Source: Anaerofustis stercorihominis DSM 17244
GTDB lineage: Bacteria; Bacillota; Clostridia; Eubacteriales; Anaerofustaceae
Length of the DNA: 64,000 bases
Assembly: GCF_000154825.1 (NCBI RefSeq)
Contig: NZ_DS560019.1
Span: 1,096,501-1,160,500, forward strand
Reading direction: 5' to 3'
Shown: positions 1 through 64,000 of the stretch, one piece after another
Position numbering within the stretch: the stretch's first letter is position 1
Layout: the number at the start of each line of letters is the position of its first letter
Notes under the pieces: model-generated
Told to the model about the DNA's origin: nothing
What the model saw: only the letters and a program-made list of their open reading frames with translations
Databases searched by the model: none
Translations under genes and position numbers: made by a program

Positions 1-1165
1 AATCCAAGCTTCATATTGTTTGGAATATCGTTCCATTTTATCTTTATATCTTTTTCTGAATTTGTAACGCAGGAAAAATAACCCTTTGCACATATGAGCT
101 GGATATCGCTTTTTAAACCGCCTATATTTAGCGGACAGTCGTAATTTAAACAACTTTTTAAAATCTTTTTGCTGACTTTAATCTTTCTTTTGGTCTTTGC
201 CGATTCGACATAAAAGAATTTAAATATTAATTCCAATCTTTCCTGCGTATTGTATTTATTGATATCCGGTAACTCTATTGTTATGGGTATACGCCTTATG
301 AAGGTATTTAAGAGCTGGGAATTTTTTCTTTCGGTAGTTGCCGCAATTATCATTAGGTCAGCTTTCCTTGTAATATCCGTTTCACCGACCCTTCTGTATA
401 TACCTTTATCCATCAGGGTGAACAGCATTTCCTGTCCTTCCTTTGGAAGTCTGTGGACTTCGTCCAAGAATAATATCCCGCCGTTGGCTTTGTCGACTAA
501 TCCCGTTCGTTCTGTGTCTGCACCCGTATATGCTCCTTTTATATTTCCGAAGAGCTGAGAGACTAAAAGCTGAGGATTGTCTGCGTAATCCGCACAATTG
601 AAAACTACGAATTTTGTATCTTTATAAAACATACCTATCGTCATCCCATAGTTGTACATTGCTTCCGCAAAAGTGCTTTTCCCGCATCCGGTCGAACCTA
701 TTAGTATTGTATTTAACCCCAAAGGGGGATAGGTAACTGCTGCTTTAGCCAATGAAACTTGATTTTTTAGTGTATCATTAAATCCCACTATATTTTTAAA
801 TACATCATACACTTTTTTATCTTCATTTTTATTTTTTGTTATATCAATATTATCATTAAGAGAATTTAATATTGAGCTTTTATCGTATACACATTTATCT
901 AAATTCTTATTAAAATTTTCTTCAAGCTTTTTTTATGGAAATATAATATTGGTTTTCCCGTTATTTTAATTAATATTTTATCTTCGACCAATTCGTTAAG
1001 ACATTTGCTTACATTTGTCCGTTGCATATTTAAATCATTTGCTACGGAGATAGTAGAGTAGTAACTGTAATTAAAATCTTTACTATCAAGAAAATAGTCT
1101 TTCGGTAAGTCAGACGTTCGTTTTTCTATTTCGTTTAATATGAGTTGGGCTTTATTCTTTTTCAT
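1..1165 (-). pseudogene. LevR-type sigma-54-dependent PTS regulator, frameshifted and cut by the window edge
   Basis: The first reading frame (899-1165) gives an 88-residue winged-helix start resembling the N-terminus of the complete LevR homologue at 9272-12022. It then runs into a stop. From about 930 down to 1 the neighbouring frame continues without a stop as the AAA+ activator domain, with Walker A GSTGCGKS, the sigma-54 contact loop GAYTGA and Walker B GGILFLDEVHR. The break lies in a run of seven A on the coding strand (plus 928-934), and one extra A would restore the frame. A GGGAG ribosome-binding site precedes the ATG at 1165. LevR proteins activate sigma-54 promoters of PTS operons. 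The target operon would lie outside the window or be the one at 3.3-9.1 kb. Real decay, slippage and sequencing error cannot be told apart here. Confidence 0.85.
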
Positions 1166-1484
1166 TTTTATCTCCCATAAATAAAAAGTGTATGATTTAT
1201 AATGTGTATAGTCGTACTCTATGCTACCTTTATAGCATAAAAATAATTAATATTCAACTTTTGTTCGTATCGGAGAGAGTTCGGAGTATGATACAATAAT
1301 GATTTAATATTGGTTTTACATAGTTTCTAATATGTTTGTGTTTTGTAAAAATTCAGATTTTGATTTATTTTGTGTCCGTAATTGTATGTTAATTACATTA
1401 TGCAAATTAATGATAGTTTATTATGTAAAAGATATAAATTATGTTGTTAAAAAATCGTTATGAAGTATTTAATATGTAAATAAT
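1166..1484. other. gene-free stretch upstream of the broken LevR-type gene
   Basis: No open frame with a ribosome-binding site is visible. Near its left end are AGTGTATGA (about 1188-1196) and AATGTGTATAG (1201-1211). They resemble the TAGTGTGTATA motif that flanks the complete LevR gene and may be a regulator site. I see no sigma-54 type -24/-12 element in this stretch. Confidence 0.4.
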
Positions 1485-1520
1485 AAAGAGCCTACCATGT
1501 TTTTTGAAGATAGACTCTTT
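1485..1520 (-). terminator. probable terminator of the secreted beta-helix gene
   Basis: Read on the minus strand, AAAGAGTCTA pairs with TAGGCTCTTT (ten pairs, one G-T), followed by an AT-rich tail with short T runs. It lies about 90 bases past the stop of the gene at 1608-2954. Confidence 0.6.
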
Positions 1521-1607
1521 ATTGTCGTAGAAATTTTATTTAACTCAAAATTTTGTTTTTTACGTTATTATTTTTTAATCAATATTTCATTATAAATATA
1601 GTTCAAT

Positions 1608-2954
1608 TTAATCCAATGTCCAAATATCATCGTATATCCATTTACCATTTGCATCCTTAGGGTCCGTATAGACTCCGTTTACCTTAATTGGTGCTGTTCT
1701 AAAATAAATATTTTTAAAATATGTGCCATTATAGGTATTGTTATGAAGTATATTTTCTTTATTTTCAGCTGTAATGTTGTTTGCTACCGGCTCCACTTTT
1801 AACTTGTCCGTACTTCCACTTTGATGATATGCATATCTAAAATGATATATTCTTGTACTTGCATTGTTTACATTAAAAGTGTTGTTGTATACATCCATTA
1901 CATTTGCACTTCTACAGTATATTATTGTATTTTCAGGAGAGCAGTTAAATGTATTACCTGAAATTACAGTTTCTTTCCATCTCATTGGCTGTATAACTTT
2001 TGAATAAATATTTGTAAATGTATTTCCTGTGATTTCAACTTGTTTATGAGGATTATCATGAGTATATCCATGAGTACCAATTGCAATGTTCATATCGGAA
2101 AATTTATTATTTCTGATTTTTAAACGTATGTTACGTGTTCCGTCAGGTGCTAACCATTTACCTGAAAATCCTTTTTTAACATTATCAAATGTGTCAATAT
2201 TGATTGCTTCCGCATTTACTTTATTTCCGTTTTCATCTATAGCAGTTGTTCCTCCTATGAAAGTATTATTTTCGATAATACAATCTGCAGTTCCGTTGAC
2301 TTCCATAAAGTGTCCGTAGGTCTTATTCATATTTTTAAATGTTATTCCGCTTACCTTACAATTTGTATTGTCTCCAAAAGCTATAGTTCCACAATATGGT
2401 TGTCCTCCATTTTTATAAGATGTTGCACCACCTGCATCTATCGTTGCACTGCCTTCACCTATGATACTGGAATTCTCTGTAGCATTTCCGCTTCCTCTCT
2501 TAACTGCTCCTGAACTTCTTAAAGAGATTGGTACAAAAGAGAACATATATGTAGAAGCGTTTATTTCATTGCCATCTTTACTAACTCCTGCATCGTACGT
2601 TTTTTTTACCGTTACTCCGTCCTTTATAACTATTTTTACATTAGAAGGAATACACATTTCATTTGAAAGAGTATAAACGCCATTACCGGAACCCTTAGTT
2701 AAATACAATGTACCGCCTTTTTTATTGTCTTCAAAGGCTTTTAAATACGATTGTATTAAATAGGAGTGTTTTCTTTGTTTGTTATAATTCTTGCTTGTAA
2801 CTCCATAATCCTTATATGGCTTACTTTCAGGGGTTATCGTTGCACCTTTTACATTGTTTAAATTAAAATTAATTCCACTGCTTCCAATATTGATTACCAT
2901 AGATAAACCAAATACCATAAAAAAACATCCAAAAAACGTCAATAACTTTTTCAT
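1608..2954 (-). CDS. secreted right-handed beta-helix (pectate lyase-like) protein
   Basis: The protein has 448 residues with an N-terminal signal peptide: MKKLLTFFG, a hydrophobic core, and probable cleavage after about residue 30-38. The rest is rich in Asn, Thr and Gly with repeated turns of the N-N-T-F / I-x-x-N-x-F type, spaced as in parallel beta-helix repeats of pectate lyase-like proteins. It is therefore probably exported and binds or cleaves a polysaccharide, but no catalytic residues can be assigned. A sigma-70 type promoter lies upstream (3003-3031) and a hairpin terminator downstream, so it appears to be a single-gene unit. Its position beside a PTS sugar operon makes a role in sugar release plausible, but that is inference. 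Confidence 0.75.
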   Translation of the reverse strand: MKKLLTFFGCFFMVFGLSMVINIGSSGINFNLNNVKGATITPESKPYKDYGVTSKNYNKQRKHSYLIQSYLKAFEDNKKGGTLYLTKGSGNGVYTLSNEMCIPSNVKIVIKDGVTVKKTYDAGVSKDGNEINASTYMFSFVPISLRSSGAVKRGSGNATENSSIIGEGSATIDAGGATSYKNGGQPYCGTIAFGDNTNCKVSGITFKNMNKTYGHFMEVNGTADCIIENNTFIGGTTAIDENGNKVNAEAINIDTFDNVKKGFSGKWLAPDGTRNIRLKIRNNKFSDMNIAIGTHGYTHDNPHKQVEITGNTFTNIYSKVIQPMRWKETVISGNTFNCSPENTIIYCRSANVMDVYNNTFNVNNASTRIYHFRYAYHQSGSTDKLKVEPVANNITAENKENILHNNTYNGTYFKNIYFRTAPIKVNGVYTDPKDANGKWIYDDIWTLD

Positions 2955-3002
2955 AATTATATTTCTCCTTTCCCCAATTATGATATAGTTCTTTATAATT
3001 GT

Positions 3003-3031
3003 ATCTTATCTTTAAAATAGCTAAATGTCAA
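3003..3031 (-). promoter_or_regulatory. sigma-70-type promoter for the beta-helix gene
   Basis: On the minus strand TTGACA (3026-3031) is followed by a 17-base spacer and TAAGAT (3003-3008), about 50 bases upstream of the ATG at 2954. Confidence 0.65.
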
Positions 3032-3206
3032 ATAAAGTCATAAATTAAGAGAAAAGTTTTAGATATAAATTATTTATTTTTATTGTTTTTATGATTTTTC
3101 ATATTTAGTATATTTATAATTTGTTTCCCCATATTCTTAATGTTTGTTTAATGGAATAGTCAAAAAATATAATAGTTTAAATTATCTATATAATAAGATA
3201 TAAAAA

Positions 3207-3236
3207 AGAAAAGGAACTATTTAAATTAATAGTTCC
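3207..3236 (-). terminator. terminator of the PTS operon
   Basis: Minus-strand hairpin GGAACTATT / AATAGTTCC (3213-3221 with 3228-3236), followed by TTTTCTTTTTT. It lies about 45 bases after the stop of the zinc dehydrogenase, the last operon gene. Confidence 0.9.
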
Positions 3237-3282
3237 TCCAACAATTTTAATTTTAAAGTATTTATTACACGTACATATCTAA

Positions 3283-4335
3283 TTAATCTTGAAGTAAAAC
3301 ACTTACTCTGTACATTCCTGGTTTTGCTGCCATTTCGAACGCTTTTTGTACATCGTCAAGTTTAAATTTAGTTGGCTCGATTATTTTTGAAACATCTACG
3401 CTTCTGTCACTCAACATTTTTCCTGCAGTAAAGAAATCTATTGAATCAGCAGCAAATGTGCCGATTAATTCGAGTCTCTTATAATGAACCAAGTTTGAAT
3501 CAAAATCTAACTGTGGAGCAGGATATCCCGCAGCAAAGAATAAAATTCGTCCGTCTGTTGGTTTTAACATTTCAATAGCTTGGTTATTTGCAAGAGTCAA
3601 ACCTACTGCAACAATAACAGCATCTGCACCTACACCGCCTGTAAGATTTTTAACTTCTTCAACGGGGTCAGAATTACCTGCATCAATAACTTCAAATCCC
3701 ATTGCTTTTGCTGTTTCCAGTTTCTTTTCCATTACTTCTGAAACGATAACTCTGCATCCGTTTGCTTTTGCAGCTTGAGCATTAACTAGCCCCATTGTTC
3801 CTGCTCCTATTATTACTACATTTTCCATAGGTTTTACTTTTAATTTTTTTAGTCCCTTAACTACTGTAGCCAAAGGTTCTAAGAATGCAGCTTCACTTGG
3901 GGATAAATCTTTGCTTACTTTGATAACGCTTCTTGCATTTCTAACTGCGTAATTTGAAAAACCAAAAGCTCCCCAATAACCATCTTCAGTCTTTCCTGTT
4001 ATAGATGTATCGGTACAATGTAATACATCTCCTTTTCTGCAAGCCTCACATTCACCGCATCCGTCATAAGCCATTGCAACTCTGTCACCGATTTCAAAAT
4101 CCATAACTTTTTTGCCTTTTGCTACGATTGTACCTGAGCCTTCATGTCCTCCAGCCATAGGATAACCTTGATGTTCTCTAAGTCCTAACCATTGGCCATA
4201 ATCTGTTGTACATATATTGCAAGCTTCCTGTTTTATTAAAACTTGCCTGTCTCCAAGTTCAGGTAAAGGTCTTGTTCTAACTTCTGCATGACCTTTTTTC
4301 GTCAAAACCGAAAATTTCATTTCTTTTATGTCCAT
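3283..4335 (-). CDS. zinc-dependent medium-chain alcohol/polyol dehydrogenase
   Basis: A 350-residue member of the zinc medium-chain dehydrogenase family (sorbitol/threonine dehydrogenase type). The N-terminal GroES-like fold carries a catalytic-zinc Cys around 39-42, the GHEGSG motif near 68-73 and the four-Cys structural zinc loop CGECEACRKGDVLHC near 97-111. The Rossmann domain follows with GAGTMG near residue 177. It oxidises an alcohol with NAD(P). It is the last gene of the PTS operon, 31 bases after the iron dehydrogenase, with GAGGAG before the ATG. In this setting the likely substrate is the imported, phosphorylated polyol or its product. The exact substrate cannot be read from sequence. 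Confidence 0.85.
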   Translation of the reverse strand: MDIKEMKFSVLTKKGHAEVRTRPLPELGDRQVLIKQEACNICTTDYGQWLGLREHQGYPMAGGHEGSGTIVAKGKKVMDFEIGDRVAMAYDGCGECEACRKGDVLHCTDTSITGKTEDGYWGAFGFSNYAVRNARSVIKVSKDLSPSEAAFLEPLATVVKGLKKLKVKPMENVVIIGAGTMGLVNAQAAKANGCRVIVSEVMEKKLETAKAMGFEVIDAGNSDPVEEVKNLTGGVGADAVIVAVGLTLANNQAIEMLKPTDGRILFFAAGYPAPQLDFDSNLVHYKRLELIGTFAADSIDFFTAGKMLSDRSVDVSKIIEPTKFKLDDVQKAFEMAAKPGMYRVSVLLQD

Positions 4336-4366
4336 TCTTATTTCTCCTCTTTATTTCTGTAAAATT

Positions 4367-5530
4367 TTATTCCAAAGCACTTTTATAAATATTTATTACA
4401 TCTTCTTTGTTAAGTGATACAAATCCGCCTATATTGCCGTTCTTTGTGCATTTTTCTGCCATTGTAACGATTTTTTCATCTCCTATGTTTACATCTTTTA
4501 GAGATGTAGGCTGCCCAACCGATTCAAAGAATTCTTTTGTTTTTTCTATACCGGCAAGAGCTGTTTCTTCCGGATTATCATAATTTTGGCTGATTCCCCA
4601 TACTTCTACGGCATATCTTACAAAACGCATTACATCATGCTTATAAACATATTTCATCCAATGCGGAAGAATAAGGGCAAGTGTTGTTCCATGGGTAATA
4701 TTATATTCACCGCTAAGTTCATGACCTATCATATGTGCTCCCCAGCATTCATCTCTGCCAACACCTAAAATTCCGTTATGAGCAATTGTTCCTGCCCACA
4801 TGATTTCTGCTCTTGCTTCGTAGTTTCTTGGATTTTTCATAACTTTATATACATTGTCAATAATTGTTTTTATTGTGCTTTCGCATAGTCTGTCGGTAAA
4901 TCCAACATGTTTGGTGTTTGTAAAATATCTTTCAAATACATGAGATATAATATCCACACAGCCTGCAGTTGTTTGGAATGGAGGAAGAGAGTATGTAAGT
5001 TCAGGGTTCATAACAGCAAACACAGGTCTGATTCTTGTATCGTCAATTGCTTTTTTTGAATGTCCGTTTGTTAAAATAGCCGATATACTTGCTTCGCTTC
5101 CCGTTGCTGGAATAGTGAGAACAACACCGACAGGTAAAGTATCGTTTATTCTTCCTTTTCCTTCATAAATATCCCATACATCGCCATCGTAATAAACACC
5201 TACACCGATTGATTTTGCAGTATCAATTACGCTTCCGCCACCAACTGCCAAAATAAAATCTATATTTTCTTTTTTACAAATGTCAATACCTTTTCTTACA
5301 AGTTCAACTTCCGGATTTGCTTTAACACCGCTTAATTCTATAAATTGTAAATTTTCGGATTTTATGGAATCCACAACCGAATCATATAAACCTGTTGTTT
5401 TTAAATAGTCCCCTCCATCATTTACAAATAAGACTTTTTTACCATATTGTTTTATTTCACTGCCTACCGCTTTTTCGGTTTCTTTACCGAAAATAAACTT
5501 AGTATCACATAAAAAATTAAAGTTGTTCAT
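4367..5530 (-). CDS. iron-containing alcohol dehydrogenase (butanol dehydrogenase/YqhD type)
   Basis: A 387-residue group III metal-dependent alcohol dehydrogenase. The dinucleotide-binding motif GGGSVIDTAK lies near residue 97-106. The metal-ligand regions are DIISHVFE and the HELSG/THG segments around 195-280. The N-terminal FNFLCDTKFIFG and ELSGVKANP signatures are typical of NAD(P)H-dependent butanol dehydrogenase/YqhD, which mostly reduce aldehydes. Lying between an aldolase and a zinc dehydrogenase, it would fit as the enzyme that reduces the aldehyde released by the aldolase. That role is inferred from context. Confidence 0.85.
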   Translation of the reverse strand: MNNFNFLCDTKFIFGKETEKAVGSEIKQYGKKVLFVNDGGDYLKTTGLYDSVVDSIKSENLQFIELSGVKANPEVELVRKGIDICKKENIDFILAVGGGSVIDTAKSIGVGVYYDGDVWDIYEGKGRINDTLPVGVVLTIPATGSEASISAILTNGHSKKAIDDTRIRPVFAVMNPELTYSLPPFQTTAGCVDIISHVFERYFTNTKHVGFTDRLCESTIKTIIDNVYKVMKNPRNYEARAEIMWAGTIAHNGILGVGRDECWGAHMIGHELSGEYNITHGTTLALILPHWMKYVYKHDVMRFVRYAVEVWGISQNYDNPEETALAGIEKTKEFFESVGQPTSLKDVNIGDEKIVTMAEKCTKNGNIGGFVSLNKEDVINIYKSALE

Positions 5531-5574
5531 AATATCTCCTTACGTCAGTTAGTTTTAATTAATTTTTTACTAAA

Positions 5575-6453
5575 TCAAGCTTTTCCGTTAGAACCAAAAA
5601 GTTTAATGTAGTGTTCCAATAATTCAGCAAAACCGTCTTTTGCTGCTATTGATATATCGCATAAGTTAGCTTTTAAGTTTCCGAATTCACCTTTAGAGCC
5701 CTCTTGCTTCAGATCGTCCCAATTAAAGTCAAGATATTTAATCATTGCATCTAATGCTGCAGAACTTAGGTCTGTAAATAAGTTTACTTTTTGAATACCT
5801 GTTTGTACTGCTTTTTGTAAATTATTGTCCCCTGTTCCGGAGCCGCCGTGTAATACAAGAGGAATATCTATTGATTTACTTAAATCGCTCAAAAGTTCAA
5901 ACTCTAAATGAGGAGTTCCTTTATATGTTCCGTGAGATGTTCCGACTGCAACCGCAAGACAATCAACACCGGTTAAATCAATATATCTTAAAGCATCTTC
6001 TTTTTTTGTAAGTCCGGCATCTCTTGTTTGCTCATATTCAAAGCCTTGACCTACATGTCCAAGTTCTGCTTCAACGGAAACATCAGCACCATGTGCAATT
6101 TTCACAACTTCTTTTACTTCTCTTACATTTTCGTCAAACTCAAGAGTTGATCTGTCTATCATTACAGATGTAAAACCATATTTGATAGCATGAACGATCT
6201 CTTCAAAAGGACCGCCATGGTCTAAGTTTAATGCTGCAACGACATGTGGGTATTTTCTTTCATAAAATCTTACTATATCCGCAGTTTCTTCAAGGAAAGG
6301 AAGTCCGGCACAATCTAGAATAATCGGAGAGTTTAATTTATCAGCCGCTTCATAACAAGCTTTTACACTGATATCATTATAAACATTTGGAGCTGCAACC
6401 CCATATTTTCCTTTTTTTGCTTTTTTTAAAATTTCATCCATTCTTACTAGCAT
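5575..6453 (-). CDS. class II (zinc) ketose-phosphate aldolase
   Basis: A 292-residue protein of the fructose/tagatose-bisphosphate class II aldolase family. Zinc and catalytic signatures are visible: NLDHGG (around 77-82), VEAELGHVGQG (around 127-137), GTSHGTYKG (around 171-179) and LHGGSGTGD (around 203-211, phosphate binding). It splits a ketose phosphate into dihydroxyacetone phosphate and an aldehyde. AAAGGAGG precedes the ATG by 11 bases. No sugar-phosphate kinase is in the operon, so a ketose 1-phosphate, not a bisphosphate, may be the substrate. Family membership is firm; the substrate is not known. Confidence 0.88.
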   Translation of the reverse strand: MLVRMDEILKKAKKGKYGVAAPNVYNDISVKACYEAADKLNSPIILDCAGLPFLEETADIVRFYERKYPHVVAALNLDHGGPFEEIVHAIKYGFTSVMIDRSTLEFDENVREVKEVVKIAHGADVSVEAELGHVGQGFEYEQTRDAGLTKKEDALRYIDLTGVDCLAVAVGTSHGTYKGTPHLEFELLSDLSKSIDIPLVLHGGSGTGDNNLQKAVQTGIQKVNLFTDLSSAALDAMIKYLDFNWDDLKQEGSKGEFGNLKANLCDISIAAKDGFAELLEHYIKLFGSNGKA

Positions 6454-6470
6454 AATTTCAGTATCCTCCT

Positions 6471-7352
6471 TTAAAATAATCCTATTAGAGCACCTATAAT
6501 TGAAAGTACAACTATGGCAATAGATATAAGTCCGTATTTTTGTGTTTTGTTTTTTAGGATGTAATATATTCCAAAGACTACACCAAGAGGTAATAATCCA
6601 GGAGCAATACTGTCAAGTATGGATTGTACAGCCATTTGTGTCCCGCCTACTGTAAAAGTTATAGGAATGCTTAACTTAACATAGCTGGATGCTAAGGCAC
6701 CCATCATAAACAGTCCTAAAATTGCCGTACCTGAAATAAGTTCATTTATCCAACCGGATTGTAGAATTGATTTTACGGATTCTTTTCCGAGTTTATATCC
6801 CATATTCCATAAATACTTAGCTATAAAAAATGTGATTATTGTAAATGCAAATGGAATGATAGCACCCAAAATACTTCCTGTTGCACCGAAGGTAACCGCA
6901 ATTCCTGCGATAATTGTTTTTAATGTACCCCAGTCAATAGTATCTCCTATACCTGCCAGAGGGCCCATCAGCCCGGTTTTTATACCTGTAATCGCATTTT
7001 CTCTCATTTCTCTATCACTGTCGTGAAGCTCTTCTTCCATAGCGATTGTCATACCATGAATAGGACATCCCCATGTACCTTGAGTATTAAAGAAATTCAA
7101 ATGGTTTTTAAGAGCATAACTTAAATCTTCTTTTTTCTTATATAATTTTTTTAAAATAGGTATCATGGAATAACAGAATGGTATACCTTGCATTCTTTCA
7201 TATGAACTGGCAACTTCCACATCTATCCACCATCTAAGAAAAGATTTATTAATATCTTTTTGTGTGATTTTTTCAGGTTGTTCTTCTTTATTTTCAATCA
7301 CTTCGTTAACATTATCATTAACTAAATTTTTATCTAATTTCTCTTGTTTCAT
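6471..7352 (-). CDS. PTS mannose-family transporter subunit EIID
   Basis: A 293-residue membrane protein. It has a charged N-terminal extension of about 35 residues, then the EIID-Man signature region (FLRWW, YERMQG, GTWGCPIHGM, MGPLAGIGDT) and several hydrophobic C-terminal segments. Together with EIIC it forms the membrane channel of a mannose-class phosphotransferase permease. The start at 7352 is preceded by AAAGGAGG and lies 12 bases after the EIIC stop. The GIGDT segment is characteristic of the family. Confidence 0.95.
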   Translation of the reverse strand: MKQEKLDKNLVNDNVNEVIENKEEQPEKITQKDINKSFLRWWIDVEVASSYERMQGIPFCYSMIPILKKLYKKKEDLSYALKNHLNFFNTQGTWGCPIHGMTIAMEEELHDSDREMRENAITGIKTGLMGPLAGIGDTIDWGTLKTIIAGIAVTFGATGSILGAIIPFAFTIITFFIAKYLWNMGYKLGKESVKSILQSGWINELISGTAILGLFMMGALASSYVKLSIPITFTVGGTQMAVQSILDSIAPGLLPLGVVFGIYYILKNKTQKYGLISIAIVVLSIIGALIGLF

Positions 7353-7364
7353 TTTTTCCTCCTT

Positions 7365-8114
7365 TTATGTTGTGGTATTTTGATTTTCTCTTCTTAAGAA
7401 AACAATGAGTAAAGCCATACATGTTCCGAATATTGCGGCTGCCATAACATTTATTTTTAAATACTGAACCATGAAAAATCCTAAAATAAAGAATGGCAAA
7501 TAAGTTTTCTTCCCGATAATAAATACAGTGATAGCAAAACCTAATGCAGGCAATAAACCTCCTGTTACTTCCAAACCATGAGTTAACCACTGAGGTATAG
7601 CTGCTAAAACATTTTCTACAACACCTGAGCCGAAATAGTTAGCTAGAAATACGGGTGGAAATCTTAAAAAGAAACCCAAAATCAATGGGAATAATATAGC
7701 ACATCTTTCTATACCCTTGATATTACATTCTTCAGCGTATTTATCTGCTTTGTGAGCAAAATTTGCTTGTATTGTTCTTCTAATTTGATCTTGAAGTACA
7801 CCAAGCAACCCAAAAGGAATGGCAAGGGTAACTGCAGTTGCTGCAGATATATCTGAAACTAGTGCGATAGGAATAGCAATTACACCGGCCAAGCTTTCAT
7901 CTGCAGGTATATTTGCTCCTGCGGCAACCATGCCAAGATAAACCATTTCAAGTGATGCACCTATTATTAATGCTTTTGATATGTCTCCATATATAAGTCC
8001 GAAAGGCAGAGCCATTACTATAGGCTGACAAATTGCCCAGTGAAATGTATAACCGAGCTTACTTTGGCTGATCCAGTACCAAAGACCGGCAACGATTGAT
8101 AAAGTTAATAACAT
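7365..8114 (-). CDS. PTS mannose-family transporter subunit EIIC
   Basis: A 249-residue, strongly hydrophobic protein with about six to seven predicted membrane segments and the EIIC-Man/Sor pattern (PIVMALPFGLIYGD, GASLEMVYLGMVAAGANIPADE). It is the sugar-translocating channel partner of EIID. It lies 22 bases downstream of EIIB with a GGAGA ribosome-binding site, in the standard EIIA-EIIB-EIIC-EIID order. Family assignment is secure; the sugar is not determined by sequence alone. Confidence 0.95.
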   Translation of the reverse strand: MLLTLSIVAGLWYWISQSKLGYTFHWAICQPIVMALPFGLIYGDISKALIIGASLEMVYLGMVAAGANIPADESLAGVIAIPIALVSDISAATAVTLAIPFGLLGVLQDQIRRTIQANFAHKADKYAEECNIKGIERCAILFPLILGFFLRFPPVFLANYFGSGVVENVLAAIPQWLTHGLEVTGGLLPALGFAITVFIIGKKTYLPFFILGFFMVQYLKINVMAAAIFGTCMALLIVFLRRENQNTTT

Positions 8115-8136
8115 AATTTTTCTCCTTAATTAATTC

Positions 8137-8634
8137 TTATTTTTTTTCTTTGTATTTTTTAATCATATTTTCATAGTTCATTTTAGGTTCTTCAGGAATA
8201 ATGTGAATATTTATTTCAACTCCTGCTTCATGAAGTTCTTCTAATTTTGAAATATCGTCATCATCAAATGATACAGCTCTTAGTATAACTGTCCTTCCCG
8301 GAGCACTCGGAAGTCCTCCTATTTGGATATTTTCAATATCAACTCCTTCATTTTTTAGCTGATAACAAGTTTTTATATCTTTAAATAAAATTAATAAACT
8401 TCCGTTTCCAAGTTGATTTTCCACCCAACCTTTTTTAGCATCTTCAATACTTAAAATTTCAACTTTAACATCTTTTGGTGCTGCAGTTGTATAAATAATA
8501 GACATAAAATCGTCTTTAGCCAATTCGTCATCAACGATGATTATTCTGTTTGCATCTGACATTTTTAACCATTTTGTTATTACCTGTCCATGAATAAGTC
8601 TGCTGTCTATTCTGACAAGATTAATTTTTGCCAT
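8137..8634 (-). CDS. PTS mannose-family phosphocarrier EIIB
   Basis: A 165-residue cytoplasmic phosphocarrier. The phosphorylation site His15 lies in IDSRLIHGQV near the N-terminus, the hallmark of mannose/sorbose-class EIIB. It accepts phosphate from EIIA and passes it to the sugar during transport through EIIC-EIID. GGAGG lies upstream of the ATG. It is a separate gene from EIIA, unlike the fused ManX arrangement. Confidence 0.95.
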   Translation of the reverse strand: MAKINLVRIDSRLIHGQVITKWLKMSDANRIIIVDDELAKDDFMSIIYTTAAPKDVKVEILSIEDAKKGWVENQLGNGSLLILFKDIKTCYQLKNEGVDIENIQIGGLPSAPGRTVILRAVSFDDDDISKLEELHEAGVEINIHIIPEEPKMNYENMIKKYKEKK

Positions 8635-8681
8635 TTTATCCTCCTTTAATTTTTTTAATATTTTGGTTTTATAATTACAAA

Positions 8682-9083
8682 TTATCCAAACATAAGCATT
8701 TTTAAATTATTAATCCCTTCTTTAGAAGAGTTTTTGCTGATATCCGTGAGTTCTTTAAGATTTAAATTTTCTCTTGATGATATTGCTTCGATTAACATTG
8801 GTAAATTTACTCCTGTTAAACATTCTACATTATTTGTTTCTTTTATTATTTTACCTGTTACATTACAAGGACTTCCGCCGAGAAGATCAACCATAACAAT
8901 AACTCCGTCACCATCATTTAAAATTTCGATTTTGTTTAATACATGTTTCTGCAATTCGTTGATATCATCCCCATGATTTAGTGATAAAGAGTCTATCTTT
9001 TGTTGATGCCCTATAATAAGTTCACTGCTTTTTATTAACTCTTTTCCCGCATTTCCATGGGTGACAAGTAAAATTCCAATCAT
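8682..9083 (-). CDS. PTS mannose-family phosphocarrier EIIA
   Basis: A 133-residue EIIA-Man domain. The phospho-accepting His9 sits in LLVTHGNAG, and the dimer-interface segment VDLLGGSPCN follows near residue 66. It receives phosphate from HPr and passes it to EIIB. It is the first gene of the operon, with a very strong GGAAGGAGGT ribosome-binding site and a sigma-54 promoter about 40 bases upstream. Confidence 0.95.
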   Translation of the reverse strand: MIGILLVTHGNAGKELIKSSELIIGHQQKIDSLSLNHGDDINELQKHVLNKIEILNDGDGVIVMVDLLGGSPCNVTGKIIKETNNVECLTGVNLPMLIEAISSRENLNLKELTDISKNSSKEGINNLKMLMFG

Positions 9084-9120
9084 ATCGTTACCTCCTTCCT
9101 TTTATCTTTGTATTTATAAG

Positions 9121-9138
9121 TAGCAAATCTCGTGCCAA
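9121..9138 (-). promoter_or_regulatory. sigma-54 (-24/-12) promoter of the PTS operon
   Basis: On the minus strand TTGGCACGAGATTTGCTA matches the sigma-54 consensus TGGCAC-N5-TTGC exactly, with the invariant GG and GC dinucleotides ten bases apart in between. Transcription would start near 9110, upstream of the EIIA gene. Such promoters need an AAA+ activator, and the LevR-type gene next door supplies one. Confidence 0.95.
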
Positions 9139-9142
9139 GTGT

Positions 9143-9154
9143 TAGTGTGTATAT
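9143..9154 (+). promoter_or_regulatory. TAGTGTGTATAT motif copy beside the sigma-54 promoter
   Basis: An exact 12-base copy of the element also found at 9236-9247. It lies immediately upstream of the -24 box of the PTS promoter. Candidate site for the LevR-type regulator; no direct proof. Confidence 0.5.
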
Positions 9155-9166
9155 TTTTTAAATAAA

Positions 9167-9200
9167 AAAAGTCGGATTTTTTCTTTTTTATCCGACTTTT
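9167..9200 (-). terminator. terminator of the LevR-type gene
   Basis: AAAAGTCGGAT (9167-9177) pairs perfectly with ATCCGACTTTT (9190-9200) and a run of T follows on the minus strand. It separates the regulator from the sigma-54 promoter that drives the PTS genes. Confidence 0.9.
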
Positions 9201-9235
9201 TAAAATAAAAATTATTAATGTGTAGTTAAATATAC

Positions 9236-9268
9236 TAGTGTGTATATTTAATTTTGTTAGTGTATATA
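9236..9268 (+). promoter_or_regulatory. paired TAGTGTGTATAT-type motifs, candidate upstream activator sites
   Basis: TAGTGTGTATAT at 9236-9247 and TTAGTGTATATA at 9257-9268 lie in the same orientation, 21 bases apart (two helical turns). They are about 125-155 bases upstream of the predicted start of the sigma-54 transcript, where enhancer-binding activators usually bind. Confidence 0.55.
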
Positions 9269-9271
9269 ATC

Positions 9272-12022
9272 TTAATCCAATATTTCGATAATATATGCAA
9301 TTTCGTCATCTGGAATTTTTATGTTAAATGATTCTTCACATTTTTCTAATCCTTTTTTGATTGTTTCATATTTGTTTTTATGTTTTGCAATGAATTTTTT
9401 TACATTTGAATATGGGATTGTTTCATTTTTTAAAACTCTTTCTATCATACAGCCTGTGTGCATGATAAATCTTAAAAAGATATCTTTTGTTTTAGTCAAC
9501 GATAATTCTGAAAAAATTATCTCAAAAGAATTTATTAATAATTCATTTGCTTTATTTGCATCTAAAAAAGTTAGTATGTTTTTTAATGTTTCTTTGACAA
9601 CACTTTTATTTATTATTTCATTTTGTTTATTATTGGGGGTATAAAACTCTGTATTAATGATTTTTTCAAGTGTTTTAATTCCATTTCCCACTATCAATTC
9701 ATCAATAGGTATATATGGAATATCCTTAATACTTAAGTTCACTGTTCCAACAACAGCAATGACATTTTTAATTCCTTTTTCTTTTAGAATATGTTCAGCA
9801 TTATTTGCACTCAATATATCTAAATGTTCTATTGTAATATTATATTTCTTTAAGTCGATTGATTCTCGTATGATATTTTCGACTTTTACTGCTACACCTT
9901 CTCCGGATATACAAGAAGTTATTATGGTTTTTTCTTCGCTTAAATATGATTTGTTAATATTTTTATTTGTAAAGTTTAAATATATTTTACTTAATTCTTC
10001 TTTAAGAGAATCTAAATCGGTATCCTTTAATATGGACTTTCTAACGGCTTCTATAACAACCAAAGTTGAAACCATTTCGACTGTACATATTTTAATTCCT
10101 GTTCTTTCTTTTAGCATTTCTCCCATAATACTTAAAGAACCCATATCAACTAAAAGTAAAACACCTTTACCCTCATCGATTTCTTTAATCATTTGACATG
10201 CATTATTAAAAACAGAATTTACACTCATATCAATAGGCATATCAATAGCTTTACAGTGATTAGTATTTAATAAATTATTTACAAACTCCGCCATGCTGGA
10301 AGCGGTGCTTTGTCCATGGGCAATAACTATAACGCCGATAGTATCAATGTTTTCTATTTTTTCAGGTGCACATAAAAACATAGTTAAAAAACCTATTTCA
10401 TATTTTGGTATTTTAATATTTAGGTTTTCTTCTAATAATGTAAATATAAATTTGGCTATTTTAAATTCTTTAGGATTGTTTAATACGATATCATTAATTT
10501 TTTTGTTTTCTATGGAATCTCCATTAGATATTCTGCTAACTAAAGAATTAATATGCATTATCATGCCTATTTTGATACGGCTGGAAAGTTTTCTATTAAG
10601 TTTCATTTCCGCAAAATTTATTGCATCATCACAAGTATCGAGAATTTTAGCATCAACAATTTTTAATAAATTTTCTTTATGTATATCTTTTTCATTAATT
10701 TGGTACTTATCCAGTATATTTTTTAAATAAACTTCCAATTCAGAATTGATAATACTATTTATTTCCGAATTACTTCTTCCCATTTTTATGTAATTATTAT
10801 ATTTTTTATTAATTTGAGCAACTAGTTCTGATTCATTATTATCATTGCTTTTAATTTTTGAAGTATCAAAGTAATGATGTTCATCGGAATTTTTTATAAA
10901 CTCAATCAAATCATTTTTATTATTTGCCAACAATAATCCATTTTGTATATGTTCAGGTAATATAGAAACCGATATGTCAACATATTGGGATTTATTTATT
11001 TTATACTTCAAAAAGCCTCTTGCACAAATAATTTGTATGTCAGCTTTTAATTGACCGACATTACCTACACATTCATATAACAATAAAGAAATAAGAGCAT
11101 CTTTATGAAGTCTTATAGGCACGTCCATATTATTTTGTTCTGTCATAAATATATTTTCTATCAATTCAAGTCTTTCTGATAGATGTCTTTCTTTTAGTGG
11201 CGGAAGATTTATGGTCACCGGCATTCTTCTTATAAATGTTTTTAGTAAAGTTTCATTTATATCTTCTGTAGTGGCTCCAATGATCAGAACATTTGCTTTT
11301 CTGATTGCATCTGTTTCCCCAAGTCTTCTAAAGACATTTTTGTCCATAAGCATAAATAGAAGTTCCTGACAATCCGGGGATAATCTATGTATTTCGTCCA
11401 ATAAAATAATCCCACCTTCAGCTTCGTCTATAAGTCCTTTTTTATCAGTATTTGCACCTGTAAAAGAGCCTTTTATATGCCCGAAAAGTTGTGACATAAC
11501 CAATTGAGGGTTTTCTGCATATTCCGCACAATTGAATACAACAAATTTTGCTTTTTCACTAATTGTTTTCATTTGAATTGCATATTCATAAAATTTTTCT
11601 GCAAATGTACTTTTACCGGTTCCGGTTGGTCCTGTTAATAAAGTGTGCAACCCTCTCGGTGGATATAATACTGCCGATTTGGCTTGTTCAATATACATTT
11701 TTAAAGAAGCATTTGCACCTATTAGTTCTTGGAATGGATCGGTATCATCGTTATTTTCGTTTTTTGACAAATTACTGTCATTAGTATTATTTATTTCATT
11801 GTAAATGTTTTTATCGATAAATTTTACGGGTCTGCCGTTTAATTTAATTATTTTACCTTCTTTTACCAAATCATTTAGATATCTGCTTGTGTTACTTCTG
11901 TCTGTATTTAATATATCAGATATCTGTGTAGCATCCATTGCAATATTTTTTATATCTGTAAAATCATTATTGTCAAATTGTATTTTTTTTAACATATCAT
12001 ATATTTTTTCTTTTTTATTCAT
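9272..12022 (-). CDS. LevR-type sigma-54-dependent, PTS-regulated transcription activator
   Basis: A 916-residue protein with the LevR domain order. A winged helix-turn-helix occupies about 1-70. The AAA+ domain (about 98-330) carries Walker A GPTGTGKS at 131-138, the sigma-54 contact loop as GSFTGA and Walker B GGIILLDEIHR. PRD-1 follows at about 450-560, then an EIIA-Man-like domain (VIAHGQSTASSMAEF), an EIIB-like domain starting near ITSCISGEG, and a C-terminal PRD-2. PTS components phosphorylate PRD and EIIA domains to couple activity to sugar transport. It is the evident activator of the downstream PTS operon. TAGTGTGTA-type motifs lie both in its own promoter region and at its 3' end, which suggests autoregulation. 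Confidence 0.93.
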   Translation of the reverse strand: MNKKEKIYDMLKKIQFDNNDFTDIKNIAMDATQISDILNTDRSNTSRYLNDLVKEGKIIKLNGRPVKFIDKNIYNEINNTNDSNLSKNENNDDTDPFQELIGANASLKMYIEQAKSAVLYPPRGLHTLLTGPTGTGKSTFAEKFYEYAIQMKTISEKAKFVVFNCAEYAENPQLVMSQLFGHIKGSFTGANTDKKGLIDEAEGGIILLDEIHRLSPDCQELLFMLMDKNVFRRLGETDAIRKANVLIIGATTEDINETLLKTFIRRMPVTINLPPLKERHLSERLELIENIFMTEQNNMDVPIRLHKDALISLLLYECVGNVGQLKADIQIICARGFLKYKINKSQYVDISVSILPEHIQNGLLLANNKNDLIEFIKNSDEHHYFDTSKIKSNDNNESELVAQINKKYNNYIKMGRSNSEINSIINSELEVYLKNILDKYQINEKDIHKENLLKIVDAKILDTCDDAINFAEMKLNRKLSSRIKIGMIMHINSLVSRISNGDSIENKKINDIVLNNPKEFKIAKFIFTLLEENLNIKIPKYEIGFLTMFLCAPEKIENIDTIGVIVIAHGQSTASSMAEFVNNLLNTNHCKAIDMPIDMSVNSVFNNACQMIKEIDEGKGVLLLVDMGSLSIMGEMLKERTGIKICTVEMVSTLVVIEAVRKSILKDTDLDSLKEELSKIYLNFTNKNINKSYLSEEKTIITSCISGEGVAVKVENIIRESIDLKKYNITIEHLDILSANNAEHILKEKGIKNVIAVVGTVNLSIKDIPYIPIDELIVGNGIKTLEKIINTEFYTPNNKQNEIINKSVVKETLKNILTFLDANKANELLINSFEIIFSELSLTKTKDIFLRFIMHTGCMIERVLKNETIPYSNVKKFIAKHKNKYETIKKGLEKCEESFNIKIPDDEIAYIIEILD

Positions 12023-12035
12023 AATGAGCCTCTTA

Positions 12036-12085
12036 TTTACACACTATAATTATATTTATATATTATATATTTATCATACACACTA
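12036..12085 (-). promoter_or_regulatory. promoter region of the LevR-type gene with two TAGTGTGTA motifs
   Basis: On the minus strand TAGTGTGTATG (12075-12085) and TAGTGTGTAAA (12036-12046) lie 14 and 53 bases upstream of the start codon. They match the motif at 9143 and 9236. Their position over the promoter and 5' leader suggests autoregulation. Confidence 0.5.
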
Positions 12086-12140
12086 TTATGTAAAAATCAA
12101 ATAAAAATCAAATAATTATTATGAAATGTAATTATAGATA

Positions 12141-12172
12141 CAAAAAAAGCCGATTGTTTTTCACAATCGGCT
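12141..12172 (-). terminator. terminator of tRNA-Gln(CTG)
   Basis: Minus-strand hairpin AGCCGATTG / CAATCGGCT with a seven-base loop, followed by a run of seven T, directly after the tRNA 3' end. Confidence 0.92.
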
Positions 12173-12185
12173 ATATTCAGCGTTT

Positions 12186-12261
12186 TGGCGGGGGTAGCAG
12201 GATTCGAACCTGCGCGTCATAGAGCCAGAATCTATTGCCTTACCAGCTTGGCTATACCCCT
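12186..12261 (-). tRNA. tRNA-Gln, anticodon CTG
   Basis: A 76-base cloverleaf including an encoded CCA end. The anticodon stem ATAGA/TCTAT encloses loop TTCTGGC, giving anticodon CTG. The T-arm has GCAGG/CCTGC around TTCGAAT. The first acceptor pair is A1-C72 where the other tRNA-Gln in the window has A1-T72; a weak first pair is common in tRNA-Gln. Single-gene unit with its own promoter and terminator. Confidence 0.95.
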
Positions 12262-12282
12262 GTGATGTAATTGTACTTTATT

Positions 12283-12310
12283 ATTATAATACAAAAAAAA
12301 TATATATCAA
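12283..12310 (-). promoter_or_regulatory. sigma-70-type promoter of tRNA-Gln(CTG)
   Basis: Minus-strand TTGATA (12305-12310), 16-base spacer, TATAAT (12283-12288), about 20 bases upstream of the tRNA 5' end. Confidence 0.8.
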
Positions 12311-12480
12311 GAGAAAATATAAGTTTTTATATCATAAAGTTCAGATGTTTAAAAGATAAAATGTAAATAAAAAAGAATAATATAAATGTCTTTTTATTTA
12401 AAGGAGAATTTTATCTTTAATATTACATATTACTTTTTTATTATAAATATATTTTTTATTAATTTTTTTTATTGAATTTA

Positions 12481-12515
12481 TTTCGAAATTAAGACCTTTT
12501 GACTTAATCTCGAAA
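12481..12515. repeat. imperfect inverted repeat
   Basis: TTTCGAAATTAAG (12481-12493) pairs with CTTAATCTCGAAA (12503-12515): twelve of thirteen pairs, nine-base loop. No adjoining gene or T run explains it. Confidence 0.5.
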
Positions 12516-12969
12516 ATATTATTGTAGTCTTTGTATACAACTATAATTTTCAATAAATACTTTTTTATAATATCCTCTTAATACCTTTATATACATTTTA
12601 AATAGCTCAATATTAAAGTACGGATTTTTAGTCTGTTTATTTCATTTTAGCAAATATCCAATTTAGATAATTTGTTGTGAGAATAGGGGGAAAGTATATG
12701 TTATTGAATTTTTAAATTCAAATAATTTATTAAAATAAAATTATTAAAATATAAATCTCATAAATGTAATAAAAAATACAAAGAAAGAAATAATAATTAT
12801 GATTACAATGTCGTGTTATATACTTATAAACTGATATTAAAAATCAAATTAGTTATGGTAATAATATGAATATAAAAATGAATGTTAATGATTTTTTTAT
12901 TTATGAAATTTATATTGTAAGATTATTCAAATCAAAATTATTAAAATACTGTAAGTTATTAATATTCGA

Positions 12970-12985
12970 TTACGCTCATGCGTAA
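12970..12985. promoter_or_regulatory. short palindrome upstream of the encapsulin cargo gene
   Basis: TTACGC-TCAT-GCGTAA sits directly before the AAAGGAG ribosome-binding site. It could be an operator or a 5' mRNA hairpin. Its GC-containing arms stand out from the AT-rich surroundings. Confidence 0.4.
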
Positions 12986-12999
12986 GAAAGGAGTTTTTT

Positions 13000-13359
13000 A
13001 TGCCAAGTTTTGCAAACCCGTTTCAGGGAAACGTAAAGGGAAAAATGTCAAATGCGGAATTGATGCAGGCTTTAAGACTTGATATTGCATCTGAACTGGA
13101 AGCTATTTTTTTATACGATGCACATTATCTTGCAACCGATGACCCTGCTGCCAAAGCTGTACTCGGTGATATAAGAGACGAGGAAAAAGCCCATGTGGGA
13201 GAGCTTATCACATTAATGCGTTATTTGGATCCTAAAGAAGCAGACTCATTTTTCCATGGTGAAAATGAAGTAAAGGAAATGCTGGAAGAATTGGGGATGT
13301 CCGATTCTGACAGTGAAAAAGCTATCAATCATAGGGTCGGTAGTTTAAAAGAAGATTAA
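13000..13359 (+). CDS. encapsulated ferritin-like protein (EncFtn), encapsulin cargo
   Basis: A 119-residue ferritin-like protein of the EncFtn family, half the size of a classical ferritin subunit. The ferroxidase residues of the family are in place: Glu32 and Tyr39 in the SELEAIFLYDAHY helix, Glu62 and His65 in RDEEKAHVGEL. The C-terminal HRVGSLKED is a typical encapsulin-loading peptide, so the protein is packed inside the shell encoded just downstream. There it would oxidise ferrous iron for storage. The ATG follows AAAGGAG, and only 16 bases separate it from the shell gene. Confidence 0.93.
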   Translation: MPSFANPFQGNVKGKMSNAELMQALRLDIASELEAIFLYDAHYLATDDPAAKAVLGDIRDEEKAHVGELITLMRYLDPKEADSFFHGENEVKEMLEELGMSDSDSEKAINHRVGSLKED

Positions 13360-13375
13360 GAAAGGAGAAATATAT

Positions 13376-14188
13376 ATGAAATATTTAGCAAGAGAAGATG
13401 CACCTTTTAGTAGTGATGTATGGGATGAGATAGATAAAACGGTAGTAGATACATTAAAAAAGCATTTGGTTTGCAGACGATTTTTAAGTTTGTTCGGTCC
13501 CCTTGGTGCCGGGGTAAGTTTTATACCTATAGATTCCGTTGATAAAACAGAAGCGTTGTCAAATGGTTTCGGCGAAATCACCGGTCGTAAAATAGTTCAA
13601 ATGCCTCAGTTATATGAAGATTTTTCTTTGTTATGGAGAGATATGGAACAAAGTGAAAAGAGCGGATGGCCGTTTGATCTGTCTTCTGCTGCGGCTGCGG
13701 CTCAAAAGGCGGCAAAAAAAGAAGATGATTTAATTCTTTTTGGTAATAAAGAGTTAGGTATGGAAGGTCTTTTTAATGCAGAAGGGACTTTTGGGATAAA
13801 AAGAGGTAACTGGAAAGAAAATGAAGATGCTTTCAAAGATGTTGCTCATGGTATAGCTTATCTTTCAAGCAATTGTTTTTTAGGAAGATATGCTTTGGTC
13901 CTCTCTCCAGATGTATATTTGGATTTACAGAGGATTCAGCCGGGAATAAATATGCTCGAACTTGAGCGTATTTCTAAACTCGTAGATGGAAGAGTTTATA
14001 CTACAGGTGCTTTCGGTTCTAATAAAGCGGTATTATTATGCGTAGAACCAGAATATATAGATTTAGCCGTTGGGGCGGACTTTGGAGTAGGGTATCTGGA
14101 ACTTAAGGATTTTAACCATTATTTTAGGATTTTGGAAACTGTAACTTTAAGGATAAAAGATCCTCGCGCAATCGTCAATTTTGAATAA
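13376..14188 (+). CDS. encapsulin shell protein (family 1, linocin M18-like)
   Basis: A 270-residue HK97-fold shell protein, the usual length for family 1 encapsulins. The N-terminus (YLAREDAPFSSDVWDEID) and the conserved FGPLGAGVSF and C-terminal DPRAIV segments are diagnostic. It self-assembles into an icosahedral protein compartment and binds the C-terminal peptide of the EncFtn cargo encoded upstream. The operon ends at a strong terminator (14204-14236). The pair stores iron and limits oxidative damage, which suits an anaerobe. Confidence 0.95.
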   Translation: MKYLAREDAPFSSDVWDEIDKTVVDTLKKHLVCRRFLSLFGPLGAGVSFIPIDSVDKTEALSNGFGEITGRKIVQMPQLYEDFSLLWRDMEQSEKSGWPFDLSSAAAAAQKAAKKEDDLILFGNKELGMEGLFNAEGTFGIKRGNWKENEDAFKDVAHGIAYLSSNCFLGRYALVLSPDVYLDLQRIQPGINMLELERISKLVDGRVYTTGAFGSNKAVLLCVEPEYIDLAVGADFGVGYLELKDFNHYFRILETVTLRIKDPRAIVNFE

Positions 14189-14203
14189 ATCAAGATTTTA
14201 TTT

Positions 14204-14236
14204 AAAAAGGATAAATTTAAATTTATCCTTTTTTAT
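14204..14236 (+). terminator. terminator of the EncFtn-encapsulin operon
   Basis: AAGGATAAATTT pairs with AAATTTATCCTT, followed by TTTTATTTT, about 15 bases after the encapsulin stop. Confidence 0.9.
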
Positions 14237-14397
14237 TTTGATTAAGATAAGAATAGTACCATTAAAATAGTAAGAATTAAATTGTATAATATTTTTAAAA
14301 AAGAAATATATTTAATATAGTACTTTAGTTTATATGAATTTTATTTTGAAATTATAGTACTTACCTTTAGATTCTAAAAACAAACCATGTTATAAGA

Positions 14398-14425
14398 CAA
14401 AAAAATAACTGCCGTTATGACAGTT
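14398..14425 (-). terminator. terminator of the four-tRNA cluster
   Basis: Minus-strand hairpin AACTGTC / GGCAGTT followed by ATTTTTTT, 12 bases after the last tRNA. Confidence 0.8.
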
Positions 14426-14436
14426 TGCTTTTAATA

Positions 14437-14511
14437 TGGCAGGGGTAGCAGGACTCGAACCTACGATCACGGAGTCAAAGTCCGTTGCCTTACCGACTTG
14501 GCTATACCCCT
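14437..14511 (-). tRNA. tRNA-Gln, anticodon TTG
   Basis: A 75-base cloverleaf with encoded CCA. Anticodon stem ACGGA/TCCGT encloses CTTTGAC, giving anticodon TTG. The acceptor AGGGGTA/TACCCCT is fully paired. Last gene of the minus-strand Gly-Arg-His-Gln cluster. Confidence 0.96.
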
Positions 14512-14517
14512 GTGTTT

Positions 14518-14595
14518 TGGGGTGAAAGATGGGATTCGAACCCACGGCCTCTGGAGCCACAATCCAGCGCTCTAACCAGCTGAGCTACAATCACC
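14518..14595 (-). tRNA. tRNA-His, anticodon GTG, with a mismatched acceptor stem
   Basis: Includes the extra G at position -1, opposite C73, that marks tRNA-His. Anticodon stem CTGGA/TCCAG encloses TTGTGGC (GTG). D and T arms are regular and CCA is encoded. The acceptor strands are GTGATTG and CTTTCAC, so positions 5-68 and 6-67 are tandem T-T mismatches where canonical pairs are expected. Confidence 0.93.
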
Positions 14596-14618
14596 ATCAA
14601 ACATTCAAAGTATTTTTA

Positions 14619-14695
14619 TGGCGCGCCTGAAGGGATTCGAACCCCTGACACACGGCTTAGAAGGCCGTTGCTCTATCCAACTGAGCTACAGGCGC
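14619..14695 (-). tRNA. tRNA-Arg, anticodon TCT
   Basis: A 77-base cloverleaf with encoded CCA. Anticodon stem ACGGC/GCCGT encloses CTTCTAA (TCT, decodes AGA). The acceptor GCGCCTG/CAGGCGC is fully paired. Confidence 0.97.
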
Positions 14696-14714
14696 ATAGT
14701 GTTTAAAAATATAA

Positions 14715-14788
14715 TGGAGCGGGTGAAGGGAATCGAACCCTCGCGACTGGCTTGGAAGGCCAGGGCTCTACCACTGAGCTACACCCGC
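14715..14788 (-). tRNA. tRNA-Gly, anticodon TCC
   Basis: A 74-base cloverleaf with encoded CCA and discriminator T. Anticodon stem CTGGC/GCCAG encloses CTTCCAA (TCC, decodes GGA). The acceptor GCGGGTG/CACCCGC is fully paired. First gene of the cluster. Confidence 0.97.
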
Positions 14789-14806
14789 ACTTACAAATGC
14801 TAGAAT

Positions 14807-14835
14807 AGTATACCCCAAATTTTGTAAGTTGTCAA
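14807..14835 (-). promoter_or_regulatory. promoter of the Gly-Arg-His-Gln tRNA cluster
   Basis: Minus-strand TTGACA (14830-14835), 17-base spacer, TATACT (14807-14812), about 20 bases upstream of tRNA-Gly. Confidence 0.92.
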
Positions 14836-15075
14836 TACTTTTTAAATCTTTTTTATTTAATATGTGACTTATTTATTCCTTTATTTTATAAACACTTATG
14901 CGCCATGTAATTTGTTGGATTGAATGTTTTTTCACCTTGTACATATATATTATTATATATATTTTTTCTTTTTTTATCCCCTTAAAATAAGTAATTTATA
15001 AGTATTTTTTATCTATGAATAAATAAATTCTATGATATAATATAAAAAGAGTACAGGGATTTAAGGAGAAATGAC

Positions 15076-16467
15076 GTGAAAATAAATACAAAGCATTTAT
15101 TTGAAAATTTTAAAAGCTATGAAAATAAAGAAATAACTATAAACGGATGGATAAAAACAATACGTTCATCCAATCAATTCGGGTTTATTGAAATAAATGA
15201 CGGTACTAATTTTAAAAATGTACAAGTCGTTGTAGAAAAAGACAGTATAGATAATTATGAAGAAGTAACTAAATTTCATGCTTCCAGCGGTATAGAAGTA
15301 AACGGGATTTTGGTTTTAACGCCGGATATGAAACAGGATTTTGAAATAAAGGCTACAAAAGTAAGTCTTTTAGCCGATAGCGACGGCTCGTATCCGCTTC
15401 AAAAGAAGAGACATTCCTTTGAATATCTAAGAGAAATCGCGCATTTAAGACCTAGGGGAAATAGTTTCAATGCTGTTTTCAGACTACGTTCTTTGATTTC
15501 CTTTGCAATCCATGAATTCTTCCAAACAAGAGATTTTGTATATGTGAATACACCTCTTATAACCGCAAGTGACTGCGAAGGTGCGGGAGAGATGTTTCAG
15601 GTAACGACTTTGGACATGAAAAATCCGCCTTTAAATGAAGAAGATAGTATTGATTATACAAAAGACTTTTTCGGTGCTGAGACTTATTTGACCGTTTCGG
15701 GTCAGCTTCAGGCGGAAGCTTATGCGCTTGCCTTTAAAAATGTTTATACATTCGGACCTACTTTCAGAGCGGAAAATTCGAATACACCGCGTCACGCGGC
15801 GGAATTTTGGATGGTCGAGCCGGAAATCGCCTTTGCCGATTTGAATGACGATATGGATCTTGCGGAAGATTTAATGAAATATGTGATAAATTATGCACTT
15901 GAAAAAGCGGGAAATGAAATAGAATTTTTTAATAAATTTGTGGATAAAGGGCTTGTTGAAAGGCTAAAGGGTATAGTAAATTCCACATTTAAAAGGATTT
16001 CTTACACCGAAGCGATAGAAATACTTGAAAAAGCCGACGTTGAATTTGAATATCCGGTAAAATGGGGGCTTGACCTCCAAACGGAACATGAAAGGTATTT
16101 GACGGAGAAACATTTTGGTGCACCCGTGTTCGTGACGGATTATCCTAAGGAAATTAAAGCTTTTTATATGAGGATGAACGATGATAATAAGACTGTTGCC
16201 GCGGTGGATTTACTTGTTCCCGGTGTGGGAGAAATAATAGGCGGCAGTCAAAGAGAAGAAAGATATGATGTTTTGGTTTCAAGAATGGAAGAGCTCGGTA
16301 TGAACAGTGGCAGCATGGACTGGTACTTGGATCTTAGAAAGTACGGAGGCGTAAAACATGCAGGGTTCGGTCTTGGATTTGAAAGACTTATAATGTATTT
16401 GTCGGGAATGAAAAATATAAGAGATGTCATTCCTTTCCCAAGAACAGTAAATAATGCAAAATTTTAG
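15076..16467 (+). CDS. asnS: asparaginyl-tRNA synthetase
   Basis: A 463-residue class IIb synthetase that charges tRNA-Asn. The N-terminal OB-fold anticodon-binding domain covers about 1-115. The catalytic domain includes [12 protein letters not shown], the motif 2 region [20 protein letters not shown] and the motif 3 region [12 protein letters not shown]. The length is normal for the family. Translation starts at GTG (15076), eight bases after AAGGAGA; the ATG at 15071 is out of frame. A TATAAT at 15036-15041 is a likely -10 element. It is followed by the Cof-type phosphatase in the same direction. Confidence 0.96.
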
Positions 16468-16494
16468 ATTAAAATTAAATAGGGGTAGTAGATT

Positions 16495-17304
16495 ATGTAT
16501 AAAATTTTGGCAACGGATATAGACGGGACTTTATTTACCGACGATAAAAAGATAACCGAAAAAACGAGAAACGCCATTAAGAAATGTGCGGATATGGGAG
16601 TTTATGTCGTTCTTTCCAGCGGAAGATATTATAAAGGCGTTCTTCCCATTGCAGAGTCCTTGGGTCTTACAGATAGTTATCATGTTGCGGATAACGGGAT
16701 ATGTTATTTCAATACAGAGGGCGAAGCGGAATTTGTCAATGTCTTTGATAAAGATGAATATAAAGTATTGATAGAACACTTAAGGAAGACCTGTAAATCT
16801 TTTGTGGTTACAAATGAAACGGGCATGTGGTATGAAACCGAAGACAGAAGATGTGTAGAAACTATGCTTCCAAATAACGGAGATGCTCATTATATAAAAA
16901 TGAAGGATATCTTGGACGTTCCAAATCCTTTTAAAATTTGTGCTTATTATGAAACAGATGAAGAGAGAGATAATATATTAAGCAGAGAATATGAAAAGAT
17001 AAGCGGATGTGTGTCATTCAAAGTTCTTATAGATTTTTATCCAAAGGGGATAGATAAATACGCAACACTTTTGGAAGTAGCTAAAAGGCTGAATGTAAAA
17101 GAAGAGGAGATACTTGCGGTGGGGGACAGCGATAACGACCTTCCTATGATTGAAAATGCAAGGTTGGGAGTCAGTGTGAAGAACGCTAGCGAAAATCTGA
17201 AAAATGCAAGTGATATAGTTTTGACTCAGACTAATAACGAAGATCCTCTTTGTTATGTAATAGAAAATATAATTGAAAGAACATTATATACGGGGATGTT
17301 CTGA
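16495..17304 (+). CDS. Cof-type HAD-superfamily phosphatase
   Basis: A 269-residue haloacid dehalogenase-type phosphatase with the IIB cap (Cof/YwpJ group). The nucleophile motif is DIDGTLF near residues 8-14, a Ser/Thr motif lies in LSSGR near 39-43, and the acid motif is GDSDNDLPMI near 210-219. Such enzymes dephosphorylate sugar phosphates, nucleotides or FMN; the substrate is not predictable. It lies 27 bases after asnS and just before the transpeptidase gene. Confidence 0.9.
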   Translation: MYKILATDIDGTLFTDDKKITEKTRNAIKKCADMGVYVVLSSGRYYKGVLPIAESLGLTDSYHVADNGICYFNTEGEAEFVNVFDKDEYKVLIEHLRKTCKSFVVTNETGMWYETEDRRCVETMLPNNGDAHYIKMKDILDVPNPFKICAYYETDEERDNILSREYEKISGCVSFKVLIDFYPKGIDKYATLLEVAKRLNVKEEEILAVGDSDNDLPMIENARLGVSVKNASENLKNASDIVLTQTNNEDPLCYVIENIIERTLYTGMF

Positions 17305-17325
17305 TAAAAAATGGGGGAGTTGTTA

Positions 17326-18921
17326 ATGAAAAAGAGATTGATTTCAATATTTACCGTTATTGTGATGGTTTTAAGTTTTATGCCTGTTGGTGTATTCGCT
17401 TCAGATGATACATCCGGTACGGAAGGGAGCAAGATTTCCGTAAGCAGTATAAGCTTTGAAAATAAGAACCTTACTTATAAGGCGGGAAACAAAGATACTT
17501 TAAAGGTAAATATACTGCCTTCAGAGGCAAGTTTAGATGATGTGGAGTTTACTTCCAGTAATTCAAATGTAGTAAATGTGGATAATAGTGGGAATATAGC
17601 TGCAAAGTCAAGAGGAAGTGCGGTAATTACCTGTAAGGCAAAAGACGGGGATATTGAGGATACTTGTAATATCACTGTCAATCAGCCTGTTACTTCGGTA
17701 AAATTGAACAAAACCGGTGTAAGTTTATTTCCTAAAAAGAGCTTTGTTTTAAAGGCGAGTATTTACCCTTCAAATGCAAATGACAGAAGATATAAATATA
17801 CTACCAGTAATTCAAAGGTTGCTACTGTAACAAGTTCGGGCAAAGTTACGGCAAAAAGTTACGGAAGTGCATATATTTATGCTGCCGCTCTTGACGGAAG
17901 CGGAAAGAAAGCTTCATGCAAAGTGAATGTTGTAAGAGCGGTCACTAAAATAAAATTAAACAAGACAACGGTAAAGAAAAAAATAGGAAGCAAGTATCAG
18001 TTAAAAGCTAAGCTATATCCAAGCAACGCTTACAATAAAAAGGTCAAATATTATACCAGCGATAAAAATGTGGTAAAAGTCAATTCCAAGACAGGTAAAT
18101 TATATTTTGTCGGTCCCGGTAAAGCAACCATTACTTGTAAGGCTCTTGACGGAAGCGGCAGGAAAGTAAAATGCAAGGTCGTATCATTATGTAAAAAGCC
18201 GGGGTGGTATAAGAAAAGCGGTAAGAAGTATTATGCAAAGAAAAACGGAACCTTGGTTTACGGTGTGGCAAGCATAAAGGGTACGAGATATTATTTCCAT
18301 CCTAAGACCGGAGTTATGCAGAAAAAGGTTTGGAAATATGTTAAGATCGGCGGAAAAAGATATAAACTTTATTTTAATTCAAAGGGTAAACAAGCTCAGA
18401 ACGTCGATAAATTAATAGGGAAGCAAAAGAAATATTTGGTTACCGTTAATACTAAGACCAATACGGTCATAATATATGCTAAAGATAAGAAGTACGGATA
18501 TATAATACCTGTAAAGGCGATGGTTTGTTCTACGGGTGTTGCTTCTTCACCTACTATAAGAGGGACTTTTAAACTCAGAAGGATAGGCAAATGGCATGAA
18601 CTTATGAACAGTGTTTACGGTCAGTACTGCACACAGATTTCAGGGAATTATTTGTTCCATTCTGCATGGTATTATCAAAGGGGAAATAAGAAGTCAATAA
18701 GTGTTTCTGAATATAAAAAGCTTGGAAGGAATGCTTCTCACGGGTGTGTAAGGCTTACCGTTGCAGATGCAAAATGGATATATGACAGATGTGCGGGGTC
18801 TACCGTAAAGGTATTTTCCACTACGAGAAAAGCACCCCTCAAAAAACCTAAAAGACCTAATCCGAGAAGAGTTTCGGGAGATAGGGGATACTGTCCTACA
18901 GATCCTGCATTTAAGAAATAA
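17326..18921 (+). CDS. secreted Big2-repeat L,D-transpeptidase (YkuD domain)
   Basis: The start at 17326 is chosen because GGGGGAG lies seven bases upstream; an in-frame ATG at 17311 is part of that site. The protein has 531 residues. It comprises a signal peptide (MKKRLISIFTVIVMVLSFMP), three Ig-like Big2 domains of about 80 residues, a linker resembling choline-binding repeats, and a C-terminal YkuD domain with the catalytic motif SHGCVRL preceded by a conserved His in LFHSAWYY. L,D-transpeptidases form 3-3 peptidoglycan cross-links or attach proteins to the wall. The Lys-rich surface would suit cell-wall binding. Confidence 0.9.
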   Translation: MKKRLISIFTVIVMVLSFMPVGVFASDDTSGTEGSKISVSSISFENKNLTYKAGNKDTLKVNILPSEASLDDVEFTSSNSNVVNVDNSGNIAAKSRGSAVITCKAKDGDIEDTCNITVNQPVTSVKLNKTGVSLFPKKSFVLKASIYPSNANDRRYKYTTSNSKVATVTSSGKVTAKSYGSAYIYAAALDGSGKKASCKVNVVRAVTKIKLNKTTVKKKIGSKYQLKAKLYPSNAYNKKVKYYTSDKNVVKVNSKTGKLYFVGPGKATITCKALDGSGRKVKCKVVSLCKKPGWYKKSGKKYYAKKNGTLVYGVASIKGTRYYFHPKTGVMQKKVWKYVKIGGKRYKLYFNSKGKQAQNVDKLIGKQKKYLVTVNTKTNTVIIYAKDKKYGYIIPVKAMVCSTGVASSPTIRGTFKLRRIGKWHELMNSVYGQYCTQISGNYLFHSAWYYQRGNKKSISVSEYKKLGRNASHGCVRLTVADAKWIYDRCAGSTVKVFSTTRKAPLKKPKRPNPRRVSGDRGYCPTDPAFKK

Positions 18922-18952
18922 AGTATAAATCAAAATAAAGTAATTTATTATT

Positions 18953-18982
18953 AAAAAAGACCTTTTAAAAAAGGTCTTTTTT
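18953..18982 (+). terminator. terminator of the transpeptidase gene
   Basis: AAAAAAGACC pairs with GGTCTTTTTT around a TTTTAAAAAA centre, about 30 bases after the stop. Confidence 0.9.
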
Positions 18983-19003
18983 AGTTTAGTGGAAGCATTG
19001 TGT

Positions 19004-19041
19004 CGGGGCGCGGAATCTGCGTAAGCAGGCGTAGTGCCCCG
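19004..19041. repeat. GC-rich palindromic element, copy 1 of 3
   Basis: A 38-base element closed by CGGGGC / GCCCCG. Its core reads GCGGAATCTGCG, then TAAGCAGGCGTAGT. It differs from the copies at 51563 and 53079 by one extra A. It sits just past an intrinsic terminator, between convergent genes. Its base composition is far richer in GC than the surroundings. Confidence 0.85.
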
Positions 19042-19075
19042 AGGAAAGAAAATAATAATTAATGATATGTGTTTT

Positions 19076-20481
19076 TTAATAATTCACTTTCTTGAATTTG
19101 CTTCCTTTATCTTTTGATATTTCAGTCCACTTTTTAAATGATTTAATGTACTTCCCGTTATAGTAATATTTTGATTTTGACGTTTTTCCCTTGCTGTAGT
19201 AAATATTTTTGCTGAATTTTAAATCATTACTATATTTTTTATTGAAAGGAATATATACAATAGGAGAGTTTGTATATTTATTGGAAAATATATTATTTTT
19301 TACATTTATATTCTTTGCCTTTGATATTGTAAGTATTGCTTCCTTTTTACCGCTGTTTATACATTTGTTTTTATACAGCGTTACATTATAAACTTTTCCG
19401 AGACTTTTTTTATATCCGCCAACGGTGATACCATTTTGTGTGCATTCGTATACCTTATTATAATATATTTTTATGTTCTTTGTGCTGTACTTCTTGCTTG
19501 GTTTCCTCTCGGAGCCTATTTCGATCCCTCCGTCTGAATTGGTTATTTTATTGCTTTGAAGTCTTATATCCTGTCCACCGTCTACATAAAGCCCATAGCT
19601 TGTTGCATATTTTGATTTCTCGTTTTGTATATTGTTTTTATAAACAAAACACTTTCTTGGAAAGTCTGTTTTTTTGTTTTGCAGTATCCGTAATTCCCTG
19701 TAAGGTCGATACCGATATTACCTGTTTTATTTAATTTATTTTTTGTGATATTTATATTTTCATTGTTTGCTGAAACGGAAATACATTCTCCCCAGCCGGT
19801 GTTCATATCATATAATGTATTATTATTTATAAGGATATTATTTATTTTATGTTTACCGCTTTCTCCAAGTAGCAAAATCCCATTGGTATATTCTTTTTTC
19901 TTTGGATTTTTTACTTTTATATCGGTTAATTTATTATTTGTTATAATAATATGGTTTGCTCCGCTTGATAAGTTAATACCTGCTATATCATTTCCCTTTG
20001 CATTTTTAACGGTAAGTCCCATGATTTTTATGTATGAAGAATTGTTTAAATCTATTATTGAGCTATGGTTTTTGATGTCGGAACCGTCTATTATGACTTC
20101 TTCTTTATTGTAATTTCTTACTGTAATATATTTATTTCTATTTCCCTTTTTCTTTATATCAATTTCTTCTTTGTAATTACCCTTTTTTAAAACAAGCGTG
20201 TATCCTGCCTTTGTTTTGGATAAGCCTTTTTTTATGGTCTTATACGGTGATGTTTTTGTACCTTTGTTTTTGTCATTTCCTGTTTTAGATGAAACATATA
20301 TTACATTTTTCTTAGGTAAGGAAAATTCGCTTTTTTTATTGTTGATTATATTGACGCATTTCGTTTTAAAATGCTTATCTCCTCTTATCAAATCGTATAG
20401 TTTTGTTTTGGCATTAACGGGAGTGAAAATACTTAAACCCATGATTGATATAAAAATAAATAGTATACTTTTCTTTTTCAT
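19076..20481 (-). pseudogene. secreted right-handed beta-helix (DUF1565-like) protein, frameshifted
   Basis: The first frame (19582-20481) encodes a signal peptide (MKKKSILFIFISIMG) and a beta-helix protein. Its start, VIYVSSKTGNDKNKGTKTSP followed by YKTIKKGL, is typical of DUF1565/pectate lyase-like surface proteins. After NYGYCKTKK the frame becomes unlike the family. The adjacent frame continues from there (KTDFPRKCFVYKNN...) without a stop to TAA at 19076. Joined, the protein would have about 468 residues. The shift coincides with a run of seven T on the plus strand (19669-19675), where one more base would restore the frame. It may be a true pseudogene, slippage or a sequencing error. 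Confidence 0.85.
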
Positions 20482-20684
20482 AATATAAATCCCTCTCTTA
20501 ATTTATTTAATTATATACCTTTTATTGTCAAATTAGTAAAATGCTTTATATTTTTTTAAGTAGTATAATATAAAAATTATTTTTATATATTTTCTAAAAA
20601 TCAATATGATAAAACAAATTATTTATTAAAACTATATAAGCTATTGTTTTATTGGATAAGGTAATAAAATAGATATAGAAAGGA

Positions 20685-20717
20685 TAAAAAAATCGCCTAA
20701 TCATAGGCGACTTTTTG
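20685..20717 (-). terminator. terminator of the cyclophilin gene
   Basis: Minus-strand hairpin TCGCCTA / TAGGCGA followed by seven T. Confidence 0.9.
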
Positions 20718-20767
20718 TACTAAAATTATTTATACTTTTTACTGAATTTATCGAACGTAAATTGTAA

Positions 20768-21250
20768 TTATTCTTCAATAACAGTGATTTCTTTTATTTT
20801 TCTTTCTTCTTTTGGTTTATCCATATAGTCGGTTGGAGTTTCAGCGATTTTATCTAAAACGTCATATCCTTCGATAAGTTTTCCGAATGCAGCATAGTCT
20901 CCGTCTAAATGAGGAGCATTTTCGTGCATGATAAAGAATTGGCTTCCCGCAGAATTTTTATCCATGCTTCTTGCCATAGATAAAACGCCTCTTTCGTGTT
21001 TTAAATCGTTTTTGATCCCGTTGGAAGAAAACTCTCCTTTTATTGTATGTCCGGGACCTCCCATTCCGTTTCCGTCCGGGCAACCTCCCTGTATCATAAA
21101 TCCTTTTATTACTCTATGGAATATAAGTCCGTTGTAAAATCCTTTTTTAGCAAGTTTGATAAAATTATCGCATGTTATTGGTGCTATATCCTCGTAAAGT
21201 TCAGCGAGCATAATATCGCCGTCTTCCATTTCTATCTTTACTTTTGTCAT
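20768..21250 (-). CDS. peptidyl-prolyl cis-trans isomerase (cyclophilin type)
   Basis: About 160 residues, a single cyclophilin domain. Active-site segments are FHRVIKGFMIQGGCPDGNG, AGSQFFIM and AFGKLIEGYDVLD. It speeds proline isomerisation during protein folding. No signal peptide is present, so it is cytoplasmic. I place the start at 21250 because AAAGGG lies nine bases upstream; the in-frame ATG at 21259 is too close to that site. Single-gene unit. Confidence 0.93.
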   Translation of the reverse strand: MTKVKIEMEDGDIMLAELYEDIAPITCDNFIKLAKKGFYNGLIFHRVIKGFMIQGGCPDGNGMGGPGHTIKGEFSSNGIKNDLKHERGVLSMARSMDKNSAGSQFFIMHENAPHLDGDYAAFGKLIEGYDVLDKIAETPTDYMDKPKEERKIKEITVIEE

Positions 21251-21379
21251 TTTTTTCATCCCTTTCTTTCTATATTACAAATATTTTACCATACATAAAT
21301 AAATAAAAGGAATAAATTTAAATTTTTTATGTACTTTTTCTCACTTCTTTATTATAATGTTAGCTGGTAGGTGAAAATT

Positions 21380-22744
21380 ATGGAGAAAAGAAACGAATAC
21401 GTATCGGCATTAATCCTTGCAGGAGGGCTTGGTACAAGAATGAAATCCGATAAACCAAAAGTGCTTCATGAAATATGCGGAGAAACTCTTCTTAAGCATG
21501 TTATTTTGAATGTGGAAGAAGCAGGCATTGAAGATATCGGGGTAGTAGTCGGATATAAAGCCGAAATGGTTAAGGAGATGACCGGAGATAAGTATAGTTA
21601 CTTCCTTCAAAGCGAACAGCTTGGGACAGGTCATGCGGTCATGATGGCAAAGGAATTCCTTAAAGATAAAAAAGGCAAGATACTTGTTTTATGCGGAGAT
21701 GCTCCTTTAATAAATAAAGATATCATAAATGATTTCGTTAAATATTCTTATGATAACGAGCTGGATCTGGGCGTTCTTACAGCTATTTTAGACGATGCAA
21801 AGAGTTACGGAAGAATAGTGAGAAAAAACGGAAGGCTCGAAAAGATAGTTGAACTTAAAGATGCAAATAAAAACGAAACCGAAATCAAAGAAGTAAATTC
21901 GGGGACTTACATATTCGATATAGAAAAACTTTTAAAACATTTGGATGAGCTTTCCACAAATAATGCTCAAAACGAATACTACATTACTGATATGATTGAA
22001 ATATTCAAAGATAATGATTATAATGTAGATGCGTTTGCCGCAAGTGAAGGTAATATTATAGAAGCAGCAAATAACAGGTATGAATTATCCAAATGCGAAG
22101 AATTATTCAGAGAAAAAATAAATAAAGAATTGATGCTAGGCGGGGTGACGATTATCGACCCTAAATCTACGTATATAGACAGGAATGTAAAAGTTGATAC
22201 CGACACTGTGATTTATCCAAATACGATAATCAAAAAAGGCAGTGTTATAGGGAAAGAAAATATTATATACTCTTCAAGGATTGAAAATAGTATAATCGGA
22301 AATAACAATAAGATAGATAACTGTGTTATTGTAGACGCAAAAGTAAATGACAACAATCAAATAGGTCCTTATGTTCATTTAAGACCGAATGCGGATATAA
22401 AAGATAATACCAGACTCGGTAACTTCGTGGAAGTCAAAAATTCCTCTATAGGTAACGGGACTAAAGTAAGTCATCTTACATATATCGGAGACGGCGATAT
22501 AGGCGAGAATACCAATGTAGGGTGCGGAGTCGTATTCGTAAACTATGACGGTAAAAAGAAATATCGTACAAAAGTCGGTGATAACTGTTTTGTAGGGTGT
22601 AATGTAAATCTTGTTGCGCCTATAAATATAGACGATAATGTATATATCGCAGCGGGTTCCACACTTACAGACGATGTTGAAAAAGACTCTCTTGCAATTG
22701 CAAGGAGCAGACAGACAGTAAAAAAAGGATACAAAAAAAAATAA
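21380..22744 (+). CDS. glmU: bifunctional GlmU (glucosamine-1-phosphate acetyltransferase / UDP-GlcNAc pyrophosphorylase)
   Basis: Makes UDP-GlcNAc for peptidoglycan. The N-terminal uridylyltransferase carries LILAGGLGTRMKSDKPKVLH. The C-terminal left-handed beta-helix of hexapeptide repeats carries the acetyltransferase residues (HLRPNADIKD, GNFVEVKNS, NYDGKKKYRTKVGD). Start ATG at 21380 is preceded by GGTAGGTG; an in-frame GTG at 21371 is part of that site. TATAAT at 21353-21358 is a likely -10 box. The gene pair glmU-prs is common in Bacillota. Confidence 0.97.
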   Translation: MEKRNEYVSALILAGGLGTRMKSDKPKVLHEICGETLLKHVILNVEEAGIEDIGVVVGYKAEMVKEMTGDKYSYFLQSEQLGTGHAVMMAKEFLKDKKGKILVLCGDAPLINKDIINDFVKYSYDNELDLGVLTAILDDAKSYGRIVRKNGRLEKIVELKDANKNETEIKEVNSGTYIFDIEKLLKHLDELSTNNAQNEYYITDMIEIFKDNDYNVDAFAASEGNIIEAANNRYELSKCEELFREKINKELMLGGVTIIDPKSTYIDRNVKVDTDTVIYPNTIIKKGSVIGKENIIYSSRIENSIIGNNNKIDNCVIVDAKVNDNNQIGPYVHLRPNADIKDNTRLGNFVEVKNSSIGNGTKVSHLTYIGDGDIGENTNVGCGVVFVNYDGKKKYRTKVGDNCFVGCNVNLVAPINIDDNVYIAAGSTLTDDVEKDSLAIARSRQTVKKGYKKK

Positions 22745-22785
22745 AAAGTTATTCCATTACAATTTAAAAACAAATCAAATTTTGC

Positions 22786-22791
22786 TATAAT
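22786..22791 (+). promoter_or_regulatory. extended -10 promoter element for prs
   Basis: TGC-TATAAT (22783-22791) lies about 60 bases before the prs start; no convincing -35 box accompanies it. Confidence 0.5.
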
Positions 22792-22852
22792 AAGTTTATA
22801 AATAGTTTAGTCACTATTTTAATAAAATATAAAATATAATGGGGAGTAGAAA

Positions 22853-23806
22853 ATGATAGAATCTTTTTCAGACATTTGTTTACTTGCAGGTAATTCAAAT
22901 AAGGCTTTGGCACAAGAAATAGCAGACAATTTAGCATTACCTCTATGTTCGGCAAAAATCGGTAAATTCTCTGACGGAGAAATCAATGTAACAATCAATG
23001 AATCAGTTAGAGGAAGAGACGTTTTTGTCATTCAATCTTTATGTTATCCGGTCAATGATAATTTGATGGAATTACTTATTATCATAGATGCACTTAAAAG
23101 GGCTTCTGCCGGAAGGATCAATGTTGTTATGCCGTATTACGGATATGCAAGACAAGATAGAAAGGAAAAGGGAAGAGTTCCTATCACAGCCAGATTAGTT
23201 GCTGATATGCTTACTACTGCGGGTGCTGACAGAGTTATTTCGATAGACCTTCATGCAGATCAAATTCAAGGGTTCTTTAACATACCGTTTGACAGATTAT
23301 ACGGAAGACCAATCATTGCCGATTATATCCTTTCCGAAAATGAAAGTATGGACAATGTGGTTGTAGTATCTCCTGATGCGGGAAGTGTTAAGCGTTCAAG
23401 AAAATTAGCGGAATATTTAAATGTTCCTTTAGCAATAATAGATAAGAGAAGACCAAAGGATAATGTTGCGGAAGTAATGAACGTTATCGGGGAAGTAAGA
23501 GGAAAGAAAGTTATTATGATCGACGATATGATAGATACCGGAGGTACTATCGTAGGTGCGGCAAATGCTTTGGAACAACTCGGTGCAAGTAAAATCATTT
23601 GTGCTTGTACTCACCCTGTGTTATCGGGTCCGGCGGTAGAAAGAATTGAAAGCTCGGCTATTGACAGATTGATAGCCACAAATACTATCCCATTAACAGC
23701 TGATAAGAAAATTGACAAGATTACGGTATTATCTGTTGCGCCTTTACTTGCTAAGGCAATAAAGATAATCCATACCGGAAAATCTATTAGCTCAATTTTT
23801 TCATAA
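22853..23806 (+). CDS. prs: ribose-phosphate pyrophosphokinase (PRPP synthetase)
   Basis: A 317-residue class I PRPP synthetase that converts ribose 5-phosphate and ATP to PRPP for nucleotide, His and Trp synthesis. The family signatures are [30 protein letters not shown] and the PRPP-binding DDMIDTGGT near residues 224-232. GGGGAG precedes the ATG. The downstream transketolase genes, with a 34-base gap, share the pentose phosphate link. Confidence 0.97.
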
Positions 23807-23840
23807 AAAATTATTATATTTTGAAAGGAAATGAAGAATT

Positions 23841-24653
23841 ATGGATTTAAAAACAATTGCTAATAATGTCAGAGTTGGCATTATTACAGAAGTAGCTGCT
23901 GCACAAAGCGGTCATCCAGGCGGATCTTTATCAAGTGCCGATATCGTTACATATCTTTATTTTGAAGCTATGAACATCGATAAAGACAATCTTGACGATC
24001 CAAACAGAGATAAATTTATTTTAAGTAAAGGACATGCATCACCTGTTTTATATGCTGCTCTTGCTGAAAAAGGAATTATTGAAAGAGAAGAACTTAAGAC
24101 ATTCAGAAAAATCAATACAAGACTTCAAGGTCATCCTGCAATTCATAAATGCCCCGGCGTTGATATGACAGCAGGTTCATTGGGACTTGGTTTCCCTGTA
24201 GCTGCAGGTCTTGCTTTAGGTAACAAATTAGACGGAAAAGATTCTACTGTTTATACTTTGGTAGGAGATGGTGAAATCCAAGAAGGTACTATTTGGGAAG
24301 CTGCAATGGCTGCAAGTCATTACAAACTTGATAACTTAATCGTATATGTAGATAACAACAATCTACAAATCGACGGACCTATAACAGACGTTATGTCACC
24401 ATACCCAATCGATGAAAAATTCGCTGCATTTGGTTTCAATGTAATCAATGTAGATGACGGACATGACTTTGACAAATTAAGAAAAGCTAACGAAGAAGCT
24501 AAAGCTTGTAAAGGAAAACCTAGTGTAATTATTTGTAAGACAGTAAAAGGTAAAGGTGTTTCATTCATGGAAAACCAAGTTGGTTGGCATGGAAAAGCTC
24601 CTAGTGAAGAACAAGCTAAAGAAGCTATTGAAGAATTAGGAGGTTGGAAATAA
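23841..24653 (+). CDS. transketolase, N-terminal (thiamine pyrophosphate-binding) subunit
   Basis: A 270-residue protein equal to the first half of classical transketolase. The thiamine pyrophosphate/Mg motif is GDGEIQEGTIWEA, followed by VDNNNLQIDG; catalytic histidines lie in SGHPGG and KGHASP. It works with the separate C-terminal subunit encoded next. Split transketolases are common in clostridia, where the non-oxidative pentose pathway supplies ribose. The stop overlaps the next start (TAATG). Confidence 0.95.
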   Translation: MDLKTIANNVRVGIITEVAAAQSGHPGGSLSSADIVTYLYFEAMNIDKDNLDDPNRDKFILSKGHASPVLYAALAEKGIIEREELKTFRKINTRLQGHPAIHKCPGVDMTAGSLGLGFPVAAGLALGNKLDGKDSTVYTLVGDGEIQEGTIWEAAMAASHYKLDNLIVYVDNNNLQIDGPITDVMSPYPIDEKFAAFGFNVINVDDGHDFDKLRKANEEAKACKGKPSVIICKTVKGKGVSFMENQVGWHGKAPSEEQAKEAIEELGGWK

Positions 24654-25587
24654 TGAGTAATATTGCTACTAGAGAATCTTACGGAAATGCCGTAACAGAA
24701 CTTGGTAAAGAAAATTCTAACATCGTTGTATTAGACGCCGATTTAGCAGGCGCTACAAAATCAGGTGTATTTAAAAAAGCATTCCCTGAAAGACACTTTA
24801 ATGCGGGTATCGCTGAAATGGACATGGTATGTTTAGCTGCCGGTTTATCACTTGCAGGTAAAATCCCATTCGTTTCTACATTTGCTGTATTTGGTACGGG
24901 AAGAGCTTACGATGCGGTAAGAAATGCTGTATGCTATCCTAAATTAAACGTTAAACTTGCTTTGACACATGCAGGACTTACAGTAGGTGAAGACGGTGCT
25001 ACTCACCAAATGTTAGAAGATATCGCTCTTATGAATGCTCTTCCTAACATGACAGTTATCGTTCCTGCCGATGATACAGAAGCTAAACAAGTAGTTAAAG
25101 CTGCTGCAGAAATCGACGGACCTGTATTTATGAGATTTGCAAGAGCTGCTACACCTGTAGTGTTCGGTGATGATTATAAATTTGAAGTTGGTAAAGCCGC
25201 AACAATCAAAGAAGGCGATGATGTAACATTGATCGCTTGCGGTATCATGGTTCAAAAAGCTATCGAAGCGGCTGAAGAACTTAAAAAAGACGGTATCAAT
25301 GCAAGAGTTATCAACATGGCTACAATCAAACCTCTTGATAAAGCTGCTGTCGTTAAAGCTGCAAAAGAAACAGGTGCTATCGTAACTTGTGAAGAACATT
25401 CTGTTTACGGCGGACTTGGAAGCGTTGTATCACAAGCTCTAAGTGAAGAATGTCCTGTTCCGATGGAATATGTAGCTGTTCAGGATACATTCGGTGAAAG
25501 TGGTACACCTGATGCACTTTTAGCAAAATATCATATAGATACTCCTGATATTATCGAAGCTGCTAAAAAAGCTGTTGGAAGAAAATA

Positions 25588-25588
<1 letters not shown>
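24653..25588 (+). CDS. transketolase, C-terminal subunit
   Basis: A 311-residue second half of transketolase: the pyrimidine-binding domain (FNAGIAEMDMVCLAAGL, THAGLTVGEDGATHQ) and the C-terminal domain. The ATG at 24653 is chosen because GGAGG lies nine bases upstream and it overlaps the previous stop codon, indicating translational coupling. It combines with the preceding subunit to transfer two-carbon units between sugar phosphates. Codon choice in both halves favours common codons, as in highly expressed genes. Confidence 0.95.
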
Positions 25589-27873
<2,285 letters not shown>

Positions 27874-27874
<1 letters not shown>

Positions 27875-27899
27875 AAAGAGCATTTTATGCTCTTTTTTT
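27874..27899 (+). terminator. terminator after pyrG
   Basis: AAAAGAGCA / TGCTCTTTT hairpin with a T run, overlapping the pyrG stop codon region. Confidence 0.92.
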
Positions 27900-27918
27900 G
27901 TGTGGAAAAATATTTTTA

Positions 27919-29368
27919 TTATGGGATAAATATGTCTTTAGCCTCTTTTATATTGTTTACTTCTATCATATATTTACGTACGGCTTTTAAAATAAGACGG
28001 AAGCAATCTTCCATTTCGAATGCAAAACTATGATAGTCTTTCTTTTTTAGATAATAACAGGCTTGTAAACTTTTTTTATTCAGCTTATATATGCTTTGAG
28101 TTTTATTGTTATATAAAGAAAGATAATATCCCCATTCAATTACTTCGTTGGTTTGTATAAGTATTTCTTTAAGCGGTTTTAAATCTGTTTTATTAAATTA
28201 TTTCACTTAATAAATTATCAAATGAGATAGTGTTTGTATCTTTTGCATTATCAGTTAATATTTCGATTTCACTTTCGCTGAACTTTTCAGCAGCCCTATA
28301 TGAAGCAATACCTATAATCAATAACATCAGCTGCAAAGCATATAAATATGATAATGCGTCTTGCTTTAAATTTGGGAATTTGTTTATTTCATAGTTATTT
28401 GCATCACTCGGTGTTATCACTAAGGTTCCTTTTCCATTAATGGTTTTGGTGAATCCTATTTGAAACATTATGGATAAAGATTTACGTATGGTGGAAACGG
28501 AGACATTATATTCTTTTGCCAACATTGCTTCTGAAGGCAAGAAAGTATCATAGGGATATATGCCTCTTCCGATTTTATCTATCAAATCCTGTGTTATCTG
28601 TCTGTACTGATAGTTTTTCCCTCTTCTTATATCCCATGTGAATTCCCCTGTTTGAGCAGGTAAGGTTTTTACTGATTTTTCTAAATTTTCCAGACTGCAT
28701 TTTATTATTGAAAAAGCAGTGTTGTAGACTTTATTGAAGTGTTCGTATCTTTTTAAAGGATCACTTAAATTTAGTTTCGTTACCAAGTGTTTTATGTCGG
28801 GTATACTGTCTCTGATAGATATTCCCGTATATGCCTTTTGTTCTTCCGCAAAAAAGCTCAAATAGCTATGGAGTTCAAAGTTATTATATAAGTCTTCAAT
28901 AAAAGGGTTTTGGCTTCTGTTTATTATATCTCGATAAATGTTAGATATTATCCTCCATTTATCCGGAGGAAGCGTCCTTTTTTTGATTTTCTCTATTTCA
29001 ATATAATGAGGCAGTAAATTTGTTGATTCCAATCCTTTTGAAGAAAAAGTTAAAATGGGAGGTATAATCAATGCCATTGTTTCATATAGCTGTAAGAAAA
29101 CATCTCTCTGAGATAATATTTTTTCTGCTAGGTCTTTATTTTCATTTGTATTATAAACTACTATGGGAGTTTTGCGAGGTTCGATTTCTATCATGCCTTC
29201 TTCTTTAAGTTTATTTAGTACATTAGTTATTGTATAAATACTTACATGGAATTCGTCGCATAATTTTCTTGAAGATGATAAACGGTTTCCTTTCGGAATT
29301 ACACCGCTCACTATCCTTTCTCTTAAATTTCTATATACATAATCAAATTTTGTTTCTTTTGTATTCAT
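27919..29368 (-). pseudogene. regulator with two GntR-type DNA-binding domains, frameshifted near the 3' end
   Basis: The main frame (28193-29368) gives 391 residues with two GntR winged helices. The first is at about 8-72 (LSSSRKLCDEFHVSIYTITN), the second at about 255-325 (LPSEAMLAKEYNVSVSTIRK). They are separated by and followed by helical regions with no recognised effector fold. After LLSEII a stop occurs, but the adjacent frame continues as clear coding sequence (NKTDLKPLKEILIQTNEV... to KDIFIP) and stops at 27919. Removing one T at 28195-28197 would join them into about 482 residues. The target genes are unknown; the nearest divergent gene is at 29760. Confidence 0.78.
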
Positions 29369-29759
29369 TGTTAAATCCTTTTTTGTTTTATTATAACATA
29401 AATTTTATAAACCTATGTGTATACCTTATCAAATAGGTGTTGTTTTTATCTTTTTAAATTTTATAAAATATATTAAAGTATTTAATAAACTTTATAATGT
29501 CGGTTAGTTGTTTTTGTTACTATAATCTTACTTTTAGTAACATATATGATATTATTAAAATTAAAAATAAAATATATAAAATGAAATAAAAAAATAAATA
29601 TCAATACAAATATGCAGATGATTGTATTAATATTTGAGATTTATAGATATGATTATTTATAAACTAAAAGTAAAATTTTTGTTTCAAATAGTAAAATTAT
29701 GTCCCTGTATTTTTCAGCCGATATTGATTTAGTTTAATAATATAAAGGAGTGAAAGTTT
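29369..29759. other. 391-base gene-free stretch between divergent genes
   Basis: Extremely AT-rich. It must hold the promoters of the GntR-type regulator and of the unknown gene at 29760. No -35/-10 pair or palindrome is clear enough to call. Confidence 0.4.
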
Positions 29760-30302
29760 TTGGATAAGAAATATTTAATTCAAAAATCAAATTTACATTC
29801 TTTCTATTCGGAAGAAATACCCCCAAACGGCAGGATTTTTACGTTAAAAATAAAAGATTTAAATAACGGATATCCAAAGGGGATCATACATAATCTATTT
29901 TTTTTAGATCCTTATACATTCTTAGGGTTTGATGATGCTATTTTGAAAATAAATCAGATGATGGATGTGCTTAACAATCCACAGTCGTTTACCAAGCTTA
30001 GGACTTTTTTTGATAAAGAGTATAAGCATACTAAAAAATTTTATGATAAATGGTTAAGTGAAGGTAAAGAAAAAAACAATTATACTCAATATTGGGATCC
30101 TAAATCGTTAAAACCAAATAAAAAAGATATTATTGTTTTTTATATAAATGTTATTTACAGACGTAATAGCAGCTGGCAGGGAGAAGTCATTTGGAAAGGG
30201 CATAAAAAAGTACCTTTTAGAAGTGTGCTTGAGCTGCTTAATTTAATTCGTTCGGCAATTTTAAATGATAAATATTCAGCTGACCTTAAGGAGCAATATT
30301 AG
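29760..30302 (+). CDS. protein of unknown function (180 aa)
   Basis: I do not recognise this protein. It starts at TTG, eleven bases after AAAGGAG. It has no signal peptide or membrane segment, is rich in Lys, Asn and aromatic residues, and ends in an amphipathic helix (SVLELLNLIRSAILN). The NSSWQGEVIWKGHKKVPFRS part looks like a small beta-sheet element. It is probably co-transcribed with the short gene that follows two bases later, and it faces the two-domain GntR regulator. Confidence 0.7.
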   Translation: MDKKYLIQKSNLHSFYSEEIPPNGRIFTLKIKDLNNGYPKGIIHNLFFLDPYTFLGFDDAILKINQMMDVLNNPQSFTKLRTFFDKEYKHTKKFYDKWLSEGKEKNNYTQYWDPKSLKPNKKDIIVFYINVIYRRNSSWQGEVIWKGHKKVPFRSVLELLNLIRSAILNDKYSADLKEQY

Positions 30303-30303
30303 C

Positions 30304-30540
30304 ATGAAGGGGAAAAATAATCTTAGTTTATTGGAATATATATCATTCAAAGTTGGCTGTATGTATTTATCAGATTTAAGATGCAATAGTCATTTATATA
30401 ATATACAGCATGAACTCAGAAGTATCGATCCTTATGATTATTGTTTAAAGGAATGGAACGATGCAGTCAATTATATCACCGGTAAGGATGTGAACTTTGA
30501 TAATTCTGAAAAAGCATTGGAATTCTTGATAAATTTATAG
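30304..30540 (+). CDS. small protein of unknown function (78 aa)
   Basis: Start ATG 30304 is chosen because AAGGAG lies upstream at about 30288; a longer in-frame version would overlap the previous gene. The protein is small, soluble and mostly helical, with one conspicuous segment ELRSIDPYDYCLKEWNDAVNY. It follows the gene at 29760 almost without gap, suggesting a functional pair. No family recognised. Confidence 0.65.
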   Translation: MKGKNNLSLLEYISFKVGCMYLSDLRCNSHLYNIQHELRSIDPYDYCLKEWNDAVNYITGKDVNFDNSEKALEFLINL

Positions 30541-30916
30541 TTTGGTCATATTTATAAAATTTAATAAAATATTATAAAGTTGTTACATTTTGAAGATAAT
30601 TTGTGACGTAAAAACATAAAAAACTTTTTTAAACGAGATTTTACATTTGTAGAATTTTGGGTAGATAATTTTAAATTACGTACTTAATAAATACTAAAAT
30701 AAGAGTTATTTCTTAAAGTCAAAAGTATTTCGTGAATATCCTTAGTAAAATATAATAATAATCCTTATGAAAAAGGTAATGATAAAACAAATAGTAAAAT
30801 TGAAAAGATGACAAATAATCCTGATACTTCAGATAACAGTAATTTAATATTATTTATCTCAAGCACTTTGGTAAGTTTGTTTTAACTGGGGATTATAATC
30901 AATAAAAAATTCATAT
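30541..30916. other. gene-free stretch after the unknown gene pair
   Basis: About 375 bases of AT-rich DNA with no frame carrying a ribosome-binding site. A short weak frame (KITNNPDTSDN-like codons around 30800) looks like degenerate coding sequence, but no start, stop or family can be supported. Confidence 0.35.
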
Positions 30917-30944
30917 AAAAAAGCACCTGAATAGGTGCTTTTTT
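30917..30944. terminator. bidirectional terminator
   Basis: AAAAAAGCACCT pairs with AGGTGCTTTTTT around a GAAT loop. The T runs on both strands would serve the deacetylase gene (minus) and any transcript from the left. Confidence 0.92.
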
Positions 30945-30956
30945 ATTTATTCTTTT

Positions 30957-32033
30957 TTATTTAGCCGGAGCAAATTTTACAGGGGTATTTAAATTATCAA
31001 CCGTATCGAAAGTATATCCTTGTTTTTTTAATGTTTTTATTACATGGTCAAGACCTTTTGGCAGAGCTGTATTTCTGTCAAAGACATGCATTAGTACAAC
31101 TGATTCGTCATTCCATTTTGCCTGTTTTATGATCCTGTTATATTGTTTTTTGGGCATTTTTGCGCCTACATCATCAGGGAAAGAATTCCAGTCTACATAA
31201 TCGTATCCGTGCGATTTCGTTAATTTGATAGCTTTTCTTATTACCTTTTTGCCTCCGTAAGAAAAGGAAACGGTGTTATTTGTTCCTCCTGGGAAACGGA
31301 AAATCCTGCAGTCATATCCGGTGGCTTTTAAAAAATTGATCCTGTTTTTCTCTAAATCCTTAAGGAAAGCCTTTGGGCTTTTATATACTTTTTTATAATC
31401 GTGAGAATAAGTATGAAGTGCCAGCAAGTGTCCTTCTTTCACTATTTCATTAACTACTTTTTTCCCTTCGTTATTTTTTGCGCCGTTAAAGAAAAATGTT
31501 GCTTTTATATTATTTTTCTTTAAAACTTTTAATACTTTATAAGTCATCTTTGTTGGTCCGTCGTCAAAAGTCAAATATATTTTTTTCAGTTTTCTTGATT
31601 TAATATCGTTTTTGTTTACTTCACCAATGGTAAATAGGTCTTTATTTTTATTAGTCATGGAAGATAATAATTCTGAGATACTAAACTTATTTGTATTCGC
31701 ATATGAGATAATATCTTTATTCCCTTTAGTTTTTATTATTTTGATTTTTTCGTTATTATCTATATATCCTGACAGCTCTCCCTTTGAGTCATATATCTTG
31801 CAGACAGTTTTTGTAATCGCATTATCTTCTTTATTTTTTGAATACTTTATCGGTCCTTTGATATTTTTAGATGATATAAAAGTATTTTCATTTTTGCTTT
31901 GTATATTTTCGTAGGCTTTGTTATAATTATTTACAGATGATATATTTAGTGTCACAAGTAACATTAAAATATATATTAGAGAAAATAAAATTGTTAAGTT
32001 TTTTTGCATAGAGTTATTTAAATCATTATTCAT
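30957..32033 (-). CDS. membrane-anchored NodB-type polysaccharide deacetylase
   Basis: About 358 residues: an N-terminal membrane anchor (LTILFSLIYILMLLVTLNI), a variable linker, and a C-terminal carbohydrate esterase 4 domain. The domain motifs are YLTFDDGP (catalytic and metal Asp), HTYSHDYK (metal His residues) and RFPGG. These enzymes deacetylate peptidoglycan or other GlcNAc polymers outside the cell, often giving lysozyme resistance. An extended -10 box (TGG-TATAAT, 32043-32048 on the minus strand) lies inside a possible upstream extension. I therefore place the start at 32033 and not 32081; no clear ribosome-binding site supports either. Confidence 0.85.
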   Translation of the reverse strand: MNNDLNNSMQKNLTILFSLIYILMLLVTLNISSVNNYNKAYENIQSKNENTFISSKNIKGPIKYSKNKEDNAITKTVCKIYDSKGELSGYIDNNEKIKIIKTKGNKDIISYANTNKFSISELLSSMTNKNKDLFTIGEVNKNDIKSRKLKKIYLTFDDGPTKMTYKVLKVLKKNNIKATFFFNGAKNNEGKKVVNEIVKEGHLLALHTYSHDYKKVYKSPKAFLKDLEKNRINFLKATGYDCRIFRFPGGTNNTVSFSYGGKKVIRKAIKLTKSHGYDYVDWNSFPDDVGAKMPKKQYNRIIKQAKWNDESVVLMHVFDRNTALPKGLDHVIKTLKKQGYTFDTVDNLNTPVKFAPAK

Positions 32034-32042
32034 AACTTTATT

Positions 32043-32048
32043 ATTATA
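32043..32048 (-). promoter_or_regulatory. extended -10 element of the deacetylase gene
   Basis: Minus-strand TGG-TATAAT. Its position implies a very short leader before the start at 32033. Confidence 0.5.
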
Positions 32049-32111
32049 CCAAAAAGAACGACAAATTAAATATAATATCAATAAAATTTTTGTTAAGATT
32101 AGGAGTAAAAA

Positions 32112-32789
32112 ATGGAAAATATCAAAGCAGCGATTTTTGATTTGGACGGAACTATTATTAATACTTTGACTGACCTTGCAAATGCGGGGAACTATGTTTT
32201 AAAAAAGAATGGATTTCCAATTCACGATAATGAAGAATATAGGTTTTTTGTCGGAAGCGGGATAAGAAATTTATGTATTAGGATCCTTCCCGAAGATAAA
32301 AAAAATGACGAAGAATGGATCTTGAAAATTTTTGATCAGTTCAATGAATATTACGGAAAACATTATATGGACAATACCTGTGCTTATGACGGCATTAATG
32401 AAATGCTTGATACTTTGATAAAAAATGACATAAAGGTAGCGGTTCTTACCAATAAAGGACATGAATTCACTGTGCCTATGCTAAAAAAAGTTTTTGGTGA
32501 ATTTCCTTTCAGTGTGATTTTAGGAAAAACCGATAAGTATCCTGTAAAACCGAGCAGGGAATGTATAATGCATGTCATCGGCGAACTGGATGTAAAAAGC
32601 AGTGAATGTATATACATAGGTGACAGTAACGTGGATATGAAGACTGCCATAAACGGAGATATAGAAAATATAATCGGTGTAAGCTGGGGCTTCAGACCTA
32701 TTGAAGAATTAAAGGAAGCCGGAGCGAAATATATAGTCGATACGCCAAAAGAAATAATTGAAATAGTAAATAAATTAAACGAAAAATAA
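32112..32789 (+). CDS. HAD-superfamily phosphatase (phosphoglycolate phosphatase-like), copy 1
   Basis: A 225-residue HAD phosphatase with a small alpha-helical cap. Nucleophile motif FDLDGTIINT near residue 9, Ser/Thr motif VLTNKG near residue 110, and acid motif GDSNVDMKTA near residue 168. Similar to Gph/PpaX, which dephosphorylate phosphoglycolate or pyrophosphate; the substrate is not certain. GGAG lies upstream of ATG. It is followed by a related gene 25 bases later, apparently an old tandem duplication. Confidence 0.88.
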   Translation: MENIKAAIFDLDGTIINTLTDLANAGNYVLKKNGFPIHDNEEYRFFVGSGIRNLCIRILPEDKKNDEEWILKIFDQFNEYYGKHYMDNTCAYDGINEMLDTLIKNDIKVAVLTNKGHEFTVPMLKKVFGEFPFSVILGKTDKYPVKPSRECIMHVIGELDVKSSECIYIGDSNVDMKTAINGDIENIIGVSWGFRPIEELKEAGAKYIVDTPKEIIEIVNKLNEK

Positions 32790-32814
32790 ATATATAAATT
32801 AAAGGAGAAATATT

Positions 32815-33531
32815 ATGATTAAAGCAGCCGTTTTTGATTTTGACGGGACACTAATGGATACTTTGGTTGATACAGCTCTTTGTATAAATCATGTATTAAA
32901 AAATCATGGGTTTGATGAGGTTCCCATAGATGAGTATAAGAATATTTTCGGAGGAAGCTGTTACGATATGATAAATCTTGTAACTCCGAAAACCATGAAC
33001 GACCCTGTGCTCTTACATGAAATGGATGTCGAAGTTCAGTATCATTACTCAAAACATTATAATGAAAACTGCAAACCATATAAAAATATCAGGCATGCCA
33101 TAAGAGCTCTTAGGAAAAATAATATAGATATATGTGTTATTACAAATAAACCTTCAAGACTTCTTATACCTCTACTAAATGAATTTTTTGCAGATATAGA
33201 ATTTAAGCATATAATTGCTGCCGATTCGGGATTTCCCCTAAAACCAAATCCTGCTTCCTGCAATCAATTGATGCAGACTCTTGATATACATCACGATGAA
33301 GTAGTGTTTATAGGCGACAGTGAAGTGGATATACAAATCGCCAAAAATGCCAGGGCATTTTCTATCGGCTGCGGCTGGGGATTCAGAGGCGGTGAATCGC
33401 TTATTAAAGCAGGTGCCGATTATGTTATCCATGAACCTATGCATGTTGTTGAGGTTGTGAATATACTTAATAAACGTTCACTTAAGGATATTATGGAAGA
33501 AGCTAAACTGATACTTAAAATGCTTAAATAG
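32815..33531 (+). CDS. HAD-superfamily phosphatase (phosphoglycolate phosphatase-like), copy 2
   Basis: A 238-residue paralogue of the preceding gene, with the same motif layout: FDFDGTLMDT, VITNKP, and GDSEVDIQIA followed by GCGWGFRGG. The C-terminus is slightly longer (LNKRSLKDIMEEAKLILKML). AAAGGAG precedes the ATG. Divergence from copy 1 is large, so the two probably have different substrates. Confidence 0.88.
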   Translation: MIKAAVFDFDGTLMDTLVDTALCINHVLKNHGFDEVPIDEYKNIFGGSCYDMINLVTPKTMNDPVLLHEMDVEVQYHYSKHYNENCKPYKNIRHAIRALRKNNIDICVITNKPSRLLIPLLNEFFADIEFKHIIAADSGFPLKPNPASCNQLMQTLDIHHDEVVFIGDSEVDIQIAKNARAFSIGCGWGFRGGESLIKAGADYVIHEPMHVVEVVNILNKRSLKDIMEEAKLILKMLK

Positions 33532-34097
33532 TATTTTAAATACTATCTATAAGTATAAGGTGAGTTGAAATTTATAGTTTTTGGGTTTGTAAAGCTTAAA
33601 ATCAAATACTTTGAATAGGTTATTTATAATCGATTATCAGACAGTGAAAGTAAAATTAATATCGTAAGCTTTATCATAAAAATTTAAGCGAATTAAATAA
33701 ACTTAATAAATACATAAATAGTTTTAAGGGTTTCATTATAATAATTATAGAAGTCATATTATTTACTTTCTAAAAATGAGTTTTATAATTGTATCATATT
33801 TATAAAATTTAAGGTTATTTTAAGGTTAGGGTATATAATAAAAAATGATTTAGAAATAACATTTATTTTTAAATCAATAGCTTACTTATTTATGTATTTG
33901 TAGGTGCGATGTTTTACAATTAAAAAACTATTTTATTTAGTTTACAAGGGCGTAAATTGTTGTTTGATTTACGTCTTTTTTTAGTGATTATTTCTTTGTA
34001 TATTTTAAATTATATTTTTGTTTTTTTATCTTTAAAAAGTAGGTAAATAACAAAATAAGTGATATAATTAACAATATATTGTTTAAGGGAAGTATCA
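33532..34097. other. 566-base gene-free stretch
   Basis: No reading frame is supportable. It contains a terminator-like hairpin near its end (33949-33982) and a TATAAT (34063-34068) that probably belongs to the sua5 promoter. The 400-base distance between the previous stop and the hairpin leaves room for a small RNA. Confidence 0.4.
33949..33982 (+). terminator. terminator-like hairpin
   Basis: CGTAAAT pairs with ATTTACG across an 11-base loop and is followed by T-rich sequence. The transcript it ends is unclear. Confidence 0.65.
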
Positions 34098-35120
34098 ATG
34101 GAAACTAAAATATATGATCTTACGAAAGATGACAATTTAACAGAGATTTTCAGCGATGCCGCAAGTGTTATAAATGCGGGCGGTACCGTAGTGTTCCCGA
34201 CGGAAACGGTATACGGTCTTGGTGCAAATGCTTATGATGATGAAGCGGTAAAGAAAATATTCAAGGCTAAAAACAGACCAAGCGATAATCCTTTGATAGT
34301 ACATATAAGTGATCTTGATATGATAGATGATTTGGTTACATGTATCAGTGATGATGCAAGGAAACTTATGTCTAAATTTTTTCCGGGTCCTTTGACTCTT
34401 ATAATGAAAAAATCTTCAAAAGTTCCAAACAGCGTATCTAACGGACTTGATACTGTAGGTATAAGGATGCCGAGCGATAAGGAAGCCAATGGTTTCATTA
34501 AGGCGTGCGGTGTCCCCATTGCGGCACCCAGTGCAAATATTTCAAAAAGACCTAGCATTACAAATAAAAAATATCTTGTAGAGGAGTTATCGGGCAAGGT
34601 AGATATGATACTTTGTTCAAAAAATTCTTCAATAGGACTCGAGTCTACGGTTTTGGATGTTTCGTCAGATAAAGTGAAACTTTTAAGGCCGGGAAAAATA
34701 AGTGCTGAGGATATTGAAAAAGTCATAGGTAAGAAAGTTTATGGATACAATGGTGAAGATGCACTTTTACCTAAATCTCCCGGAATGAAATACGAGCATT
34801 ATAAACCAAAGACAAAGGTAGTCGTGCTTAATGGAAATGATAAGAGTATAATCAATTATTTAAACGATATAAAAGCAGATGATGCCGGCTTTATCGGGCT
34901 GGATAATATTACTCAAAAGATTGGTAATAAAAAAATCAAATTAAAATCTTTTGGTAAAGATATAAGTGACGCAAGCAGAAATCTTTATTATCTGCTTAGA
35001 GAGATGGATAGTGAGAATTTGGATATTATCTATGTTCAGGCTATGGACAGTAGAGGGATAGGTCTTGCGTATATGAACAGGCTTTTAAAGGCTGCTTCGG
35101 GGGATATTATACACCTGTAA
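34098..35120 (+). CDS. sua5: L-threonylcarbamoyladenylate synthase (Sua5 type)
   Basis: A 340-residue enzyme making threonylcarbamoyl-AMP from Thr, bicarbonate and ATP for the t6A37 modification of tRNAs decoding ANN codons. The YrdC/TsaC domain (about 1-205) has FPTETVYGLG, KNRPSDNPLIVHI and PSANISKRPS. The C-terminal Sua5 domain follows. AAGGGAAG precedes the ATG. Placement before rpiB and comEB is typical of clostridial genomes. Confidence 0.95.
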   Translation: METKIYDLTKDDNLTEIFSDAASVINAGGTVVFPTETVYGLGANAYDDEAVKKIFKAKNRPSDNPLIVHISDLDMIDDLVTCISDDARKLMSKFFPGPLTLIMKKSSKVPNSVSNGLDTVGIRMPSDKEANGFIKACGVPIAAPSANISKRPSITNKKYLVEELSGKVDMILCSKNSSIGLESTVLDVSSDKVKLLRPGKISAEDIEKVIGKKVYGYNGEDALLPKSPGMKYEHYKPKTKVVVLNGNDKSIINYLNDIKADDAGFIGLDNITQKIGNKKIKLKSFGKDISDASRNLYYLLREMDSENLDIIYVQAMDSRGIGLAYMNRLLKAASGDIIHL

Positions 35121-35200
35121 GGCTCTGCCTTACAATCCGCCAAGTTTTGTCCGAAGCAACAAAACTTGGATGTAAATGCTTCCGCTGGGCGCGGAGCCTT
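35119..35200. repeat. structured intergenic element after sua5
   Basis: Outer arms AAGGCTC (35119-35125) and GAGCCTT (35194-35200) enclose a perfect 10-bp hairpin CCAAGTTTTG / CAAAACTTGG (35140-35149 with 35160-35169) and a GC-rich stretch with GGGCGCGGA. It begins at the sua5 stop codon. The GGGCGCGGA core resembles the start of the palindromic elements at 19004, 51563 and 53079. Confidence 0.6.
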
Positions 35201-35497
35201 TGCGCACTTAAATCTTCTAAAAATTCTTACCCAGCATTTTTGAAGTAAGTGCTACCCCATCCCCATTGAATTGATAGTTATATGATTTATTTATAAAATC
35301 TACTTTGAATTTAAATCGGGAATTAAAAGAGCTTTATAAAAGGGTTTTCTTATAGTATGATTATGGCTGTATATTATTTTAAATCAATGCTGATTTAAAT
35401 GTAAGTATAGGTTTCAGTATATATATTAAAACTTGATTATTATGTTAAAAACTGTTATGCAGTTTATATAAATACACTAAAAAAAGGAGTAAATAAA
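35201..35497. other. gene-free stretch before rpiB
   Basis: Carries a weak further inverted repeat (AGCATTTTT...AAGTGCT near 35240-35270) and presumably the rpiB promoter. Nothing else is recognisable. Confidence 0.35.
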
Positions 35498-35950
35498 ATG
35501 AAAATAGTAATTGCTAGTGACCACGGTGGTTATGAATTAAAACAATTTTTAATCGAAACATTTAAAAAAGAAGGATATGATTTCGTAGACTACGGTACGA
35601 ATTCCGAAGAAAGTGTTGATTATCCGGATTATGCTATAAAAACATGTGAAGATGTTGCGGCAGGTAAATTTGACAGAGGTATTTTGATTTGCGGTACAGG
35701 TATCGGTATAAGTATCGCGGCAAATAAGGTTAAAGGTATCAGAGCTGCTCACTGTACTGACTGCTTCTCTGCAAAGATGTGTAAACAGCACAATAATGCC
35801 AATGTTATCGTACTTGGCGGTAGGATAACAGGTCCCGAACTTGCTGCCGAAATTCTTAGAACGTACTTAAACGAAAAAGAATTTTTAGGTGGAAGACATG
35901 AAAACAGAGTAAATAAAATAAAAGCATACGAAGAAAAAGTATATAAATAG
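35498..35950 (+). CDS. rpiB: ribose-5-phosphate isomerase B
   Basis: A 150-residue RpiB/LacA-type isomerase interconverting ribose and ribulose 5-phosphate. The signatures are ASDHGGYELK near the N-terminus, the active-site Cys in LICGTGIGISIAANK (about residues 65-79) and the phosphate-binding HNNANVIVLGGR. AAAGGAG precedes the ATG. Followed after 15 bases by comEB. Confidence 0.96.
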   Translation: MKIVIASDHGGYELKQFLIETFKKEGYDFVDYGTNSEESVDYPDYAIKTCEDVAAGKFDRGILICGTGIGISIAANKVKGIRAAHCTDCFSAKMCKQHNNANVIVLGGRITGPELAAEILRTYLNEKEFLGGRHENRVNKIKAYEEKVYK

Positions 35951-35965
35951 TAAGGAATAGAAATA

Positions 35966-36430
35966 ATGAATAATGTAGATAGTAGACCTTCATGGGATGA
36001 ATATTTCATGGAAATGCTGGAAGTCGTTAAAACTCGTTCCACTTGTATAAGAAGACATGTGGGTGCGATAATCGTAAAAGACCATAAGATAATTTCAACA
36101 GGTTACAACGGCGCTCCGAAAGGTCTTGCTCACTGCACAAAAGATACTTGTGTGAGACTTAAATATAACATTAAAAGCGGAGAAAGACATGAGCTATGCA
36201 GGGCAACACATGCCGAGCAGAATGCTATCATTTCTGCGGCAACCATGGGAGTAAGTGTCGAGGGAGCGGATATTTATATAACCGACTCGCCATGTATCCT
36301 CTGCTCAAAAATGCTTATTAATGCAGGTATCAAAAGAATTATTTATAAAGGAAGCTATCCCGATGAATTTAGTTTGGAACTATTAAATGAAGCGGGGATA
36401 GAAGTTATCAAATATGACACAGAGGGATAA
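35966..36430 (+). CDS. comEB: dCMP deaminase (ComEB type)
   Basis: A 154-residue zinc deaminase converting dCMP to dUMP for dTTP synthesis. Zinc and catalytic residues lie in HAEQNAI and PCILCSKML, with a further Cys-rich insert ([10 protein letters not shown]) typical of dCMP deaminases. The end overlaps the start of atpZ by 17 bases, so the ATP synthase operon is transcribed through from here. Confidence 0.94.
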
Positions 36431-36650
36431 AAATAATGAAATGTCGGATATTGCAAAGGCGGTATCGATAATATTACAGCTGGGACTTACCATGGTAGTG
36501 ACGATTTTGTTATGCCTGTTCTTCGGTAAGTTTTTGGATAATAAGTTTCATAAAGACAATTTATGGACTTTGATATTTTTATTTCTTGGTGTATGTGCGG
36601 CTCTTAGAAATATGTACTATATAATAAAGAGCTTCATAAATGATAAATAA
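36414..36650 (+). CDS. atpZ: AtpZ-type ATP synthase accessory membrane protein
   Basis: A 78-residue protein with two membrane helices and the FGKFLDNKF-x-L segment of the AtpZ (F1F0 ATPase subunit) family. In other Bacillota AtpZ and AtpI together help assemble the c-ring or move Mg/Ca ions. The start at 36414 overlaps comEB; an alternative in-frame ATG at 36441 is possible. A GC-rich inverted repeat (CCCGCC/GGCGGG, about 36665-36683) lies between this gene and atpI. Confidence 0.8.
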
Positions 36651-36728
36651 GATAGATAATATATCCCGCCTTTTTAGGCGGGAAGAAAATAAAAGGCAAT
36701 ATAAAAAATACATAAATGAGGTTTAAAA

Positions 36729-37136
36729 ATGGTAAATAAGACAGATGACAATTTAACGGTCGAAGAGCTTTATAAAGAACAGCTGGACATATGCAAATAT
36801 ACTGTATTTTTAAATTTAATTTTTGTTGTTTTAGTATTGCTTTTTAAATTTGATAGGAGTATAATCCTAGGAATAATGGCGGGATGTATAACTGCGATAG
36901 CCTTTCATTTATGGCTGTTTCAGGACCTTAGGACCGCTATAAAGCTGGATAAGGAGCAGGCAGTAAACTATGCCAATATTCATTCTTTAATAAGGAAATT
37001 GCTTCTTATCATTGTAATAGTTTTTCTTGTTGCTAACAAGTGGATTAAAGTAAATGCGGTGGGACTTATAATAGGTCTTTTATCACTTAGAGTGGTACTG
37101 TATTTATATAATCTTAGAACTGTAAAAAACAAGTAA
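36729..37136 (+). CDS. atpI: ATP synthase subunit I
   Basis: A 135-residue integral membrane protein with four hydrophobic segments, in the usual place before atpB. It fits the AtpI (subunit I) family, which helps assemble the c-ring. Sequence conservation of this family is low, so the call rests on size, topology and position. The neighbour upstream is AtpZ, the usual partner. Confidence 0.8.
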   Translation: MVNKTDDNLTVEELYKEQLDICKYTVFLNLIFVVLVLLFKFDRSIILGIMAGCITAIAFHLWLFQDLRTAIKLDKEQAVNYANIHSLIRKLLLIIVIVFLVANKWIKVNAVGLIIGLLSLRVVLYLYNLRTVKNK

Positions 37137-37158
37137 TTTAAAAACGGAGAAGAAAAAA

Positions 37159-37962
37159 ATGGGTATAACTATAAGCACAGTTAATGAAGTTTTTAAAATC
37201 GGAAATATCCCCATATCCAATACTATCATTTGGACTGTTTTTGTTCTTGCTCTTACCTTTGCGATCTTGATGTTCCTAAAAAAGGATTTACAGATAAGAC
37301 CGACAACAAAAAGACAGGTTATTGCGGAAACACTGGTTACTTCAACAAGAGATTTTGTAAGTAATACCATGGGTAAAAAGAATGTTGGTTTTTCACCGTA
37401 TTTCTTTTCTCTTGCGGCATTTTTATTGATATCCAATCTGAGCGGGTTTGTCTTTTTAAATATAGTAAGACCTCCTACAGCGGATGCGGCAACGACACTT
37501 ACCTTGGGTTTTCTTACATTTATATTGACTCAATTTTTTGCAATCAAATCCAAAGGTGTAAAGAAGTATATAAAATCGTTCTTTGAACCGATATTTATCC
37601 TTCTTCCCATAAATATTATAGGAGAAATCGCAAATCCTGTTTCACTTGGATTTCGTTTGTTCGGTAATATCACCGGGGGTATGATAATCTTGACATTGGC
37701 TTACTCGATCTTTTTAGGTTCGACTACAGCGGCAATGTTTACCTTTATTACGACTTTATTACTTTGTATATATATGAAATTTGGCAAACCAAATAAATTT
37801 ACTCAGAATAAATTTGTAAAGACCATTGCGATTTTATTACTGATACCATCATTCTTCCTAGCATTCTGTCACGGATATTTTGACTTGTTTGCGGGGATTT
37901 TACAAACATTCATTTTCTGTATGCTGTCAATGGTATTCATATCATCTGCAATGGATGAATAA
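37159..37962 (+). CDS. atpB: ATP synthase F0 subunit a
   Basis: A 267-residue membrane protein forming the ion half-channels against the c-ring. The essential Arg lies in ANPVSLGFRLFGNITGG; five to six membrane helices are evident. GGAG precedes the ATG. An 80-base gap with a weak inverted repeat separates it from atpE, probably for differential expression of subunit c. Confidence 0.96.
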   Translation: MGITISTVNEVFKIGNIPISNTIIWTVFVLALTFAILMFLKKDLQIRPTTKRQVIAETLVTSTRDFVSNTMGKKNVGFSPYFFSLAAFLLISNLSGFVFLNIVRPPTADAATTLTLGFLTFILTQFFAIKSKGVKKYIKSFFEPIFILLPINIIGEIANPVSLGFRLFGNITGGMIILTLAYSIFLGSTTAAMFTFITTLLLCIYMKFGKPNKFTQNKFVKTIAILLLIPSFFLAFCHGYFDLFAGILQTFIFCMLSMVFISSAMDE

Positions 37963-38003
37963 TAAGTCTTTACCCGACTTTTAGCCGGATAAAAAATAAA
38001 TAA

Positions 38004-38297
<294 letters not shown>

Positions 38298-38335
38298 GAT
38301 ACAGTAATGAACAATAATATTAAGGTGGTGATTTT

Positions 38336-38854
38336 ATGTTAGCCGGATCATTGATAAACTTTTCAACAGAAATGCTTTACCAAATGTTAATTCAGGGCGC
38401 TATCTTTTTACTGTTCTTTATCTTGGTTAAGAAATTCTTTTATGAAAAAGTCATTGAAATAGTCGATAAAAGACAGGATATGATAACAGAAGAGTTTGAT
38501 AAAGCTGAAGGAGAAAAGGCTAAGGCTGATTCTCTTAGAGAAGAGTATGAAGAAAAAGTTAAGAGTATAAATGAAGAGGCTTTAACTATTACTAATAATG
38601 CAACCAAGGAAGCTAAGGAAATAAAAGAAAATATCATTTCCGAGGCTAACGAAGAAGCAAGAAGAATAAAAGCTAAGTCCAAGAAAGATATCGAAAATGC
38701 CAGAGAGACTGCAATGAAAGAAATGAAAGACAGTATCATCGACATATCTTTTGATATCACAAGTAAAGTACTTGATACAAAGCTTGACAAAAATGCAGAT
38801 GAAGCTTTAGTCAAAAAGGCTATCGAAAGTCTGGATGAGGTAAGTTATGAGTAG
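38336..38854 (+). CDS. atpF: ATP synthase F0 subunit b
   Basis: A 172-residue peripheral stalk protein: one N-terminal membrane helix (about 14-32), then a long charged coiled coil with the heptad pattern of the family, rich in Lys and Glu. It joins subunit a to F1 through delta. The 3' end overlaps atpH by eight bases. Confidence 0.95.
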   Translation: MLAGSLINFSTEMLYQMLIQGAIFLLFFILVKKFFYEKVIEIVDKRQDMITEEFDKAEGEKAKADSLREEYEEKVKSINEEALTITNNATKEAKEIKENIISEANEEARRIKAKSKKDIENARETAMKEMKDSIIDISFDITSKVLDTKLDKNADEALVKKAIESLDEVSYE

Positions 38855-39389
38855 TGCTTCTTACAGGTATGCATATTCTTTGTCTGAATTATGTATAGAA
38901 GAAAATATGATGGAAGTTGTATATAAAGAGTTCACGGATTTTTACGAACTGCTGAATAAAAGTGAAGAGTTATATACACTGCTGTCTGACGAAACTTTTA
39001 AAAAAGAAGATAAAAAAAGAGTAATAGATAATGTCTTTGATAAAGACGATAATATAATGCTTAAGAATTTTCTGTTCTTATTGGTTGATAAAAACAGGAT
39101 AGGCGAGATTAAGCTCATATATTTGGATTTTAAAAATTTATACTTAGAACATAGCGGCATTTTAAACGTAGAAGTTAAGAGTGCCAATGAATTAAGTGAA
39201 GAACTTATTGGCAGTTTAAAAAATAAACTTTCGGATAAATTTAACAAAAAAATAATATTATCTAAAAGCGTCGATAAAAATATTATCGGCGGGATGATCC
39301 TTTATATAAACGGGAAAATGATAGATTTATCTGTAAAGAACGAACTGGATATGATTAAAAGACAGTTGAAAGAAACAAAGATAGTTTAA
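38847..39389 (+). CDS. atpH: ATP synthase F1 subunit delta
   Basis: A 180-residue soluble subunit linking the peripheral stalk to the top of F1. The N-terminal helical bundle (YRYAYSLSELCIEENMMEVVYKEF is split across 6-29) and the C-terminal IIGGMILYINGKMIDLSVKN segment fit the family. The start lies inside atpF, indicating coupled translation. Confidence 0.93.
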   Translation: MSSASYRYAYSLSELCIEENMMEVVYKEFTDFYELLNKSEELYTLLSDETFKKEDKKRVIDNVFDKDDNIMLKNFLFLLVDKNRIGEIKLIYLDFKNLYLEHSGILNVEVKSANELSEELIGSLKNKLSDKFNKKIILSKSVDKNIIGGMILYINGKMIDLSVKNELDMIKRQLKETKIV

Positions 39390-39404
39390 AGAAGGGAAAT
39401 AAAA

Positions 39405-40913
39405 ATGAATTTAAAACCCGAAGAAATCAGTAGAATAATTAAAGAGCAGATAAAAAACTATGATAAAAAAATAGAAACTACATCTGTGGGAACTATTTTA
39501 AGCGTTGGTGACGGTATCGCCAGGGTTCATGGTTTAGACGGCGCAATGATGGGTGAGCTTATTTTGTTCCCGGGTGATGTTTATGGAATGGTTTTGAACT
39601 TGGAAGAAGATAACGTAGGTTGTGTTCTTTTGGGTGATGATACTGATATAGTTGAAGGCGACACTGTTAAATGTACAGGCAAGATAATGAGTGTTCCCGT
39701 TGGAGACGGAGTCATAGGAAGAGTTGTAAATGCTCTCGGCGAACCAATCGACGGAAAAGGAAGTATCGTAGCCGAAGAATACAGAAAAGCCGATGTGAAA
39801 GCAAGCGGTGTTATAGACAGAAAAAGCGTTACGATTCCATTACAAACCGGATATAAGGCTATTGACTCTCTTATTCCTATAGGAAGAGGTCAAAGAGAGC
39901 TTATCATTGGAGACAGACAAACCGGTAAAACAGCTTTAGCGGTTGATACTATTTTAAATCAAAAAGGCGAAGATGTACTTTGCGTGTATGTTGCAATAGG
40001 TCAAAAAGCAAGTACCGTTGCTCAAATAGTAGGTACTTTGGAAGAATACGGAGCCATGGATTATACTACCGTAGTATGTGCTACGGCAAGTGAAATGGCG
40101 CCTCTTCAATATCTTGCACCTTATTCAGGATGTGCCATCGCAGAGTATTTCATGGATAAAGGCAAGGATGTACTGATAGTTTATGATGATTTAAGTAAAC
40201 ATGCGGTGGCTTACCGTTCAATGACTTTACTTCTTCGTAGACCACCGGGAAGAGAAGCTTATCCGGGGGATGTATTCTATTTGCATTCAAGACTGCTTGA
40301 AAGAGCTGCAAGGCTTGAAAAAGGCGGTTCTATAACCGCACTTCCTATAATCGAAACACAAGCGGGAGATATCTCCGCATATATCCCGACTAATGTAATT
40401 TCCATTACGGACGGACAGATCTTCCTTGAAACGGAACTTTTCAATGCAGGTGTTCGTCCTGCCGTTAATCCGGGTATTTCGGTTTCCAGAGTTGGCGGTT
40501 CCGCTCAGATAAGTACCATGAAAAAAGTAGGCGGCCCTCTAAGAATAGAATATGCACAGTACAGAGAACTTGCATCCTTTGCACAGTTCGGTTCTGACTT
40601 GGATAAATCCACGAAAGCGAGCCTTGAAAAAGGTAAAAGAATCGTGGAAATGTTAAAACAAGAGCAGTACTCTCCTATGAAAGTAGAAGAACAGGTTCTT
40701 GTTATATATGCGGTTACAAACAACTTCTTGAAAGAAATCGAAGTTGATGAAATGAAAGAATTTGAAAAGGGATTGATCGAACATGCACATTCAAATTCAC
40801 CTTCCACTCTTGATAAAATCAAGACTGCCAAGGGATTTGATGACGAGCTTGTCGAAGAAATCTCCAAACTAATAAACGACTACAAAAGTATATTTTTAAG
40901 TGGTCGAGAATAA
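39405..40913 (+). CDS. atpA: ATP synthase F1 subunit alpha
   Basis: A 502-residue subunit with the P-loop GDRQTGKTA near 170-178 and the alpha signature [17 protein letters not shown] near 365. Three copies alternate with beta and bind non-catalytic nucleotide. GAAGGGAAATAAAA lies upstream of the ATG. Length and domain order are normal. Confidence 0.98.
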
Positions 40914-40924
40914 GGAGCTAAGTT

Positions 40925-41794
40925 ATGGCTGAAAATATGGCAGACATTAAAAGAAGAATGAAAAGTGTCTCGAGTACAAAGCAGATAACTAAAGCTATGG
41001 AACTGGTAGCGAGCTCTAAACTAAGAAAAGCCAAAGAAAGAGCTATTTGCAGAAGTCATTATACCGATGCGACTTATCAGCTCATGCTCAGAGTCGCAAA
41101 ATATACTTCATATATAAACAACATTTACTTTAAAGACAGAGAAAATGCAGATAAGACTATATATGTTGTTTTAAGCGGTGATAAAGGACTTGCCGGCGGA
41201 TTTAATACTAATGTTATCAAGCAGGCGGTAAGTGAAATCGGAGATGAAAAAGAGAAAGCCGTTATTTTTGCACTTGGTGCAAAAGGTGCGGATTATTTCA
41301 AGAAAAATGATTATGACGTGGTTGGAGAATATATCGGTATAAGCGATGACCCAAATTACGGAGTTGCCAAGAAAATCATAGGAACTGTTATAAACTTATA
41401 TACCAGTGACGAAGATATAAGGAAGGTAAAAATCATTTATTCTAAATTTAACTCTGTAGTATCTCAGGGGATTATTAGTGCCACTGTACTTCCTATTTCG
41501 AGAAAAGCAGATAACAGTGACGGGACTCCCGTTACAAGCGAACTTGTAATAGAACCGGGCGGAGAAGAACTTCTTGAAGAATTGGTACCGCAGTATATAA
41601 CGAGTCTTCTTTACGGAGCGATGATAGAAAACAATGCAGGTGAAGAAGCTTCGAGAAGGATGGCTATGAGTGCCGCTACGGACAATGCAAACGAGCTTTT
41701 GGAAGAACTTGAAATAAGATATAATTCTGCCAGACAATCAAGCATCACAAACGAACTTATCGAAATCGTATCCGGTGCGGAAGCTTTGAAATAG
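40925..41794 (+). CDS. atpG: ATP synthase F1 subunit gamma
   Basis: A 289-residue central shaft subunit. The N-terminal IKRRMKSVSSTKQITKAMEL and the C-terminal RMAMSAATDNANEL helices are family hallmarks and form the rotating coiled coil inside the alpha/beta ring. AAGGAG precedes the ATG, 11 bases after atpA. Confidence 0.97.
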   Translation: MAENMADIKRRMKSVSSTKQITKAMELVASSKLRKAKERAICRSHYTDATYQLMLRVAKYTSYINNIYFKDRENADKTIYVVLSGDKGLAGGFNTNVIKQAVSEIGDEKEKAVIFALGAKGADYFKKNDYDVVGEYIGISDDPNYGVAKKIIGTVINLYTSDEDIRKVKIIYSKFNSVVSQGIISATVLPISRKADNSDGTPVTSELVIEPGGEELLEELVPQYITSLLYGAMIENNAGEEASRRMAMSAATDNANELLEELEIRYNSARQSSITNELIEIVSGAEALK

Positions 41795-41807
41795 GAGGAG
41801 ATATGAT

Positions 41808-42248
41808 ATGAATGACCAAAATTTACATTTAGAAATAGCGACTCCGACAAGGACTTTTTATAACGATGAAGTAGAAAAGTTTACTTTTAAAGCGACTACC
41901 GGAGAGATGACGATACTGAAAAATCACGTTCCAATCATGACTCTTGCGGACCTTGGGATAATGCATATAACGGATTTGAAAGGTAATAAAAGAGAAGCTA
42001 CTCTATTCGGGGGAAGCGTCCTTGTTGAAAACAATAAGATACTTATCGTTACCGATGATGCGTTGTGGCCGGAAGAAATAGATATAAGAAGAGCGGAAGA
42101 AGCTAAGAGAAGAGCAGAAGAAAAACTTCATGCTACCAAATATAACAGGCGTGAATTCGTTCAAGCCGAACATAAGTTGAGAAAAGCTTTAGTAAGAATA
42201 GATTTAGCAAATACGTATGAAGGTATTTCTAGACATAAGAAATATTAG
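41808..42248 (+). CDS. atpC: ATP synthase F1 subunit epsilon, placed before beta
   Basis: A 146-residue subunit: an N-terminal beta-sandwich (TTGEMTILKNHVPIMT, FGGSVLVENNKILIVTDDA) and a C-terminal helical hairpin with a run of charged residues. It couples the rotor to the c-ring and can inhibit ATP hydrolysis. The gene lies between atpG and atpD. In nearly all bacteria it follows atpD, so the order here is a rearrangement. AGGAGG precedes the ATG, 13 bases after atpG. Confidence 0.94.
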   Translation: MNDQNLHLEIATPTRTFYNDEVEKFTFKATTGEMTILKNHVPIMTLADLGIMHITDLKGNKREATLFGGSVLVENNKILIVTDDALWPEEIDIRRAEEAKRRAEEKLHATKYNRREFVQAEHKLRKALVRIDLANTYEGISRHKKY

Positions 42249-42261
42249 TCAGAACAAATAA

Positions 42262-43689
<1,428 letters not shown>

Positions 43690-43693
43690 TATT

Positions 43694-43731
43694 AAAATAC
43701 ATTTATGAGTTTTCATAAATGTATTTTTTTT
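43694..43731 (+). terminator. terminator of the ATP synthase operon
   Basis: AATACATTTATGA pairs with TCATAAATGTATT across GTTT and is followed by a run of T. Confidence 0.95.
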
Positions 43732-44013
43732 GAGTGTAGTTTTATATAAAATAAATTGTATTGGTGATTTATTGATAATTAAATTTAGTAATATAAATAA
43801 TATAAGTAATGATATTACGCATTATTATAAAAAATAAGTTGGAATGGAATAATTCCATACCAACTTATTTTTCTAATACGATATATTAAGCTTCGCTTGT
43901 TTTATAAATTTATATTATCTGATTTTGACTTATGACCGTTCGAAAAACAATCCTATGGATTTTTTTCTCATATGAAATAAATCACTTCGTTCTTTTTTTA
44001 TGCTTTTAAGCAT
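43732..44013. other. gene-free stretch between atpD and tRNA-Lys
   Basis: Holds a second hairpin at 43833-43872 (AATAAGTTGG...CCAACTTATT, then TTTTCT) that could act as a back-up terminator, and a small TGCTTTTAAGCA hairpin near 44001. No coding sequence is evident. Confidence 0.5.
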
Positions 44014-44040
44014 AAAAAAACGTCTTTCTTTCGAAAGACG
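44014..44040 (-). terminator. terminator of tRNA-Lys
   Basis: Minus-strand CGTCTTTC-GAAA-GAAAGACG hairpin followed by seven T. Confidence 0.93.
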
Positions 44041-44054
44041 CACAATTTCAAACA

Positions 44055-44130
44055 TGGTGATCCGTCAGGGGATCGAACCCTGGACACCCTGATTAAGAGT
44101 CAGGTGCTCTACCAGCTGAGCTAACGGACC
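44055..44130 (-). tRNA. tRNA-Lys, anticodon CTT
   Basis: A 76-base cloverleaf with encoded CCA. Anticodon stem CCTGA/TCAGG encloses CTCTTAA (CTT, decodes AAG). Acceptor GGTCCGT/ACGGATC pairs with one G-T. Own promoter and terminator. Confidence 0.97.
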
Positions 44131-44147
44131 ATTTATCACGCTTTATT

Positions 44148-44176
44148 ATTATAATTAAACATTATTGAAATGTCAA
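44148..44176 (-). promoter_or_regulatory. consensus promoter of tRNA-Lys
   Basis: Minus-strand TTGACA (44171-44176), 17-base spacer, TATAAT (44148-44153): a perfect sigma-70-type match, about 18 bases upstream of the tRNA. Confidence 0.95.
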
Positions 44177-44217
44177 TAATTTACTTGAGATTTAGCAAAT
44201 AAACGTTAAATATATTT

Positions 44218-45396
44218 TTAACCATAAATCTTTTCCGTTATTATTTTAGAATATTCGTCGATTTTTCCTCTTTTCACTGCATATTCAAATATACTATATC
44301 TGTTTCGTACCTTATATGCACCAATCATGCTTTTGTAAAATAAGTCTCTATCTATTTCAATTTCACTCGGCAGTGTCGGTGCGCCTACTGCTTTTAGTAA
44401 TTTTATTACATCTTTTTTGTCGTATTTGTATTTAAAGACTTCTTTTGGTAATTCTTCTTTCATAAGTTCAAAAAGTTCCAAGACTATGGGCGTGGCGATA
44501 CCGACTTTTATTCCATGAAGATATGGATATTTGTTTCTTTTTATGAAGTCCATCTCCCAGTAATGTGATATCATATGTTCCGCACCGGAAGCCGGTCTTG
44601 ATACTCCGACCAACCCCATTGCCACACCTGTGAACGTGAGAGCCTCAAGGAGGTATTGAACGGATTTTTCATCTCGGTTCATCAGTTTATCTGCACTGTC
44701 GATTACTCTTTGTATTGCCCTCTCAGTGAGTGTTATACATGTTTCGCAAATATACTCTCCCGTTAATATATTTGACAGTTTCCAGTCCATCAAAGCTGTT
44801 ATTTTACCGACAATATCTCCAAACCCGGCTCGTATCAGTTCGTCCGGTGCATTTTTCATTATATTCACATCTCCTATTATGGCATAGGGAAGAGTTGCCT
44901 CGAATGAAATCTTATAACCGTCGCATATGAGAGGTGAACCGTCGGAAGCATAACCGTCCATGGACGGTGCAGTACATATTATGATATAGGGTATCTTTGT
45001 TTTCACGGATAAGTATTTGCCGAGGTCGTTTATTGTCCCGCTTCCTATCGCAATTATAAGTTCGGTGTCATTTTCAAGTTCCATAAAAAGACGACCGAGG
45101 ACTTTTTCGTTTGGGATCAGGATTTCTTTGCTGTTTGGAATTATAAAATTTTTGAAGGTATGATTATTGTTTTTCAGTATTTTAACTGTCTTTTCTCCCG
45201 CAGCATTATAAGTATTTTCGTCACTGAAAATAAATATTTTTTTATCCTTGAATGTGGATAATACTCGGTTAAGTTCATCAAGTGCATTATTTTTTATACA
45301 TATCTCCTTAATAGGGAGGCTATGTCTTTTCCCGCATTTGCATTCAAAATCCAAATTTGACATCTCGTTGATGCTCATTTCTAATATATTTTTCAT
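44218..45396 (-). CDS. araM: sn-glycerol-1-phosphate dehydrogenase (AraM/EgsA family)
   Basis: A 392-residue member of the glycerol-1-phosphate dehydrogenase branch of the iron alcohol dehydrogenase superfamily. Visible motifs are the nucleotide-binding GSGTINDLGKYLS, TAPSMDGYASDGSP, the metal-ligand region GFGDIVGK, and RPASGAEHMISHYWEM with HGIKVGIAT. These reduce dihydroxyacetone phosphate to glycerol 1-phosphate. An N-terminal Cys-containing segment (FECKCGKRH) precedes the domain. The start overlaps the end of the GntR/HutC regulator gene by four bases, so the pair forms one operon. Confidence 0.88.
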   Translation of the reverse strand: MKNILEMSINEMSNLDFECKCGKRHSLPIKEICIKNNALDELNRVLSTFKDKKIFIFSDENTYNAAGEKTVKILKNNNHTFKNFIIPNSKEILIPNEKVLGRLFMELENDTELIIAIGSGTINDLGKYLSVKTKIPYIIICTAPSMDGYASDGSPLICDGYKISFEATLPYAIIGDVNIMKNAPDELIRAGFGDIVGKITALMDWKLSNILTGEYICETCITLTERAIQRVIDSADKLMNRDEKSVQYLLEALTFTGVAMGLVGVSRPASGAEHMISHYWEMDFIKRNKYPYLHGIKVGIATPIVLELFELMKEELPKEVFKYKYDKKDVIKLLKAVGAPTLPSEIEIDRDLFYKSMIGAYKVRNRYSIFEYAVKRGKIDEYSKIITEKIYG

Positions 45397-46133
45397 CTTT
45401 CCTCCGAAATTAAATTATTATAGACCACCATTTCGTATTCTGTTTTGTATGCTTCGGATTTGACTTCAACGTATTCAATAAGCTCGTTTTTTCTTGTAAA
45501 AGTGGTGGATTTTAGTACACATATAGGCGTTTTTTCTTCTATATTCAAGTACAGTGCTTCGTATTTATCGCTTGGTTTTATCAAGACTTTTTGTGATGCT
45601 TTAAATGGTATGATACCTTTGCTTGAAAGTACGTCATATAAAGACTTTTCCGTGAAATCTTCATGAAGTAAATACTTGGTATGATTTATCGGTATATATG
45701 ACGTAGCGAGAGAAAATAGATTTCCGTCTATATATCTAAGCCTTTTTAAAAGGAATATTTCATCATGTATGTTGACATTTAATTTTTTTGCTATTCTTTC
45801 ATCGGCTTTTTCTATGTTTTGGGAAAGTATCTTATTTGTAACTTTCTTACCCTGCATTTTGGCATCATTGAAGAACCCGACTATGGAAGTAAGCTGGTGG
45901 TCGGTATAAGGGCTGTTTCCAAGGTAAAAGGCACCTTTTCTTTCTTTTCTTATAATAAGCCCCTCTTCCTCCAAAAGGTTCAAAGCAGATATGATAGTTG
46001 GTCTGCTGACGTCATATTTTATACATAGTTCTCTTTCTCCCGGGAGATTGCTGTAATAAGGAAGTCCTTTGAAGTCTTCTTTTATCTTTTCTTTTATTGA
46101 TTTATATAGCGGTTTATTTTTAATGTTGTTCAT
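45393..46133 (-). CDS. GntR-family (HutC/UTRA) transcription regulator
   Basis: A 246-residue regulator. The N-terminal winged helix (about 9-72; LPGERELCIKYDVSRPTIIS) is followed by a UTRA effector domain (about 90-235; RLRYIDGNLFSLATSYIP). It probably binds a sugar phosphate-like ligand and controls the araM operon and itself. Two operator-like palindromes lie upstream, one touching its own AAGGAG ribosome-binding site. Confidence 0.9.
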   Translation of the reverse strand: MNNIKNKPLYKSIKEKIKEDFKGLPYYSNLPGERELCIKYDVSRPTIISALNLLEEEGLIIRKERKGAFYLGNSPYTDHQLTSIVGFFNDAKMQGKKVTNKILSQNIEKADERIAKKLNVNIHDEIFLLKRLRYIDGNLFSLATSYIPINHTKYLLHEDFTEKSLYDVLSSKGIIPFKASQKVLIKPSDKYEALYLNIEEKTPICVLKSTTFTRKNELIEYVEVKSEAYKTEYEMVVYNNLISEER

Positions 46134-46145
46134 ACATATCTCCTT

Positions 46146-46160
46146 ATATCCACTGGATAT
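46146..46160. promoter_or_regulatory. operator-like palindrome 1 of the GntR/AraM operon
   Basis: ATATCCA-C-TGGATAT, a perfect 7-1-7 palindrome directly upstream of the regulator's ribosome-binding site. Confidence 0.75.
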
Positions 46161-46218
46161 ATTATTTAATATTACAATATGTGTTTTTTAATAAATTGTC
46201 AATAGTATTTATTAATAT

Positions 46219-46236
46219 ATATCTCCAGTGGATATA
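46219..46236. promoter_or_regulatory. operator-like palindrome 2 of the GntR/AraM operon
   Basis: ATATCTCCAGTGGATATA shares CCAGTGGATATAA, in the opposite orientation, with site 1. The sites are about 74 bases apart, seven helical turns, which would allow looping. Confidence 0.65.
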
Positions 46237-46510
46237 AAATATTCATTAGATTAAAGAAATTATGAACTTAAATGATATGATTTATAAACAGGTTACATAA
46301 ATTTTTATAATTTAAAGGTAAAAATATTTTGTATTGAAAGGGTATTGGAATTTTAATAAATTAAAGTACCATTAAAATATCTCTGATAATCTTAAGCTCA
46401 CTTTTTTTGATAATTATTAAATCCTTTTATATAGAGAGTTTAATAATTTGGTTTTAGAATATTATTATTTTTGATATTACTGTAATAGGCTATTTAAAGG
46501 GATTTGTAAA

Positions 46511-46543
46511 GTTGCACTCCGCAAGGGGTGCGTAGATTAAAAG
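46511..46543 (+). CRISPR. outlying degenerate type I-C-like CRISPR repeat
   Basis: A 33-base unit beginning GTTGCACTCCGCAAGGGG and ending GTGCGTAGATTAAAAG. Its arms CACTCC/GGGGTG keep the I-C style stem. It lies 245 bases before the regularly spaced repeats, with AT-rich DNA and a CTCCG...CGGAG hairpin in between. Confidence 0.6.
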
Positions 46544-46755
46544 ATAATGCTATTCTTTTTTAAGATAAAAAAGAACGAAAAAATCTCCGCTCAAGCCTCG
46601 GAGGCTGAAGCAGTAGCTAAAAGGTATGCAAAACCTACATTTGCAAATCATTTTTGCGGCATTTTATTTAGCAGTGAGTAGTTACATATTTAATTGATAT
46701 TGTTTACATTTTATTTTAATGGCAAAGTGAAATTTTAACTTTATAATGAATAAAC

Positions 46756-47061
46756 ATAAAATCTTATTAATATATTGTGGATTGAAATAAGGTATACATA
46801 ATAACAGAGAATTATTTAAAAGTGTTGTACCTTGCATAGTATGCATGGATTGAAATTCAACGATGATGAATAGCCCGGAACAAAAGGTAGTTGCAACTCA
46901 TACGAGGTATGTGAATTAAAACTGTATACCTAAAGGATTAGGAACGATAGACAGCGAGCGGTCGCACCCCGCATAGGGGGGCATGGATTTAAAAGGTTAT
47001 GATAATTTGCTCGTTTATAGATTTAGAGTTATGCTCCTAAGAATTGTATGTAGTTACAAAT
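46756..47061 (+). CRISPR. decayed type I-C-like CRISPR array, no cas genes in the window
   Basis: Five repeat-like units begin at 46756, 46824, 46890, 46961 and 47028, so the steps are 68, 66, 71 and 67 bases. The unit at 46824 starts GTTGTACC and ends CATGGATTGAAAT. The one at 46890 starts GTTGCAACTC and ends GTGAATTAAAAC. The one at 46961 starts GTCGCACCCCGCATAGGGG and ends GGATTTAAAA. The outer two keep only parts: TGGATTGAAAT at 46778-46788, and GTTATGCTCC with a final CAAAT at 47028-47061. Type I-C repeats share GTCGCAC...GTGGATTGAAAT. The 33-38 base intervals look like spacers. Each repeat carries different substitutions, so the array is probably dead. Confidence 0.72.
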
Positions 47062-47310
47062 GAAAATCATATGTTATTTTTATAAAGAACTTATATTTGT
47101 ATTTTTATATAAAACTTTTTATAATGAATTGAATATGTATATTTAAACCTAAAAATTTGAACTGAGTTCAAATTTTTATTCGTTAATAAAGCATTTTAAT
47201 AAAGTCACACTAAAGTTTTATGATTTACTTTTACATATGGTTTTATGGGTAAGGTAAATAAATTATATAATATCAAAGTGAAACATTCCAAATAATGATT
47301 ATATATAATA

Positions 47311-47337
47311 AAAAAGGAGACTTATTCCAAGTCTCCT
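47311..47337 (-). terminator. terminator overlapping the stop codon of the small gene
   Basis: Minus-strand AAGGAGACTT / AAGTCTCCTT hairpin followed by TTTTTA. The TAA stop at 47322-47324 lies at the loop edge, so the last codons form the stem. Confidence 0.85.
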
Positions 47338-47546
47338 TCCACTTTTTCAAATAAATATTTATATTTTTCACTTAAATAGCTTTCCAAAAATTTATTTTCA
47401 AATTCATTTACATCTCTGCACTGTTCGCCAAGCTTATAAATCCTTTCAAATAGATTTGCTGCAATTTTCATCAGTTTGTAATTATTGCATTTCTTAAATA
47501 TGATATTTTTCCTTACATCTATCGTTGCTTTAATATATGTATCCAT
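47322..47546 (-). CDS. small protein of unknown function (about 74 aa)
   Basis: The start at 47546 is chosen because AAGGAGTG lies eight bases upstream; an earlier in-frame ATG at 47579 has no such site. The predicted protein is soluble, helical and charged (KIAANLFERIYKLGEQCRDVNEFENKFLESYLSEKYKYLFE). No family recognised. Good ribosome-binding site and dedicated terminator make it a believable gene. Confidence 0.65.
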   Translation of the reverse strand: MDTYIKATIDVRKNIIFKKCNNYKLMKIAANLFERIYKLGEQCRDVNEFENKFLESYLSEKYKYLFEKVEGDLE

Positions 47547-47726
47547 AATATCACTCCTTGGTATTTTTTGTATTATCATAATAACATTTTATACTGTAGA
47601 AAAATTGTAGTATATCTGATAATTAATAATTTTTACTGTGATGTATTTTTCAGATTAAAAAAATAAATGTAATTATTATGTTAAATTTTGATATAATACT
47701 TTTATAAAGTATTAAAGGAGCGAAAA

Positions 47727-48158
47727 ATGCATAATTTTGTTGATTATTTCGAAGAAGATGAAGTATGTGATTTAACGTCGGTCAGTTTTGTAAGTCCCGA
47801 GTTTAGGGAAAACTTGGATTTTGGCGTTACCGATGAAATAGAGATATTGGAAGCAAACAATAAGGAGCTTATTATAGATTTCACGAGAACACTCGTATAT
47901 GAAAATGACGATGATGTAGAGCCGTTCTTACAGGTCAGTGCAACCGCCAATTTCAGCGTTAAAGATGATTTTAACGATACGATAGTTCTTATGTCAAAGA
48001 CAAGTGATTTGGAAAATAAAATACTGGAAAACGAAGAATTTTTCTTGAGTTCTACCATATCAGGGGTGTCTTTGTTGATTTCTCAGGTACTTTCTTCCTT
48101 CGGCAAGGTACCGGTTATCACGCCTCCCGTATTTATGAGCGAAGACGATGAAGAGTAG
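47727..48158 (+). CDS. acidic protein of unknown function, possibly SecB-like
   Basis: A 143-residue, strongly acidic protein with alternating beta-strand pattern (EPFLQVSATANFSVKDDF) and a C-terminal helix and proline segment (SGVSLLISQVLSSFGKVPVITPP). The layout recalls SecB-like chaperone domains, in which a four-stranded sheet is followed by two helices and a GxPPL/I-type end. That likeness is weak. AAAGGAG precedes the ATG. It stands alone upstream of the T-box operon. Confidence 0.6.
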   Translation: MHNFVDYFEEDEVCDLTSVSFVSPEFRENLDFGVTDEIEILEANNKELIIDFTRTLVYENDDDVEPFLQVSATANFSVKDDFNDTIVLMSKTSDLENKILENEEFFLSSTISGVSLLISQVLSSFGKVPVITPPVFMSEDDEE

Positions 48159-48199
48159 GGCTGTAGTTTAATTGATTTTTCTAAATTTACAGAAAACTC

Positions 48200-48228
48200 T
48201 TGACATTAAAATAAAAAAAGTGTATTAT
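48200..48228 (+). promoter_or_regulatory. promoter of the T-box operon
   Basis: TTGACA (48200-48205), 17-base spacer, TATTAT (48223-48228), directly upstream of the leader RNA. Confidence 0.9.
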
Positions 48229-48250
48229 TCTATACAACATTAATATAGAA

Positions 48251-48506
48251 AACCGTAGAGAAAGAGTAGTAGGCAAGATAAGAATGATTTAAAGAGAGCT
48301 ATAGGCGGTGTGATTATAGCATGATTTCCTTGTTGAATGGACTTTTGAGGGTGACTTTGAACTGTAGTAGGGGTCATCGGGTTCCCGACCCGTTATCAGA
48401 CCGGGCGCATATGATGGTATGTGTATGAGAGTGGACTTTTATGTCAATTTGAGTGGTACCGCGGATAATTTCGCCTCAAGCAAAGCAATTTGCTTGGGGC
48501 TTTTTC
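48251..48506 (+). promoter_or_regulatory. T-box riboswitch, probable Trp specifier
   Basis: The T-box sequence TGGTACCGCGG lies at 48454-48464. It is followed by an intrinsic terminator in which GCCTCAAGCAAA pairs with TTTGCTTGGGGC before five T (48473-48505). Stem I is visible with AGAGAGC and the apical hairpin GCTATA...TATAGC near 48294-48320. On its 3' side TGG at 48338-48340, followed by A, sits where the specifier codon is expected. Uncharged tRNA-Trp would then switch on the downstream transporter. The T-box itself is certain; the specifier is inferred from position. Confidence 0.93.
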
Positions 48507-48547
48507 TATATTAAAAATAAAAATTTTTAATAAAGTGAGGAAAAGAA

Positions 48548-49580
48548 ATGAAAAGAACAAAAAAATTATTGATGGTTGGACTTAGTTTAGTATGTGCAGT
48601 AGGATTATTTGCCGGCTGCGGAAACAGCGATAGCGGTAATTCGGCGGATAAAACATACGAACTCGGTATTTTACAGTTTGCAAATCACGGTTCACTTGAT
48701 AATTGCAGAGAAGGATTTTTACAAGGTTTAAAAGAAGAAGGTATCGAAGAAGGCAAGAATTTGAATGTGACTTACAAGAACTCCGGTTCGGACGCTGCAA
48801 CTGATAACCAAATAGCTTCAAGCTTTGCTTCAAAAGATATGGATATGATTTGTGCGATAGCTACTCCTAGTGCACAAAGTGCATATAATGCTGCTAAGGA
48901 TAAGAACATTCCAGTTATATATACGGCAGTAACATCTCCGAAACTTGCGGGTTTTGTTGATGACAGCGATAAAAATGTCGGAGAAATCACGGGAACATCT
49001 GATTTGGTACTTGCCGATGACCAATTAAAACTAATTACCGATATGATGCCAAAAGTAAAAAATGTAGGTATACTTTACAGTACCAGTGAAGTTAATTCAA
49101 AAGCGGGTATCGAAGCTTACGAAAAAGCAGCAAGCAAGTATGGCGTAAAAATAATAACTCAGGGAACAAGCAGTGCGGCTGATATCCCTATGGCTACAGA
49201 CAGCTTAGTTAAAAAAAGTTGATTGTATCACAAATTTGACTGACAATACTGTAGTAAGTAATCTTCCTACGATTTTAGATAAGGCAAACAAAGCTAAGAA
49301 ACCTGTTTTCGGTTCAGAAATAGAACAAGTTAAGATAGGATGTATCGGATGTGTAGGTATCGATTTTGTAAAACTCGGTAACCAGACAGGTAAAATGGCG
49401 GCTAAAGTTTTAAAAGGCGAAGCTAAGGCAAAAGATATGCCTTTCGAAACTTTTGATTCCGGCGAAATCGTTATAAATACCAAAGTAGCAAGTGACCTTG
49501 GTATTGAAATCAGCAACGGTGTGAAAGAACAGGCAAGTCAGACTTTTGATAAAATAGAACAGTCAGGCGAAAATAAATAA
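48548..49580 (+). pseudogene. ABC transporter substrate-binding lipoprotein (TrpX-like), frameshifted
   Basis: The first frame (48548-49222) has a lipoprotein signal (LFAGC lipobox near residue 21-25) and most of a PF04392-type binding protein (YELGILQFANHGSLDNCREG is characteristic). It stops after DSLVKKS. The continuation (LTDNTVVSNLPTILDKANKA to the TAA at 49578-49580) is in another frame. The break is at a run of seven A (49211-49217). With six A it would read LVKKVDCITNLTDNTV and give about 343 residues, the usual family length. Under Trp T-box control and followed by permease and ATPase, it would bind tryptophan or a related compound. It may be intact in reality. Confidence 0.88.
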
Positions 49581-49833
49581 TATAGTTTATTATCCCTTGG
49601 GATTTTAATAAAGTATTCAAACGTCAAAAAGGTTGAGCTCCTAAAATCATAAATTTCTAAAGAAATTTATCTAACCCTTATTAAATTTATTATGTAAAAC
49701 TTATGGTATTCTCGAAAAACTTAGCGGAGCTTGACTTTTGACGTATGAATTAAATAGTAAGTAATTAAATATATGGTTAAGGCACATCTTAACTGTATAC
49801 TTATTTATTTAAATAAGAAAAGGAGATAAAAAG
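49581..49833. other. gene-free stretch between the binding protein and the permease
   Basis: Contains a small hairpin (AAATTTCTAAAGAAATTT near 49654) not followed by a T run. The ribosome-binding site of the permease lies at its end. Its length is unusual inside a transporter operon. Confidence 0.4.
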
Positions 49834-50712
49834 TTGGATTTGATCATCGGCGTTTTTGAACAAGGCTTTATATATGCAATCATGGCAATAGGCGTATATA
49901 TAACATATAAAATATTGGATTTTCCAGATTTGTCCGTTGACGGGACATTTCCTCTGGGAGCTGCAATTACGGCAATGCTTATTATAGCGGGGGTAAATCC
50001 TTATTTGACTCTTATTGCGGCAACGCTTTTAGGAGCCTTATCGGGAGTTCTTACAGGTATCATACATGTTAAATTTAAAGTAAGAGATTTATTATCGGGG
50101 ATAATCATGATGACCGCATTATATACGATAAATCTTCGTATAGCGGGAGGTGTTGCAAATGTACCTATATTCAATTATAAGACTATATTCGATAATGATT
50201 TTATAAATGGTATATTCCCTGAATTTCTTGCTCCTTATAAGACTATGATAATAATATTCATAGTTCTTATTATCTCTAAACTTTTACTTGATTTATATCT
50301 TAAGACGAAGTCCGGATATTTACTTAGAGCTGTAGGGGACAATGAAAAAATTGTTACTTCTTTGGCAAAAGACAGTGGGGTAACGAAAATAATAGGCTTA
50401 GCGATAGCAAACGGACTTGTTGCTTTAGCGGGAAGCGTTATGTGTCAGCAGCAGAGGTTTTTTGAAATCACAATGGGGACAGGGACTATAGTTATAGGTC
50501 TTGCAAGTGTAATAATAGGTATGAATGTATTTAAAACAGATAAGATAAAGGCGACTACAGCTGTAGTATTCGGTTCTGTTATATATAAAGCATGTGTTGC
50601 TATTGCTATTGAGTGCGGTCTGGAGGCTTCTGATTTAAAGTTAATAACGGCTTTATTATTCTTTGTAATATTGGTATTCAGTATGGACCGTAAAAAGAAG
50701 GTGAAAGAATGA
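49834..50712 (+). CDS. ABC transporter permease (TrpY-like)
   Basis: A 292-residue inner-membrane protein with about eight hydrophobic segments, related to branched-chain amino-acid type permeases (ITYKILDFPDLSVDGTFPLGA, DNEKIVTSLAKDSG). It starts at TTG, eight bases after AAGGAGA. The 3' end overlaps the ATPase gene by four bases (ATGA). Together with the upstream T-box it fits the TrpXYZ transporter type described in Bacillota. Confidence 0.9.
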   Translation: MDLIIGVFEQGFIYAIMAIGVYITYKILDFPDLSVDGTFPLGAAITAMLIIAGVNPYLTLIAATLLGALSGVLTGIIHVKFKVRDLLSGIIMMTALYTINLRIAGGVANVPIFNYKTIFDNDFINGIFPEFLAPYKTMIIIFIVLIISKLLLDLYLKTKSGYLLRAVGDNEKIVTSLAKDSGVTKIIGLAIANGLVALAGSVMCQQQRFFEITMGTGTIVIGLASVIIGMNVFKTDKIKATTAVVFGSVIYKACVAIAIECGLEASDLKLITALLFFVILVFSMDRKKKVKE

Positions 50713-51488
50713 TAAGATTAGAACATATAGATAAGTATTATAATATAGGTACGATAAACGAAGTTTGTCTTTTCAAAGATTTTAATTTGGACATAAACGA
50801 TGGGGATTTTATTTCCGTAATAGGAAGCAACGGCTCCGGAAAGACTTCAATGCTCAATCTTATCTGCGGCAGTTTATCTCCGGAAAAAGGAAAGATAATA
50901 CTCGGCGGAGAAGATATAACAAAGCAGAAAGAATTTGTCAGAAGCAGAAAAATAGGAAGAGTGTATCAGGATCCTTCCATGGGTACATGTCCGAGTATGA
51001 CGATTTTAGAGAATATGTCTCTTGCGGATAATAAAGGCAGTTCTTACGGACTTGGACTTGGGACCAATAAAAAGAGGATAGGTCATTATAAAGAATTATT
51101 GTCAAGACTTAATCTAGGACTTGAAGATATGCTTGAAAGTAAAGTTGGTTCGCTGTCCGGAGGGCAAAGACAAGCTATGGCTCTTCTTATGACTACTATG
51201 GCGGATATAGAGTTTCTGATTTTAGATGAACATACTGCAGCACTCGACCCAAAGACTGCAGAAATAATAATGGAACTTACCGATGAGATAGTAAGGGAAA
51301 AGAATATTACTACAGTAATGGTAACTCACAACCTTCGCTTTGCCGTTGAATACGGAAATAGGATAATGATGATGCATAACGGAAATGCTATCATAGATAA
51401 ATCAGGAAGTGAAAAGAAATCCGTTATGATAGATGACCTGCTTGAAAGATTTAATGAAATAAGTATCGAAAGCGGCAATTCGCTTTAG
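50709..51488 (+). CDS. ABC transporter ATPase (TrpZ-like)
   Basis: A 259-residue nucleotide-binding subunit. Walker A GSNGSGKT near residue 39-46, signature LSGGQRQA near 150, Walker B EFLILDEHTAALDP near 170-183, and the switch His in VTHNL. It powers uptake through the preceding permease. It closes the T-box operon and is followed by a terminator. Confidence 0.95.
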   Translation: MIRLEHIDKYYNIGTINEVCLFKDFNLDINDGDFISVIGSNGSGKTSMLNLICGSLSPEKGKIILGGEDITKQKEFVRSRKIGRVYQDPSMGTCPSMTILENMSLADNKGSSYGLGLGTNKKRIGHYKELLSRLNLGLEDMLESKVGSLSGGQRQAMALLMTTMADIEFLILDEHTAALDPKTAEIIMELTDEIVREKNITTVMVTHNLRFAVEYGNRIMMMHNGNAIIDKSGSEKKSVMIDDLLERFNEISIESGNSL

Positions 51489-51512
51489 AATAAATAATAA
51501 CATTCAAACTTA

Positions 51513-51540
51513 AAAAAGACTGCTGTGTGCGGTCTTTTTT
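51513..51540 (+). terminator. terminator of the T-box transporter operon
   Basis: AAAAAAGACTGC pairs with GCGGTCTTTTTT around TGTGT. Confidence 0.9.
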
Positions 51541-51562
51541 ATTGTAGATATATAAAGGGTAA

Positions 51563-51597
51563 GGGGCGCGGAATCTGCGTAGCAGGCGTAGTGCCCC
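51563..51597. repeat. GC-rich palindromic element, copy 2 of 3
   Basis: Starts GGGGCGCGGAATCTGCG and closes with GTGCCCC; identical over this length to copy 3 at 53079. It lies 23 bases past a terminator, between genes in the same direction. Confidence 0.88.
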
Positions 51598-51852
51598 GTT
51601 TTCATGATAAGTTTTTAAATATCATATTTTGTATTAATTTGTTATTAATGTATATTTTTTGTAACTTTATTTATTTGTTACATGGATTAATATATAATGT
51701 AATAAATATTGTTTATATCTTATAGAAATAAGTAAAAACGTCCTCTTTTCGTAATGGAACTATGCTGTTACAATACGTATGAATTATGGTTGTGTAATAA
51801 CTCAAAAAAGTGTAAAATAAGATAAAAATAGTTTTAATTAAAGGAGAATGAT

Positions 51853-53037
51853 ATGAAAAAACTTTTAAGTGCTGTTATGGTGCTTTGTATGATGTTTTCA
51901 ATAGCATCTTGTTCATCTAATAAAGATGATTCAAATATTGAAGAACAGCAGCAAGCAACATATCAGGTAGAAGGAACAGCGGAAGAAGTTGGAGACGGCT
52001 CATTAAAAATCAAGACGAGAGCAAATGAAGACTTGATCTTTGATATATCCAATGCTGCTGTAGTTACAGAAAAAGATATTGAAAAAGGCGATGATATCTC
52101 TGTTTTATATTCAGGGGAAGTTAAAGGAAATGATACATCTAATGTAAAAGTCGTTAAGGTAGTGGATACTGGAGCGGAAGTTATTACTCTTAAAGCAACT
52201 GTTGTAAATATTAAAAACGATAAGCTGACTGTTAGATCAGGCGGCAAAAAATTAACATTTGATATCAACAATGCGGAAGTTCATTATAAGAATGGTATAA
52301 AAAAAGGTAATATTATTCACATTTCGTATTCCGGGAAAATAAAGGGAACAGATACTTCTCTTGTGACTGTACATGAAATTATTGATAATGAAATGAACAA
52401 AGAAAGAGCCAAACATGATAAGAATAATGGTAAAAATGCCGTTAAGATATCAAAAGTAAATGAAACTGTTTATGCGACTTGCGTAGTTCGAGTAAGAAAA
52501 GCAAATAGTTTATCTTCTGAAGTAGTTGGCAGTTTGAATTATGGAGAAAGTGTAAAGCGTATAGGTATTTATGATAATGGCTGGAGCAGGATCGAATATA
52601 ATGGCCGTGTAGCATGTGTATCTACTCATTACTTATCAACGGATAAACCAAAAGAGAAAGTTGTATCATCTACAACAAAAGAAGAGACAAAGAAAAAAAC
52701 AGCTAAAAAAGATACCAAGAAGGACAATAAAAATAACAAGAAAAAAGATAATACTACTACTGGCAAGCCTGCTTCTTCAGATACAAAGATAATTGAAGGT
52801 ACGATCGAAGATGCGACTATGAATAATTTGATTGTAAAAGTGACAAAGGGCGAAAATAAAGGCAAAAAAGTTGATATCCTTACCGACGGTGTTGAAATAC
52901 ATACAAAGAATGGCTTGATTATAGGTAATAAAGTTAAAGTTGTTTATCAAGGAAGTTTGAAAAATATAATACTTATCGTTGATAACGATGCTAATATAGA
53001 AAGCAATTCAGATACAGCGGATACTTCTGAAAATTAA
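51853..53037 (+). CDS. lipoprotein with SH3 domain and repeated beta domains
   Basis: A 394-residue surface protein. The lipobox IASC near residues 17-20 predicts lipid anchoring. Two similar units of about 70 residues follow (YQVEGTAEEVGDGSLKIKT, VITLKATVVNIKNDKLTVRS), then a bacterial SH3 domain (about 205-265; RVRKANSLSSEVVGSLNYGE), a Lys-rich linker, and a third unit (IIEGTIEDATMNNLIVKV). SH3b domains often bind cell wall. Function unknown. AAAGGAG precedes the ATG. Confidence 0.8.
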   Translation: MKKLLSAVMVLCMMFSIASCSSNKDDSNIEEQQQATYQVEGTAEEVGDGSLKIKTRANEDLIFDISNAAVVTEKDIEKGDDISVLYSGEVKGNDTSNVKVVKVVDTGAEVITLKATVVNIKNDKLTVRSGGKKLTFDINNAEVHYKNGIKKGNIIHISYSGKIKGTDTSLVTVHEIIDNEMNKERAKHDKNNGKNAVKISKVNETVYATCVVRVRKANSLSSEVVGSLNYGESVKRIGIYDNGWSRIEYNGRVACVSTHYLSTDKPKEKVVSSTTKEETKKKTAKKDTKKDNKNNKKKDNTTTGKPASSDTKIIEGTIEDATMNNLIVKVTKGENKGKKVDILTDGVEIHTKNGLIIGNKVKVVYQGSLKNIILIVDNDANIESNSDTADTSEN

Positions 53038-53046
53038 ATAAGCAAT

Positions 53047-53074
53047 AAAAAAGACACTTTCAAGTGTCTTTTTT
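53047..53074 (+). terminator. terminator of the SH3 lipoprotein gene
   Basis: AAAAAAGACACTT pairs with AAGTGTCTTTTTT around a TC loop. Confidence 0.95.
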
Positions 53075-53078
53075 GTGA

Positions 53079-53115
53079 CGGGGCGCGGAATCTGCGTAGC
53101 AGGCGTAGTGCCCCG
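53079..53115. repeat. GC-rich palindromic element, copy 3 of 3
   Basis: A 37-base copy with closing arms CGGGGC / GCCCCG, five bases past a terminator, between convergent genes. Same sequence as copy 2. Confidence 0.88.
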
Positions 53116-53146
53116 TTCTCCAGATAAAGGATTTTATTGTATTAAA

Positions 53147-54346
53147 TTATTTATTACTTGTAAGCAGAGGCGGTTTGTTTTCATCTTTTCTGTCCATTAG
53201 CCATTGTCCCATCAATATTTTAAGCACCGCAAAAATAGGTATTCCTATTACCATTCCCACAACTCCGAACAGGCTTCCGCAGAATATGATTGAAACTATT
53301 ACCCAAAAACCGTTTAGTCCCACTACGTCGCCAAGTATTTTCGGTGCAAGAACGTTTTGATCGATCTGCTGAATGAAGATTATTATGAGTACCATAATAA
53401 TTCCCTGGATAGGTCCGCCTGAAATCATTGCGAATATAGAGCATGGGATGACACTGAATATCGGTCCGAAGAGAGGTATCATATTTGTTATCGTTATGAT
53501 GAATGCTATGAGTGAAGCGTACTTGATTTTGAATATATATGCAAGAGCCATTCCCATTGCTCCTACTATCAGTGAGCATATAGCTTTGCCGGATAAGAAT
53601 TTAAAGAACATATAATTCATTAAATCCAATACATAAGATACTCTTCCGTAAATCCTCTCTGAGAATACTGCTTCTGAAACTCTTGAAACTTGTCTTAATA
53701 AAGTGTCTTTATCTATTAGCATATAAAGTGCAAGGAATATTGCTATGAATACATTGTAAACTGTTTTACCTACACTCATCGTTGCATTTACCAGGTTTGT
53801 GCCTATTCCTTCGACCCAGGTTTTTGCGAAGCTCAGCATATTTACCAATGTTGCATTCACTCCGCTTGATGTAGTTATGTCTATATTGAAAAAGTTTAGG
53901 ATATTAACTACCATAGGGTGCTTAGTTAAATCAGTAACGAAACTTTCTATCGATCCCATATTATCCTGAATTGATGTTATAAGTGATGTTATACTTGTGA
54001 TAGTACTCGGAAGGACGATATATACTATTAGTGTGATTATCAAGATAGCTATTATCATTACCGCTACTGAAGAGAGAACGCGGTTGGTTCCGTCCTTAAA
54101 CTTGGAGTGTTTATTTATCCTGTTGTATAGGTTGTCTACCGGCTGATATAGGAAGAACGCTATTATAAAGCCTATGAGTACCGGCTTTAAAGGAACATAA
54201 AATGCATTCCATATACCCACAAGTTTATTGCTGAAAGAAGATAAATTTTGAATGCCAAAGTAAAAAGCTATTATAAAACATACCGCAAGCGTTATTAAAA
54301 CGAGGTATTCAATATATTTCCGTTCAATATTTTTGAATTTTTTCAT
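53147..54346 (-). CDS. AI-2E family transporter-like membrane protein
   Basis: About 399 residues of the PF01594 family with seven to eight membrane helices. Family-typical are the C-terminal GPIFSVIPCSIFAMISGG, QQIDQNVLAPKILGD and GVVGMVIGIPIFAVLK segments. Members have been linked to autoinducer-2 export, Na/H antiport or other small-solute movement; the substrate here is unknown. Start 54346 is favoured by GAGAGGG six bases upstream; an in-frame ATG at 54367 is less likely. Confidence 0.9.
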   Translation of the reverse strand: MKKFKNIERKYIEYLVLITLAVCFIIAFYFGIQNLSSFSNKLVGIWNAFYVPLKPVLIGFIIAFFLYQPVDNLYNRINKHSKFKDGTNRVLSSVAVMIIAILIITLIVYIVLPSTITSITSLITSIQDNMGSIESFVTDLTKHPMVVNILNFFNIDITTSSGVNATLVNMLSFAKTWVEGIGTNLVNATMSVGKTVYNVFIAIFLALYMLIDKDTLLRQVSRVSEAVFSERIYGRVSYVLDLMNYMFFKFLSGKAICSLIVGAMGMALAYIFKIKYASLIAFIITITNMIPLFGPIFSVIPCSIFAMISGGPIQGIIMVLIIIFIQQIDQNVLAPKILGDVVGLNGFWVIVSIIFCGSLFGVVGMVIGIPIFAVLKILMGQWLMDRKDENKPPLLTSNK

Positions 54347-54463
54347 TGTATCCCTCTCTTTTTTCATTTATTTTCAAATTATATCATACTAATAAGTTAA
54401 AATACTATAAAGAAAGTATATTTATGATATAATTAATTAAAATTTAATAATTACGAGGTTAAT

Positions 54464-54928
54464 ATGATATATTATTTGATTGTTATTATTAGTGTGGTTT
54501 TAGACCAGATAAGTAAAAAAATCGTTATAGATAATTTAAAACCTATAGGCACCGTCCCTCTTATAAAAGATGTGTTTCATTTTACTTACTGTGAGAATAC
54601 CGGGGCTGCCTTCAGCATTTTTTCTAAAAATACAGCGCTTCTTACTGTTGTAAGTCTAGTATTTATATTGGTTGTTTTTTACTTCTTATTTAAAAATATA
54701 AAAAAGAAAAATCATAACAAAATGCTGCTGTTCGGATTATCTTTTATATTAGGGGGAGCAATAGGTAATTTTATAGATAGATTTTTTCATGGTTTTGTAA
54801 CCGACTTCTTTGATTTTAGACTTATAAATTTTGCAATATTCAATATTGCCGATGTTTTTATAACAATAGGCGGGATTTTATTTTGTATATACATTTTGTT
54901 TTCTAAGGATGATGAGAGTATATTTTAA
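54464..54928 (+). CDS. lspA: lipoprotein signal peptidase (signal peptidase II)
   Basis: A 154-residue membrane aspartyl protease that cleaves lipoprotein signal peptides. Four membrane helices. Conserved DQISK near residue 14, NTGAAFSI near 45, the catalytic Asp in GNFIDRFFHGFVTDFFDF near 105 and the second catalytic Asp in FNIADVFITIG near 130. It would process the two lipoproteins encoded in this window. Confidence 0.96.
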   Translation: MIYYLIVIISVVLDQISKKIVIDNLKPIGTVPLIKDVFHFTYCENTGAAFSIFSKNTALLTVVSLVFILVVFYFLFKNIKKKNHNKMLLFGLSFILGGAIGNFIDRFFHGFVTDFFDFRLINFAIFNIADVFITIGGILFCIYILFSKDDESIF

Positions 54929-55269
54929 TAAGTGAGATAATCAAAATTCATTTAAAATTTTATTAATGACTTTATTTTAATTATTTAATGTTTATTGAAA
55001 ATATTAAGGATCTTGCTTAGGTCCTTTTGTTTTGTTATAAAATAAAAAATAATGAGTCATAACATTATATAATATTAGGTATATATATCATATAATAAGA
55101 TTTTATGTGGTGTATTATTTATTTTATACGATCGATATCCTTATTTATATAAATTTGTTAAATTTATTATTTCTTTGTGTTTTAATGTTTTATTTAATTA
55201 GAATATATAGCAATAAGCAGTTAAAAAATAATAGAGAAAATCTTATAATCATAGTTTTTAAACTTAGTA
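54929..55269. other. gene-free stretch between lspA and cca
   Basis: AT-rich. The hydrophobic frame starting near 55107 lacks a ribosome-binding site and runs into the terminator, so I do not call it a gene. Confidence 0.5.
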
Positions 55270-55308
55270 AAAAAATAAAGACTTATTACTTAGTCTTTAT
55301 TTTTTATA
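55269..55308 (-). terminator. terminator at the end of cca
   Basis: AAAAATAAAGACT pairs with AGTCTTTATTTTT; it overlaps the last codons of cca and has T runs on both strands. Confidence 0.85.
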
Positions 55309-56616
55309 TTCTCTAACTAGCTCAATCAATTTATTTTTATCATTTTTATCCTTATCTTCTATTACTTCACTTAAAAGATATTTTAAAATTTCCCCTACGT
55401 CTTTACCGGTAAAGCCCAAGGATATAATGTAATCTCCGTTTATCTTTAAGTCGCTTATCCTATAAGGTTCTTTGTTTTTTATTACTCTTTTAGCAAATTC
55501 TTCGGTGTCCCTAAATCTTTTTAGATTATCCTTTACCAGTTCATGATTTTTTGCTTCGTCATCGGCGATCCTGACTTTTATTAAATCAAAGAATAGTTCC
55601 TCACCGAATTCGTTAAGTTTTTCTTTTACATATTTGTTTTTCGGAGCCATATATTTGTCATGATTTTTTATAAGCAGCAGTATTTTTTCTTTGGTATCAT
55701 TGTCGAATTTAAAATCATCCAGTATGTTTTTAGCCATTTCCCGGGAAATATCGGAGTGATTGTAGAAATGGTCTGTATTTTCTGCATCAGTCGTTTTAGT
55801 TTTGACCTTACCTATATCATGGAGCAGCATAGTCATTTTTAAATGAAATACATTTTCTATATTATTGAATGTTTTGTAGGTATGTTCTCCGACGTTTTGC
55901 ATATGGTATTTATTGTTTTGATAAGTATGGAAACATTCTTTGATGATAGGAAATAGAACAGTTATAAAATCCATTTTGTTGATATCCATATCGCTTTCAA
56001 ATATTTCTTTTATCTCGGGAAGTATCCTCTCTTTTGCTACATTGTTAAGTAAATGCATATTTTCTTTGATAGCATTTAAAGTGTTATTTTCTATTTCAAA
56101 ATCATATCTGCCCATAAATCTATAGGCTCTGAGTATCCTTATCGCGTCCTCTTTAAATCTTTCCTTACCGTCTCCGACAACTCTTATGATACCTTTTTCT
56201 AAGTCCTGTCTTCCCTCAAATAAGTCGATAAGTCCGGATTTCTCATTATAAGCCATTGCATTTATCGTAAAGTCTCTTCTCGATAAATCTTCTTCTATAC
56301 TTGATAAGAACTCTACACTTTCGGGTTTCCTGTTTTTTATATACTTTCCTTCTTTTCTGAATGTCGTGACTTCTATGGGGGTATTATTTATTATTACAGT
56401 TACGGTCCCGTATTTTATACCTGTCGGTATGGTTTTATATTCTTTGAATAACTCCATTGTTTCTTTCGGAGATGCGTTTGTTGTTATATCGTAGTCTTTG
56501 GGAGTCTTTCCCAATAACAAGTCTCTTACACATCCTCCAACTATATATGCTTCATATCCGTTATTATTAAATTTATCTAAAATGATTTTTGCTTCTTTTA
56601 ATATATCTAATTTCAT
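55297..56616 (-). CDS. cca: CCA tRNA nucleotidyltransferase with HD domain
   Basis: A 439-residue class II nucleotidyltransferase. The head domain has GGCVRDLLLG, the catalytic pair in DYDITT and RRDFTINAMA, followed by the neck motif EDAIRILRAYRF. A C-terminal HD domain (HDIGK near 260) is present. It adds or repairs the CCA end of tRNAs. All six tRNA genes here already encode CCA, so its role would be repair or poly(A) addition. Confidence 0.94.
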   Translation of the reverse strand: MKLDILKEAKIILDKFNNNGYEAYIVGGCVRDLLLGKTPKDYDITTNASPKETMELFKEYKTIPTGIKYGTVTVIINNTPIEVTTFRKEGKYIKNRKPESVEFLSSIEEDLSRRDFTINAMAYNEKSGLIDLFEGRQDLEKGIIRVVGDGKERFKEDAIRILRAYRFMGRYDFEIENNTLNAIKENMHLLNNVAKERILPEIKEIFESDMDINKMDFITVLFPIIKECFHTYQNNKYHMQNVGEHTYKTFNNIENVFHLKMTMLLHDIGKVKTKTTDAENTDHFYNHSDISREMAKNILDDFKFDNDTKEKILLLIKNHDKYMAPKNKYVKEKLNEFGEELFFDLIKVRIADDEAKNHELVKDNLKRFRDTEEFAKRVIKNKEPYRISDLKINGDYIISLGFTGKDVGEILKYLLSEVIEDKDKNDKNKLIELVREYKK

Positions 56617-56791
56617 AATATCACCTACTTGATTTTAACACTTATCATAGATTTTTACCAACTGTTTTTTTACTATTCAAATTCCTATATAAAGTAATAT
56701 AACAATATGATATAAAAACTAACTTTTCTCTTTCAAAAACATCTCTTTTTTGATAAACTTTATAAGAACAAATAAAGAAAAGAGAATTTTA

Positions 56792-57919
56792 ATGAATAAT
56801 TTAACTATAGTTGCCACATGTACTTTCGGACTTGAAAAAGTACTTAAGAGAGAAGTAACCGACCTTGGATATGAAATAGATAAGGTGGAAGACGGGAAAG
56901 TTTATTTTAAAGGAAACAAAAAAGATGTGATGAATGCAAACCTTCACCTTAGGACTGCGGGAAGAGTGCTTATATTTATAACTACCTTTGATGCATATTC
57001 TTTTGATGACCTTTTTGATAATGTTGAAAGTTATCCTTGGGAAGATATATTTGAAAAAAATGCAGGTTTTAATGCTACAAAAATAAGCAGTGTAAAGTCC
57101 AAATTGTTTTCCAAAAGAGACATCCAAAAAATCGTAAAGAAAGCTATAGTTGAAAGACTTAAGAGAAAATATAAATTAAACAAGCTAAGTGAAAGCGGTT
57201 CATACTATGAATTGATAGTGAATATAAAAAAAGATAAGGTCAGCATTTTTATAAATACTTCCGGTAAGGGGCTTCATAAGAGAGGGTACAGAGAGAACGC
57301 ATTAAAAGCACCTTTAAAAGAGACTTTGGCAAGCGGTATTATCTTACTTTCCGGATACAGAGGCGACAGACCTTTCAGCGATGTCATGTGCGGAAGCGGA
57401 ACTATTGTTATCGAAGCTGCAATGAAAGCAAAGAATATAGCTCCCGGGCTTAACAGAGGATTTGCTTTTGAAAAATGGAAAGAGTATAGCAGTAAAGACT
57501 TCGAGCTTTTAAAGGAAGAAGCGAGAGCGGAAATCAAACCTGCCGAAGTGAGACTACTGGGAAACGATATAGATTATAGAGCCATAAAGCTAGCTAACGA
57601 GAATGCAAGAAAAGCCGGCGTTGAAGATGCAGTCGCTTTTCAGAAAATGGATATGAAAGAATTTCGCTCCAGAAAGAAAAACGGTCTTATGATAGTAAAT
57701 CCTCCTTATGCTGAAAGGATAGGCAATGAAGCAGAAGTAATACAGTTATATAAAGATTTCGGAAAGATGTATGAAAATTTGGAGGATTGGAAACTGTTTG
57801 TTTTATGTGCTCATCCGATGTTTCAAAAATACTTCGGTGAAAAAGCGGATAGGAACAGAAAGTTATTCAACGGGAATATGCTTTGTTATTTATATCAGTA
57901 TTATCCCAAAAGAAAGTGA
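56792..57919 (+). CDS. rlmL: 23S rRNA guanine-N2 methyltransferase-like protein (RlmL/YpsC, THUMP domain)
   Basis: About 375 residues. An N-terminal THUMP RNA-binding domain (about 55-165) is followed by a Rossmann-like SAM methyltransferase domain with SDVMCGSGTIVIEAA and catalytic NPPY (IVNPPYAERIG). It modifies a guanine in 23S rRNA. Start 56792 is preceded by AAGAGA; a further in-frame start at 56750 lacks such a site. Eighteen bases later prmC begins. Confidence 0.9.
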   Translation: MNNLTIVATCTFGLEKVLKREVTDLGYEIDKVEDGKVYFKGNKKDVMNANLHLRTAGRVLIFITTFDAYSFDDLFDNVESYPWEDIFEKNAGFNATKISSVKSKLFSKRDIQKIVKKAIVERLKRKYKLNKLSESGSYYELIVNIKKDKVSIFINTSGKGLHKRGYRENALKAPLKETLASGIILLSGYRGDRPFSDVMCGSGTIVIEAAMKAKNIAPGLNRGFAFEKWKEYSSKDFELLKEEARAEIKPAEVRLLGNDIDYRAIKLANENARKAGVEDAVAFQKMDMKEFRSRKKNGLMIVNPPYAERIGNEAEVIQLYKDFGKMYENLEDWKLFVLCAHPMFQKYFGEKADRNRKLFNGNMLCYLYQYYPKRK

Positions 57920-57936
57920 TTTAAAGAGAGGTATTA

Positions 57937-58776
57937 ATGACTGTAAAAGAGGCTCTTGAAACTGCAAGTAGAAAATTAAAAGAAAATAATATAGAAAATC
58001 CGATAAATGAAGCAAAATATTTGCTTAAATATTTATTAAAAAAGGATGATGTCTTTTTTATAACTGATTTAAATTATGAGTTGACAGATGAAGAGATCAA
58101 TGAATATGAACAACTCGTAAATAAGAGGTGCGCACATGTACCTTTCGGTTATATAACAGGTATAAAAGAATTTATGGGACTTGATTTTCATGTGGATAGA
58201 GAAACCCTTATTCCTCGTCCGGAGACCGAAATCATAGTGGAATATATGATTGAGCATTTTAAGGGTATTACTCTGGATATATTGGAGATCGGTGTCGGAA
58301 GCGGGTGTATAAGTATATCTACAGCAAAGTATCTTGAAAACGTAAATATTTTAGGAGTGGATATAAATGAAAAGGCACTTTCTATAGCGAATAAAAATAT
58401 TGAGTATCATAATGTAGATGATAGGGTTAAGTTTATAAGAAGCGATATCTATGAAAATGTAGAGGGTAAGTTTGATGTTATTATTTCGAACCCACCGTAT
58501 ATAAGAAAAGATATTATAGAGACTTTGGAAGATGATGTTAAAAAGTATGAGCCTATTTTAGCTCTTGACGGCGGGGAAGACGGACTTTACTTCTATAGAG
58601 AAATAATAAAAAATGCTTCAAAGTATTTAAATGAAAGCGGTCATATTATTTTTGAAATCGGATATGACCAAGGAGAGCAGGTTAAGGATCTGCTTATTCA
58701 AAATAACTTTACGAATATAGAAATCATAAACGATTTAGCGGGATTTGACAGGACTGTTGTGGGGAAATTAAAATAA
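57937..58776 (+). CDS. prmC: peptide chain release factor N5-glutamine methyltransferase
   Basis: A 279-residue enzyme that methylates the GGQ glutamine of release factors. Motifs are RPETEIIVEYMI, the SAM-binding EIGVGSGCISIS and NPPY (ISNPPYIRKD). N-terminal helical domain of about 90 residues. Co-transcribed with the preceding methylase. In many clostridia prmC sits beside prfA; here prfA is not adjacent. Confidence 0.95.
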   Translation: MTVKEALETASRKLKENNIENPINEAKYLLKYLLKKDDVFFITDLNYELTDEEINEYEQLVNKRCAHVPFGYITGIKEFMGLDFHVDRETLIPRPETEIIVEYMIEHFKGITLDILEIGVGSGCISISTAKYLENVNILGVDINEKALSIANKNIEYHNVDDRVKFIRSDIYENVEGKFDVIISNPPYIRKDIIETLEDDVKKYEPILALDGGEDGLYFYREIIKNASKYLNESGHIIFEIGYDQGEQVKDLLIQNNFTNIEIINDLAGFDRTVVGKLK

Positions 58777-58808
58777 AAAAGAGGATATTTAAATATCCTC
58801 TTTTTTAT
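58775..58808. terminator. bidirectional terminator between prmC and folD
   Basis: AAAAAAGAGGATATTT pairs with AAATATCCTCTTTTTT; serves both convergent genes. Confidence 0.95.
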
Positions 58809-58816
58809 TATTGTAT

Positions 58817-59662
58817 TTATTTTACCATTTTACACGCCTTTATCAAGTTTACCATCAAGCAGGAAGTTGTAACACTTCCCACGCCTCCGGGAACGGGAGT
58901 TATGCGTCCCGCAGTTTCATAAGCACTTTCAAAGTCCACATCTCCGCACATTTTTCCGTCTACGAAGTTTATACCTACGTCTATTACCACAGCACCCGGT
59001 TTTATATAGTCTTTATTGACCATATTTCCTCTGCCCACCGCAGCGATCAAAACGTCTGCTTTTTTGCATACTTCTTTAAGGTTCTTTGTTTTGGAATGAC
59101 AAATCGTTACCGTTGCATTCCTGTCAAGTAACATCATGCTAAGTGGTTTACCCACTACGAGACTTCTTCCTATAAGAACTACTTCTTTGCCTTCAAGTTC
59201 AATATCGTAATGATCCAATATTTCCATTACTCCGAGAGGAGTGCATGGATAAAATCCGCTATTATCTGATATGAAGACTTTTGCCAGATTGATCGGTGAA
59301 AAGCAGTCGATGTCTTTATTGGGATTTATCAGATATTTTATTTTGTCCTCATCAAGCTGTTTTGGAAGAGGTCTGAAAACCAATATGCCATGTATCTTAT
59401 CGTTATCGTTTAAAACTTTTAAATTGTTATCGAAATCTTCCTGTGATATATCTTCTTTCAGTACGACGGATTTTACGGATATATCAGCCTTAGCCATTAA
59501 TTTTATTATGCTCGTTTCATAGGAAATGTCGCTTTTATTTTCTCCTACTCTTAAAACCGCAAGCTGAGGTTTGATACCTTTTGACTTTAATTCTTCACAT
59601 TCTTTTCTGCATTTCAATATTATTTCATTTGTAACAGTACTACCGAGTAATCTCTTTGTCAT
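58817..59662 (-). CDS. folD: bifunctional methylenetetrahydrofolate dehydrogenase/cyclohydrolase
   Basis: A 281-residue FolD protein. Conserved PLPKQLDEDKI near 105, GFYPCTPLGVMEIL near 145, the Rossmann motif VLIGRSLVVGKP near 170 and the C-terminal PVPGGVGSVTT near 260. The catalytic Lys of the family falls in YETSIIKLMAKAD, with Tyr and Lys in place. It interconverts methylene-, methenyl- and formyl-tetrahydrofolate. It follows fchA without gap. Confidence 0.95.
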   Translation of the reverse strand: MTKRLLGSTVTNEIILKCRKECEELKSKGIKPQLAVLRVGENKSDISYETSIIKLMAKADISVKSVVLKEDISQEDFDNNLKVLNDNDKIHGILVFRPLPKQLDEDKIKYLINPNKDIDCFSPINLAKVFISDNSGFYPCTPLGVMEILDHYDIELEGKEVVLIGRSLVVGKPLSMMLLDRNATVTICHSKTKNLKEVCKKADVLIAAVGRGNMVNKDYIKPGAVVIDVGINFVDGKMCGDVDFESAYETAGRITPVPGGVGSVTTSCLMVNLIKACKMVK

Positions 59663-60304
59663 TTATATACCCTCTATATTTAATTTGTTCAATACTTCTT
59701 CGTATATTTTATCGCATAGTTTTATTCCGTCATTGACTTTATTTTTATAAGTATTTAAGTTTTTATCTATAAAATCTTTATCCGTAATGGTTCCCATGTT
59801 TATCATCATGTTAAGATATCCGCCTTTTAAAGCGCTTCTTAAACATTCTATCCCAACACCCACATCGCTTATCAGTAAAACAGAGCCTTTTTTTACAAGT
59901 TCTTTATGAAGCATTATCGCTTCGTATGCGGTGTCGATGATTTCCATCGGAGCTTTGCAGGCGATAATGGAACATCTCGATATTTCCTTTTGTTTTTGCT
60001 TTCTTTCTTCTTCCGTTTCTGCTTTTATCCCATATGCTTTAGACAAGGGAAGAAAGTTTTCTTCATCTTCATCTATCAGGTCCAGAAATCTGTTTTGCAG
60101 TTTTTTTGATTTATTGATTATTTCTTTTATGTCTTCTTCAAATTCGGCGTACTTCTTTTTACCTGTGGTAAAATTTGAAACCATGCCTGCAAGAGCAGTT
60201 CCGAGGGAACCGCATAAAGAAGAAACCCCGCCTCCTCCGGGAGCAGGGTCCTTGCTGTAAGTTTTATTTATAAATTCTTCAACTTCTATATTTTTATAAG
60301 CCAT
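59663..60304 (-). CDS. fchA: methenyltetrahydrofolate cyclohydrolase (FchA / FTCD C-terminal type)
   Basis: A 213-residue protein of the formiminotransferase-cyclodeaminase C-terminal family. The Gly-rich PAPGGGGVSSLCGSLGTAL near the N-terminus is diagnostic, followed by helical segments. In anaerobes this enzyme (FchA) hydrolyses methenyl-tetrahydrofolate. It is directly followed by folD and preceded by metG, a one-carbon and methionine cluster. Since FolD is also bifunctional, the two overlap in activity. Confidence 0.88.
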   Translation of the reverse strand: MAYKNIEVEEFINKTYSKDPAPGGGGVSSLCGSLGTALAGMVSNFTTGKKKYAEFEEDIKEIINKSKKLQNRFLDLIDEDEENFLPLSKAYGIKAETEEERKQKQKEISRCSIIACKAPMEIIDTAYEAIMLHKELVKKGSVLLISDVGVGIECLRSALKGGYLNMMINMGTITDKDFIDKNLNTYKNKVNDGIKLCDKIYEEVLNKLNIEGI

Positions 60305-60312
60305 AATTCTAC

Positions 60313-62268
60313 CTATCTGACTTTAAGTCCGCTTTCGATATCTTCTTCGGGAGTTATGAATGTAAGTTTCCCGTCATTATCTTCCGCAAGTAAAATCATT
60401 CCCTGTGAAATTTCGCCTCTTAGTTTTGCTGGTTTTAAGTTTGCAACGACTACGACGTTTTTACCGACAAGTTCTTCGGGAGTAAAGTATTTTGCTATAC
60501 CGGAAACGATTTGTCTTTTTTCACTTCCCACCATTACTTCGAATACGAGTAATTTATCGGCGTCGGGATGTTTTTTTGCAGAGAGTATTTTACCTATCCT
60601 AAGGTCTACTTTTGCAAAATCATCAATGCTTATTTCACTGATTTCTTCGACTTCTTTTTTAGTTTTCTTGTCTTTTTTCTTTTGTGTTTTTTCTTCTTTT
60701 TTATCTTCTTTATCTATCTTAGCCAAGACTTCTTTTGCATCGAGTCTGTTGAATAAAACGAAGGCTTTGTTTAATGTTATACCTTCTTCAAGTCCGCCGA
60801 ATTTTAAGATACTTTCATAAGATGAATTTTTAGTGTTTAACATCTTGATGATATTTTCTCCCGTTTCGGGTAGGAAAGGAGTTATAAGAACACCGATGAC
60901 TCTTATGGATTCAAGCAGGTTATATAGAACCGTTCTTAATCTGTCCTGTTTATCTTCTTCTTTTGCAAGTACCCAAGGCATCGTTTCATCGATATATTTA
61001 TTACTTCTTCTCGCAAGAGCTATAATCAGATTTATCGCATCCGCAACTTTTAATTCGTTCATCTTTTCCTCTACCAAAAGAGGCGTTTTTTCCGTAAGTT
61101 CAATAAGTTCATTATCTATATCTTCTATATCTTTTGGATTTGAAACGATACTGTCAAAATATTTCTTGCTCATTGCAATGGTCCTGTTTACAAGGTTACC
61201 TAAAATATTTACGAGTTCTCCGTTTATCCTGTCGATAAGCTGTTCATAAGTAAGGGTCCCGTCCTGTGCAAAAGGCATTTCTCTTAAAAGATAATATCTT
61301 ACGCTGTCTACTCCGAATAAATCTACAAGGTCGTCGGCATAAATAACATTTCCCTTTGATTTGCTCATCTTTCCTTCGCCGAGAAGCAGCCAAGGATGTC
61401 CGAAGATTTGCTTTGGAAGAGGTAAATCAAGAGCCATGAGCATGATAGGCCAGTATAAGGTATGAAATCTTAAGATATCTTTACCTATTAAATGCACATC
61501 TGCTGGCCAATATTTATTATAGTTTTCTTCGTGGTTCCCGTCAGGGTCGTATCCAAGGAAAGTGATATAGTTTGAGAGTGCGTCTATCCAAACATAAACT
61601 ACGTGTCCCGGGTCAAAATCTACGGGGATACCCCATTTAAAGCTTGTTCTCGATACGCATAAGTCCTTTAGCCCCGGTTTTAAGAAGTTGTTTACCATTT
61701 CGTTCTTTCTTGATTCCGGCTGAATAAACTCGGGATGAGTTTCTATATATTCCATTAATCTGTCGGCATATTTGCTTAATTTAAAGAAATATGCTTCTTC
61801 TTTTTCATAAGACACTTCTCTCCCGCAGTCTGGGCATTTACCGTCTATTAGCTGACTTTCCGTAAAGAATGATTCGCAGGGTTCGCAGTACATTCCTTCG
61901 TATTCGTCTTTATAAATGTCACCTTGTTCGTATAGCTTTTTAAATATCTGCTGTACCTTTTTTTCATGATATGGGTCTGTTGTCCTTACGAATTTATCGT
62001 AGCTTGTGTTCATGATATCCCAGATCCTGTGGATTTCTTCTGAAACGTTGTCTACGAATTTTTGCGGAGTTATCCCCGCTTCATTTGCTTTTGTTTCTAT
62101 TTTTTGTCCGTGTTCGTCCGTTCCCGTTTGGAAATATACGTCGTATCCGGTAAGTCTTTTATATCTTGCTATACTGTCGGCCAATACTATTTCATAAGTA
62201 TTTCCTATATGAGGTTTCCCCGAAGTATAAGCTATTGCGGTTGAAATATAATATGGTTTTTTACTCAT
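60313..62268 (-). CDS. metG: methionyl-tRNA synthetase with C-terminal tRNA-binding domain
   Basis: A 651-residue class I synthetase. HIGH-type motif in SGKPHIGNTYE, zinc knuckle CEPCESFF...CPDCGRE, KMSKS in LLGEGKMSKSKGN near residue 300, and the anticodon-binding helical domain. A Lys-rich linker (about 520-540) leads to the EMAP-II-like tRNA-binding domain (about 545-651; DDFAKVDLRIGKILSAKKHP). Located upstream of fchA and folD in the same direction. Confidence 0.97.
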   Translation of the reverse strand: MSKKPYYISTAIAYTSGKPHIGNTYEIVLADSIARYKRLTGYDVYFQTGTDEHGQKIETKANEAGITPQKFVDNVSEEIHRIWDIMNTSYDKFVRTTDPYHEKKVQQIFKKLYEQGDIYKDEYEGMYCEPCESFFTESQLIDGKCPDCGREVSYEKEEAYFFKLSKYADRLMEYIETHPEFIQPESRKNEMVNNFLKPGLKDLCVSRTSFKWGIPVDFDPGHVVYVWIDALSNYITFLGYDPDGNHEENYNKYWPADVHLIGKDILRFHTLYWPIMLMALDLPLPKQIFGHPWLLLGEGKMSKSKGNVIYADDLVDLFGVDSVRYYLLREMPFAQDGTLTYEQLIDRINGELVNILGNLVNRTIAMSKKYFDSIVSNPKDIEDIDNELIELTEKTPLLVEEKMNELKVADAINLIIALARRSNKYIDETMPWVLAKEEDKQDRLRTVLYNLLESIRVIGVLITPFLPETGENIIKMLNTKNSSYESILKFGGLEEGITLNKAFVLFNRLDAKEVLAKIDKEDKKEEKTQKKKDKKTKKEVEEISEISIDDFAKVDLRIGKILSAKKHPDADKLLVFEVMVGSEKRQIVSGIAKYFTPEELVGKNVVVVANLKPAKLRGEISQGMILLAEDNDGKLTFITPEEDIESGLKVR

Positions 62269-62519
62269 TTACTCATCTCTCCTTAATAAAAGCAATAATA
62301 ACTTAATATTACCAAATATCACCTTTAAAATCAATTATATTAATATTTTATCCTAAAAAATCATAACAAAACCTTTAATGATTTTACTTATATCATAAAT
62401 AATCACTTTTCTCTGTTCACTTGAACAAATCAAGTTTAATTGGTATTATATATTTAAGAATTATTTCTGTGATTTTTTATTGAGTTTGTATTTTGTTTTA
62501 TTAAAGATAGAGGGAAAAA

Positions 62520-62867
62520 ATGAATAAATTATATGTGGATATGACCGGTATCAACGGAGGTTTCGGGATAGCGGCGGATAGTGACGGTGGATATATAGGA
62601 GGTATAGGACTCGACTTTGAACTTTGGAGCAGAAATCCTATATATTATATTTCAAAAGAACTTAAATGTTATTTGATAAACAAAAGCAGTAAAAGGTTTA
62701 TGAAATCACCGAAGGATTGGAAAAGTTCTTTGACACCTTATGATAAAATTACGATTTATAAATCGAAAGCGGAAGCGGAAAAATATGTGGACTTTTTAGA
62801 TATAAATGATGAGCTTGGGGATTTGCCTTCCGCAAAAGATCTTTTTCCCGAAAATGTAATATTTTAA
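62520..62867 (+). CDS. small protein of unknown function (115 aa)
   Basis: The protein starts at the ATG after GAGGGAAAAA. It is Gly-rich at the N-terminus (GGFGIAADSDGGYIGGIGL) and charged afterwards; no signal peptide or membrane segment. No family recognised. It lies between metG (divergent) and relA. Confidence 0.6.
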   Translation: MNKLYVDMTGINGGFGIAADSDGGYIGGIGLDFELWSRNPIYYISKELKCYLINKSSKRFMKSPKDWKSSLTPYDKITIYKSKAEAEKYVDFLDINDELGDLPSAKDLFPENVIF

Positions 62868-63018
62868 TCAGATATGGTCATTATTACATTTAATGTTATA
62901 TTGTTATATCTGATAATATTTTATCAAAAAGTTGAACGTTTTAATGGTTTATGTTATTATAAAAGGCAACAATTAAGGACTTATTATGTAATGTTTTTTT
63001 ACTGAAAGGAGGGTAATC

Positions 63019-64000
63019 ATGGAAATGCTAAAAAGACTTGAAGAAAGAATAAAAGAATATTCAAAGGATGCAAATCTGGAGATAATCGAGCGTGCATATC
63101 TTCTTGCCAAAGACGCTCATAAAAATCAGACTCGTTATTCCGGAGAACCTTATATATCACACCCTCTTGAAGTAGCCTTTATTTTGACGGATCTGCATAT
63201 GGATACCGATACAGTATGTGCTGCGATTTTACACGATGTTATAGAAGATACATCCGCAAGCTATGATATGATAAAAAGTAATTTTAATGAAAATATAGCA
63301 AACCTCGTAGACGGTGTCACTAAAATAGGTAAGCTTCAGTTTGTGACAAAAGAGCAGAGAGAAGCGGAAAATCTGAGAAAAATGGTTATAGCCATGGCAA
63401 ATGACGTGAGAGTTATAATCATCAAATTAGCCGACAGGCTTCATAATATGAGGACCCTCTCAGCAATGAGACCCGATAAACAAAGGCAAAAGGCAAGGGA
63501 GACTCTCGATATATATGCTCCCATTGCTCACAGGCTCGGTATTTCCAAAATAAAGTGGGAACTCGAAGATCTTGCTTTATTATATTTGGACCCGGAAGCA
63601 TATCACGATATAGCAAGGAAAGTAGCCCTTAAAAGAGAAGAAAGAGAAGCCTTTATCGACAATGTAAAATATATGCTCGGTAAAGTACTTAAAGAGTCGG
63701 GTATCGACGCAAAGATAGAAGGGCGTCCGAAACACTTTTATTCCATTTACAGAAAGATGAAAAAAGGCAAAGCCTTTGAAGAAATATATGATTTATTTGC
63801 CATAAGGGTCTTGGTCGATACCGTAAAGGACTGTTATGGTGTCCTCGGGATGGCACATACCCTTTGGAACCCTATGCCGGGAAGATTTAAAGATTATATA
63901 GCAATGCCTAAGCCTAATATGTATCAGTCGCTTCATACGACTGTATTCACAAAGGGCTCCGAACCTTTTGAAATACAGATAAGGACCTATGAAATGCACA
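63019..64000 (+). CDS. relA: RelA/SpoT (p)ppGpp synthetase/hydrolase, 5' part
   Basis: The first 327 residues are present and the gene continues past the right edge. The HD hydrolase domain shows YISHPLEVAFIL, the metal motif ILHDVIEDT and KLADRLHNMRTL. The synthetase domain begins with GRPKHFYSIYRKMKK and DLFAIRVLVDTVKDCY, then MPKPNMYQSLHTTV. It makes and degrades the stringent-response alarmone. GAAAGGAGGG precedes the ATG. Confidence 0.97.
   Translation, partial: MEMLKRLEERIKEYSKDANLEIIERAYLLAKDAHKNQTRYSGEPYISHPLEVAFILTDLHMDTDTVCAAILHDVIEDTSASYDMIKSNFNENIANLVDGVTKIGKLQFVTKEQREAENLRKMVIAMANDVRVIIIKLADRLHNMRTLSAMRPDKQRQKARETLDIYAPIAHRLGISKIKWELEDLALLYLDPEAYHDIARKVALKREEREAFIDNVKYMLGKVLKESGIDAKIEGRPKHFYSIYRKMKKGKAFEEIYDLFAIRVLVDTVKDCYGVLGMAHTLWNPMPGRFKDYIAMPKPNMYQSLHTTVFTKGSEPFEIQIRTYEMH

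What the first reader, a model, noticed from the sequence alone, without database searches (positions are those of the whole stretch)
46511..47061. A dead type I-C-like CRISPR array without cas genes
Five units of about 33 bases follow each other at 68, 66, 71 and 67 base steps, with one outlier at 46511. They keep the I-C style start (GTCGCACCCC, GTTGCACTCC) and end (GTGGATTGAAAT or variants), yet each has different substitutions. This is what an unused array looks like after losing cas1/cas2 and effector genes. The gene-poor kilobase around it may be the scar of the lost locus. The 33-38 base spacers may still match old phages.
Basis: partly seen in the sequence, partly recalled or inferred. 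Interest (0 to 1): 0.75.

Follow-up and report, generated by a model that had tools for sequence, protein, structure and literature searches.

The report
Fossil type I-C CRISPR satellite array
A gut bacterium of the genus Anaerofustis carries the decayed remains of an antiviral CRISPR memory array whose intact counterpart still sits at the same spot in a sister species: a well-documented but ordinary fossil of a lost immune system.

Summary
The repeats are real and the array looks dead, but it is not the scar of a cas locus. With a profile built only from other arrays, the four best positions of the 64 kb window, both strands, are 46511, 46890, 46824 and 46961. Unit 46757 is weak alone but has homologous copies; 47028 is not above chance. 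The 'outlier' 46511 is the leader-side repeat: a leader lies at 46388-46510. The window's genome gave no match to Cas1, Cas3, Cas8c or Cas7 yet keeps three leaders, followed by four, one and zero repeats. The bare one adjoins the tRNA-Thr that flanks cas in the congener, a more likely, though unproven, site of loss. Between 46511 and 46757 lie a dispersed repeat and a segment met only beside arrays. Four window spacers gave no convincing target.

The parts
46388..46510 (+). CRISPR leader (leader A)
   Evidence: about 78% identical to the leaders of intact arrays in G002 (C62, C11) and in its own genome (C4:86230-86342); 48 bases of the same leader follow cas2 in G002:C18 before that contig ends.
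46511..46542 (+). leader-side repeat, 5 changes in 32 bases, all 7 stem pairs kept
   Evidence: (E 1.7e-6); corresponds to the last repeat of the syntenic array of G002.
46556..46606 (+). core of a dispersed hairpin repeat
   Evidence: 13 further places in G000 match only this part of the query.
46640..46756 (+). segment met only beside CRISPR arrays (five places in two genomes, this one included)
46757..46788 (+). degenerate repeat, only its 3' part readable
   Evidence: Weak alone; homologous to first repeats at G000:C4:87k and G002:C63 (82% and 65%, z 7.7 and 5.2).
46789..46823 (+). spacer S1
   Evidence: Between units; one viral contig matches a 20-base core, but 10 of 35 bases differ over the whole spacer.
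46824..46856 (+). degenerate repeat, 9 changes in 33, 5 of 7 stem pairs
46857..46889 (+). spacer S2
   Evidence: No match in viral contigs (20-base core) or elsewhere in three genomes of the genus.
46890..46922 (+). degenerate repeat, 9 changes in 33, 5 of 7 stem pairs
46923..46960 (+). spacer S3 (38 bases)
   Evidence: No match in viral contigs (20-base core) or elsewhere in three genomes of the genus.
46961..46994 (+). degenerate 34-base repeat, 4 changes, 6 of 7 stem pairs; closest to a 34-base repeat of the array at G000:C4
   Evidence: (E 1.3e-5).
46995..47027 (+). presumed last spacer or flank S4
   Evidence: No match of a 20-base core in viral contigs.
47028..47061 (+). claimed fifth unit of the run: not supported
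   Evidence: 225 of 691 random places score as well.

Best explanation
The locus is the fossil of a satellite type I-C CRISPR array. An ancestor had a I-C system with several arrays sharing one leader; one sat between the GntR/AraM-like genes and the 85-aa/143-aa genes. In the window's lineage the interference and adaptation genes were lost, so the array can no longer grow or be cut into guides. It shrank to a leader plus one repeat, followed by a dispersed repeat insertion and an older block of three or four drifting repeats. It has no immune function now (inferred from the missing genes, not measured).
For: Repeats above chance. Leader about 78% identical to leaders of intact arrays. Syntenic intact array with 7 repeats in G002, where the window's single leader-side repeat aligns both with the first repeat and with the last one plus trailer, as expected if the array collapsed to one repeat here or grew there. 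Complete I-C operon cas3-cas5-cas8c-cas7-cas4-cas1-cas2 in G002:C18 followed by the same leader. No match to Cas1 (Pfam, 0 of 1 own genome, 37 of 61 genomes searched have it; controls ring in 9 of 14), Cas3, Cas8c or Cas7 in G000. Of 27 substitutions in 132 repeat positions against the closest intact repeat, 23 go from G/C to A/T and 2 the other way. Substitutions differ from unit to unit.
Against: G000 is in 5 contigs (99.2% complete), so a cas locus in a gap is not strictly excluded, and Cas2, Cas4 and Cas5 were not searched. The leader-side repeat keeps all 7 stem pairs and others 5-6 of 7, so processing by an incoming I-C system is conceivable. Intergenic DNA here (80-86% identical to G002) is not more diverged than fourfold sites of four of the neighbouring genes (57-79%), so there is no sign of faster decay. 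The direction of change assumes that intact repeats stand for the ancestor.
Confidence: 0.92

Rival explanations
1. Scar of a lost cas locus: cas genes once stood in this gene-poor kilobase next to the array.
For: The genome gave no match to four Cas proteins and a dead array lies here.
Against: The congener has an array but no cas genes at this junction; its cas operon lies beside tRNA-Thr and an HD-domain-like gene on another contig. In G000 the same tRNA-Thr (194 bp at 91%) has a bare leader next to it.
Confidence: 0.04
2. The orphan arrays still serve a role without their own cas genes, for example as guides for a I-C system that comes in by transfer, or as anti-cas spacers.
For: Stem of the leader-side repeat intact; another array in the genome has four repeats of which three are near intact, and its first spacer matches 7 viral contigs at 28-31 of 34 bases. 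Orphan arrays with anti-cas spacers are in print (passage seen in PMC6737040).
Against: No spacer of the window or of the C4 arrays matches the congener's cas contig beyond 9-18 base chance matches. Three or four of the window's repeats are strongly decayed.
Confidence: 0.03
3. Chance similarity or a dispersed repeat family that mimics CRISPR units.
For: A dispersed repeat does lie at 46556-46606; unit 47028 is chance-like.
Against: Ranks 1-4 of the window, leader, regular spacing and syntenic intact array.
Confidence: 0.01

Closest known systems
Type I-C CRISPR arrays (Cas5/Cas8c/Cas7 systems)
   Same: Repeat of 33 bases with a 7-bp stem and GTGGATTGAAA(C) end, spacers of 33-38 bases, leader shared with arrays and with the cas2 flank of a complete I-C operon in a congener.
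   Different: Repeats decayed, one repeat at the leader, no cas genes found in the genome.
Orphan or remnant CRISPR arrays
   Same: Array away from cas genes, probably a remnant; [quoted passage not shown]
   Different: Here an intact syntenic counterpart shows what the array looked like, and an inserted dispersed repeat splits the remains.

Membership tests
CRISPR array | Near-identical direct repeats with unique spacers of even length | tested here: inconclusive
   Three to four spaced units plus one leader-side unit, spacing 66-71, but repeats differ by 4-9 bases each from the closest intact repeat: met as a relic only.
CRISPR array | Leader upstream of the first repeat | tested here: met
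   46388-46510.
Type I-C system | Repeat of I-C kind, same as arrays served by a I-C operon | tested here: met
   Same leader after cas2 of the I-C operon in G002:C18 and before the intact arrays used as model. The array served by C18 itself is cut off at the contig end.
Type I-C system | cas3, cas5, cas8c, cas7, cas4, cas1, cas2 in the genome | tested here: not met
   No match to Cas1, Cas3, Cas8c, Cas7 in G000; Cas2, Cas4, Cas5 not searched.
Type I-C system | crRNA processing by Cas5 | not testable with these tools
   Needs RNA data; stems keep 5-7 of 7 pairs in four units.
CRISPR array | Spacers match foreign DNA | tested here: inconclusive
   Window spacers: none convincing. The sister array at G000:C4: first spacer matches 7 viral contigs; third spacer none; second not searched.

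The most novel reading that the evidence does not exclude
The dispersed repeat plus the segment at 46640-46756 is an array-associated module of this genus, for example a fossil second leader: it is conserved up to and including the first decayed repeat at four places, where the first spacers are unlike, and it was met only beside arrays. That would mean that tandem arrays with two different leaders once shared a locus, or that a mobile repeat travels with arrays.
Probability: 0.2. Interest if true: 0.45.

Novelty: new member of a known kind. Interest (0 to 1): 0.27.

Why it matters
It is a clean case of a dismantled CRISPR-Cas system: two congeners, one with the I-C operon and intact arrays, one without the four Cas proteins searched and with three leaders followed by four, one and zero repeats. 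It shows how arrays may outlive their cas genes and how a leader alone can mark a lost array. It does not change what is known about CRISPR.

Tried and rejected
Lost cas locus at this junction: rejected, as the congener has none there. Site of the cas loss in G000: the HD-domain-like gene that flanks the operon in G002 lies at G000:C4:134 kb, followed by an L-PSP gene as in G001; no repeat better than E 0.69 and no leader match there. The tRNA-Thr that flanks the operon in G002 lies beside the bare leader at G000:C4:174.6 kb, but there the leader precedes the tRNA, whereas in G002 it follows cas, so a simple deletion does not explain both; the neighbouring DUF3048 gene was not found in G002. 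The site therefore stays open.

Spacers: the whole region 46511-47060 against phages gave 520 records at E up to 10, of which only 15 were listed; best listed E 1e-3, in the array-associated segment and not in a spacer; several Staphylococcus phages at E 7 overlap unit 46961 and S4. Plasmids: 26 records, best listed E 0.04. S2 to S3 alone: 2 records, E 3. 20-base cores of S1-S4 in viral contigs: 1, 0, 0, 0 contigs; the S1 contig differs at 10 of 35 bases. Anti-cas spacers: only chance-size matches. The 7 viral contigs matching the first spacer of the C4 array differ at its leader-side end and lack the TTC motif in front (motif recalled); in one of them the match overlaps a 221-aa frame without a Pfam match.

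The stem counts printed used a wrong offset (intact repeats came out as 3 of 7); one search replaced them. The '70 down' comparison includes the second repeat; one search compares first spacers only. One search found nothing because of a wrong pattern length and was redone. One 28-base leader match (G002:C62:20470) was left out of the leader count as too short.

Full report
What is there. The window lies at G000:C5:1096501-1160500 of a 2.28 Mb genome in 5 contigs, 99.2% complete. The tool places G002 in the same genus; two G002 contigs have the lengths (124300 and 340643) of two contigs of Anaerofustis stercorihominis DSM 28733 that hold the same leader, so the genus is Anaerofustis by inference. 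The species of G000 is not named by any search. Only three genomes of the genus are held.

The repeats. A gapless profile from repeats of other arrays puts 46511, 46890, 46824 and 46961 at ranks 1-4 of the whole window, both strands; 46961 (12.3) is close to the next place (12.0), because it has one extra base. A covariance model gives it E 1.3e-5 and 46511 E 1.7e-6, but 46890 only 0.05 and 46824 0.53. At the expected positions 46824, 46890 and 46961 beat all 691 random places and all 700 Markov pieces; 46757 is beaten by 59 and 9, 47028 by 225 and 63. So the run holds three sure units, one (46757) supported by homology, and one (47028) that is not supported; 46511 is sure.

The leader. The stretch before 46511 is about 78% identical to the leaders of three intact arrays. 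A search with the congener's leader found in G000 the window, C4:86230-86342 and C4:174609-174725, and in G002 C62, C11, and 48 bases after cas2 on C18 up to the contig end (one further 28-base match left out). G001 had none; it has a Cas9 and another Cas1 instead. In G000 the three leaders are followed by four repeats (C4:86 kb; E 1.1e-14, 3.3e-14, 9.4e-14 and 3.9e-4), by one repeat (window), and by none (C4:174.6 kb: no match better than E 6.7 on that stretch).

The syntenic array. In G002:C62 the same genes flank the place: GntR/UTRA regulator and AraM-like enzyme on one side (Pfam names from the window's proteins), the 85/86-aa and 143-aa genes on the other (protein identity 90-96%). Between them lie the leader and seven repeats. 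The window matches this up to 46542 (80%) and again from 46511 to 46698 (86%) and from 47200 (84%): the window's single repeat aligns with the first repeat on one side and with the last repeat and trailer on the other. Bases 46699-47199 of the window have no counterpart in G002. As similar segments follow arrays elsewhere in both genomes, a deletion in G002 is the simpler reading (inference).

The cas genes. G002:C18 has frames matching Cas3c, Cas5c, Cas8c, Cas7 (best model Cas7b, then Cas7c), Cas4c, Cas1c and Cas2c, a complete I-C set. G000 gave no match to Cas1 or to the G002 proteins Cas3, Cas8c and Cas7. Cas2, Cas4 and Cas5 were not searched in G000. In G002 the operon follows a tRNA-Thr and a decayed repeat. 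The same tRNA-Thr region (194 bp, 91%) stands beside the bare leader in G000. The gene order differs, so the place of the loss remains open.

Between 46511 and 46757. Bases 46556-46606 match 13 further places in G000 and several in G002 that match only this part (the tool scored 40 of 146-160 candidates per genome, so counts are lower bounds). Matches that go on past 46640 were seen at five places, the window included (G000:C4:87 kb, G002:C62, C11 and C63); each lies beside CRISPR repeats. Over 110 bases before the first decayed repeat four of these are 63-82% identical (z 6.9-14.6), while their first spacers are not alike (z -1.3 to 1.0). This could be a fossil second leader. Against it: in the window and at G002:C11 the repeat nearest the segment is the most decayed, the reverse of what a leader would give, and recombination between arrays at their repeats would give the same pattern.

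Decay. Four units differ from the closest intact repeat at 27 of 132 positions; 23 changes go from G/C to A/T and 2 the other way. Stem pairs kept: 7, 5, 5 and 6 of 7. The DNA around is not more diverged than fourfold sites of neighbouring genes. This fits drift but does not show speed of decay.

Spacers. None of the window's four spacers has a convincing match in phages, plasmids or viral contigs, as told under Tried and rejected; S2 and S3 occur nowhere else in the three genomes at up to 3 mismatches. The first spacer of the sister array at C4:86 kb matches 7 viral contigs at 28-31 of 34 bases, which fits an antiviral past of these arrays.

Literature. Searches for orphan, degenerate or cas-less arrays and for Anaerofustis with CRISPR showed, in the listings, no paper on this locus; I read only passages of PMC6737040 and PMC8026048, which treat remnant arrays as known. 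Verdict: a well-supported fossil of a known kind.

Noticed in passing
window 48548-49580: A substrate-binding protein gene (Pfam ABC_sub_bind) behind a T-box is split into two frames (224 and 114 aa) where the congener has one frame of 348 aa: a frameshift or a sequencing error.
   Followed up: partly
window 46556-46606 and 13 further places in G000: Dispersed hairpin repeat of about 50 bases; outside arrays it is often followed or preceded by GGGGC..GCCCC-like stems.
   Followed up: partly
L043 2000-2150 (G000:C4:174.6 kb): A CRISPR leader without any repeat, beside tRNA-Thr(TGT) and a DUF3048 gene.
   Followed up: partly
L048 1076-1110 (G002:C18): A decayed repeat (E 0.014) also lies between tRNA-Thr and cas3 in the congener.
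   Followed up: no
L050 3628-8289 (G001:C23): The third genome of the genus has a Cas9 of 1101 aa with a Cas1 and no trace of the I-C leader.
   Followed up: no
window 46144-46171 and 46210-46237: Inverted repeats with TATATCCACTGGATATA in front of the GntR-family gene, probably its operators (function inferred).
   Followed up: no
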